From positions 1 to 37,605 of the forward strand of contig JANYBN010000222.1 of NCBI GenBank assembly GCA_025360785.1: a stretch of DNA of 37,605 nucleotides, read 5' to 3'. This DNA comes from Geobacter sp. GTDB taxonomy: Bacteria > Desulfobacterota > Desulfuromonadia > Geobacterales > Pseudopelobacteraceae. A model generated the notes under the pieces. It was given only the letters and a program-made list of their open reading frames with translations. It made no database searches and was not told the origin of the DNA. Position numbers and translations under genes: made by a program. Below, piece after piece: positions 1 to 37,605 of the stretch. The stretch's first letter is position 1; every line of letters starts with the position of its first letter.

Positions 1-39
1 AGTTGGTTTGATAATCAAAGAGCTGCGCAGCAACCCGCC

Positions 40-90
40 TTAACGGTGGGAAGGGAGCGCTGTAAGTCTAAAGTCCAGATAACAATTCAT
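40..90 (-). CDS. 16-codon ORF behind the riboswitches, possible leader peptide
   Basis: On the minus strand an ATG at 90-88 follows a good AAAGGAG ribosome binding site by a few bases and is the first start downstream of the second GEMM aptamer. It reads MNCYLDFRLTALPSHR and stops at 42-40. It is too short to be the usual riboswitch target, so it may be a leader peptide, the broken 5' end of a real gene, or meaningless. The true target probably lies beyond position 1. Low confidence. Confidence 0.2.
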   Translation of the reverse strand: MNCYLDFRLTALPSHR

Positions 91-141
91 ATCGTCTCCT
101 TTTGCTTGTTCCCGTTATTACGGGTTCGGTTGAAGAGTGGC

Positions 142-225
142 GATATTTCGGCGACCCGGCTGTCTTCAAGAGACCCTTGGGCTTTCCGTCCCCCCCTCGC
201 AGAGGGTTTAGTATTTTCGGATATC
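142..225 (-). promoter_or_regulatory. GEMM-I riboswitch aptamer, downstream copy of a tandem pair
   Basis: Read on the minus strand, it has the GEMM-I order: P1 (GATAT at 225-221 with ATATC at 146-142), the ACTAAAC strand, a P2 stem capped by a GCGA (GNRA) tetraloop at 200-197, the GGACGGAAAGCC junction, a P3 stem GGGTCT/AGAC, then AGCCGGGTCGCCGAA. The base aligned with Vc2 position G20, three before the AAAC, is A; in Geobacter this change marks 3',3'-cGAMP-preferring (GEMM-Ib) aptamers. It is closest to the ribosome binding site at about 97-103. No U-tract terminator follows within the window, so its output may be translational or beyond the edge. Alignment was by eye. Confidence 0.8.
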
Positions 226-306
226 ACTAGTCGTAACATTCTTAAATCATTGCATCCATTCAGCTAACCGCCACATCCTCCTTTCTTCTGTTGATCAACG
301 GAAAAC

Positions 307-355
307 AAAAAACCGGGAGCCATCCTGTCGACTAATCGATCATTCGGCATCCCGG
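307..355 (-). terminator. Riboswitch-controlled intrinsic terminator of the upstream aptamer
   Basis: On the minus strand the 3' part of the first aptamer, CCGGGATGCC (355-346), can pair with GGCTCCCGG (321-313), which is followed by six T (312-307). The stem has 9 pairs with one bulged T. Because the 5' arm is aptamer sequence, aptamer folding and terminator formation should exclude each other. Ligand binding would then allow readthrough, giving an ON switch (inference from pairing). Confidence 0.75.
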
Positions 356-420
356 CTGTCTCCATGAGACCCTAGGCTTTCCGCCCTACCCTTGCGGGTA
401 GTTTAGTATTATCGTGTATC
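337..420 (-). promoter_or_regulatory. GEMM-I riboswitch aptamer, upstream copy of a tandem pair
   Basis: This is the first-transcribed copy on the minus strand. It shows ACTAAACTACCC, a GCAA tetraloop at 395-392 closing a CTACCC/GGGTAG P2 stem, the GGCGGAAAGCC junction, a P3 stem GGGTCTC/GAGAC with a short loop, and AGCCGGGATGCCGAA. The position aligned with Vc2 G20 is A, as in the other copy, which supports cGAMP rather than c-di-GMP. It sits downstream of the deacetylase stop at 499 and points left. About 110 bases separate the two aptamers and contain the terminator of this one. Confidence 0.82.
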
Positions 421-498
421 AATTCTATTGAGTTTTGATTTATTCACTACCTACTAAGTCAACAATATATATTTTGTTGCAAAAACGCAACATGTTTT

Positions 499-1293
499 CT
501 ATTTCAACGGATAATCGGACATCCTGACAAACCGGAAACCGCGCCGCTGCAGCTCCGGCACCGCAGCAATGATACCTGCTCCTGTCCCCGCCTCAGGGTG
601 ATTCATATGCAGCAGCGCGATGTCGCCAGAGACGGCTTTCAAAAGTGCCGTTTTAACCTGCGCCGCGCTCCAGGTCGCCCCCGCATCCCCCAGAAGAGAA
701 TAGCCGGCAACCTCATGCCCGAGTCCCTGTGATATTTGAACCGCGATCTCGTCATAATAAGCGGTGCCCGAGCGATACAGTTTTGGCCGCACACCGCTGA
801 TCGCCTCAATCTTGCGGGCATTCAGCTCGATTTCCTCTACCACCTCGGCAACATTTTGCGTCCCGGCAATACCGTAAATCGACCGGCCGTTGATCGAAGC
901 GGGCTTGTGCCTGATTCCGTGGTTGGCGATTTCAAACAGCGGGTTGGCGGCTAATTGCCTGAACAGCCCGGGGTTCGCATCAATCCAGCGCCCATTGATA
1001 AAAAGCGTCGCCGGAATCTGCTGATCTATTAAAAAATCCAGCAGCCGGGAATCGACACCTTTCCCTTTACCGCTGCCGCAGGCATCGAGCGTCAGGGCGA
1101 TAACCTTCTCTTTCGTGTCCAGACGGGTGCGCACCCCCGGCACCTGTTCACCCCACCGAACTGGTTTTACATCGGCGTATCTAGATGTGGTTATTTCTTT
1201 AAGACTTTCCAGCGATGGCAGCGGCGCAGCGGCGAAAGCTGGTGAAGTAATTGTTATAAAGACGGAAAGTAGAGCGGCCGGGACTCTGTTCAT
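499..1293 (-). CDS. Secreted polysaccharide deacetylase (NodB-like)
   Basis: The 264-residue protein has a signal peptide (residues 1-21, ending SPAFA) and then a divergent NodB homology domain. Seen motifs are LTLDACG around Asp70 (the TFDDG-type motif), His125 and His129 in NHGIRHK (the metal-binding HxxxH), Arg174 in a YRSGTAYYD motif, and a late ALLHMNHP motif with His229. NodB enzymes remove N- or O-acetyl groups from glycans with a divalent metal; this one should act in the periplasm or be exported. The substrate cannot be told. The ATG at 1293 has an AAGGAAAA site upstream. A second, different deacetylase lies at 2918-3742. Confidence 0.85.
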   Translation of the reverse strand: MNRVPAALLSVFITITSPAFAAAPLPSLESLKEITTSRYADVKPVRWGEQVPGVRTRLDTKEKVIALTLDACGSGKGKGVDSRLLDFLIDQQIPATLFINGRWIDANPGLFRQLAANPLFEIANHGIRHKPASINGRSIYGIAGTQNVAEVVEEIELNARKIEAISGVRPKLYRSGTAYYDEIAVQISQGLGHEVAGYSLLGDAGATWSAAQVKTALLKAVSGDIALLHMNHPEAGTGAGIIAAVPELQRRGFRFVRMSDYPLK

Positions 1294-1319
1294 GGAATGT
1301 TTTCCTTATAATAATTCAT

Positions 1320-1413
1320 TACCGCAAAGGCGCAAAATCCGCAAAGAGACACAAGTCAATATCCTGCCCATTGACGTCCTTCTTCGCGTTCTTAGCGTCT
1401 TTGCGGTTCATTT
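1320..1413. repeat. Imperfect inverted repeat rich in CCGCAAAGRCGC units
   Basis: Between the deacetylase and the radical SAM gene the left arm reads TTACCGCAAAGGCGCAAAA and the right arm, on the other strand, reads AACCGCAAAGACGCTAAGA. The intervening bases contain further CGCAAAG and TTCGCG units. This type of sequence is a common dispersed intergenic repeat in many bacterial genomes (from memory). Its role here is unknown; it lies upstream of both divergent genes, within the 5' regions. Confidence 0.5.
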
Positions 1414-1512
1414 CTGTAATTAGCAAAAATACTTTACAGCTTGACAGGATAAATTATCGCGGTAGTCTGTCACGATTCTGTATCCAACACAAAATGTATC
1501 AGGAGTACCACC

Positions 1513-2835
1513 GTGGCACGACGCCTACCCAAAATGCTGTATGCCGATCATAAAGGAAACATCTTCGACCACCCCGAACTATGTATGGCAGGGATGAACG
1601 GCAACACGCCGACCCTGCCGGAGGATGTCGAGCTGATTCCCCTTCCCGAGGACAGCAGACTCTTTACGATGCCGGGCATGCCCCCCATCGCCTGGGACCA
1701 GCGCAAGAAAGCCTTCACCACCGTCGATACCCTGCGGGAGGGGAAACGGAGCCAACGTATTCAGGCCGTTTCCGCCTTCATGGCTCCCGGCTATCTGCGC
1801 ACCCTGCTGCCGGCATGCGACTACTCGCATAAGACCAAGCTGCTGCCGCTCTGGTCATATACCGCCGTGGGGTGGGATGAAGAGCGTGATTGTTTCGTAG
1901 TTGCCGCCAGCAAGGTGGACAACAACAGCAACTGGAATCCGGTCAATTACGACGACCGCACCCTCGACCCTCTGGTCAGGGAGATGCTGAAGCAGATGCC
2001 GGACAACCGCCTGCTGGAACAGCTGTCACGCTGTGCGGTCGATTATCACTGTTTTGCCGCAAAGAACCTGTTTTATCGCCGATGGGAAGCGCCTCTGCCT
2101 ACCTCGCCGGTCTGCAATTCGGCCTGCCTTGGGTGCATAAGCCTGCAGGAGTCGGAATGCTGCCCCTCTAATCACGAGAGGATCAGTTTCGTCCCGACAC
2201 CGGAAGAGCTGTGCGAGCTTGCCCTCCCCCATCTTGAACAGGCGGAGCAGGCGATCGTATCCTACGGCCAGGGGTGTGAGGGAGATCCGATACTGCAGGC
2301 CGACACGATTGCCGAAGCGACGCGGCGCATGAAAAAGGGAACTTCACGCGGTACGGTCAATTTCAACTCGAACGGCTCGATCCCCGAACGGGTGCAGCTG
2401 CTCTGCGACGCCGGGATGGATTCGTTCCGTTTCTCGATGAATTCGGTGCGTGAGGACACCTACAATAGTTACTACCGGCCAAAGGGGTATACCTTTGCCG
2501 ATGTTGTCAATTCGGTAAAGACAGCCAAGCAGGCCGACCGTTTCACCGCGATCAACTACCTCGTTTCCCCCGGTGTGTCCGACGCTCCTGAGGAAGTTGA
2601 GGCACTGTTGAAATTTGTCGCCGAGACGAATATCGATATGATCCAGATGCGCAATCTGTCGATCGATCCGGAGTACTACAACCGCGAAATGGGGGTACGG
2701 GGAAAGGGAATCGGCATGTACCGGCTGCTGCAGCGGTTGAAAAAAGAATTCCCGCGGCTGCAGTTCGGCTATTACAACCGTACAAAGGAAAATTTCTATC
2801 CGCCGGATCTGGAGACGGGGTGGCCGTTAAGGTAA
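1513..2835 (+). CDS. Radical SAM domain protein of unknown function
   Basis: The 440-residue protein starts at GTG 1513 with AGGAG at 1501-1505. The radical SAM motif CNSACLGC (Cys201, Cys205, Cys208) should bind the 4Fe-4S cluster that cleaves S-adenosylmethionine. It comes unusually late, after a roughly 195-residue N-terminal region with no recognised domain. A GQGCEGDP segment near 254-261 and a FRFSMNS strand follow, as in the radical SAM barrel. Cys216-Cys217 might add further metal ligands. The substrate is unknown. It stands alone, flanked by two deacetylase genes on the other strand. A function in cell-envelope glycan metabolism would be guesswork. Confidence 0.8.
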   Translation: MARRLPKMLYADHKGNIFDHPELCMAGMNGNTPTLPEDVELIPLPEDSRLFTMPGMPPIAWDQRKKAFTTVDTLREGKRSQRIQAVSAFMAPGYLRTLLPACDYSHKTKLLPLWSYTAVGWDEERDCFVVAASKVDNNSNWNPVNYDDRTLDPLVREMLKQMPDNRLLEQLSRCAVDYHCFAAKNLFYRRWEAPLPTSPVCNSACLGCISLQESECCPSNHERISFVPTPEELCELALPHLEQAEQAIVSYGQGCEGDPILQADTIAEATRRMKKGTSRGTVNFNSNGSIPERVQLLCDAGMDSFRFSMNSVREDTYNSYYRPKGYTFADVVNSVKTAKQADRFTAINYLVSPGVSDAPEEVEALLKFVAETNIDMIQMRNLSIDPEYYNREMGVRGKGIGMYRLLQRLKKEFPRLQFGYYNRTKENFYPPDLETGWPLR

Positions 2836-2845
2836 TACCCTGCGA

Positions 2846-2896
2846 TTAACGGTCATGTTGCCATGACTATAATACCCATGCCAACATGACCGTTAA
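2846..2896. terminator. Bidirectional terminator-like hairpin
   Basis: A perfect 15-bp inverted repeat (TTAACGGTCATGTTG at 2846-2860, complement at 2882-2896) with a 21-base loop lies between the convergent radical SAM and deacetylase genes. On the plus strand it runs into ACTTTTG. It probably ends transcription from both sides, although the T-tract is short. Confidence 0.65.
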
Positions 2897-2917
2897 CTTT
2901 TGCTCCTGTTCAAGGAA

Positions 2918-3742
2918 TCAATAGACGATATTCCGCTTTGGCGCGGTCCCCGCCACTATCTGCGTGAATGTCTTGCCCTGATCGGAGTTTATCAGCAGGT
3001 AGCGAGGCAGCCTGTTCACACTGTCCGCTTGAGTTGCATGATGGGCAACTATCGTGAAGGTGGCGACGTAACCGGCTTCGGCGGCTTTCTTAAGCAGATG
3101 GTCGTCGAAAATACCGAACGGCCAGGCCAGCATATCGACCTTTCCTCCCAACTCCTTTTCGATCTTCGCCTTTGATTTTGTCAGCTGAGTCACCACCGAT
3201 TTTTCATACTCTTGCGGATTCATCTTTTTCATGTCTCTCTTGAAGTTCGGGTGCCAGTAGGTATGGCTCTGAAAATCGAACAGGCCGCCCTTCTTCAACT
3301 CCCGGATCTGGTCCCAGGTCATCGCGTACTTGGCGTTTGAAATGGCCGAAGGGTAGATAAAAACCGTTACCGGCACATTGTACTTCTTAGCGAGCGGCAT
3401 CATGTCCGTGTACACCGATTTATGTGCATCGTCCTCGACTATCACTACAGACTTAGCTGCCGGGGCAGGGCCCTTCTTCTGATACCAGTCAACCAGCTGC
3501 CGCAGAGGAATGACCTTATAACCGTTGTCTTTCAGATATTTGAGGTGCGATTCAAAAACAGGTGTGGTGATCGTCATGCCGTCAGCCACCGTCGGTCCGA
3601 AACGGTGGTAGAGCAGTATCGGAACCCTGACTTCCTGGCTCACAACAGGAAGGTTCTTCTTGATTTCGGTAGGGGCGGCATGTGACAGGGGGATGGTTAA
3701 CGAGAATAACAACAGCAACAGCAGCAGCAAACGGCACTTCAT
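2918..3742 (-). CDS. Polysaccharide deacetylase with signal sequence (PgaB-like NodB domain)
   Basis: The ATG at 3742 follows GGAGG by 10 bases; a TTG at 3748 would add two residues. A poly-Leu signal sequence (residues 1-22) leads into LYHRF near 45, the Asp motif VEDDAH (Asp104, Asp105), the metal-binding QSHTYWHP (His160, His164) and a WPFG motif, all typical of NodB-type glycan deacetylases. PgaB-like enzymes act on poly-N-acetylglucosamine, but no pga genes are adjacent, so the substrate is open. A possible promoter lies upstream on the minus strand (GTGCAA/ATATAA complements at 3835-3806, 18-bp spacer). Confidence 0.85.
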   Translation of the reverse strand: MKCRLLLLLLLLFSLTIPLSHAAPTEIKKNLPVVSQEVRVPILLYHRFGPTVADGMTITTPVFESHLKYLKDNGYKVIPLRQLVDWYQKKGPAPAAKSVVIVEDDAHKSVYTDMMPLAKKYNVPVTVFIYPSAISNAKYAMTWDQIRELKKGGLFDFQSHTYWHPNFKRDMKKMNPQEYEKSVVTQLTKSKAKIEKELGGKVDMLAWPFGIFDDHLLKKAAEAGYVATFTIVAHHATQADSVNRLPRYLLINSDQGKTFTQIVAGTAPKRNIVY

Positions 3743-3990
3743 AAACAAATGACCTCCGGAAGATGATATCGAAAGTTATCTTAGCAAAGATGCGGCCTGG
3801 AAGCGATATAAATTGAGTGCGATCTGCCTGTGCAACTGGTTTGAGACCTTGGCAGTTTTCATCATACAGACGCAACAAAGGCAGAGTCACCCCACGTTTT
3901 TCCATGCTGGCGTGTGTCCAAACGTCGGTATACAAGAAAATCAATCAAAAACACTTTTTCAGACCTTTCACAAAAAATTTCAGTTACCCC

Positions 3991-4019
3991 TTGATTTTTG
4001 AAAGGGCACTGTTTATATT
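3991..4019 (+). promoter_or_regulatory. Sigma-70-type promoter of groESL
   Basis: TTGATT at 3991-3996 and TATATT at 4014-4019 are separated by 17 bp, directly upstream of the CIRCE operator. Transcription would start at about 4026. The 3749-3990 part of this 361-base intergenic region shows no other feature I can support. Confidence 0.7.
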
Positions 4020-4028
4020 CCGGGAGTA

Positions 4029-4055
4029 TTAGCACTCAACAGCTGTGAGTGCTAA
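4029..4055. promoter_or_regulatory. CIRCE operator (HrcA binding site)
   Basis: TTAGCACTC, nine bases, GAGTGCTAA is an exact match to the CIRCE consensus inverted repeat. HrcA represses groESL at this site and releases it on heat or misfolding stress when GroEL is titrated. It covers the expected transcription start. hrcA itself is not in the window. Confidence 0.97.
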
Positions 4056-4103
4056 TTTAGTCTTAACCACACCACCACACGAGGATAGAAAGGAGAAGGA
4101 CAA

Positions 4104-4391
4104 ATGAATTTACGACCACTTCAGGACCGCATCATCGTTAAGAGGGTAGAAGAAGAAACCAAAACAGCCGGGGGCCTTTTCATCCCTGAGACAGCCAAAG
4201 AAAAACCACAGCGCGGCGAAATCGTTGCTGCAGGCAACGGCAAGAAGACTGAAGACGGCAAAGTGCTGCCGCTGGATGTCAAAGTCGGCGACATCGTTCT
4301 GTTCGGCAAATATGCCGGCACTGAAGTCAAAGTTGACGGCAACGACTACCTGATGATGCGTGAAGACGACATTTTAGCTGTAGTAGAATAA
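4104..4391 (+). CDS. groES: Co-chaperonin GroES
   Basis: The 95-residue protein is normal length for GroES. It begins [14 protein letters not shown] and has the mobile loop [16 protein letters not shown] near residues 22-37 and the typical [15 protein letters not shown] end. It caps the GroEL ring and closes the folding chamber in the cytoplasm. AGAAAGGAG lies upstream of the ATG. groEL follows after 62 bases, and both are driven by the CIRCE-controlled promoter. Confidence 0.98.
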
Positions 4392-4435
4392 GAGTCTTTT
4401 TGCGAATACAAACAATTTAATAAAACCATACATAA

Positions 4436-6103
<1,668 letters not shown>

Positions 6104-6156
6104 GCCGAACGGCTGCACCCTGTATGACTTATTAGAAACATCAAGCTTAATGCATG

Positions 6157-6190
6157 GGCGGAAAACTTCGGTTTTCCGCCTTTGTTTTTT
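6157..6190 (+). terminator. Intrinsic terminator after groEL
   Basis: A perfect 10-bp stem GGCGGAAAAC/GTTTTCCGCC closed by a TTCG tetraloop is followed by TTTGTTTTTT. It is a textbook rho-independent terminator about 50 bases after the groEL stop. Confidence 0.95.
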
Positions 6191-6250
6191 TCTGTTGATG
6201 CGATAGTATATGGACCAGGACAATTAACGTTTGAGAACACCGGAGGATTT

Positions 6251-6568
6251 ATGGAATTAATCGGCAAAGCGTTGACTTTGAGTGAGCTGGTTGCATATCA
6301 GGACGGTTCGGTCGTCAGCAAGACACTGATTGACAAGAAGATCGGCACACTGACGATGTTTTCTTTCGGCGCCGGACAAGGGCTGAGCGAACATACCGCA
6401 CCGTTTGACGCCGTTGTTCAGGTCGTGGATGGCGAGGCGGAAGTGGTTATCAATGGTGAGCCGCAAACGGTAGCTGCCGGGCAGTTAATTATCATGCCGG
6501 CCAATATCCCTCATGAACTGAAAGCGGTCAAGCCGTTCAAAATGCTGCTGACGATGATCAGGGCGTGA
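6251..6568 (+). CDS. Small cupin-domain protein
   Basis: The ATG at 6251 follows GGAGG with good spacing and gives 105 residues; longer readings run into the groEL terminator. It is a single cupin barrel: motif 1 around residues 44-61 with His48, motif 2 (AAGQLIIMPANIPHEL) around 75-90 with His88. Motif 1 is degenerate (one His where HxH is usual), so metal binding is uncertain. Such short cupins may bind small ligands or protect oxygen-sensitive metabolism. hemH starts only 3 bases after the stop, so the two are probably co-transcribed and a haem-related role is possible, but that is inference. Confidence 0.85.
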   Translation: MELIGKALTLSELVAYQDGSVVSKTLIDKKIGTLTMFSFGAGQGLSEHTAPFDAVVQVVDGEAEVVINGEPQTVAAGQLIIMPANIPHELKAVKPFKMLLTMIRA

Positions 6569-6571
6569 GAT

Positions 6572-7534
6572 ATGTCTAAAAAAAAGACCGCCGTGCTGCT
6601 GCTCCAGATGGGGGGCCCGGACTCACTGCCCGCCATCGAGCCTTTTCTGTACAATCTGTTTTCCGACCGGGACATTATCCGCATCGGCCCGGCTTTCCTG
6701 CAACCGCTGATTGCCCGCTTCATCGCGCGCCGCCGTGCAAAGAAAGTCATGGAATATTATAAAAAAATCGGCGGCAAATCACCTATCCGTGAACTGACCG
6801 AACAACAGGCTACCGAGTTGGAAACGGTTCTGGGCGCCGGTTACCGTTGCTTTGTGGCCATGCGCTATTCGAAACCCGATACGGCTGCGGCACTGGCCGC
6901 TATCTCGCGCGAAGGGATCACCGACGTCATCGCCCTCTCGCTCTATCCGCATTATTCCCGCGCGACGGTCGGCTCAAGCATCAACGAACTGGAACGTGAG
7001 GTAAAAAAGTCAGATACCCAGTTCTGTATCTCCTATATCCGCCAGTTTTATGACCACCCTGCCTATATTGCCGCACTGTCGGAAAAGGTGGAACGCGGAC
7101 TGGCCGGATTTCCGGATCGCAGCAGCGTGCAGCTCGTTTTTTCGGCCCACGGCCTGCCGCAGTCGTTCATAGATTCGGGCGACCCCTATCTTGAACATAT
7201 TCAGGCCACCGTGCGCTTGACCATGGAACACTTCGAAGGTGTTTCTCACCATCTGGCTTTTCAGTCGCGCGCCGGCCCGGTCAAATGGCTGGAACCATCC
7301 ACCGAAGCAACAATTGCCGAGCTGGCTGCCGCCGGCTGCAAGCAGCTTCTGATGGTGCCGCTGTCGTTTGTCTCCGATCACATTGAAACCCTCTACGAAA
7401 TCGATATTCAGTACAAGGACGAAGCAACCTCACTTGGCATTGTCGATTTCCGGCGCACCGAAGCTCTCAACAGCTCCCCGGCTTTTATCGCCTGCCTTGC
7501 AGATCTGGTGAATCACTTGCAATCGAACGCATAG
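6572..7534 (+). CDS. hemH: Ferrochelatase
   Basis: The 320-residue protein inserts Fe2+ into protoporphyrin (or coproporphyrin) to make haem, a step in demand in a cytochrome-rich organism. Seen are the N-terminal [10 protein letters not shown] motif, [10 protein letters not shown] near 70-79, the catalytic His193 in [10 protein letters not shown], and Glu272 in [13 protein letters not shown], the second active-site residue. Length is typical. Whether it uses proto- or coproporphyrin cannot be told by eye. It is coupled to the upstream cupin gene with a 3-base gap. Confidence 0.95.
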
Positions 7535-7565
7535 CATTTATGCCATTTAATTAGCGTTCAATATG

Positions 7566-7594
7566 TTGATTTTGTAAACTTTTTACTTCATATT
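7566..7594 (+). promoter_or_regulatory. Putative sigma-70 promoter of the 7634 gene
   Basis: TTGATT (7566-7571) and CATATT (7589-7594) with a 17-bp spacer lie in the AT-rich gap after hemH, 40 bases before the ATG at 7634. Confidence 0.5.
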
Positions 7595-7633
7595 GTTCAG
7601 TCAAATGCTGAAAATAAAAAGTAGAGGCTAGGG

Positions 7634-8812
7634 ATGTTCTTTAAAAGTCATTATATAATTTCAACTATTTTGCTGCTATGTGTTGCCGCCGCAATATTGC
7701 TTTACTCCAAAATATCGATTGATTACCGTCATGATCGTGAAGGAATCTATCTTCTCAGAGGCGAAAATGGCGACTGGCTGGAAGTAACCGACGACCTGTC
7801 TCCTGAAGATAGCGAACGGCTGTTGTGGGGAGCATCACTACCCAATCTAAAGGGTGCAAAGATCTCAACGGCATGCGTACCCACAGATAACAGGCCCTGT
7901 ACTAATTTCGAATGGAATGAACAATCCGGCAGAGGGTTCATCAAGACCTTATATCCTAACGGCAGAAAGCTTATCATCACTTTGGGACGTTATATCGGCA
8001 GCACTACCCACAAGCCTGTATCAGGTCTGTTTATCGGCGGGGGACTCCCTACCGGTGATCCGGACTATCAGGCGGCCAACAATAACGAAACCGGCATGTC
8101 ATACTTTGATGGCAATCGCTACTTCCACATCTGGTGCAATGTTAACGAAGGCATCGAGGATGCCGACAACCAGCAGATACTTCCTTCCACCTGGACTTTT
8201 CTCTCAAGCAAGGTTTTGGAAAATTCTGCTTTGGATTTGACAATAATCAGCAAACACCGGACCATGGTCAACAATGTGCCGGTATTTATTGAAAGAACCA
8301 TGTTCTACCAGACTGGAGATTCTTTCGTTACTTTGACCACAAAACTGACAAACAAAGGTAACATCCCGACATTTTTCAGGTATGTGTATGGCGATGAACC
8401 CTGGATCGGCAATTATTATACTTTTTCAAAAGGCAATATCGGCTGGTTCAAGGACGGCCTCATTACCACCGAGATGATGATAGACACTAGTAAGTATAAT
8501 TATCTCGGTATGTTTGATTATGGCAATCCACTCGCAGATGAATCCCATAGCTATACCGGCAAAGCAGATTTCATCGAGTGGGATCCGTTAAACCGACCGG
8601 ACATCGCCTATATTTCCAACAAGTTCGGCACTGTTGCCACGAATGATCAAAAGGTGCCCCTTACCAGCTATAAAAACAGAGTCATCTCCATGGAGTGGGG
8701 CCCGAAGAACCTGAATCCCGGTCAATCGTTTTCTTTTACCCTAAAAGTCGGCATGGCTGATAACGACCCGAAGACGGGGTTACCGATTAAGCCGGACACC
8801 CAATTGTACTAG
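7634..8812 (+). CDS. Unknown protein with N-terminal membrane anchor
   Basis: I do not recognise this 392-residue protein. Residues about 6-25 form one hydrophobic segment, an uncleaved anchor or signal sequence, placing the rest outside the cytoplasm. The body looks beta-rich, with many aromatic residues, Gly and Asn (for example GNRYFHIW and FRYVYGDEPW). The C-terminal part, with NRVISMEWGPKNLNPGQSF, resembles the last beta strands of sugar-mutarotase-like sandwiches, but this is an impression only. Codon use is more AT-rich than in its neighbours. It has its own likely promoter and no operon partner. A weak GAGG site lies upstream of the ATG. Confidence 0.75.
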   Translation: MFFKSHYIISTILLLCVAAAILLYSKISIDYRHDREGIYLLRGENGDWLEVTDDLSPEDSERLLWGASLPNLKGAKISTACVPTDNRPCTNFEWNEQSGRGFIKTLYPNGRKLIITLGRYIGSTTHKPVSGLFIGGGLPTGDPDYQAANNNETGMSYFDGNRYFHIWCNVNEGIEDADNQQILPSTWTFLSSKVLENSALDLTIISKHRTMVNNVPVFIERTMFYQTGDSFVTLTTKLTNKGNIPTFFRYVYGDEPWIGNYYTFSKGNIGWFKDGLITTEMMIDTSKYNYLGMFDYGNPLADESHSYTGKADFIEWDPLNRPDIAYISNKFGTVATNDQKVPLTSYKNRVISMEWGPKNLNPGQSFSFTLKVGMADNDPKTGLPIKPDTQLY

Positions 8813-8909
8813 ATTCTACCCACAATATTCATGTTGCCATTGTATGGTTAGCAAGCGATTAAATATAGATGCCGCACGATAAAAACTACCAGACAAAAAA
8901 GGAGATTTT

Positions 8910-9494
8910 ATGTTCAGAAAGCTTGCTGTAGCAACCGTCACACTGCTTATTTCAGTCGGTATTTCCTATGCCGCCGAGACCGTCAAACAGACGAAGAATC
9001 CAGTAGTCACTATGGAAACCAGCCTGGGAAACGTCAAAATAGAACTTTATGAAAAAGAGGCACCCTTAAGCGTCAAAAATTTTCTTGATTACACCAAAAG
9101 CGGATTTTACAGCGGTACCATCTTCCACCGCGTCATCCCCAGCTTCATGGCCCAGGGTGGCGGCTTCACCGTTGACCGCAAACAAAAGCCAACCAAAGCC
9201 CCCGTCAAGAACGAGGCCGCCAATGGCCTGAAAAATGATCGCGGCACCATCGCCATGGCCAGAACCGCAGCTCCTGACAGCGCCACAGCGCAATTTTTCA
9301 TCAATGTCGTCAATAATGACATGCTTAACCGCCCCAGTCCTGATGGCGCCGGCTATACGGTCTTCGGCAAGGTGATTGATGGAATGGATATCGTTGACAA
9401 AATTGTTTCGGTAAAGACTTCGAACGTAAACATGGTTTTTCAGAACCTTCCTGAAACCCCGGTCATAATCAAGTCTGTTAAAGTTTCGAAATAG
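8910..9494 (+). CDS. Periplasmic cyclophilin-type peptidyl-prolyl isomerase
   Basis: The 194-residue protein has a signal peptide (1-21, ending ISYA) and a complete cyclophilin fold. It shows catalytic Arg74 in IFHRVIPSFMAQGGG, a GTIAMART strand near 114-121 and AQFFINV near 127. It would speed proline cis-trans isomerisation in folding periplasmic proteins. AAAAAGGAG precedes the ATG. It heads a tight group with the LUD gene (8-base gap) and the ComF-like gene, although the functions seem unrelated. Confidence 0.93.
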   Translation: MFRKLAVATVTLLISVGISYAAETVKQTKNPVVTMETSLGNVKIELYEKEAPLSVKNFLDYTKSGFYSGTIFHRVIPSFMAQGGGFTVDRKQKPTKAPVKNEAANGLKNDRGTIAMARTAAPDSATAQFFINVVNNDMLNRPSPDGAGYTVFGKVIDGMDIVDKIVSVKTSNVNMVFQNLPETPVIIKSVKVSK

Positions 9495-9502
9495 GGATTC
9501 TC

Positions 9503-10156
9503 ATGGAAACGACAGAATCTCTTGTCAATTGGAGTTATGAACAGAAGTGCCGAAAAGCGGTGGAGTCGCTCGAAAAGAACGGCTTCACCGCACGGTACTG
9601 CGCAACATCACAGTCCGCAGCAGAATATATCATAGCGGGAGCGACCGACTCCAGCACAGTCGGTTTCGGCGGCTCAATGTCAATCACCTCTCTGGATGTG
9701 GAGAAACAGTTGCGAGATGGAGGTAAAGAGATTCTCAATCACACCTCCCCTGCTCTCTCGCGCGATGAAAAACTTGCGATTATGCGCCGTCAGCTGACCT
9801 GTGACCTGTTTCTGTCCGGCTGCAACGCTCTGACCCTGAACGGTGAACTGGTCAATATCGATGCCACAGGCAACCGGGTTGGAGCAATGCTCTTCGGTCC
9901 GCAAAAGGTGATTGTCGTCGTCGGTCGCAACAAACTGGTTGACGGCACGGTTCAGGATGCCATTGAGCGGATCAAGGCCTGGGCAACCCCGCCCAATTCA
10001 AAACGTCTCAACTTCAAAACACCTTGCTCATCTACCGGGTTATGCAGTGACTGCAACTCACCTGACCGGCTCTGCCGGGTGACCACCATCATTGATCGAA
10101 AGCCACGCTTTACCGACCTCCATGTTCTGGTAGTCAACACAGAACTTGGATTCTAG
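9503..10156 (+). CDS. LUD-domain protein (LutC/YkgG-like, lactate utilisation family)
   Basis: The 217-residue protein has the LUD fold signatures: VGFGGSMSITSLD (53-65), SGCNALTLNGELVNIDATGNRV (seen in parts at 105-126) and a FGPQKVIVVVGRNKL strand (131-145). LutC-type proteins partner iron-sulfur proteins LutA/LutB in L-lactate oxidation, but neither is adjacent. Four Cys (175, 181, 184, 191) cluster near the C-terminus and may bind metal or a cluster; this arrangement is common in solitary LUD proteins. The actual role is unknown. It is co-transcribed with the cyclophilin gene and abuts the next start exactly. Confidence 0.88.
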   Translation: METTESLVNWSYEQKCRKAVESLEKNGFTARYCATSQSAAEYIIAGATDSSTVGFGGSMSITSLDVEKQLRDGGKEILNHTSPALSRDEKLAIMRRQLTCDLFLSGCNALTLNGELVNIDATGNRVGAMLFGPQKVIVVVGRNKLVDGTVQDAIERIKAWATPPNSKRLNFKTPCSSTGLCSDCNSPDRLCRVTTIIDRKPRFTDLHVLVVNTELGF

Positions 10157-10888
10157 ATGTTTCCAGTCAAGCAGTTCCTCCATGTGCTGCTTGACGTTAT
10201 TCTCCCACCGATCTGCCACATCTGCCACTCATTTATCCCGAATGCCGGCAAACTTCACATCTGCACCGCATGCCTTGAGCGCCTGCCGCTTGTTTCATCA
10301 CCGCTCTGCCCGCTCTGCGGTATTCCTTTTACCGGGGCAGGCGGCGATCACCGCTGTGGCGCGTGCCTGACTCATCCACCCCATTTTGATTCAGCCCGTT
10401 CTCAATTTCTCTATGAAGGTCACATTCGCGATCTGATCCATGACTTCAAGTATAATCAGCAGACGCATCTTAGGTCAGCACTGGCGCTCTTATCCCTGGA
10501 AGCGGTGAATGGCTTTTTAACAGGCCATGAACCACACCTTATAATTCCTGTACCGTTACATCGCTCCCGCCTGCGCCAACGCGGCTTTAACCAGGCCGTA
10601 CTACTTGGAAAGGCATTGTCACGCCATCTCTCAATACCGATGTTGACGGATGCTCTCACAAGAACCAGACCAACGGAACCCCAGATCGGGCTTTCGGCAA
10701 CAGAGCGGCGGGTGAACGTGAAAGGAGCCTTTACGGTCTACAGACCCGACCGTATCGCAGGCAAACGAATACTGCTGCTGGATGATGTTATGACAACCGG
10801 CAGCACCATGGATGAATGTGCCAAAGAGCTGAAAAAATTCGGGGCAGAGGCTGTATTTGCCGCAACAATTGCCCGCACGGCACTATAA
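10157..10888 (+). CDS. ComF-family phosphoribosyltransferase-like protein
   Basis: The 243-residue protein has an N-terminal double zinc-finger with four Cys pairs (20/23, 36/39, 51/54, 67/70). A phosphoribosyltransferase domain follows, with the PRPP loop RILLLDDVMTTGSTMDE at 204-220 and the PVPLHRSRLRQRGFNQ motif at 131-146. ComF proteins support natural transformation in Firmicutes and Gram-negatives; many family members have no tested role. The ATG comes directly after the TAG of the LUD gene, suggesting translational coupling. Confidence 0.92.
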   Translation: MFPVKQFLHVLLDVILPPICHICHSFIPNAGKLHICTACLERLPLVSSPLCPLCGIPFTGAGGDHRCGACLTHPPHFDSARSQFLYEGHIRDLIHDFKYNQQTHLRSALALLSLEAVNGFLTGHEPHLIIPVPLHRSRLRQRGFNQAVLLGKALSRHLSIPMLTDALTRTRPTEPQIGLSATERRVNVKGAFTVYRPDRIAGKRILLLDDVMTTGSTMDECAKELKKFGAEAVFAATIARTAL

Positions 10889-10973
10889 TTTCCGGATCGT
10901 TTCAGTGAGACTTAAGAACGTCATAAGGGCTCGATAATCGCGGCGACAAGCCATTGTCCAACTGTTTATTTTC

Positions 10974-11003
10974 TTGACAACCTTGGTCTGCTTCCGTCAT
11001 GAT
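10974..11003 (+). promoter_or_regulatory. Putative promoter of the Rrf2 regulator
   Basis: A perfect TTGACA at 10974-10979 is followed after 18 bp by CATGAT (10998-11003), 35 bases before the chosen start at 11038. The -10 is weak. Rrf2-family genes are often autoregulated, but I see no clear palindrome here. Confidence 0.45.
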
Positions 11004-11037
11004 TTCTCGCATTTTCATTCTCAACGGAGTTACACGT

Positions 11038-11514
11038 ATGCGCCTCTCGACTAAAAGCAGATACGGCCTGCGAGCTATGCTAGACATCGCCTACAACTGC
11101 GGCCCTGCACCTGCCCAGATTCAAGACATATCACGAAGGCAACAGATTTCTCCACGTTATCTGGAGCAGATTTTCCAGAACCTGAAACGTGCAGGTCTCC
11201 TGAAAAGCAAACGTGGACCGCAAGGCGGATATGCTCTGTCACGTAAACCGGAAGAAATTACGGTTCTTGATATACTTAATGCCACTGAGCAGGATGTTTT
11301 ACTGGTTGACTGCGACGGAGCAACGCCAAAGAAACGGCGCCGCAAGACAGAATGTCCTTTTGAAGGCAAATGCGTCACCCAGACCGTCTGGGCAGAAGCA
11401 AACGCACTGCTTGACACTCTATTTGGCGGTATGACCCTGCAAACCCTTTGTCAGAGAGCCCGCGACATGGGTATTGAAAACGAGGCGGACCATCGCGTCA
11501 TGTACCACATCTAA
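11038..11514 (+). CDS. Rrf2-family transcriptional regulator, probably iron-sulfur sensing
   Basis: The ATG at 11038 (CGGAG 8 bases upstream) gives 158 residues beginning MRLSTKSRYGLRAMLDIA, the usual Rrf2 start. The winged helix includes YLEQIFQNLKRAGLLKSKRG and the GPQGGYALSR wing. Cys92, Cys106 and Cys112 follow, in a basic stretch and CPFEGKC motif like the three cluster ligands of IscR-type proteins. It may therefore sense Fe-S status, redox or cysteine metabolism. No isc or cys genes are adjacent, so its targets are elsewhere. The PAS-GGDEF gene starts 28 bases after the stop and may share its transcript. Confidence 0.92.
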   Translation: MRLSTKSRYGLRAMLDIAYNCGPAPAQIQDISRRQQISPRYLEQIFQNLKRAGLLKSKRGPQGGYALSRKPEEITVLDILNATEQDVLLVDCDGATPKKRRRKTECPFEGKCVTQTVWAEANALLDTLFGGMTLQTLCQRARDMGIENEADHRVMYHI

Positions 11515-11542
11515 CCTTCCCTAAATTCAGAAAGGTGAAACC

Positions 11543-12460
11543 ATGCTGGATACAGTCGATTTTTACCGCGAAATTTTGGACAACCTGTACGATGGCATCT
11601 TTTTTGTGGACAAGGAAGGGTGCATCACCTACTGGAATAAAGGCGCTACCAGCCTGACCGGTTATAGCTCTGCAGACGTTCAAGGCAGAAATTACTGTGA
11701 TATTTTTCAGCCGCTGGACAAACATGGCAACAATCTTTGTGAAAACAATATCTGTCCGATACGGCGCGTATTCGACATAGCAACTCTCACTGAAATTGAG
11801 GCTTATATCTGCCACAAGGAAGGTCACCTGCTGCCGATATCTATCCGGATCGCCCCGGTACGGGAGGTTAGTGAGCAATATGTGGTTGCGGTTGAAATTC
11901 ACAGCAGCAATTCACCACGCTATGCAATGCGGCAGCGACTTGAAGAACTTCAGGAACTGGCGATGCATGATCTGTTGACCGGTATCGCCAACCGACGCTT
12001 TGTTGAAATCAATCTTGCGGCACGACTGGAAGAATTTAAACGGTATGGTTTTGACTTTTCAGTAATGTTCATTGATGCCGATCATTTCAAAACCATCAAC
12101 GATACACATGGACATACTGTAGGGGATCGCATCCTCAAAATGATCAGCGCAACCATTGCCAACAGCCTCCGTTCCTTTGACATCATCGGACGATGGGGGG
12201 GCGAGGAATTCGTCGTACTATTGGTAAACACCAAAAAAGACGATCTGTTCAAGCTGACTGACCGGTTGCGCAGATTGGTTGAAAGTTCGGCACTGACACT
12301 TGATAACGGAGAAACGCTGAAGGTAACGGTTTCGGTCGGAGCGACAGCCGCGCAAAAGGGGGATTCAGTAGGGTCTCTTATTGAACGTGCCGACAAGCTT
12401 ATGTTTGAAAGTAAACGCCGCGGCAGGAATATGGTTTCGGTTGAATTCAAAGAGGATTAG
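11543..12460 (+). CDS. PAS-GGDEF diguanylate cyclase
   Basis: The 305-residue cytoplasmic protein has an N-terminal PAS domain (about 5-122; DGIFFVDKEGCITYWNKGA) that probably senses a small signal, and a GGDEF domain (about 140-300). The active-site GGEEF is at 219-223, with an inhibitory RSFD site (210-213) five residues before it. The guanine-contacting Asp195 in GHTVGD is kept, so it should make c-di-GMP, not be a Hypr cGAMP synthase, in which this Asp is Ser or Thr. AAGGTG precedes the ATG. Its targets are unknown. Confidence 0.95.
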   Translation: MLDTVDFYREILDNLYDGIFFVDKEGCITYWNKGATSLTGYSSADVQGRNYCDIFQPLDKHGNNLCENNICPIRRVFDIATLTEIEAYICHKEGHLLPISIRIAPVREVSEQYVVAVEIHSSNSPRYAMRQRLEELQELAMHDLLTGIANRRFVEINLAARLEEFKRYGFDFSVMFIDADHFKTINDTHGHTVGDRILKMISATIANSLRSFDIIGRWGGEEFVVLLVNTKKDDLFKLTDRLRRLVESSALTLDNGETLKVTVSVGATAAQKGDSVGSLIERADKLMFESKRRGRNMVSVEFKED

Positions 12461-12492
12461 ATTTTTATACATGCGGCAATCAGGAGCAGAGT

Positions 12493-12526
12493 TACGAAAG
12501 GGCGGCTATATAGCCGCCCTTTCGTA
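12493..12526. terminator. Bidirectional intrinsic terminator
   Basis: A perfect 34-base palindrome centred on CTATATAG (stem TACGAAAGGGCGGCTAT and its complement) is followed by TTTT on the plus strand. It lies between the convergent GGDEF and acetyltransferase genes and should stop both. Confidence 0.9.
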
Positions 12527-12528
12527 TT

Positions 12529-12978
12529 TTACAGATCCAGTATCATCGCATTTTCATCACAATCCGGAAATTTTGGACATTTTATACAATCGCCCCAGAC
12601 TTTATGAGGCAATTCGGCTTTATCCACCAGACGGAAGCCATGCTTGCCGAAAAAGTCAGGTTTATAGGTCAGACAAAATATCCGTTTCAGCCCTATTTCA
12701 CGGGCTTCAGCTATACAAGCCTGTACAAGACTACTGCCGATTCCCTTGCGACCTGCATCCTCCGTCACAGCAACAGAACGCACCTCGGCAAGATCCTCCC
12801 ACACAATATGCAATGCAGCAGCGCCCAGCAGAACACCATCCTCTTCAACAACGTAAAAATCGCGCATCGACTCATACAGTTCCGACAGCGAGCGGGAAAG
12901 CATATCCCCCCGGTTAGCAAAGGTCATCAGCAGTTTTTGAATATTCTTTATATCTGCAATCTGTGCTTTTCTGATCAT
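12529..12978 (-). CDS. GNAT acetyltransferase, short N-acetylglutamate-synthase-like type
   Basis: The 149-residue protein is a single GNAT domain with the acetyl-CoA loop DAGRKGIGSSL (74-84) and a YKPDFFGKHGF motif (105-115). The C-terminal CIKCPKFPDC (Cys131, 134, 140) matches the short ArgA-like family that makes N-acetylglutamate, the first step of arginine synthesis, in bacteria lacking the classical enzyme. That specificity is inferred from family resemblance. AAAGGGGAG lies before the ATG. It may be the last gene of a hypE-ybaK transcript (84-base gap). Confidence 0.88.
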   Translation of the reverse strand: MIRKAQIADIKNIQKLLMTFANRGDMLSRSLSELYESMRDFYVVEEDGVLLGAAALHIVWEDLAEVRSVAVTEDAGRKGIGSSLVQACIAEAREIGLKRIFCLTYKPDFFGKHGFRLVDKAELPHKVWGDCIKCPKFPDCDENAMILDL

Positions 12979-13062
12979 AAACTCCCCTTTCTAATCCTGA
13001 AAACAAGATAGTGCGTTCGCCAACCATTCTTCTGCCGAAAGAACAGAAAATATTTATGGTTA

Positions 13063-13548
13063 CTACCGGATGCCGACATTTACCAGATGCGGCTTCAGCA
13101 CCCTTATGAGTTCTGACGGAGCCATCTCGACAAGATAACCCCGCTTACCGCCGTTGATATAAATTTTTGGCAGACTGGCAATGCTCTCTTCCATATAGAC
13201 CGGCATCGTGTGACGAGTGCCAAATGGTGAAGTGCCTCCGACCAGATAGCCGCTCTGTTTTTGAGCGACATCAGCCGTGCAGGGAGAAACCTGCTTTACG
13301 CCCATCACACGCGCCAGCTCTTTGGTGGAAACCTGCAGGTCACCATGCATAAGGACAATCAGCGGCGCGCGGCTTTCATCCTCCATCACCAGCGTTTTAA
13401 TGACGGCATGCTCGTCAACACCCAGTTCACGGGAAGAGGCAGCAGTGCCCCCTTTTTCCTCGTAAGCGTAGAGGTGGTCGCAAAACAGAACTTTTTCGGC
13501 GCGCAGCTCACGTACCGCAGCGGTTACCGGTGCTTTTTCCTTTGCCAT
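13063..13548 (-). CDS. ybaK: Cys-tRNA(Pro)/Cys-tRNA(Cys) deacylase-like protein YbaK
   Basis: The ATG at 13548 gives 161 residues starting MAKEKAPVT, the usual YbaK start; a longer reading would overlap hypE without a ribosome site. The YbaK/EbsC fold is clear: VIKTLVMEDE, an FGTRHTMPVYMEE segment, and the INGGKRGYLVEMAP motif near the C-terminus. These enzymes hydrolyse mischarged Cys-tRNA(Pro) in trans. The start lies one base after the hypE stop, so it is translationally coupled to hypE; no functional link between the two is known to me. Confidence 0.93.
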   Translation of the reverse strand: MAKEKAPVTAAVRELRAEKVLFCDHLYAYEEKGGTAASSRELGVDEHAVIKTLVMEDESRAPLIVLMHGDLQVSTKELARVMGVKQVSPCTADVAQKQSGYLVGGTSPFGTRHTMPVYMEESIASLPKIYINGGKRGYLVEMAPSELIRVLKPHLVNVGIR

Positions 13549-13549
13549 C

Positions 13550-14563
13550 CTAGCAGATCCTCGGCAACTGTTCTCCGGAAAGCATATCAACAGAGCGCAT
13601 ACCGCCAATCACCGTTTCCATCTGCACCCGGCCGGCCGGACCAGCTTCAACAGAGCCGATTATGGCCGCATCGCCCCCCAGCCGATGTTTCCTCATGACA
13701 GACAAGGCATCGTTTGCAGCATCAGCCGACACAAATGCAAGCAGCTTTCCCTCGTTTGCCACAAACAGGGGATCCAACCCCAGAATCGAACAGACACCAC
13801 GCACCGCCGCTTTGACCGGCAACGCTTCTTCGCGCAGGGTTATGGCGACGCCGGACTGCTGAGCAATTTCCTTGATCGTGGTTGCCACGCCGCCCCTCGT
13901 AGGGTCGCGCAGCACATGGAGGTCAGCGCCCACCTCCACTAAAAGGTCGGCGACCAGACTATTTAAAGCCGCTGAATCGCTTTTTATTTCAGTTCCGACC
14001 TCAAGTCCTTCACGGCCTGCCATGACCGCAATGCCATGATCACCGATCGTGCCGTTAATAATAATAACATCTCCCGGCTGTGCATTGGCACCGTGAATCG
14101 GAAGATTATGTTCGACTGCGCCAACGCCGGAGGTCGTGATAAAAATCTTGTCCGCCTTGCCGCGCGGGACAACTTTGGTGTCGCCAGTAACAATGGCAAC
14201 CCCCGCAGCATCGGCCGCCGAGCGCATATCCTCCAGAATTGCCTTCAGATCCGCTTTACTGAAACCCTCTTCGATGATCAGACCTACACTCAACCAGAGC
14301 GGTCTGGCGCCCATCATTGCCAGATCGTTGACAGTACCGTGAACAGCCAGACTGCCGATGGTTCCGCCCGGGAAAAATATCGGATCAACGACAAAAGAGT
14401 CGGTTGTATAGGCGATCCGTCCGTGGATAGCTTCAAGCAGTGCCGCATCGTTCTGCCCGGAGGGTAGAGTCCCGCTGACAATAGGTATGATCAGTTCGTC
14501 AAGCAATTGGTGAGAGAGTCTGCCGCCGCTGCCATGTCCGAGAAGAATCAGGTCGTTATTCAT
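13550..14563 (-). CDS. hypE: Hydrogenase maturation protein HypE
   Basis: The 337-residue protein is full length, with the start GHGSGGRLSHQL, an AIVTGDTKVVPRG segment, the RDPTRGG motif and the ending LPRIC. The C-terminal Cys receives the carbamoyl group from HypF and is dehydrated with ATP to a thiocyanate, the source of the CN ligands of the NiFe-hydrogenase active site. AGGAGAA precedes the ATG. In many genomes hypE follows hypC and hypD; here it is first, next to a 302-base gap, with ybaK downstream. Confidence 0.97.
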   Translation of the reverse strand: MNNDLILLGHGSGGRLSHQLLDELIIPIVSGTLPSGQNDAALLEAIHGRIAYTTDSFVVDPIFFPGGTIGSLAVHGTVNDLAMMGARPLWLSVGLIIEEGFSKADLKAILEDMRSAADAAGVAIVTGDTKVVPRGKADKIFITTSGVGAVEHNLPIHGANAQPGDVIIINGTIGDHGIAVMAGREGLEVGTEIKSDSAALNSLVADLLVEVGADLHVLRDPTRGGVATTIKEIAQQSGVAITLREEALPVKAAVRGVCSILGLDPLFVANEGKLLAFVSADAANDALSVMRKHRLGGDAAIIGSVEAGPAGRVQMETVIGGMRSVDMLSGEQLPRIC

Positions 14564-14865
14564 GTAAATATTCTCCTGTAAATCTGTATTACTCTAGCAC
14601 GAAACAGGTGCATCTGTCACGCCGGCATTCCGGGTGAGATGTACCTGGACCAAGGTTTTGTTGAGAGGGCCGGCTTGACTGTTGCCTTGGAGAAGGCTTG
14701 AGATTGTATATAAATATTTCCAATGGTAGTGTTTTTTAGGCCCCGTTAAAACAATAAAAATGGTAAAATCCCAATTTATCCCGTCCAGGCTCTACTGCTA
14801 TTCAATCATCAGCCTGCTAATTCCAGACACGTTTATGTTTTATATAAAGCCCAAAGGACGAATCC
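14564..14865. other. Divergent intergenic region between hypE and the haem-GGDEF gene
   Basis: This 302-base region separates divergently read genes. It holds the likely hypE promoter (14591-14620), an AAAGGA ribosome site before the plus-strand ATG at 14866, and AT-rich stretches (TATATAAA at 14707-14714 and TATATAAA near 14841) that may belong to the plus-strand promoter. No RNA gene, riboswitch or convincing small gene is seen. Confidence 0.4.
14591..14620 (-). promoter_or_regulatory. Putative hypE promoter
   Basis: On the minus strand GTGACA (14620-14615) and TAGAGT (14596-14591) are 18 bp apart, 27 bases before the hypE ATG. They match the -35 in five of six and the -10 in four of six positions. 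Confidence 0.45.
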
Positions 14866-16116
14866 ATGAAGTTTCCATCCCTGCGTAAAATGAATCCGGC
14901 CATGATGTTTTACCTGAACCTGAGCCTGGTAATTTCTCTGGTGATAGTGGCCATCTACCTCGGCATCTACCTGCGCAACAATCGTCTGTTGATGGACTCG
15001 GTCAAGCAGCAAGCGGCTTCCTATTTCGATCTGATTGTGAGGGTGCGGCGGTGGAATGCAGGATTCGGCGGGATCTACGTGGAGAAGAAAAACGGCGTGG
15101 AGACCAACCGTTACCTGCGGGAGATCGGGACAGAACCGGATGTCGTTGTCGCTGACGGCCGGGTATTTACACTGCGCAATCCGGCGCTCATGACCAAGGA
15201 AATTTCTAATATCTTCAGCGAGCATAGCGGGATCCAGTTTCATATAACCAGCCGTCAGTTGCTCAACAAGGAGAACGCCCCTGATCTGTTCGAGCAGCGG
15301 GCCTTGAAGAGCTTTGAAGAGGGGAACCGGGAATTTTCGGAAATAGAGAGGGGACCAACCGGACCCAGGTATCGTTACATGGCGCCGCTGATGGTGGAGC
15401 AATCCTGCCAGAAGTGCCATTTCAAATTTAACTACAAGGTCGGTGATATCCGGGGCGGCATCAGCGTCAGCATTCCTTTTAAAAAGATCGAGGATGAGCT
15501 TGACCTTAACCTCAAAGCCATCATCGGCCTCTCCATCCTGTCGCTGGTACTTCTCCTGGGCTCGTCCTACCTGATGCTCAACCAGATGGCCGCGAAGATT
15601 GAGGCAGCAAATCTGGCGATCAAGGAAGCCTCCATCACCGACGAACTGACCGGGCTCCGTAATCGCCGTTTTCTGATGACACGTTTCAGTGAAGAGTTTG
15701 AACGGGCCAGACGTAACGGCGGGACGCTGGGTCTCATAATGATCGATCTTGACCATTTCAAGAGGATCAATGACACATACGGCCATCCCTTTGGCGATCT
15801 GGTGCTAAAGCGTGTTGCACAGTCTATTGAAGAGATGTTGAGGGATTACGACGTTGCAGGGAGATACGGCGGCGAGGAATTCGCTGTCGTGGCGACCGGG
15901 ACTTCGAGCAGCGACATGCTTTTGCTGGCCGAGCGCATCCGTCAAAGGATCGAACAGATGGAGATTCAGAACAACAAGACCACTGTCCGTGTGACGACAA
16001 GTGTCGGGGTTGCTGCTCTTGCCGATGGCGACACACTGGAAACCCTGTTGAAACGTGCCGATAATGCTCTGTATCAGGCAAAACATGAGGGGCGCAACCG
16101 TACGGTTCATTTGTGA
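14866..16116 (+). CDS. Membrane diguanylate cyclase with periplasmic c-type haem sensor domain (DUF3365-like)
   Basis: The 416-residue protein has a transmembrane segment (about 13-36), a periplasmic domain (about 37-215) of the DUF3365/Tll0287-like type with one c-haem motif CQKCH (181-185), and a second membrane segment (about 218-238). A cytoplasmic GGDEF domain (about 258-415) follows. The active site GGEEF is at 335-339, the inhibitory RDYD site at 326-329, and Asp311 in GHPFGD is kept, so the product should be c-di-GMP. The haem would let it sense redox state or a gas ligand outside the inner membrane. AAAGGA precedes the ATG. Confidence 0.93.
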   Translation: MKFPSLRKMNPAMMFYLNLSLVISLVIVAIYLGIYLRNNRLLMDSVKQQAASYFDLIVRVRRWNAGFGGIYVEKKNGVETNRYLREIGTEPDVVVADGRVFTLRNPALMTKEISNIFSEHSGIQFHITSRQLLNKENAPDLFEQRALKSFEEGNREFSEIERGPTGPRYRYMAPLMVEQSCQKCHFKFNYKVGDIRGGISVSIPFKKIEDELDLNLKAIIGLSILSLVLLLGSSYLMLNQMAAKIEAANLAIKEASITDELTGLRNRRFLMTRFSEEFERARRNGGTLGLIMIDLDHFKRINDTYGHPFGDLVLKRVAQSIEEMLRDYDVAGRYGGEEFAVVATGTSSSDMLLLAERIRQRIEQMEIQNNKTTVRVTTSVGVAALADGDTLETLLKRADNALYQAKHEGRNRTVHL

Positions 16117-16139
16117 TCATGGCGGCAGCGTATTAGCCC

Positions 16140-16168
16140 TTGACACAAGACAACTTATTCAAACAATA
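16140..16168 (+). promoter_or_regulatory. Putative promoter of the PocR-domain kinase gene
   Basis: TTGACA (16140-16145) is followed after 16-18 bp by an AACAATAC stretch (16162-16169) that can serve as a weak -10. It lies about 55 bases upstream of the ATG at 16225. Confidence 0.4.
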
Positions 16169-16224
16169 CAGCCGTTATTACTTCGCTATTTTTAAAGATC
16201 AATACTTCCATTGGAGTTACGACA

Positions 16225-17562
16225 ATGACTCAAAAGAATGTTGATGAAGCTGAAACTGGACTACGGGACTTTGCAGACGTCGAGCTGGCAGACATCATCG
16301 ATGTAGTTTCCCTTCAGGAGATGATGGATGATTATTATGCCCTTGCCGGTATCGGAGTAGGCATCATCGACCTCAAAGGCACGGTGCTGGTCGGCACCGG
16401 CTGGCAGGATATCTGTATCAAATTCCACCGGGCAATGTCCGAGTCCTGTACTTTCTGCCACGAAAGCGACATATCTCTCTCCAGCGGCGTCCCACCGGGA
16501 ACCTTCAAAGAATATCGCTGCAAAAATAACATGTGGGATATCGCTACCCCGATCATGCTGGGCGACAGGCATATCGGCAACATTTTTCTGGGACAGTTCC
16601 TCTACGATGACGAGGAGCCGGATTACGAGCTGTTCCGCGCCCAGGCACGGCGCTTCGGCTATGACGAGGCCGAGTACCTGGCGTCGCTTGACCGGGTGCC
16701 CCGCTGGAGCAGAGAGACCGTCCGAAGAGCCATGGGATTCTATTCAAAATTGGCCAGGATGATCTCCAGCGCAAACTACAACAATGTCATTCTTGCCGAT
16801 ACCCTGACCAGGCGGGAGCAGGCGGAGGAGACACTGCGTCTTTCAGAGCAGAAGTACGCCAGCTTTTTTCAACTTATGCCGGACATGGTCGGCATAACCG
16901 ACTTGGCAAGTGGTCACTTTATTGAAGTTAACCCGGGTTTTGAAAAATTGACCGGATGGGATAAAAGTGAAGTTCTCGGGCATTCCTCACTGGATCTGGG
17001 ACTCTGGGGTCCGGAGGTACGTGCCCGAGCCATTGAAATTGTCAAGGAGCAGGGACATCTGGAAAATTATGAATTCATCCTTAAAACCAGATCGGGGGAA
17101 AAACGGAACGCCATGATGTATCTGATGCCGATCAAGGTCATGGGGGAAGACTGTCTCTATTTTATGGCTCGGGACATCACCGAACTCAAGAGAGCTGAAG
17201 CTGATTTACTCCAGGCCAAAGCCGCCGCCGAATCTGCCAATATCGCCAAGAGCCGGTTCCTTGCCAACATGAGCCATGAAATTCGTACACCGATGAACGG
17301 CGTCATCGGCATGATTCAACTGCTGCAGCATACAGCACTGACTCCGGAACAGCACGAATTCGCCGAAAGCGCAAAAAAATCAGGGATCGAGCTGATACAT
17401 CTGCTCGACGACATCCTCGACCTCTCCAAAATAGAAGCTAACAAGATCGAATTGGAGACATCCGACTTTGACCTGCAACCGGTGATTTCAGACACCATCA
17501 ACCTACTGTCGCTTTCGGCCCGCGAAAAAAAGGGTGAAGCTCATTTCGTCAATAGATGCTGA
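16225..17562 (+). CDS. Hybrid histidine kinase, N-terminal part (PocR-PAS-HisKA), ended by a frameshift
   Basis: The 445 residues hold a PocR sensor domain (about 25-185; Cys75, Cys78, His79 and Cys99 may bind a ligand or metal), a PAS domain (about 205-322) and the HisKA helix pair with the phospho-accepting His351 in [10 protein letters not shown]. The frame then breaks at a run of seven A (17525-17531): 19 odd residues follow LSAREKK and a stop comes at 17562. The natural continuation, the ATPase and receiver, is in the +1 frame from 17534. With six A the reading would be AREKRVKLISS and fully continuous. Without the ATPase domain this part cannot autophosphorylate. A mutation, a sequencing error or recoding could explain it. 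GGAG lies before the ATG. Confidence 0.85.
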   Translation: MTQKNVDEAETGLRDFADVELADIIDVVSLQEMMDDYYALAGIGVGIIDLKGTVLVGTGWQDICIKFHRAMSESCTFCHESDISLSSGVPPGTFKEYRCKNNMWDIATPIMLGDRHIGNIFLGQFLYDDEEPDYELFRAQARRFGYDEAEYLASLDRVPRWSRETVRRAMGFYSKLARMISSANYNNVILADTLTRREQAEETLRLSEQKYASFFQLMPDMVGITDLASGHFIEVNPGFEKLTGWDKSEVLGHSSLDLGLWGPEVRARAIEIVKEQGHLENYEFILKTRSGEKRNAMMYLMPIKVMGEDCLYFMARDITELKRAEADLLQAKAAAESANIAKSRFLANMSHEIRTPMNGVIGMIQLLQHTALTPEQHEFAESAKKSGIELIHLLDDILDLSKIEANKIELETSDFDLQPVISDTINLLSLSAREKKGEAHFVNRC

Positions 17563-18442
17563 AGTCTCAACGGCATTGAAAGGTGACGCGGGACGACTGC
17601 GCCAGATCATCTCCAACCTGATCGGCAACGCCATCAAATTCACCCCCGAAGGCAGCATAACGCTTCATGTCTGCAAAGACTCAGAAGATGCGGACTCCGC
17701 TACCCTCCGGTTTCTGGTGCGCGACAGCGGCATAGGTATAGCGGCAGACAAGCTGGAACAGATATTTGCCCCATTCACCCAGGCCGACAGCTCCACGACC
17801 CGCAGATATGGTGGCACCGGACTGGGGCTGGCTATTTGCAGACAGTTGGTCGCATTGATGGGGGGCAGAATAGGAGTAGAGAGCGAGGAGGATGTGGGCT
17901 CCACCTTCTGGTTTACCGTTAAAATGGAAAAACAGAGAGGAAATGCTGTTGCAGCACCAAAGCAGATTCCAGCACCCGGCTCCAACGATTACATGCACTC
18001 CGGAAACGGCATCCGCATCCTGTTGACCGAAGATGAGCCAAGAGCCCGGAATATAGTACCCAAACTGCTGAAAAACTATGGCTATCAGGTTGATGTGGCT
18101 GGTGACGGCAAAGAGGCGCTACGGGCACTCGAAAAAGAGGATTATGACCTGGTGCTGATGGATTGCATGATGCCGGAAATGAGCGGCTACGAAGTAACAG
18201 CCGTAATCCGCAATCCGTCTTCAGCCGTACGTCGGCACGACATTCCGGTAATTGCGCTCACCGGAAATGCCATGAAGCAGGATAGAGACAGATGCATTGC
18301 TGCCGGGATGGACGATCATCTCTCCAAGCCTCTTTTACTGCCTGATTTGCTTGGCAAGCTGGAAAAGTGGTTGAAGAGGGAGAGGCATCAAACCCGGGAA
18401 GAGGCGGTATTGCTTCCGCCGGAAAGCCATTTCAAGCTGTAA
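17534..18442 (+). CDS. Hybrid histidine kinase, C-terminal part (HATPase-receiver), frameshifted from its N-terminus
   Basis: This frame continues the kinase begun at 16225. It has the N box ([17 protein letters not shown], 21-37), G1 box DSGIGIA, F box [18 protein letters not shown] and G2 box [12 protein letters not shown]. After a linker comes a receiver domain (about 160-285) with phospho-acceptor Asp210 in LVLMDCMMPEM and acidic pocket EDE near 166-168. The nominal GTG at 17534 has no separate ribosome site, only the A-tract, so independent translation is doubtful. Compare the intact kinase at 23859-25841, in which the same regions are continuous. Confidence 0.8.
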   Translation: MKLISSIDAEVSTALKGDAGRLRQIISNLIGNAIKFTPEGSITLHVCKDSEDADSATLRFLVRDSGIGIAADKLEQIFAPFTQADSSTTRRYGGTGLGLAICRQLVALMGGRIGVESEEDVGSTFWFTVKMEKQRGNAVAAPKQIPAPGSNDYMHSGNGIRILLTEDEPRARNIVPKLLKNYGYQVDVAGDGKEALRALEKEDYDLVLMDCMMPEMSGYEVTAVIRNPSSAVRRHDIPVIALTGNAMKQDRDRCIAAGMDDHLSKPLLLPDLLGKLEKWLKRERHQTREEAVLLPPESHFKL

Positions 18443-18551
18443 ACGTCAAACCTTGATCCAGAACGGCATAATGACGGCCGCTTTTTATGTTCACATGACA
18501 GGGCTATTCATGATAAAAGGGAGGCTTATTTTATCCAACCTGGGGGATCAC

Positions 18552-19880
18552 ATGACGGAATACAAACCACTGTTGCAGCTGCCTGAACCGGCTGGATACA
18601 AAGCCGGAGACGTGCTGGTGCTGGCAGGTGAGTTATTTGGCCGCGGCTATGCCAACGGCCTGGTTGATGAAGCAAAACGGATCGGCATGACGGTGATCGG
18701 CACGACCGTCGGACGCAGGGGCAGTGACGGCGCGCTGAGACCACTTAATGCCGAAGAATTGTCTGAAGCGGAAGCGCTCCTGGGCGGACAGATCGTCAAT
18801 ATCCCGCTGGAAGCCGGCTTTGATATGGAGAGCGTCGATGGACTTCCTTCTGTGGCTGAACAGCTTAAAAAAGCCCGTCCGGATGATTTTGCCACCATCA
18901 GCTTCATCGAAGGAAGTATTGAAAAAGCTCATGCCGCCGGAACTGCCCGCTTTCGCTCTAATCTGGCACAGGTTGAAGCAGAGCTGATCAAACTTATTCC
19001 TGCAAATGCCAACATCCTGCTTGCTCATTCCATGGCAGGCGGCATTCCCCGTGCCCGAGTCTTCATGCCGCTCTTGAACCGGATTTTCAAAGGCACCGGC
19101 GACAAATATCTGGCCTCGGAAATTTTCTGGAACAGTCCGCTTGGCCAGCTCTGCGACACCAGCTTCAACGAAGTTACAGCGGACACTTTTCGGTATCTGA
19201 TCGAAGGAACCGCAGCCATTCGCGAGCGTAACGCCGGAACCGGAAGCAGGGTCTGCTACACGGCATACGGCTACCACGGCACCGGGGTACTGGTAAACGG
19301 CGAGTATCGCTGGCAGTCATATACGCCTTACGTACAGGGTATCGCCAAAATGCGTCTAGAAGACATTGCCAAGGAAGCTTCATCCAAAGGCATACCAGCG
19401 ACTGTTTTCAACTGCCCGGAAATACAGACTAACTCCAGCGCACTTTTTCTTGGTGTTGAAATATCACTATATCCGCTTCTAAGCGCTATTCGCCGTGAAG
19501 CTGGCGGGCAGATTGCATCTCTTGTTGAGGCCCGCTGCCAGGCCATGCTGAAAGAGGGTGAGACTGTAGCCAATCTGCTGGAACGCGCTGACCGCTATCT
19601 TTCCTCCCCGATTCTCGACCGGATCGAAGACTTTTCAACCTGGCCGCAGCACAATACCCGCGAACAAGCCGAGCTTATGCTGGCCGCTTCTGCCGAACTT
19701 ATGGAAATGCACTCCGATCAGAAACAGCTGGTCTGCGCTGAATTATCACGGATAGTGTTCCTTGCCACCGGTCGCCTGATGCTTCATAGTTCATGGAATC
19801 CCGGCTCGGCGACTCTATGGCTTAACCATGATATTATCGGCCGGTTGCTGGCAGATCCACGCGGTGCGGGAATCGTATAA
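18552..19880 (+). CDS. FabMG-like enoyl-ACP reductase family protein (tentative)
   Basis: The ATG at 18552 follows TGGGGGAT closely and gives 442 residues (MTEYKPLLQLPEPAGY). Upstream in-frame starts lack ribosome sites. The N-terminal DVLVLAGELFGRGYANGLVDEA segment (seen in parts) reads like a Rossmann nucleotide-binding start. Other marks are MAGGIPRARVFMPLLNRIFKGTGD, FWNSPLGQLCDTSFNEVTADTF (both in parts) and YTAYGYHGTG. From memory this resembles the FabMG family of unusual enoyl-ACP reductases, which would act in fatty acid synthesis; I cannot confirm it. It precedes bamD by 25 bases and plsY lies three genes on, giving an envelope and lipid context. Confidence 0.6.
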   Translation: MTEYKPLLQLPEPAGYKAGDVLVLAGELFGRGYANGLVDEAKRIGMTVIGTTVGRRGSDGALRPLNAEELSEAEALLGGQIVNIPLEAGFDMESVDGLPSVAEQLKKARPDDFATISFIEGSIEKAHAAGTARFRSNLAQVEAELIKLIPANANILLAHSMAGGIPRARVFMPLLNRIFKGTGDKYLASEIFWNSPLGQLCDTSFNEVTADTFRYLIEGTAAIRERNAGTGSRVCYTAYGYHGTGVLVNGEYRWQSYTPYVQGIAKMRLEDIAKEASSKGIPATVFNCPEIQTNSSALFLGVEISLYPLLSAIRREAGGQIASLVEARCQAMLKEGETVANLLERADRYLSSPILDRIEDFSTWPQHNTREQAELMLAASAELMEMHSDQKQLVCAELSRIVFLATGRLMLHSSWNPGSATLWLNHDIIGRLLADPRGAGIV

Positions 19881-19905
19881 TGCCACCGATTCAAAAAGGA
19901 TACGT

Positions 19906-20649
19906 ATGAGAACAGCTGCAAAACTGATCGGCACCCTTATTCTTGCTTCGGCACTTTTGCAGGGGTGCGCCACGCCACAGGTAAATAAACAGCCTGATCT
20001 GCTCTATAAAGAGGGAGAGCAGTTCTATCAGGACGGAAAATATGAAGATGCCATCGCCCAGTGGAAGAAGGTAAAGGAGTCTTATCAGTCTCCTGAACTT
20101 TCCACAAAAGCCGAGCTTAACATTGCAGACGCATATTTCCTGAATGGTGATTATATCGAAGCGGCTGCCGGATATGATGATTTCCGGAAACTGCATCCAA
20201 AGCACCCGCAAGCTGACTTTGCGTTGTATCGGCAGGGATTGAGCTACTTTAAACAGATCCACAGTATAGACACTGACCAGACTCCGGTAAAAAATGCGCA
20301 AACAACCTTTGATTCCTACCTTAAACTTTATCCTGAGGGAGCCCAACTCGCAGAGGTCAAGGAGAAGTATCGCGAGTGCCGCGACATGCAACTCCGGTAC
20401 GAACTGTACGTCGGACGCTTTTATTTGAAGACCGGTGCCTTCAAAGCGGCTATTGCCCGTTTTGACGAATCTCTCAAAACCTTTTCCGACTCGGAACGTC
20501 GCGACGAAGTACTGTATTATCTGGGCAGAGCGTATCTGGAGGATGGTCAGAAAGCGAAGGGGCGCGAGGTATTCGGTCAACTTGCCCGTGAGTTTCCCGG
20601 CAGCGCATACATAGCAGACGCCAACAAGGTCATGGACTCCTTCTTTTAG
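19906..20649 (+). CDS. bamD: Outer membrane assembly lipoprotein BamD
   Basis: The ATG at 19906 (AAAAAGGA upstream) gives 247 residues, the normal BamD size. The lipoprotein signal ends LLQGC with the acylated Cys21. The rest consists of tetratricopeptide repeats (YKEGEQFYQDGKYEDAI, a later YFLNGDYIEAAAGYDDF, and more to the C-terminus). BamD is the essential partner of BamA that inserts beta-barrel proteins into the outer membrane. The stop overlaps the next gene's start by one base. Confidence 0.92.
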   Translation: MRTAAKLIGTLILASALLQGCATPQVNKQPDLLYKEGEQFYQDGKYEDAIAQWKKVKESYQSPELSTKAELNIADAYFLNGDYIEAAAGYDDFRKLHPKHPQADFALYRQGLSYFKQIHSIDTDQTPVKNAQTTFDSYLKLYPEGAQLAEVKEKYRECRDMQLRYELYVGRFYLKTGAFKAAIARFDESLKTFSDSERRDEVLYYLGRAYLEDGQKAKGREVFGQLAREFPGSAYIADANKVMDSFF

Positions 20650-21059
20650 TGATCGGCAGGCTGCTCTGTATATTATTTGCAGCACTGCTGTTTGTATCGG
20701 GCTGCAGCAACCCGGAGCGGGAGCGCCATGAGATACTCAATATCCTGTCAACCCGCGCCAACGCATTGAACTCACGAGACGTTTCTAAATACATCTCGGT
20801 TGTGTCGCCGCACTATAGCGATAAGGATAAGAATTTTCTCCAGCTCAAAGCGAGTCTGGAAAAGAATTTCAAGGATTTTGAACAGCTCACGTACGTGGCA
20901 GGTACAGCATCTATAACCGTTAATGGCAATAGTGCTGAAACGGTCAGCAGCTACCGCATGAAAGTTCGGGTACGGGGCAAAGAAATGACTCTAAACGGAA
21001 CTGAACATCTAAGGCTTGTAAAAGAGCCGGAAGGGTGGAAAATAATTGCAGGGATATAA
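20649..21059 (+). CDS. Small lipoprotein of unknown function
   Basis: Translation probably begins at the GTG at 20649, which overlaps the last base of the bamD TAG, so the two are coupled. The 136 residues have a lipoprotein signal (MIGRLLCILFAALLFVSGC, Cys19). The rest is a compact domain of about 115 residues with a helical first part and beta strands after residue 75, like NTF2/SnoaL-type cone folds. I infer an envelope role from its place between bamD and plsY. No catalytic motif is visible. Confidence 0.85.
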   Translation: MIGRLLCILFAALLFVSGCSNPERERHEILNILSTRANALNSRDVSKYISVVSPHYSDKDKNFLQLKASLEKNFKDFEQLTYVAGTASITVNGNSAETVSSYRMKVRVRGKEMTLNGTEHLRLVKEPEGWKIIAGI

Positions 21060-21062
21060 ACA

Positions 21063-21668
21063 GTGACCGAATACGGAACGAACATATTTGCCATGCTTAT
21101 CGTGATTGCAGCGGCCTATCTGGCTGGATCGATCCCCACCGGGCTGCTGCTCGGAAAAGCGTACGGGATCGATGTCCGTAAGGAGGGAAGCGGCAATATC
21201 GGCGCGACCAACCTGTATAGGACGGTAGGGCGTAAGGTCGGCATCATTACACTGGTCGGCGACTGCATGAAGGGGCTGCTTCCCGTCGTCCTCGTTAAAT
21301 TCAGCTCCTTGCCTCCGGAAACCGCTGCATTGGTGGGTCTGGCCGCTTTCTGCGGTCACGTTTTTTCTGTATTTCTCAAATTCAAGGGGGGGAAGGGTGT
21401 CGCTACCGCGTTGGGGGTGTTTCTGGCGCTGGCTCCTCTGGCAGTTGCAATTGCAGTGGCACTGTTTGCCGTTTTGATGTTTCTCTGGCGCTATGTTTCG
21501 CTTGGATCAATCTCCGCTGCAGCCGCGATGCCTGTAGCGGTGTATTTCCTGGGAGGAAGCAGAATCGTTACGCTTGTGACGCTTGTGATCGCCCTGATCG
21601 TAATAATCCGCCACCACGAGAACATCCGGCGGCTGATCTCCGGCACAGAAAATAAATTCAAAGCCTGA
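21063..21668 (+). CDS. plsY: Glycerol-3-phosphate acyltransferase PlsY
   Basis: The 201-residue integral membrane protein starts at GTG 21063. It has the PlsY motifs AGSIPTGLLLGK (about 20-31), GSGNIGATNLYRTVG (about 42-56) and FKGGKGVATALGV (about 104-116), with about five hydrophobic segments. It transfers an acyl group from acyl-phosphate to glycerol-3-phosphate, the first step of phospholipid synthesis, with PlsX supplying the donor. It follows the small lipoprotein by 3 bases and probably ends the bamD operon. Confidence 0.96.
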   Translation: MTEYGTNIFAMLIVIAAAYLAGSIPTGLLLGKAYGIDVRKEGSGNIGATNLYRTVGRKVGIITLVGDCMKGLLPVVLVKFSSLPPETAALVGLAAFCGHVFSVFLKFKGGKGVATALGVFLALAPLAVAIAVALFAVLMFLWRYVSLGSISAAAAMPVAVYFLGGSRIVTLVTLVIALIVIIRHHENIRRLISGTENKFKA

Positions 21669-21714
21669 CATTCATCGTACTTGAAACAGCAGGAATTCCC
21701 GACCTCCTTTCACC

Positions 21715-23862
21715 TTATGTCCGAAATCTCCCGATCTGACTTTCAAGAAGCTCTATCTGCGTCGCAAGCTGTTCAATCGACCGATCAAGCGTCAGCATTG
21801 ATTGCAGGTTGCCATCGGCAGAGTCACGAATATTTTCTATGGCATCGATGATATAGCCGCTGCCGATATTCTGCTCATCGCAGGCACTCTTTATATGAGC
21901 TATCATTGTTATCACATCATAGTTGGCTGCAGCAATCTGCTTGACTGATTTGTTCTGGCTGTGCGTGGAATCGAACACTTCCCTTGCCAGCTCGTGCATT
22001 TTTCCGGCAGCGCCAGTGATGTTTTCAACCGCCAGCTCCTGTTCGCGAATTGCAGTGGCACTCTGCGAAACCATGTGTGAAACCTGCTCCATGGCCTGAT
22101 GGATCACCCGACTTCCTGCAACCTGCTCATCCATTGCTGAAGCAATTTCATCTGTTTGTTCACGCACCGACTCAACACCATCAACAATTTTTTCGAGAGC
22201 TTCACCAGACTTGTGTGAAAGCTCGGCACCTTCCTGGATACATTTTTCAGCTCGTTTCATGGCATTTAAAGCCAATTGTGCCTCGCTCTGAATGCTTTGT
22301 ATAACGGAGTCAATTTTCTGAGTTGAGACACGTGTTTTTTCTGCCAGTTCCTTGACTTCGGATGCCACCACGGCAAAACCCTTGCCGTGCACTCCCGCCT
22401 GGGCGGCAATTATTGACGCATTCAAAGAGAGCAGATGCGTCTGACTGGTTACTTCGCTAATTACGGTCAGAATTGAACCGATATTTTCTACCCGGTTTGT
22501 GAGTGATCCAATCGCATCAGATGTAATCCTCGCAGCATCGTGAATATGCTTGATCCCTTCTATGGTTGCATCAACGGATTCTTTGCCCTGCTGTGCATCC
22601 AACAGCACCTGAGAAGCTGTTTCGGCCGATCTGCCGGCGTTTTTATGCACTTGCCTGCTTGTTGAGTCCATCTGGGCAACAGAGGTTGCGGTGGTAACTG
22701 AAGCGTTATACAGCGAAGTCACATTTTCACTGACCGTTTTCATAGACAGCGCGATTAATCCAAGTGAAGCTGTGACCTCATCGACAAAATGTTTCAGCTG
22801 TTCAACCTTTTCAGCCGATGTGTCAATACTGCGGACAATTGCTTGAATGGATTCAGTAGTTTCATTGCTGAAAACAGAAAGACCGTTGACATTACGGCTG
22901 ATCTCTTTGAGAGACACGTCGATTTCGGTAACGGCCGATACCGTTGTCATAACATTCTCTGACTGAAGCGTGGCCGTATTCACACCCTGCTTGGAAACGC
23001 AGAGAATGTCAGAATTGATTGCGGCAAGTTCATCGCTGGATGAGTGGATCTGACGCACGATATCGACAAGCTTTTCATTCATTTGGTTAAATGATCTGGC
23101 CAAGGCCCCGGATTCGTCATTGTACTTAACCTCAAGACGCTGCGTCAGATCGCCTTCGCCATGCGAGATATCATCAAGCCTGGCAACAACCTTATTGAGT
23201 GGACGGGTGATCCCAAGGCCAACCGAAAAAGCCAGTGCCAGCATAAACAGGGAGAGGCCGAAGGTTATCCCAACCACCGTCCAACGCAGTCGCGCCATAT
23301 CCTCCTGCACGTCATCAACATATATTCCACTGCCGACAATCCAGCCCCACGGCTTGTATAGTTTTACGTACGATATTTTTGGGACCGGCTCGCTACTGCC
23401 GGGTTTAGGCCAAAGGTAATCGACAAAACCTGCGCCGGACTCCTGTACCTTTTTGACAAATTCGACAAAGAGTCGTTTGCCTTGTGGATCCTTAAGATTG
23501 CTCAAATCCTTGCCATCAAGTTCCGGTTTGGTCGGATGCATAATCATATGCGGACGGAGGTCGTTAATCCAGAAGTACTCCTGCCCCTGGTAACGGATTC
23601 CCTTTATCTGCTGTTTCGCCAGATTCTGGGCATCTTCCAGTGACATCACCCCGCTGCGCGCCTTTTCGCCAAACTCCTCAACAGCATGAAAGGCCACTTC
23701 AACGACGTGCCGTGTAGCGAGCTTTTTTTCTTCCATTATCATGCGTTCAAAAAGTGGCAGGATGTAGAGAAGCAGCGTCAAGGCCACCAGAAAAACACTT
23801 ACAACGGCTACTGTCATGATTTTCTGGAGAATGCCCAGATTTCTGAATGAATTGAATATCAC
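21715..23862 (-). CDS. Methyl-accepting chemotaxis protein with sCache sensor and atypical hairpin tip
   Basis: The 715-residue receptor has a membrane segment (about 15-34), a periplasmic sCache_2 domain (about 38-190) with [11 protein letters not shown] and [17 protein letters not shown], a second membrane segment (about 195-217), HAMP and a long signalling coiled coil. The hairpin tip near residues 470-510 reads QTHLLSLNASIIAAQAGVHGKGFAVVASEV where receptors normally have QTNLLALNAAIEAARAGE, so the conserved Glu and Arg that contact CheA/CheW are changed. It ends in GRFRT without a CheR-tethering tail. It starts with GTG in a GTGA overlap with the upstream hybrid kinase stop, so both are translated from one message. 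Confidence 0.93.
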   Translation of the reverse strand: MIFNSFRNLGILQKIMTVAVVSVFLVALTLLLYILPLFERMIMEEKKLATRHVVEVAFHAVEEFGEKARSGVMSLEDAQNLAKQQIKGIRYQGQEYFWINDLRPHMIMHPTKPELDGKDLSNLKDPQGKRLFVEFVKKVQESGAGFVDYLWPKPGSSEPVPKISYVKLYKPWGWIVGSGIYVDDVQEDMARLRWTVVGITFGLSLFMLALAFSVGLGITRPLNKVVARLDDISHGEGDLTQRLEVKYNDESGALARSFNQMNEKLVDIVRQIHSSSDELAAINSDILCVSKQGVNTATLQSENVMTTVSAVTEIDVSLKEISRNVNGLSVFSNETTESIQAIVRSIDTSAEKVEQLKHFVDEVTASLGLIALSMKTVSENVTSLYNASVTTATSVAQMDSTSRQVHKNAGRSAETASQVLLDAQQGKESVDATIEGIKHIHDAARITSDAIGSLTNRVENIGSILTVISEVTSQTHLLSLNASIIAAQAGVHGKGFAVVASEVKELAEKTRVSTQKIDSVIQSIQSEAQLALNAMKRAEKCIQEGAELSHKSGEALEKIVDGVESVREQTDEIASAMDEQVAGSRVIHQAMEQVSHMVSQSATAIREQELAVENITGAAGKMHELAREVFDSTHSQNKSVKQIAAANYDVITMIAHIKSACDEQNIGSGYIIDAIENIRDSADGNLQSMLTLDRSIEQLATQIELLESQIGRFRT

Positions 23863-25841
23863 GATATATCCTCTTTACGTTGTGGCAGCCAGCGCTCCAG
23901 CACACTTGTCAATGCCTGCATCCGCAGCGGTTTGGAAAGATAATCATTCATCCCCGACGCCAGGCAGCGCTCTCGATCATCCGGCAGGACATTTGCCGTA
24001 TAGGCGATAACCGGAATATCATGGTTTTTGACATTGGAATCAGGATCCCGAATGCGGGCAGTAGCCTCGTATCCATCCATTCCGGGCAAACGGCAATCCA
24101 TAAATACCAGATCGAAGCAATCCTCCTGCAACCGGCTGAGCGCCTCAGGTCCATTGTCTGCGATCTCGGCATGGTACCCACATCTGATCAGGTGTTCCTT
24201 CAACAACAACTGGTTTACCGCATTATCTTCGACTATAAGGATGCGCGCCAGGCAACAACTGCTTTTAATTACAGCACTGCCGGCAACCAGGGAAATCAAG
24301 GGCGCCGGTTGTTCCGGGACACTCAATTGAGCGGTGAACCAGAAGGTAGAACCAACACCAACGGAACTTTCAACAGCAACTGTTCCACCCATAAGTTCAG
24401 ACAATTGTTTGCAGATGGCCAGACCGAGTCCAGTTCCGCCAAAACGGCGGGTAGTCGAGCTATCTGCCTGCGTGAATGGGTTGAACAGCAGCCCTGTCTT
24501 ATCCGCCGGTATGCCGATGCCGGTATCAGTAACCGAGGTCCGAAGAGTCATCTCAGTTTCGCTGTGTCGTTCCATGGCAACATGAATAGATATTGAACCG
24601 CTAGCCGTAAACTTGATCGCATTGCCAATCAAATTAACAAGCACCTGTCTGAGTCGTTTGGGGTCACCAGCTAGTATTTCAGGGATGTCCTCCGCAATAT
24701 CCAATTTCAGCTCAAGACCTTTTTCGCGGGTGTTCAAGCTCATCATTAAGTAAACATCGTCGAAGACGGAGCGAATATCAAAATCCAGCTTTTCAAGCTC
24801 CATACGGCGAGCTTCAATTTTAGAAAAATCAAGGATATCGTTGATCAGGTCAAGCAGCGAATCGCCGCTCATTTTCACCAACTCGGCATATTCACGCTGC
24901 GTTTCATCGAGTTCGGTGTCAAGCAGCAAATCCGTCATGCCGATGACGCCGTTCATCGGGGTTCTGATTTCATGGCTCATGGTAGCCAGAAATTCACTTT
25001 TGGCTTTATTGGCCGAATCGGCGGCATTACGGGCTTCATGAAGATCCGCCACCATATGCTGCATAACTTGCAAAAGGCGCCGCGTATCATCGTTGCCGAC
25101 CGAAGCGAATTGGGTTGTGTCAGCAACATTGTTGGCTAATTGCGAAGCCAGTTGCAGCGTTTCGCGCAGGGGCTGATTTATCCGCCGGGCTGCGTACATG
25201 GAATAGGTCAAGATCAACCCGAAAAAAAGCACTCCTATTGTAACGACCTGACTCCGAACTTCTGCAGCCTTGGCATAGACATCATCGACATAAATTCCGG
25301 TACCGATCACCCAGCCCCACGGCTTAAAAAGTTGAACCCTGGAAAGTTTCGGAAGCGGATTTTCACTATTGGGGCGGGGCCAATTGTAGTTCACAAACCC
25401 CTTTCCGGAAGCCCTGACGACCTGATTCATAGTTTCAAAGAATTTCTTACCATTATAATCCTGGTAATCGGCGATACTTTTGTTGTCAAGCTCCGGCTTG
25501 GTCGGATGCATCAGCATCCGCAATCCGAGGTCATGTACCCAAAAATAATCATTTGTTCCATACCGCAGAACACGGAGTTCATCCAACGAGGCTTTTTGCG
25601 CGGCATTCTTAGATATCAAACCCTTCTGAACCATCTCGTCATTGCGCTGCAAGATCGAAATTGCAACATCGACCAAGTGGCTGACTTTTTCCATCCTTTC
25701 TTCAAGGAGCTGCTTTTCATAGATAGGAATCAGCAAGAAGTAGACGGATGTGAAACAACTTATGATAGTTACGAGGGATATTCCAAAGACTTTGGCGAAG
25801 ATGCTCCAATTGCGCAGGCGAAGATATTTTTGTATGCTCAT
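23859..25841 (-). CDS. sCache-domain hybrid histidine kinase
   Basis: The ATG at 25841 gives 660 residues; a TTG at 25886 would add 15. Domains are a membrane segment (about 18-38), periplasmic sCache_2 (about 45-195, with [11 protein letters not shown] and [17 protein letters not shown]), a membrane segment (about 199-216) and HisKA with His290 in [11 protein letters not shown]. HATPase follows ([29 protein letters not shown]), then a C-terminal receiver with [12 protein letters not shown]. There is no HPt domain, so a separate phosphotransfer protein or internal transfer is needed. Its input domain is close to that of the downstream chemoreceptor, which it overlaps by 4 bp, so one ligand may feed both outputs. 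Confidence 0.93.
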
Positions 25842-26102
25842 CAAGCAATTCCGTTTCTGGTGGCTCGCGCGTGAAATCGAGTGCAATCCGGAGTTTAATT
25901 AAATCGGTTACTTCTATCGTATACACGAAAATCTTGCAACAACATTACACGATACATTGTGAGAAATAAGTAACTGAATCTCCCTTTGTTGAGCGCCCGT
26001 GATAAAGGTTCAGACGAAGACTATTTTTCCAGCTTGGAATCTGGTATTGTAATCCGGCAAATCGTTTTACGTTTACGTTAATTCCAACAAAGGAGATATT
26101 CT

Positions 26103-26606
26103 GTGCCAAAGTCAACCGAAGGAAAGACATCTATCACTCATCAGCAGCAGCCGGACCTGTCCGGCGAGACTGGCTGGATCCCATTTGACGCGCCGGCGCT
26201 GGTGGGAGCATCGTTGCGCTTCGTCTCCGGCGATCCAGACGGCAGCCGCTTCCGGGTACGCTATTACCGTGATGAGGAGCAGCAGCTCCAGGCGCGGATC
26301 TGGTTCGGCCCCGAAACCGAGGGCCCTCCGGGCAATGCCCATGGCGGCTCGATCGCTGCGGTGATGGACGAAGTACTGGGGCTGACCGCATGGGCGGCAG
26401 GTTATCCGATCGTGGTCGGCAATCTGAACGTAAGCTTCAAGAACCTGCTGCCGCTACAGAAGGTGGTCACGCTTGAAGGGCGGGTCATCTCGGCCCAGGG
26501 GCGCAAGGTGATGGTGCATGGGAAATTATTTTGCAAGAAAACGGTCTATGCCGAAGGGGAGTGTCTCTGCATCACCTTACCGGGCAAACACTCCGGGACG
26601 CCGTGA
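26103..26606 (+). CDS. PaaI-type hotdog-fold thioesterase
   Basis: The 167-residue protein starts at GTG 26103, seven bases after AAAGGAG. The hotdog motif GNAHGGSIAAVMDEVLGLTA (about 78-97) with the central helix and catalytic-type Asp/Glu, and GNLNVSFKNLLPL downstream, mark the PaaI/4HBT acyl-CoA thioesterase superfamily. It would hydrolyse an acyl- or aryl-CoA thioester in the cytoplasm; the substrate is not predictable. It is a single gene ending at a terminator. Confidence 0.88.
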   Translation: MPKSTEGKTSITHQQQPDLSGETGWIPFDAPALVGASLRFVSGDPDGSRFRVRYYRDEEQQLQARIWFGPETEGPPGNAHGGSIAAVMDEVLGLTAWAAGYPIVVGNLNVSFKNLLPLQKVVTLEGRVISAQGRKVMVHGKLFCKKTVYAEGECLCITLPGKHSGTP

Positions 26607-26641
26607 AGGGTTGAAATAGCTGCGGTATGCGGCGCAAATGC

Positions 26642-26672
26642 AGCAAAGGCGGCCCAAAAGGCCGCCTTTGCT
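26642..26672. terminator. Bidirectional terminator-like hairpin
   Basis: A perfect 13-bp stem AGCAAAGGCGGCC and its complement, with a CAAAA loop, lies between the convergent thioesterase and DTW genes. T-rich sequence is modest on either side, but position and stability fit a shared terminator. Confidence 0.8.
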
Positions 26673-26701
26673 GTATTCAATCTTTAAGACATCCACGGCA
26701 G

Positions 26702-27196
26702 CTAGTGCCCCTGCACAGCCCCCCGCATGGCGTCTGGCGGCCTGATGAACAGCAGGAATTGTTCCTGAAGCCGTTCGGCCTCTTCAATATTTCCCGACAT
26801 ACGCAGCACTTCGATGACACATTCAGCCGTACACAAACCAAATTCCTTCTGGTTCTTCCTCAGGTTGTACACCGACCTTTCACCGGTTTTCAGGCCGATC
26901 CGGCGAACCTTCTGCAGATAGGGACTACGCTGATGAATCTTGCGGGCTTCATGCCAGGTGCCGTCAATGATAACGAACTGTGTGATGCCGCTCAGATCGC
27001 CGTCATTTTCGTCTACGGCACCGGGATAAACCAACGCCACACCACCCGCCTCGATCTCATCTACCAAACGGGCCGGCGGATTCATTCTGTCCCAGCGGAC
27101 CTGTTCGGCAGAACTTCCCAGGACATCGACCACCAGACGACCGGTGTTGGAGCGTTTATCGAACTCTTTGAAATGGGTCAATAGTGTTATTTTCAT
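26702..27196 (-). CDS. DTW-domain protein, probable tRNA-uridine aminocarboxypropyltransferase
   Basis: The ATG at 27196 gives 164 residues (MKITLLTHFKEFDKRSNTGRL). The DTW signature is in VIIDGTWHEARKI, with the upstream LVYPGA and the later GLCTAECVIEVL motif. Members such as TapT/YfiP attach the 3-amino-3-carboxypropyl group of S-adenosylmethionine to tRNA uridine (acp3U). The N-terminal Cys-rich motif of many family members is missing here, so this is the short form. Its start lies 5 bases after the stop of the Gre-like gene, so the two are co-transcribed. Confidence 0.85.
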   Translation of the reverse strand: MKITLLTHFKEFDKRSNTGRLVVDVLGSSAEQVRWDRMNPPARLVDEIEAGGVALVYPGAVDENDGDLSGITQFVIIDGTWHEARKIHQRSPYLQKVRRIGLKTGERSVYNLRKNQKEFGLCTAECVIEVLRMSGNIEEAERLQEQFLLFIRPPDAMRGAVQGH

Positions 27197-27200
27197 GACA

Positions 27201-27683
27201 TCAGCATACAGCAACGATGGTAAATATCATAGCAGCAGCATCGTCGCCGGCCTTCACTTCATCACCGCTCCGCATTCCCAGAAGCGAACGCCCCAAAGGT
27301 GAACCGGGTGTAATGACCACTATCTCCCCATCGCCATCGGCAATTATCTTGCCTCCGGCCTGAGGGCCGAGAAAAACCCGCCGCAGGGTTCCCTCCCCGT
27401 TTTCAAGCGTAACCAGAGCCGTCAGCCTGATCGGCGTATCGTCATCAAAGTCATGCAGAATCAGGGCACGGTAACTTTCCAGCGCGACCCGGATCTCCTG
27501 GGCACGATTGGCCTGCCCCTGAGCGATATACGAAGCTTCCAGCGCGGTCGTATCATACTTGTTGTCAGGGAGGCATTCCGAGTGAGTGGCTGCGGCGTGG
27601 GCGGCCTTTGAAGCCGAGGAGAACACCGACAAGTCGGCGGAAAGCGACGCGATGATTTCCTGAATAATTTGTTCTTTGGTCAT
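27201..27683 (-). CDS. GreA/GreB-family transcription factor-like protein
   Basis: The 160-residue protein has an N-terminal helical region (about 1-78) with the tip-like PDNKYDTTALEASYIAQGQ and a C-terminal GreAB domain. The latter includes the VVITPGSPLGRSLLGMRSGDEV segment (in parts, near 122-143) that binds RNA polymerase in Gre factors. GreA and GreB rescue backtracked polymerase by stimulating RNA cleavage. This shorter family differs in the coiled-coil tip, so cleavage activity is uncertain. The ATG at 27683 has no strong ribosome site. Confidence 0.82.
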   Translation of the reverse strand: MTKEQIIQEIIASLSADLSVFSSASKAAHAAATHSECLPDNKYDTTALEASYIAQGQANRAQEIRVALESYRALILHDFDDDTPIRLTALVTLENGEGTLRRVFLGPQAGGKIIADGDGEIVVITPGSPLGRSLLGMRSGDEVKAGDDAAAMIFTIVAVC

Positions 27684-27810
27684 GTAGTTGAAAACTCATT
27701 TATAAATGGATGAATTAATACCGGGTCAAAGCCGGAACAGGGCAGGGAATCTAGCAGAACCGAACGGAATCGTCAATCTCTCAAGCAGTGTGATTACATA
27801 CGCGGACTAT

Positions 27811-27852
27811 TTGACCTGCATCAAGACGAGCAAAGTGAGATCGTGCTAGGGT
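27811..27852 (+). promoter_or_regulatory. FNR/CRP-family site with a -10 element at class II spacing
   Basis: TTGACCTGCATCAA (27811-27824) matches the FNR-type TTGAT-N4-ATCAA repeat in 9 of 10 fixed positions. A TGCTAGGGT extended -10 has its hexamer at 27847-27852. A start near 27859 would put the site centre at about -41.5, the standard class II activator position. Transcription would run into the small ORF at 27891. The regulator identity (FNR, DNR, HcpR or other) is not known. Confidence 0.5.
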
Positions 27853-27890
27853 AACAAACGAATCAATTCCGTTCCAACCGGGGGTCTAAA

Positions 27891-28031
27891 ATGATTACCA
27901 CCAGCGAAGCTGCGGTCACGGTCACAATCTGGGTGTTAACAGCCGCCGGAACCTTCTTCGGCACCCGTGCCGCATGGCGGCGCAGAAAGCAGAAGCGCAC
28001 GGGTGAACTAAAAGCCAGGCCGCGCAGCTAA
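27891..28031 (+). CDS. 46-residue single-pass membrane protein, hypothetical
   Basis: The ATG at 27891 follows a GGGGG stretch 6 bases upstream and ends at TAA 28029-28031. Residues about 7-24 (AVTVTIWVLTAAGTFFGT) form a likely membrane helix, followed by a strongly basic tail (WRRRKQKR) that should stay in the cytoplasm. I recognise no family. The FNR-like promoter upstream and the sound ribosome spacing argue that it is real; its length makes it uncertain. It converges on the cheY-like gene. Confidence 0.5.
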   Translation: MITTSEAAVTVTIWVLTAAGTFFGTRAAWRRRKQKRTGELKARPRS

Positions 28032-28065
28032 CCGGCTGACCGATTTTCTGCGGGACGGATAAAGT

Positions 28066-28431
28066 CTACCCGATAACCTTTTTGACGACGCCGACCAGCT
28101 GTTCCGGTTTGAAAGGCTTTATGATCCAACCGGTGGCGCCGGCCGCCTTCCCCTCGGACTTTCTGGAGTCCTGGGATTCAGTGGTCAGCATGATAATCGG
28201 AATCATCCGGTTGAGCGAACCTCCCCGCACCCCTTTAATCAGGCCGATGCCATCCAGATTGGGCATATTGAGGTCGGTAATCAGCATATCAACCTTCTGC
28301 GAAGCAAGCTTGGCAAGGGCATCACTGCCATCCACCGCCTCAATCACATCATACCCGTTCTGCTTAAGCGTAAAAGCTACCATTTGACGTACACTGGCCG
28401 AATCATCGGCAGTCATGATCAATTTTGCCAT
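28066..28431 (-). CDS. cheY: CheY-like single-domain response regulator
   Basis: The 121-residue receiver has the acidic pocket ADDS (8-11), phospho-acceptor Asp53 in ITDLNMPNLDG, the Thr of MLTTES and the Lys of GWIIKPF near 105. This GWIIKPF ending is typical of CheY. It should accept phosphoryl groups from a kinase and act on the motor or another output. It is the last gene of the cluster, 21 bases after the methylesterase stop. Confidence 0.92.
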   Translation of the reverse strand: MAKLIMTADDSASVRQMVAFTLKQNGYDVIEAVDGSDALAKLASQKVDMLITDLNMPNLDGIGLIKGVRGGSLNRMIPIIMLTTESQDSRKSEGKAAGATGWIIKPFKPEQLVGVVKKVIG

Positions 28432-28452
28432 ATCTGTTTAAAACCTCCCGTA

Positions 28453-29019
28453 TCAATTCAATAGTTCGATAAGTTTTTTACCTATTTTATCCGGAGAGCA
28501 CATGAAATCCACGGCACCCGTTTCAAAAGCGGCCTTCGGCATGCCATAGATAGCTGATGATTCCTGGTCCTGGGCGATCGTGACCCCGCCGAGTGCCTTG
28601 ATATGCCTGATACCTTCGGCGCCATCTTTCCCCATGCCCGTCATTATGACCCCGACAATCCGTTTCCGCTTCAGCGGTTTCAGTAGCGACATCATCGCCA
28701 CGTCAGCGGAGGGCTGGACAAAGTTGACCCGTGCACCTTCTTCAAGAATGATGCGGCTGTTTCCTTCAAGTTTGAGGTGAAAACCTCCCGGAGCAAAATA
28801 TATCCGCCGACTCCGGAGATATTCACCATCCTCGGCCAAAGCCACCGGCATCGAGGCCACGGCATCAAGCCCCACGGCGATTTTGTAATCCATACCGGGG
28901 GGAATGTGCAGCACGATCACAATGGCGGCATCCAGCGGCGGCAGCTCGGCAAACAACCGTTTGAGAGCTATCGGCCCACCGGTTGAGACACCGATCATGA
29001 CGATATTGTTATTGACCAT
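28453..29019 (-). CDS. CheB-type methylesterase without receiver domain
   Basis: The ATG at 29019 (GGAG 8 bases upstream) gives 188 residues, which are only the catalytic domain of CheB. The triad is present: Ser12 in GVSTGGP, His38 in VLHIPPGM and Asp132 in MTGMGKDGAEG. It should remove methyl groups from receptor glutamates or deamidate glutamines. In classic CheB an N-terminal receiver inhibits the esterase until phosphorylated; here that domain is absent, and a separate receiver gene overlaps its start by 11 bp. An alternative ATG at 29037 lacks a ribosome site. Confidence 0.92.
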   Translation of the reverse strand: MVNNNIVMIGVSTGGPIALKRLFAELPPLDAAIVIVLHIPPGMDYKIAVGLDAVASMPVALAEDGEYLRSRRIYFAPGGFHLKLEGNSRIILEEGARVNFVQPSADVAMMSLLKPLKRKRIVGVIMTGMGKDGAEGIRHIKALGGVTIAQDQESSAIYGMPKAAFETGAVDFMCSPDKIGKKLIELLN

Positions 29020-29407
29020 CGCCCGGCTCCACCGCATTCAGCAGGCTGAAATAATACTGAAGGACTTCCATCAACTCATCAGGATTGAACGGCTTGGTCA
29101 GATAGTCTGTGACATATTCCTGAATGCCGTCCATTTTATTATCGGGCGAGTCCAGGGCTGTGAGCATGACAATTATATTCCCCTCGTATAAATCGCTCTC
29201 CACGATCTTGCGGATCGTGTCCCAGCCATTCATCTCAGGCATCATGACATCCATCAGGATTACGCCGCGAAAACCTTCCTCCAGATAGTCGAGACAGTCA
29301 TCGCCGCTTGCGGCTGTCAGTATTTTGATTCCCTCTGATTCAAAAAACAGCTCGACCGACTCCCTGATCATCTCCTCGTCATCAACCAGCATTACCTTGG
29401 CATCCAT
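29009..29407 (-). CDS. Stand-alone response regulator receiver
   Basis: The ATG at 29407 follows AAAGGAG and gives 132 residues; a longer in-frame reading to 29446 has no support. Acidic pocket VDDEE (8-12), phospho-acceptor Asp53 in ILMDVMMPEMNGW and Lys near 103 in YLTKPFNPDELM are intact. There is no output domain. It sits directly between a histidine kinase and the receiverless methylesterase, whose start it overlaps, so it may be the detached regulatory half of a split CheB or the target of the kinase. Confidence 0.9.
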   Translation of the reverse strand: MDAKVMLVDDEEMIRESVELFFESEGIKILTAASGDDCLDYLEEGFRGVILMDVMMPEMNGWDTIRKIVESDLYEGNIIVMLTALDSPDNKMDGIQEYVTDYLTKPFNPDELMEVLQYYFSLLNAVEPGDGQ

Positions 29408-29445
29408 TGTTTCCACTCCTTTGCGCTTATATACTTCAATCAGCA

Positions 29446-31224
29446 TTATGATATTTTTATGGTAAATCTTATGGTTGTCCCCTTGCCTGTTCCAGCGCTT
29501 TCGGCCCAGATCCTGCCGTAATGATTCTGGACGATCCGGCGGCAGATGGTAAGCCCCAGGCCGAGGGCATCAAGGTCATGACGCGAATCATCCGCCTTGA
29601 AAAACTCATCAAAAACATGGTCCAGGTGAGCAGGATCAAGCCCTACACCCTCATCCCGCACTGAGATCGTCACTGATTCGGCATCCAGTTCGGCGGAGAC
29701 AGTGATGACACCCTTTTCAGATGAAAAATGCACTGCATTCGAAATCAGATTAATAAACAACTCGTGAAGTTGAGCCGGCACACAATGGATAACAACAGCG
29801 GGATCAATGTTGTTCTGAATATCAATCTGCTTTTGTGAAATCATTTCCACACAGTCAGCATGAGCCCGATCAACCAGAAAAGCGAGAGACACACCTTCCT
29901 GCTCTTGCGGCTTGACACTGGATGAAAGAGTGGCAAGTCTCCTGGTTTTATCAACCAGGTTATTTATGGAGGCAGCACTTTTAATGCACATGTCCACCTT
30001 ATTCAGAAGATCAGGATCGGTAAGCCGCTTCCTGATGAGCGGCAACATGATAAACAGTGGAGTAAGCGGCGTTTTCAGGTCATGCCCCAGGCGCATCATA
30101 ACGGTTTCCATTAAGCGTGCATGATCAAGCTGTGATTCAAGGCGGATTTTTTCCTCTTCAGCCTGTTTATATTCGGTAATGTCACGGATTGATTCTATTG
30201 CTCCGACCATATTCCCCTGTTTGTCCAACAAAGGCGAGGCTGTAGCCCAAAAGCAACGGCTGTCGCCATTTCGGAACGAAGGCACAAAAGCCTCGGTAAA
30301 AAGGGTTCTTCCTTCTTTTTTGATGCATTTGTAATCGTGGCTGATGACCTCCTGGCTTTCACCAAGCAGATCAATCAAGATCGGCCTTCGTTCTCCGTAA
30401 AACGGGATCGCGTAGGCATAATCATCCGCACCGAGAACCTCGTGTTTTTCCAGCCCTGTCATGATTTCTATGGCCCGATTCCAGGCAATCACCCGTTTAT
30501 CCTTGTCTACTACGAAGGTGGCATCCGGCAGAAAATCCACTATATCAAGCAGTTGCTGATAGGCATCCTTGGTGGCATCCTCGGCCGACTCATTCTTTTC
30601 CTCTACTCTCCTCATTGCCCGGCCCAGCACAACCATAAATATCGCAAAGAGCGCAACCATGCTGGACAGTGTCAGAGTTAAATGAACATTCAGCACATGC
30701 AGGCGAGCCAGAAAATCGCTTTCTTTAACCCCGACAAAAAGCGCGCCGATTACTTTACCCTTGCTGTCCCGAATGGGATCGTAAGCCGTCAGATACGTGA
30801 CTCCAAGGATTGCTGCATTACCACGATATGATTTTCCCTGATTAAAGATGGCATCGTAAGCCGGCCCTAAAAGTCTCGTCCCCAGAGCTCTCTTCGCATC
30901 GACATTCAGCACGTTGGTTGTAACCCGCTCGTCCCCCATAAAGATCGTCGCCACCCCGCCGAAAAGCTCCTGAATCTTGTCCGGCAGTTCAAAATTGCCA
31001 TTGACCGGGTAATTACCAGCCAGCAGCTCTCCTTTGACGATTCTGTAATCCGTCCCCTTGTGAGCCAGCAATTGCCAGAAGGTCCGGATACAGGTTTCCA
31101 GCTTCTCGCGTTCATTCCTGACCTCATTGTCATGGTACTGGTCCAGAGAGTAGAGTCCGAACAGTGTGACTGTCAGCACAGCAACGACAGAACTTGCCAG
31201 AATGTATTTTGTAATCGCTTTCAT
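29446..31224 (-). CDS. Membrane histidine kinase (Cache-PAS-HisKA-HATPase)
   Basis: The 592-residue kinase has a membrane segment (about 5-25), a periplasmic single Cache domain of the sCache_3 type (about 35-178; ATIFMGDERVTTNV, RGNAAILGVTYLTAYDPIRD), a second segment (about 180-202), PAS (about 225-345) and a HisKA with the variant H-box LGHDLKTPLTPL (His near 381). A HATPase follows (NLISNAVHFSS, DEGVGLD, GLGLTICRRIV). There is no receiver. It shares its kinase core with the next gene upstream. It probably phosphorylates the neighbouring receivers (inference from position). Confidence 0.92.
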   Translation of the reverse strand: MKAITKYILASSVVAVLTVTLFGLYSLDQYHDNEVRNEREKLETCIRTFWQLLAHKGTDYRIVKGELLAGNYPVNGNFELPDKIQELFGGVATIFMGDERVTTNVLNVDAKRALGTRLLGPAYDAIFNQGKSYRGNAAILGVTYLTAYDPIRDSKGKVIGALFVGVKESDFLARLHVLNVHLTLTLSSMVALFAIFMVVLGRAMRRVEEKNESAEDATKDAYQQLLDIVDFLPDATFVVDKDKRVIAWNRAIEIMTGLEKHEVLGADDYAYAIPFYGERRPILIDLLGESQEVISHDYKCIKKEGRTLFTEAFVPSFRNGDSRCFWATASPLLDKQGNMVGAIESIRDITEYKQAEEEKIRLESQLDHARLMETVMMRLGHDLKTPLTPLFIMLPLIRKRLTDPDLLNKVDMCIKSAASINNLVDKTRRLATLSSSVKPQEQEGVSLAFLVDRAHADCVEMISQKQIDIQNNIDPAVVIHCVPAQLHELFINLISNAVHFSSEKGVITVSAELDAESVTISVRDEGVGLDPAHLDHVFDEFFKADDSRHDLDALGLGLTICRRIVQNHYGRIWAESAGTGKGTTIRFTIKIS

Positions 31225-31279
31225 AATACGGACCTTATTAAATCGGCTCTGCTACGTTATACAAACGGTCACATTTTGT

Positions 31280-33181
31280 TCATTTGATGGTAAATTTAAT
31301 AGTTGTTCCCTTGCCGAGTCCAGGGCTTTCAGCCCAGATCCAGCCTTGATGATTGCGAATGATCCGCCTGCAGATAGCGAGCCCCAGACCGGGAGCATCG
31401 ATATCATGGCGCGATTCGTCCGCCTTGAAAAATTCATCAAAGATGCGTTCCAGATGGCCGGGATCCAGTCCAACTCCGTCATCATGCACCGCTACAGTCA
31501 CCGTTCCGTTCTGCTGTTCGGCCGAGATTCTGATGTTCCCGTTTTCCGAGGAGAAGCGTACAGCATTCGAGATCAGATTGGCAAAGAGCTCCTTGAGTTG
31601 CCCCGGTACGACCTGAACAGCAATGGAGGGGTCAACATCAATCTGACAACCAACCTTCCGTTGAGCCAGCGTATCGGCACTCTCGGCAAGGGACTGTTCA
31701 ATGACTGAAATCAGGTTGATACGCTCAAACTCACCCATCTTGACAGAAGCAAAGAGACTGACCAGTAACCTGGCTTTATCCGCCAGTTTTTTCATGGAGG
31801 CGGTGCTTTTGCTGCAGATATCCACAAGTCTTATCAATTCAGTGCTTCCAACCCGTTTCCTGATCATGGGAAGAAGAATAGTCAAAGGGGTCAGCGGAGT
31901 TCTCAGGTCATGGTCCAGCATGGTGATGAGCCCGTCTTTCTGACTGTTCAGGGCAACCAGCTCCTTGGTTATTCTGTCAAGCTCTGTGATATCCTGGGTG
32001 TAACCCACGATACGCGTCCGGACCCCGTCCACCATCACCACATTCCCCTTGGAACGCATGGTGCGGACATCGCCGTCCGGACGAACCAGACGGAACTCCA
32101 CCTCGTGCCCCTCCTTCGCCAACCCCGCCTGCTCTATGACTGCACGAACCCGGTGAAGATCGTCAGGGTGCACCAGTGGATAGAAACTCTCCAGACTGGG
32201 TTTGGTTCCCTCCTTGGGAAGGCCGAAAATGACATAAAGATTGTCCGACCAGGAGCCGATGCCGGTTTCGATACTCCGTTGCCAGCTGCCCATCCGGGCC
32301 GCCTGTTGTGCGGTATCCAGATTCTGGTTGGCAATTTTCAGGCGCTGCCGCGACATCAGGACGAAGCCGGCCAGAAGATACAGCACCGAGATCAACCCGG
32401 TGCCGACCAGCGCATTTTTATCCTTTTGCCGAACGAACTGCTGAATGTCCGGCGCTTCCATCCTCACCGAAAGAGTTTTCAGCAACGCACCATCGAGTCC
32501 CGGTAGATCGCGCGAAAAAGCGATAACCCCCAGACCAGGATCCGTTGCCGCTTCAGCAGGAGTCACTGCGGGGTTCTGCAGCCGGACGGTGCTTCGTGAC
32601 GAGCGGGACAATTCGCCTAGATATTTTTCATCCAGCAGCACTCCTGCCAGAAGGAGGCCATGTGACTTACCTTCATGTGTACTCACCCTGGTAGAATGAA
32701 TGTGTGCCGCATAGATTTCGATCACGCCACGAGGCGTGTTAATGCAAAACGGACCGGCGTTGAAGTTGCGTTCAATTATGGATTCAACCAGGTTAACCGG
32801 CATGGGGAAAGGAAGACCGGGGCGGACTCCTGCCGGCTCCTTCTGTACTGAACGGATGAGGACGCCGTCATTGCGATAGATCCAGAGATTCTGATAATTA
32901 TAGGTGGCAAAACTGGAATCGAGGTTATCCAGCGCCCATTTTTCCTTTGGCGACGCGACGTAGTTCGCCAGTTCATCCCAGTAGCTGTAATCCATCACCA
33001 TCTTTTCGACCGGGCTGTTCTTCATTTTGCGCAGTTCATCGAACAGGGTCTCCTTTTCAAGCAGACGCTCCTTGAGCAACAAGCCCAAGTGGTTCGAATC
33101 GTCATAGAGAACCGATGACAGACCGGCGAGCAGGATGAAGGCAAGAGAACCGGCTACTAAATTATGTCTGCTTATGCGCAT
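31280..33181 (-). CDS. Membrane histidine kinase (CHASE4-PAS-HisKA-HATPase)
   Basis: The ATG at 33181 follows TTGGAG with good spacing and gives 633 residues (MRISRHNLVAG); longer readings run towards cheB without a site. A membrane segment (about 8-26) is followed by a CHASE4-type periplasmic domain with the DYSYWDELANYV motif, a second segment (about 262-282) and PAS (about 290-405, WSDNLYVIFGLP). The H-box is MLDHDLRTPLTPL (His near 423), and a HATPase follows (NLISNAVRFSS, DDGVGLDPGHLERIFDEF). It resembles the downstream kinase closely in the kinase core but has a different sensor. Confidence 0.92.
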   Translation of the reverse strand: MRISRHNLVAGSLAFILLAGLSSVLYDDSNHLGLLLKERLLEKETLFDELRKMKNSPVEKMVMDYSYWDELANYVASPKEKWALDNLDSSFATYNYQNLWIYRNDGVLIRSVQKEPAGVRPGLPFPMPVNLVESIIERNFNAGPFCINTPRGVIEIYAAHIHSTRVSTHEGKSHGLLLAGVLLDEKYLGELSRSSRSTVRLQNPAVTPAEAATDPGLGVIAFSRDLPGLDGALLKTLSVRMEAPDIQQFVRQKDKNALVGTGLISVLYLLAGFVLMSRQRLKIANQNLDTAQQAARMGSWQRSIETGIGSWSDNLYVIFGLPKEGTKPSLESFYPLVHPDDLHRVRAVIEQAGLAKEGHEVEFRLVRPDGDVRTMRSKGNVVMVDGVRTRIVGYTQDITELDRITKELVALNSQKDGLITMLDHDLRTPLTPLTILLPMIRKRVGSTELIRLVDICSKSTASMKKLADKARLLVSLFASVKMGEFERINLISVIEQSLAESADTLAQRKVGCQIDVDPSIAVQVVPGQLKELFANLISNAVRFSSENGNIRISAEQQNGTVTVAVHDDGVGLDPGHLERIFDEFFKADESRHDIDAPGLGLAICRRIIRNHQGWIWAESPGLGKGTTIKFTIK

Positions 33182-33231
33182 TGTATCTCCAACAGGCAGT
33201 TTCGTTCTTATTGCCCTGCAGCCCGCTTTTT

Positions 33232-34323
33232 TTATACTCTGAAACCACGTTTGCCCTGGGCCGACAGCCATGAGGACAGACGTCTGGATAAATCATGCAG
33301 TGGCACAATTTCATCGACACCGCCTCTGGCGATCGCTTCTCTCGGCATGCCGAATACGACACAACTCTGCTCGTCCTGGGCCAATGTATATGCCCCGGCC
33401 TGGTGCATCTCCAACATGCCGGCCGCGCCATCGTCCCCCATGCCGGTCATGATGATGCCGATCGCATTCTTGCCGGCACAATTGGCAGCCGAGCGGAACA
33501 GAACATCAACCGATGGCCGGTGGCGGCTTACGGCAGGGCCGTCCGACAGCTCGGTCACATAGTTGGCGCCGCTTCTTTTCAGCAGCAGGTGACGGTTGCC
33601 GGGAGCGAGATAGGCATGCCCCGGCAGAACACGCTCACCATGCTCGGCTTCTTTCACCGCTATCTTGCAGATAATGTCAAGCCGCTTGGCAAAGGTTTTC
33701 GTAAATGCCTCGGGCATATGCTGGGTAATCAGGATTCCCGGGCAGTCGGCAGGCATATCGACCAGAAAAGCCTTGAGCGCCTCGGTGCCGCCGGTCGAAG
33801 CGCCAAGCAGGAGAATCTTTTCGGTCGTGGAAAAGGTATGATGCTCGGCGGCGAGCACAACATCGGCATTATTCTTCTGTTGTACCTGAACGTGGGCAGC
33901 GCTTCGAGGTGGCGGTTTCACCAGACGCGCCCTGGCGGCCCCGCGGATCTTGTCGGTCAGCTCCTCGGCATATTCCTGCAGCCCGTTGCGGAGATCGATC
34001 TTTGGTTTTGTGACAAAATCAAACGCCCCCAGTTCCAGGGCATGCAGCGTGATGGATGAACTCTTTTCAGTCAGGGACGACACCATCACCACCGGCATCG
34101 GCCGCAGCCGCATCAGTTTTTCGAGAAACGCCAGACCATCCATTTTCGGCATTTCCACATCCAGAGTCAGCACATCGGGGTTGAGAGCCTTGATCTTTTC
34201 CCTGGCCACCAGCGGATCAGGAGCGGTTCCGACCACCTCCATATCCGGCTGTTTGTTGATGATCTCGGTCAACAGGCTCCGGATAAGGGCTGAATCGTCT
34301 ATGATAAGAACTTTAATCGACAT
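33232..34323 (-). CDS. cheB: Chemotaxis methylesterase/deamidase CheB
   Basis: The 363-residue protein has a receiver (about 1-120; IIDDSALIR, phospho-acceptor Asp55 in [12 protein letters not shown], Lys in FVTKPK), a linker and the esterase domain. The catalytic triad is Ser176 (LLGASTGG), His202 (TQHMPEAF) and Asp298 ([11 protein letters not shown]). It demethylates or deamidates chemoreceptors when phosphorylated, opposing CheR. Upstream lies a repeat element that separates it from cheD. It is one of two CheB esterases in this cluster. Confidence 0.96.
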
Positions 34324-34363
34324 GGTGGTATCCCTGTTAATGCCTGGTGCCCATTAATATCAA

Positions 34364-34446
34364 CGTAGGTTGGGCAAAGCAAAGCGTGCCCAACGAAACC
34401 GGCGACATGTCGGGCACGGCATGAATCCGCCTTTGCCCAACCTACG
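34364..34446. repeat. Palindromic REP-like element between cheD and cheB
   Basis: Outer arms CGTAGGTTGGGCAAAG (34364-34379) and the exact complement (34431-34446) form a 16-bp stem. Inside are further pairs, CGTGCCC (34385-34391) with GGGCACG (34411-34417), giving a branched cruciform. Sequences of the GTAGGTTGGGC type are common dispersed intergenic repeats in proteobacteria (from memory). It starts 5 bases after the cheD stop and may modulate readthrough or mRNA stability inside the che transcript. Confidence 0.75.
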
Positions 34447-34451
34447 AAGAC

Positions 34452-35033
34452 TCATGTGTTACACGGTACTTTATCGGTATTGCTGCTTACACATAATGAC
34501 TGAAATAGTTCCGGAGACAGCGGCTGATTCCGGATCCGCTTCACGAATACCTGTCCGGTGGCCGGCGAAAAATATATCTTCCTGGGAAAAGTGTCACCCA
34601 CATCAACGGCAGCGATCCGTATCTTCTGATCCTTCAGGTAACGCAGGGCAAAAACGGCATTCTGCCTGCCGACATCACTCATACCGTCCATAACCCTGCC
34701 GGCGCCGAAAACCTTTGCTGCCAGGTTGGCGCGCTCCGCGCCCAGCTGAATAACATGTTCGATCAGCAGTTTCATGGCATGAGTTCCATAGCGCGCCGAG
34801 CCGTTTCCGGATTTGCCGCTCCCGCCTGAATCTCCCGGCAGCATATAATGATTCATGCCGCCGACGCCGTTGACAGCATCATACAGACAGACCGAAACAC
34901 ATGAACCAAGCACGGTGGTAATGGCAATATTAATATCGGTTGCATGGTACTGGCCAGGAAGTATCTTAACGGCCTTTGTGTCGAACATCCGGTCATAATA
35001 GCTGCTTGTCGAAAAATATCGGCCTCTGTGCAT
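34452..35033 (-). CDS. cheD: Chemoreceptor glutamine deamidase CheD
   Basis: The 193-residue protein has the CheD active site: Cys45 in [12 protein letters not shown], His62 in GGMNHYMLP (17 residues later, as in characterised CheD) and Thr39. The [11 protein letters not shown] and [10 protein letters not shown] segments also fit. It deamidates glutamines in receptors so they can be methylated, and may bind CheC or CheY in other bacteria. The first 15 residues are optional, because a Met at 16 could also start. The cheR stop lies 5 bases upstream. Confidence 0.95.
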
Positions 35034-35038
35034 AGATA

Positions 35039-35911
35039 TTACAGCTTCGGGGCATAGACTGTTTTACCGCACACCTTGAACAGGTCGGCAGCATGATGAA
35101 AACTCTCCGAATGACCGGCAAAGAAGAGGCCGTGGGGCTGCATGCAAGGCTGCATCTTTTTCAGAATTCCGTATTGGGTATCCTTGTCAAAATAGATCAT
35201 CACATTGCGGCAGAAAATGACGTCAAACTTGTCGCGCATCCCCCACTGTTCATCCAGCAGGTTGAAGCGCCTGAAGCTGATCAACTGCTGAAGTTCGGGC
35301 CTTACTTTGGCGAGGCCGGCATTACGCCCATCCCCCTTCAAAAAAAAACGTTTCAATTGATCCGGAGACAGTTTTTTAAGCTGATCGAGCGGGTACACCC
35401 CCTGCCTGGCCTTTTCCAGCACATTGGTGTCGATATCCGTGGCGAGGATCCTGACCGGAGCGTTGAAGGAATTGAAGTGTTCAACTACCGTCATGGCTAT
35501 GGAGTAGGGTTCCTCACCGCTGGATGAGGCGCAGGTCCAGATCGAGATCGGTTTTGTGGCCGCAAGGGTACCGAGATGTCTGGAAAGAATCGGGAAGTGG
35601 TGAGCCTCCCGGAAAAAGGAGGTCATATTGGTGGTGAGGGCGTTGATGAACTCCTCGCGTTCCTGCAGATCGCCACCTTCCAGAAGCCTGATGTATGCGC
35701 TGAATGAATCTATCTGCCTGACTCTGAGACGCCGGGCCAGACGACTGTAAACCAGATCCTTCTTTGACGGGGCCAGGGAGATCCCGGCAACCCGGTAAAT
35801 AAGGCTTCTGATACGGTGGAAGTCGTCGCTGGTGAAAGGGAACAGATACAGTTCCCTTTCACCAGCTGTTCTTCCGGATGCCGGATTTATTGCATCGATA
35901 TTTGCCGACAT
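35039..35911 (-). CDS. cheR: Chemotaxis methyltransferase CheR
   Basis: The ATG at 35911 follows CGGAG by about 7 bases and gives 290 residues. The N-terminal helical domain (about 28-100, with [13 protein letters not shown]) is followed by the S-adenosylmethionine-binding domain: [40 protein letters not shown] and [12 protein letters not shown]. It methylates receptor glutamates. The neighbouring receptor ends in a CheR-tethering-like tail, so the pair probably work together. Confidence 0.96.
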
Positions 35912-35932
35912 TTTTTCGCTCCGGATTGGCAA

Positions 35933-35950
35933 CTACGGGCACGCCCTACG
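35933..35950. repeat. Short imperfect palindrome related to the che repeat
   Basis: CTACGGGCACGCCCTACG between mcp and cheR is nearly self-complementary and shares the CGTAGG and GGGCACG words of the larger element at 34364-34446. It may be a remnant of the same repeat family. Confidence 0.35.
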
Positions 35951-35959
35951 TTCAAATCA

Positions 35960-37605
35960 TTAGAATTCTTTCCAGTCGTCATCGGAATCGGCTGCTTTGG
36001 GTGCGGACAGCTTAAGTGAGTCAGACTGTTTCCGGCTTTTCGGCGCGCCAAGTCGGCTCACCTTCTTTGAGCTTATTTCCGGCTGCAGGGATTGTATCCT
36101 GCGGGCCTTTTTTTCCGTAGCAACCTTCTGGGGTTGAGCGTCCTCATCCAGCTTGAAGCGGGTCACCACCTGCACCAGCTGCAGCGCCTGCTCCTCCAGC
36201 GACTCGGCGGCAGCGGCGGCCTGCTCGACCAGAGCGGCATTCTGCTGGGTAACGTCGTCCATCTGGGTGATGGCGGTGTTGACCTGTTCGATGCCACTCG
36301 ACTGTTCCAGTGAGGCGGCGGAAATCTCGGCCATGATATCGGTCACACGCTTGATGCTGGTGACTATCTCCTGGGTCGTATGCCCGGCCTCTTCCACCAG
36401 CCTGCTGCCATCCTGCACCTTGCTGACCGAATCCTCGATCAGCGTCTTGATCTCCTTGGCGGCAGCTGCGCTCCGCTGGGCCAAGCTGCGTACTTCGGCA
36501 GCCACGACGGCAAAACCGCGCCCCTGCTCGCCGGCCCGTGCCGCCTCAACTGCCGCGTTCAGGGCCAGGATGTTGGTCTGAAAGGCGATGCCGTCGATGA
36601 CGCCGATGATATCCGAGATCTTGCGAGAACTGTCGGTGATCGATTCCATAGTGCGCACGACCTTATTGATGACGTCGCCACCTTTTACCGCCACACCGCT
36701 GGCGCTGATCGCAAGCTGGTTGGCCTGCTGGGCGTTGTCGGCGTTCTGTTTGACTGTCGAGGTCAGCTCTTCCATGCTGGAGGCGGTCTCCTCAAGAGCG
36801 GACGCCTGTTCCTCGGTCCGCTGGGAAAGATCGGCATTACCGGCAGCGATCTGTTCAGTGGCGGTAGCGATGGAATCGGCGCCGGTACGCACTTCGCCGA
36901 CAATCTTTGCCAACCCCTCATTCATCTCTTTGAGTGACTCCAGCAGGTGACCGGTCTCATCTTCGCTGTCGATTTCGATCTTCACGGTCAGGTTCCCGGC
37001 GGCAATCTGCTCCGACACTCCGATGGCTTTGTCAAGGGCCTGTTTGATGCGGCGGGCAACCACCCAGGCAAAGGCAAAGACCACCAGCGCCAGCAACAGA
37101 GTAGCGCCAAGAATCTGCCAGCGCATCTTTGCCACCTCAGACTTGACATCATCGACATAGATGCCGCTGCCCAGCACCCACCCCCATGGCTCGAACTTCT
37201 TGACATAGGAAAGCTTGGTGTAGAGCTCGCTGGTCACACCGCCCCCCTCTTTCGGTTTCGGCCAGTCATAATTTACAAAACCATGGCCGGCCCGTTCGAC
37301 CACATCGTTGAAGGCAACGAACAGGTTCTTGTTATCCAGCTTGTTAATGGCGCCGTCACGCCCGTCAAGCGATCTGGTCGCCTTGTTGAACTTGGCATCA
37401 TCCAGGATCTTGCCATTAAGGGCCGGAACGGTCGGGTGGATGATCATCTTGGGAACCGGCTTGCCCAGGTCGTTAACCCAGAGATACTCCTTCTTTTCAT
37501 AGCGCAGCTTTGCGATGTGCTCGATGGCCTCTTTCTGGGACTGTTCCAGGGTCAACCTGCCCGCCTTGACCTCGGCGTCCTGCAGTTCGAGGATACCCAT
37601 GGCCG
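35960..37605 (-). CDS. Methyl-accepting chemotaxis protein, N-terminus beyond the window
   Basis: The reading frame is open to the right edge, so the first membrane segment is missing. At least 546 residues are seen: an sCache_2 periplasmic domain ([30 protein letters not shown]), a membrane segment, HAMP and a standard signalling domain with the canonical tip [22 protein letters not shown] (in parts) flanked by methylation helices ([17 protein letters not shown]). The C-terminus ends DDDWKEF, like the NWETF pentapeptide that tethers CheR and CheB in enterobacterial receptors. cheR, cheD and cheB follow downstream on the same strand. Confidence 0.94.

Follow-up and report, generated by a model that had tools for sequence, protein, structure and literature searches.

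The window, by which we mean the complete stretch of 37,605 nucleotides analysed here, comprises the whole of contig C83 from a Geobacter sp. genome (3.9 Mb, 229 contigs, 99.97% complete, 2.53% contamination), and thus the left edge of the window is a contig end. RNA annotation was performed using cmscan with Rfam gathering scores (35 bits for RF01051), and two RNAs in the window score above these: each is an RF01051 (GEMM-I) aptamer on the minus strand and each spans the full model from position 1 to 87 (Table 1). An earlier note, made from the letters of this DNA, had described two complete aptamers in series on this strand, which the covariance model reproduces with slightly narrower bounds; the GNRA-capped P2 (loops GCAA and GCGA) and the AGCCGGG..GCCGAA motif that terminates both aptamers were found as the note had it. 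Polysaccharide deacetylase genes lie at 499–1293 and 2918–3748 (minus strand), one of them directly upstream of the tandem leader; two GGDEF genes are present near 11960 and 15634, and 16225–37600 contains sensory genes: a PocR-PAS-HisKA kinase, Cache and CHASE4 histidine kinases and two Cache/HAMP chemoreceptors.

Table 1. Features of the tandem GEMM-I leader and its flanks, in window coordinates.
Feature	Position	Strand	Basis
Aptamer 1, GEMM-I, A at 407 (presumed Vc2-20 equivalent)	343–417	−	RF01051, 52.9 bits, E 1e-7
Aptamer 2, GEMM-I, A at 212	147–222	−	RF01051, 43.8 bits, E 1.7e-5
Aptamer 1 P1 5' strand UUGAU, partner AUCGA at 340–336	418–422	−	by eye
Aptamer 2 P1 5' strand GUGAUAU	221–227	−	by eye; used in folding test
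Aptamer 2 P1 3' strand AUAUCGC; alternative partner CGAUAU at 94–89	140–146	−	folding
Intrinsic terminator; 5' arm is the aptamer 1 3' strand, then six U (312–307)	307–357	−	folding and script
AGGAGG block between the two switches	277–282	−	sequence
Shine-Dalgarno AGGAG (100–96) and start AUG (90–88), inside predicted sequestering hairpin	88–100	−	folding
First four codons (MNCY) of cytochrome gene; remainder on contig C88 (L021:63–2141)	79–90	−	sequence match
End of repeated insertion element (related copy: DDE_5 transposase)	1–78		identical ends on C39, C38, C204, C73

Contig C88 starts with 74 bases identical to window 152–79 and continues in frame, giving an open reading frame of 692 residues. 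The encoded protein exhibits a lipobox-like N-terminus (VAAGC), seven CXXCH motifs and PT-rich linkers (by eye), and five stretches of it match Cytochrome_CBB3. PgcA is described as a lipoprotein cytochrome whose CXXCH motifs lie between PTx repeats; it is needed for Fe(III) oxide reduction and is driven by a cAMP-GMP-responsive GEMM riboswitch (PMC5732950). From its predicted protein, the gene under tandem control is probably a PgcA-like multiheme surface cytochrome, which makes the suspected tie to extracellular electron transfer genes a probable one; the earlier note had placed the gene left of the window; its first four codons lie inside, and the remainder is on C88. The next gene on C88 encodes a REC-PAS-PAS-GGDEF-EAL protein with the canonical aspartate. 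Compared against 39 genomes of the genus, the N-terminal 236 residues are closest to proteins of G019, G026, G031 and G006 (61–70% identity), and an aptamer-2-type leader with one Rfam aptamer precedes the gene in three of these four (G006, G019, G026); within the stretch examined for the G031 relative, there is no RF01051 aptamer. Overall, relatives of the cytochrome in named genomes amount to eight loci, five of which show RF01051 matches. An A-type GEMM-I aptamer with a terminator-like sequence also stands before a cytochrome relative in a MAG labelled Nitrospirae bacterium GWC2_57_9 (L130, 2598–2674), which may reflect lateral transfer or a mis-binned contig.

It could be argued that C88 is another locus that happens to share 74 bases, or an assembly error, and not the natural continuation of C83: the assembly is in 229 contigs with 2.53% contamination, and no single contig contains both aptamer 2 and the intact gene. 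We consider this very improbable, as the 74 bases are identical, are in frame and contain the same start codon, and as in the orthologues the gene follows this same leader immediately, both on a single contig. The left end of the window belongs to an insertion element. In all four contigs with identical ends (Table 1), CTGGAC marks the beginning of the repeat, and the sequence of window 1–78 is absent from C88; judged by this repetition, the segment represents the terminus of a mobile element, and neither leader nor gene. A related element in G033 encodes a 434-residue transposase (DDE_5, presumably associated with IS701), the last 18 residues of which match C38 and C39 and the first 27 of which match C34. 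The element sits after codon 4 of the cytochrome gene and leaves a frame of 16 codons, whilst an uninterrupted allele is found on C88 of the same assembly. C88 begins on the upstream side of the insertion site and reads across it, so that the sequenced material seems to contain both alleles, suggesting a mixed population in which the gene would be broken after codon 4 in the element-bearing allele and intact in the allele alongside. The element match on C83 covers 79 bases compared to 138–142 at the other four contigs, which may be due to lower coverage. No contig in the assembly joins aptamer 2 to the intact gene: only C88 carries the intact gene start, and hence the second junction is absent from the assembly.

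With respect to ligand specificity, position 11 of the RF01051 model, which we take to be the equivalent of Vc2 G20, is A and not G in both minus-strand matches of the covariance-model alignment, as the earlier note had proposed; given this position equation, both aptamers carry the A at the Vc2-20 position by which GEMM-Ib is recognised. In each case the A is followed by CU, where the consensus reads GC, and this CU can pair with GG. The genome contains 14 RF01051 matches, nine of which are of this A-CU type and four of which are clear G types; the match on C170 is also G, but degenerate. This degenerate GEMM-I (11445–11564) is located before a lipoprotein with an N-terminus that resembles that of the cytochrome. 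In a GEMM-Ib aptamer from G. metallireducens, the A20G exchange shifts specificity from cGAMP to c-di-GMP, and deletion of gacA lowers the transcripts behind GEMM-Ib (PMC6456294).

A survey of GGDEF domains gave 27 match rows in the genome, of which 25 were inspected together with C103:3653–3775, which falls inside one of the same stretches; the match C65:8687–9007 was left out of this inspection. At C145:63339–63809 the Hypr serine (GHMVGS) is combined with GGDEY, and the closest solved relative is 6d9m (205.3 bits, serine on serine; PleD is next with 107.7), a lysozyme fusion of a response-receiver GAF diguanylate cyclase that we take to be the GmGacA structure. The C145 open reading frame is probably a GacA-like Hypr GGDEF protein, and thereby a candidate cGAMP synthase, which agrees with the cGAMP-type signalling context presumed in the earlier note. 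The presence of such a protein makes cGAMP the likely ligand, and we conclude from the sequences of both aptamers that each probably binds 3',3'-cGAMP. At C51:9843–10133 a serine also occupies the Hypr place, here with GGDDF (by eye), a combination reported for GSU1937, the second synthase of G. sulfurreducens (PMC8835794). This C51 gene is located some 4 kb beyond the other A-type tandem of the genome (13790–14094, L022), which has a terminator behind each aptamer, on the same strand, and a feedback loop is conceivable. That one or both of the aptamers in the window sense c-di-GMP, or both ligands, and not cGAMP would be in keeping with the many canonical GGDEF proteins of this genome, with the OmcST switch of G. 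sulfurreducens, which responds to both cGAMP and c-di-GMP (PMC6456294), and with an A-type aptamer from Desulfobacca that gained cGAMP affinity whilst mostly keeping its c-di-GMP affinity, perhaps with a slight loss (PMC9481103). Since both of these aptamers bind both ligands, the A at position 20 is, on analysis of these cases, a predictor of cGAMP binding and not of exclusiveness. We nevertheless regard c-di-GMP sensing as improbable here, given the A20 with CU/GG in the lower P2, as in the nine A-CU matches, and the GacA-like protein.

The two aptamers differ in what follows them. The 3' strand of aptamer 1, AGCCGGGAUGCC, pairs with GGAUGGCUCCCGG, followed by six U, and the stretch 360–300 folds with −23.6 kcal/mol (z −3.3), a value reached by one of 200 shuffles. 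The pilM and pgcA switches are ON switches of this terminator design (PMC9262584, PMC6456294). Behind aptamer 2, on the other hand, no terminator was detected by eye or by script, with no U-run hairpin within 85 bases; the hairpin CCCGUAAUAACGGG was considered as a terminator and rejected, as no U-run stands behind it. Aptamer 2 is instead separated by 56 bases from the start codon. Its P1 is predicted to form between GUGAUAU and AUAUCGC, with AUAUCG having an alternative partner in CGAUAU that overlaps the AUG, and the neighbouring CUCUU (137–133) is predicted to pair with the Shine-Dalgarno sequence: the P1 helix and the start-codon helix are mutually exclusive. When P1 is forced in the uninterrupted leader, the AUG is more often unpaired (mean probability 0.94 compared to 0.49), and so is the Shine-Dalgarno sequence (0.56 compared to 0.28). 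In the element-bearing allele, removal of the P1 3' strand raises the mean probability of being unpaired from 0.29 to 0.43 for the region from Shine-Dalgarno to AUG, and shuffling of 27 bases including the P1 3' strand gave equal sequestration in 0.5% of 200 trials.

Comparison with the leaders of the three orthologues (G006, G019 and G026) gave a mixed result. Both UAUCGCC and AAAAGGAGACGAUAUG are invariant, whilst the linker between them varies in length and sequence, with a hairpin predicted in each; five bases of the six-base complement over the start codon are kept in all three. However, forcing P1 did not open the start in these leaders: the probability of being unpaired changed from 0.52 to 0.48 (Shine-Dalgarno) and from 0.64 to 0.44 (AUG) in G006, from 0.46 to 0.17 and from 0.38 to 0.37 in G019, and from 0.46 to 0.17 and from 0.57 to 0.36 in G026, with shuffle fractions of 0.11–0.125. 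Across 64 A-type aptamers, standard pairs are seen in 86–89% of sequences at each of the four P1 columns (GAUA/UAUC), with few two-sided changes; as unrelated column pairs score similarly in the same scan, this covariation is compatible with P1 but weak. On balance, the folding models incline us slightly towards a translational step at aptamer 2. A different explanation would be that aptamer 1 alone switches expression, with aptamer 2 a remnant or a weak modulator, consistent with the lower Rfam score of aptamer 2 (43.8 versus 52.9 bits) and with the folding of the whole stretch 225–85, the stability of which does not exceed that of shuffled sequence (z −0.66, 48 of 200 shuffles), a result that also counts against the translational step. 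That aptamer 2 is such a remnant or modulator seems quite unlikely, given that it is aptamer 2, and not aptamer 1, that is common to the three orthologues before the same gene; from this distribution, aptamer 1 was either gained here or lost there.

We also compared 32 A-type tandem loci, 31 from the genus and one from a Desulfuromonadales MAG (L131), using Rfam coordinates and terminators called by script. These loci were picked by likeness to the window among the matches listed, and 32 is not a genus-wide count: from 36 regions fetched 27 were used, to which five loci from elsewhere were added (the window, L022, L070, L071 and L131), and the regions left out were single-aptamer orthologues (L118–L120), regions from other genera (L041, L122, L123, L124, L126) and one region that is not an A-CU tandem (L125, G008). 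A terminator follows the first aptamer at all 32 loci examined, whilst the second aptamer has a terminator in 22 and none in nine, the remaining locus being a triplet; since the loci were chosen by likeness and several are orthologous, these counts are not frequencies. For the same reason, the presence of ACU in all 65 aptamers of the tandem loci is no independent test. In G010 (L094, 665–1031) there is a triple A-type tandem with a middle copy lacking a U-run or terminator. AGGAGG-like blocks occur downstream of the first terminator and ahead of the second aptamer at 22 of the 32 loci, many of them orthologous (19 AGGAGG, one GGGAGG and two GGGGG); the background of AGGAGG in the window is 0.146 per kb per strand. 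The block is perhaps a leftover ribosome site from a single-switch ancestor; for a leader-peptide ribosome site, a start codon at normal spacing is mostly absent in the copies inspected by eye.

The nine mixed loci, in which only the first aptamer has a terminator, comprise the window, four loci whose downstream genes encode related lipoproteins, with two to four CXXCH in the part examined (G003, G019, G026, G029), two loci before a 390-residue protein without CXXCH (G018, G007), and G033 and L131, where the PgcA-like proteins downstream have five and four CXXCH, respectively; PgcA-like cytochromes are thus found downstream of three of the nine. Sequestration of the start by the P1 strand was unsupported in five of six other mixed loci (A14_bin-0914, G007, G033, G003 and G026b), G003 and G026b showing the reverse change, and was weak in G018. 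As a general rule for mixed tandems, P1-strand start sequestration was therefore rejected. This result, together with the two terminators found in 22 of the 32 tandems and the GSU2885 tandem of G. sulfurreducens, which works at the transcript level (PMC6456294), lends some weight to a pseudo-cooperative tandem, in which both switches are transcriptional, the second acting via a Rho-dependent or unrecognised terminator, and the response to one ligand is steeper. We consider this unlikely for the window, albeit the most serious of the alternatives, since there is no U-run behind aptamer 2 and the P1 3' strand carries the partly conserved complement over the AUG.

Our preferred reading, to which we assign a probability of roughly 0.5, is that one PgcA-like surface cytochrome is under the control of a tandem GEMM-Ib pair, which acts at two levels in succession, both units most likely being ON switches for 3',3'-cGAMP. 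The platforms differ, with a terminator behind the first unit and, behind the second, none and a predicted pairing with the start codon; this leads to the prediction of a transcription-then-translation ON switch with one ligand. In the absence of ligand, the intrinsic terminator would take up the aptamer 1 3' strand and transcription would stop, whilst ligand binding would keep this strand within aptamer 1 and allow the polymerase to continue. In the longer transcript, aptamer 2 would then gate translation: without ligand, its AUAUCG would pair with CGAUAU over the AUG and the neighbouring stretch with the Shine-Dalgarno sequence, and with ligand bound P1 would close and leave the start freer. 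The ligand would probably be supplied by the GacA-like Hypr GGDEF protein encoded on C145. With an intrinsic terminator in the first unit and none in the second, the arrangement resembles a bi-mechanism tandem in its terminators, and classing it as a cGAMP tandem of this kind, in which one messenger is sensed twice per mRNA, at termination and then at translation start, both ON, is a tentative step that we hold with marginally less confidence than the reading as a whole. The interpretation of the earlier note thus stands for the tandem type, the A position and a probable link to extracellular electron transfer, but not for a two-input response: both aptamers share an identical A-CU signature and most likely bind one ligand, so that two-input logic is unsupported and was judged unlikely.

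In comparison to known systems, as far as the available portions of the cited papers describe them, the closest parallel is the tandem GEMM-Ib before the omcAHG (GSU2885) cytochrome operon of G. sulfurreducens, the transcript of which falls without gacA (PMC6456294): here too, two cGAMP-type GEMM-I aptamers in series precede outer-surface cytochrome genes, but control has been published at the transcript level, whereas the second copy in the window lacks a terminator. The pgcA (GSU1761) leader likewise combines a GEMM-Ib ON switch with a terminator, and the lipoprotein cytochrome encoded downstream also has CXXCH motifs and PT repeats (PMC5732950, PMC6456294), the proteins being likened by description; one aptamer and terminator are published in that case, in contrast to the second, terminator-less aptamer found here. 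The SAM-II/SAM-V bi-mechanism tandem reads the same ligand at termination and then at translation start (PMC9481103), but consists of SAM classes acting as OFF switches, whilst the units in the window are GEMM-I and predicted ON switches. In Vc2 from Vibrio cholerae, P1 of a GEMM-I aptamer governs a translational platform, although as a single c-di-GMP OFF switch (PMC9262584). In Bc3-5 from Bacillus thuringiensis, a single gene is likewise preceded by multiple complete GEMM-I units (PMC4759541, PMC9481103), but these are three in number, respond to c-di-GMP and belong to another host and gene. One census of tandem riboswitches lists c-di-GMP-I among the pseudo-cooperative systems, with 347 doublets and 12 triplets; its bi-mechanism rows are SAM pairs, SAM-II doublets of mixed platforms are mentioned, and the evaluation of platforms is stated not to be comprehensive (PMC9481103). 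According to the reasoning of a later survey, the first unit would be transcriptional and the second could act at either level (PMC12452182). Our literature searches, for which most subscription papers were beyond reach, found no report of a mixed-platform GEMM-I tandem. Thus, tandem GEMM-Ib switches before cytochromes are known, and what looks like the new element is the two-level version; we file the aptamers as GEMM-I, with cGAMP as the likely ligand, and give the arrangement the bi-mechanism label provisionally.

If correct, a transcription-then-translation pair responding to one signal would place an irreversible choice first and a reversible one second, which is distinct from the pseudo-cooperative design, and a ready comparison set exists in the 22 loci with two terminators and the nine mixed ones. 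In addition, the analysis identifies, in a little-studied genus, a surface cytochrome that is probably controlled by cGAMP; the second gate, if real, could allow the cell to silence existing messenger for such a costly protein on leaving a mineral.
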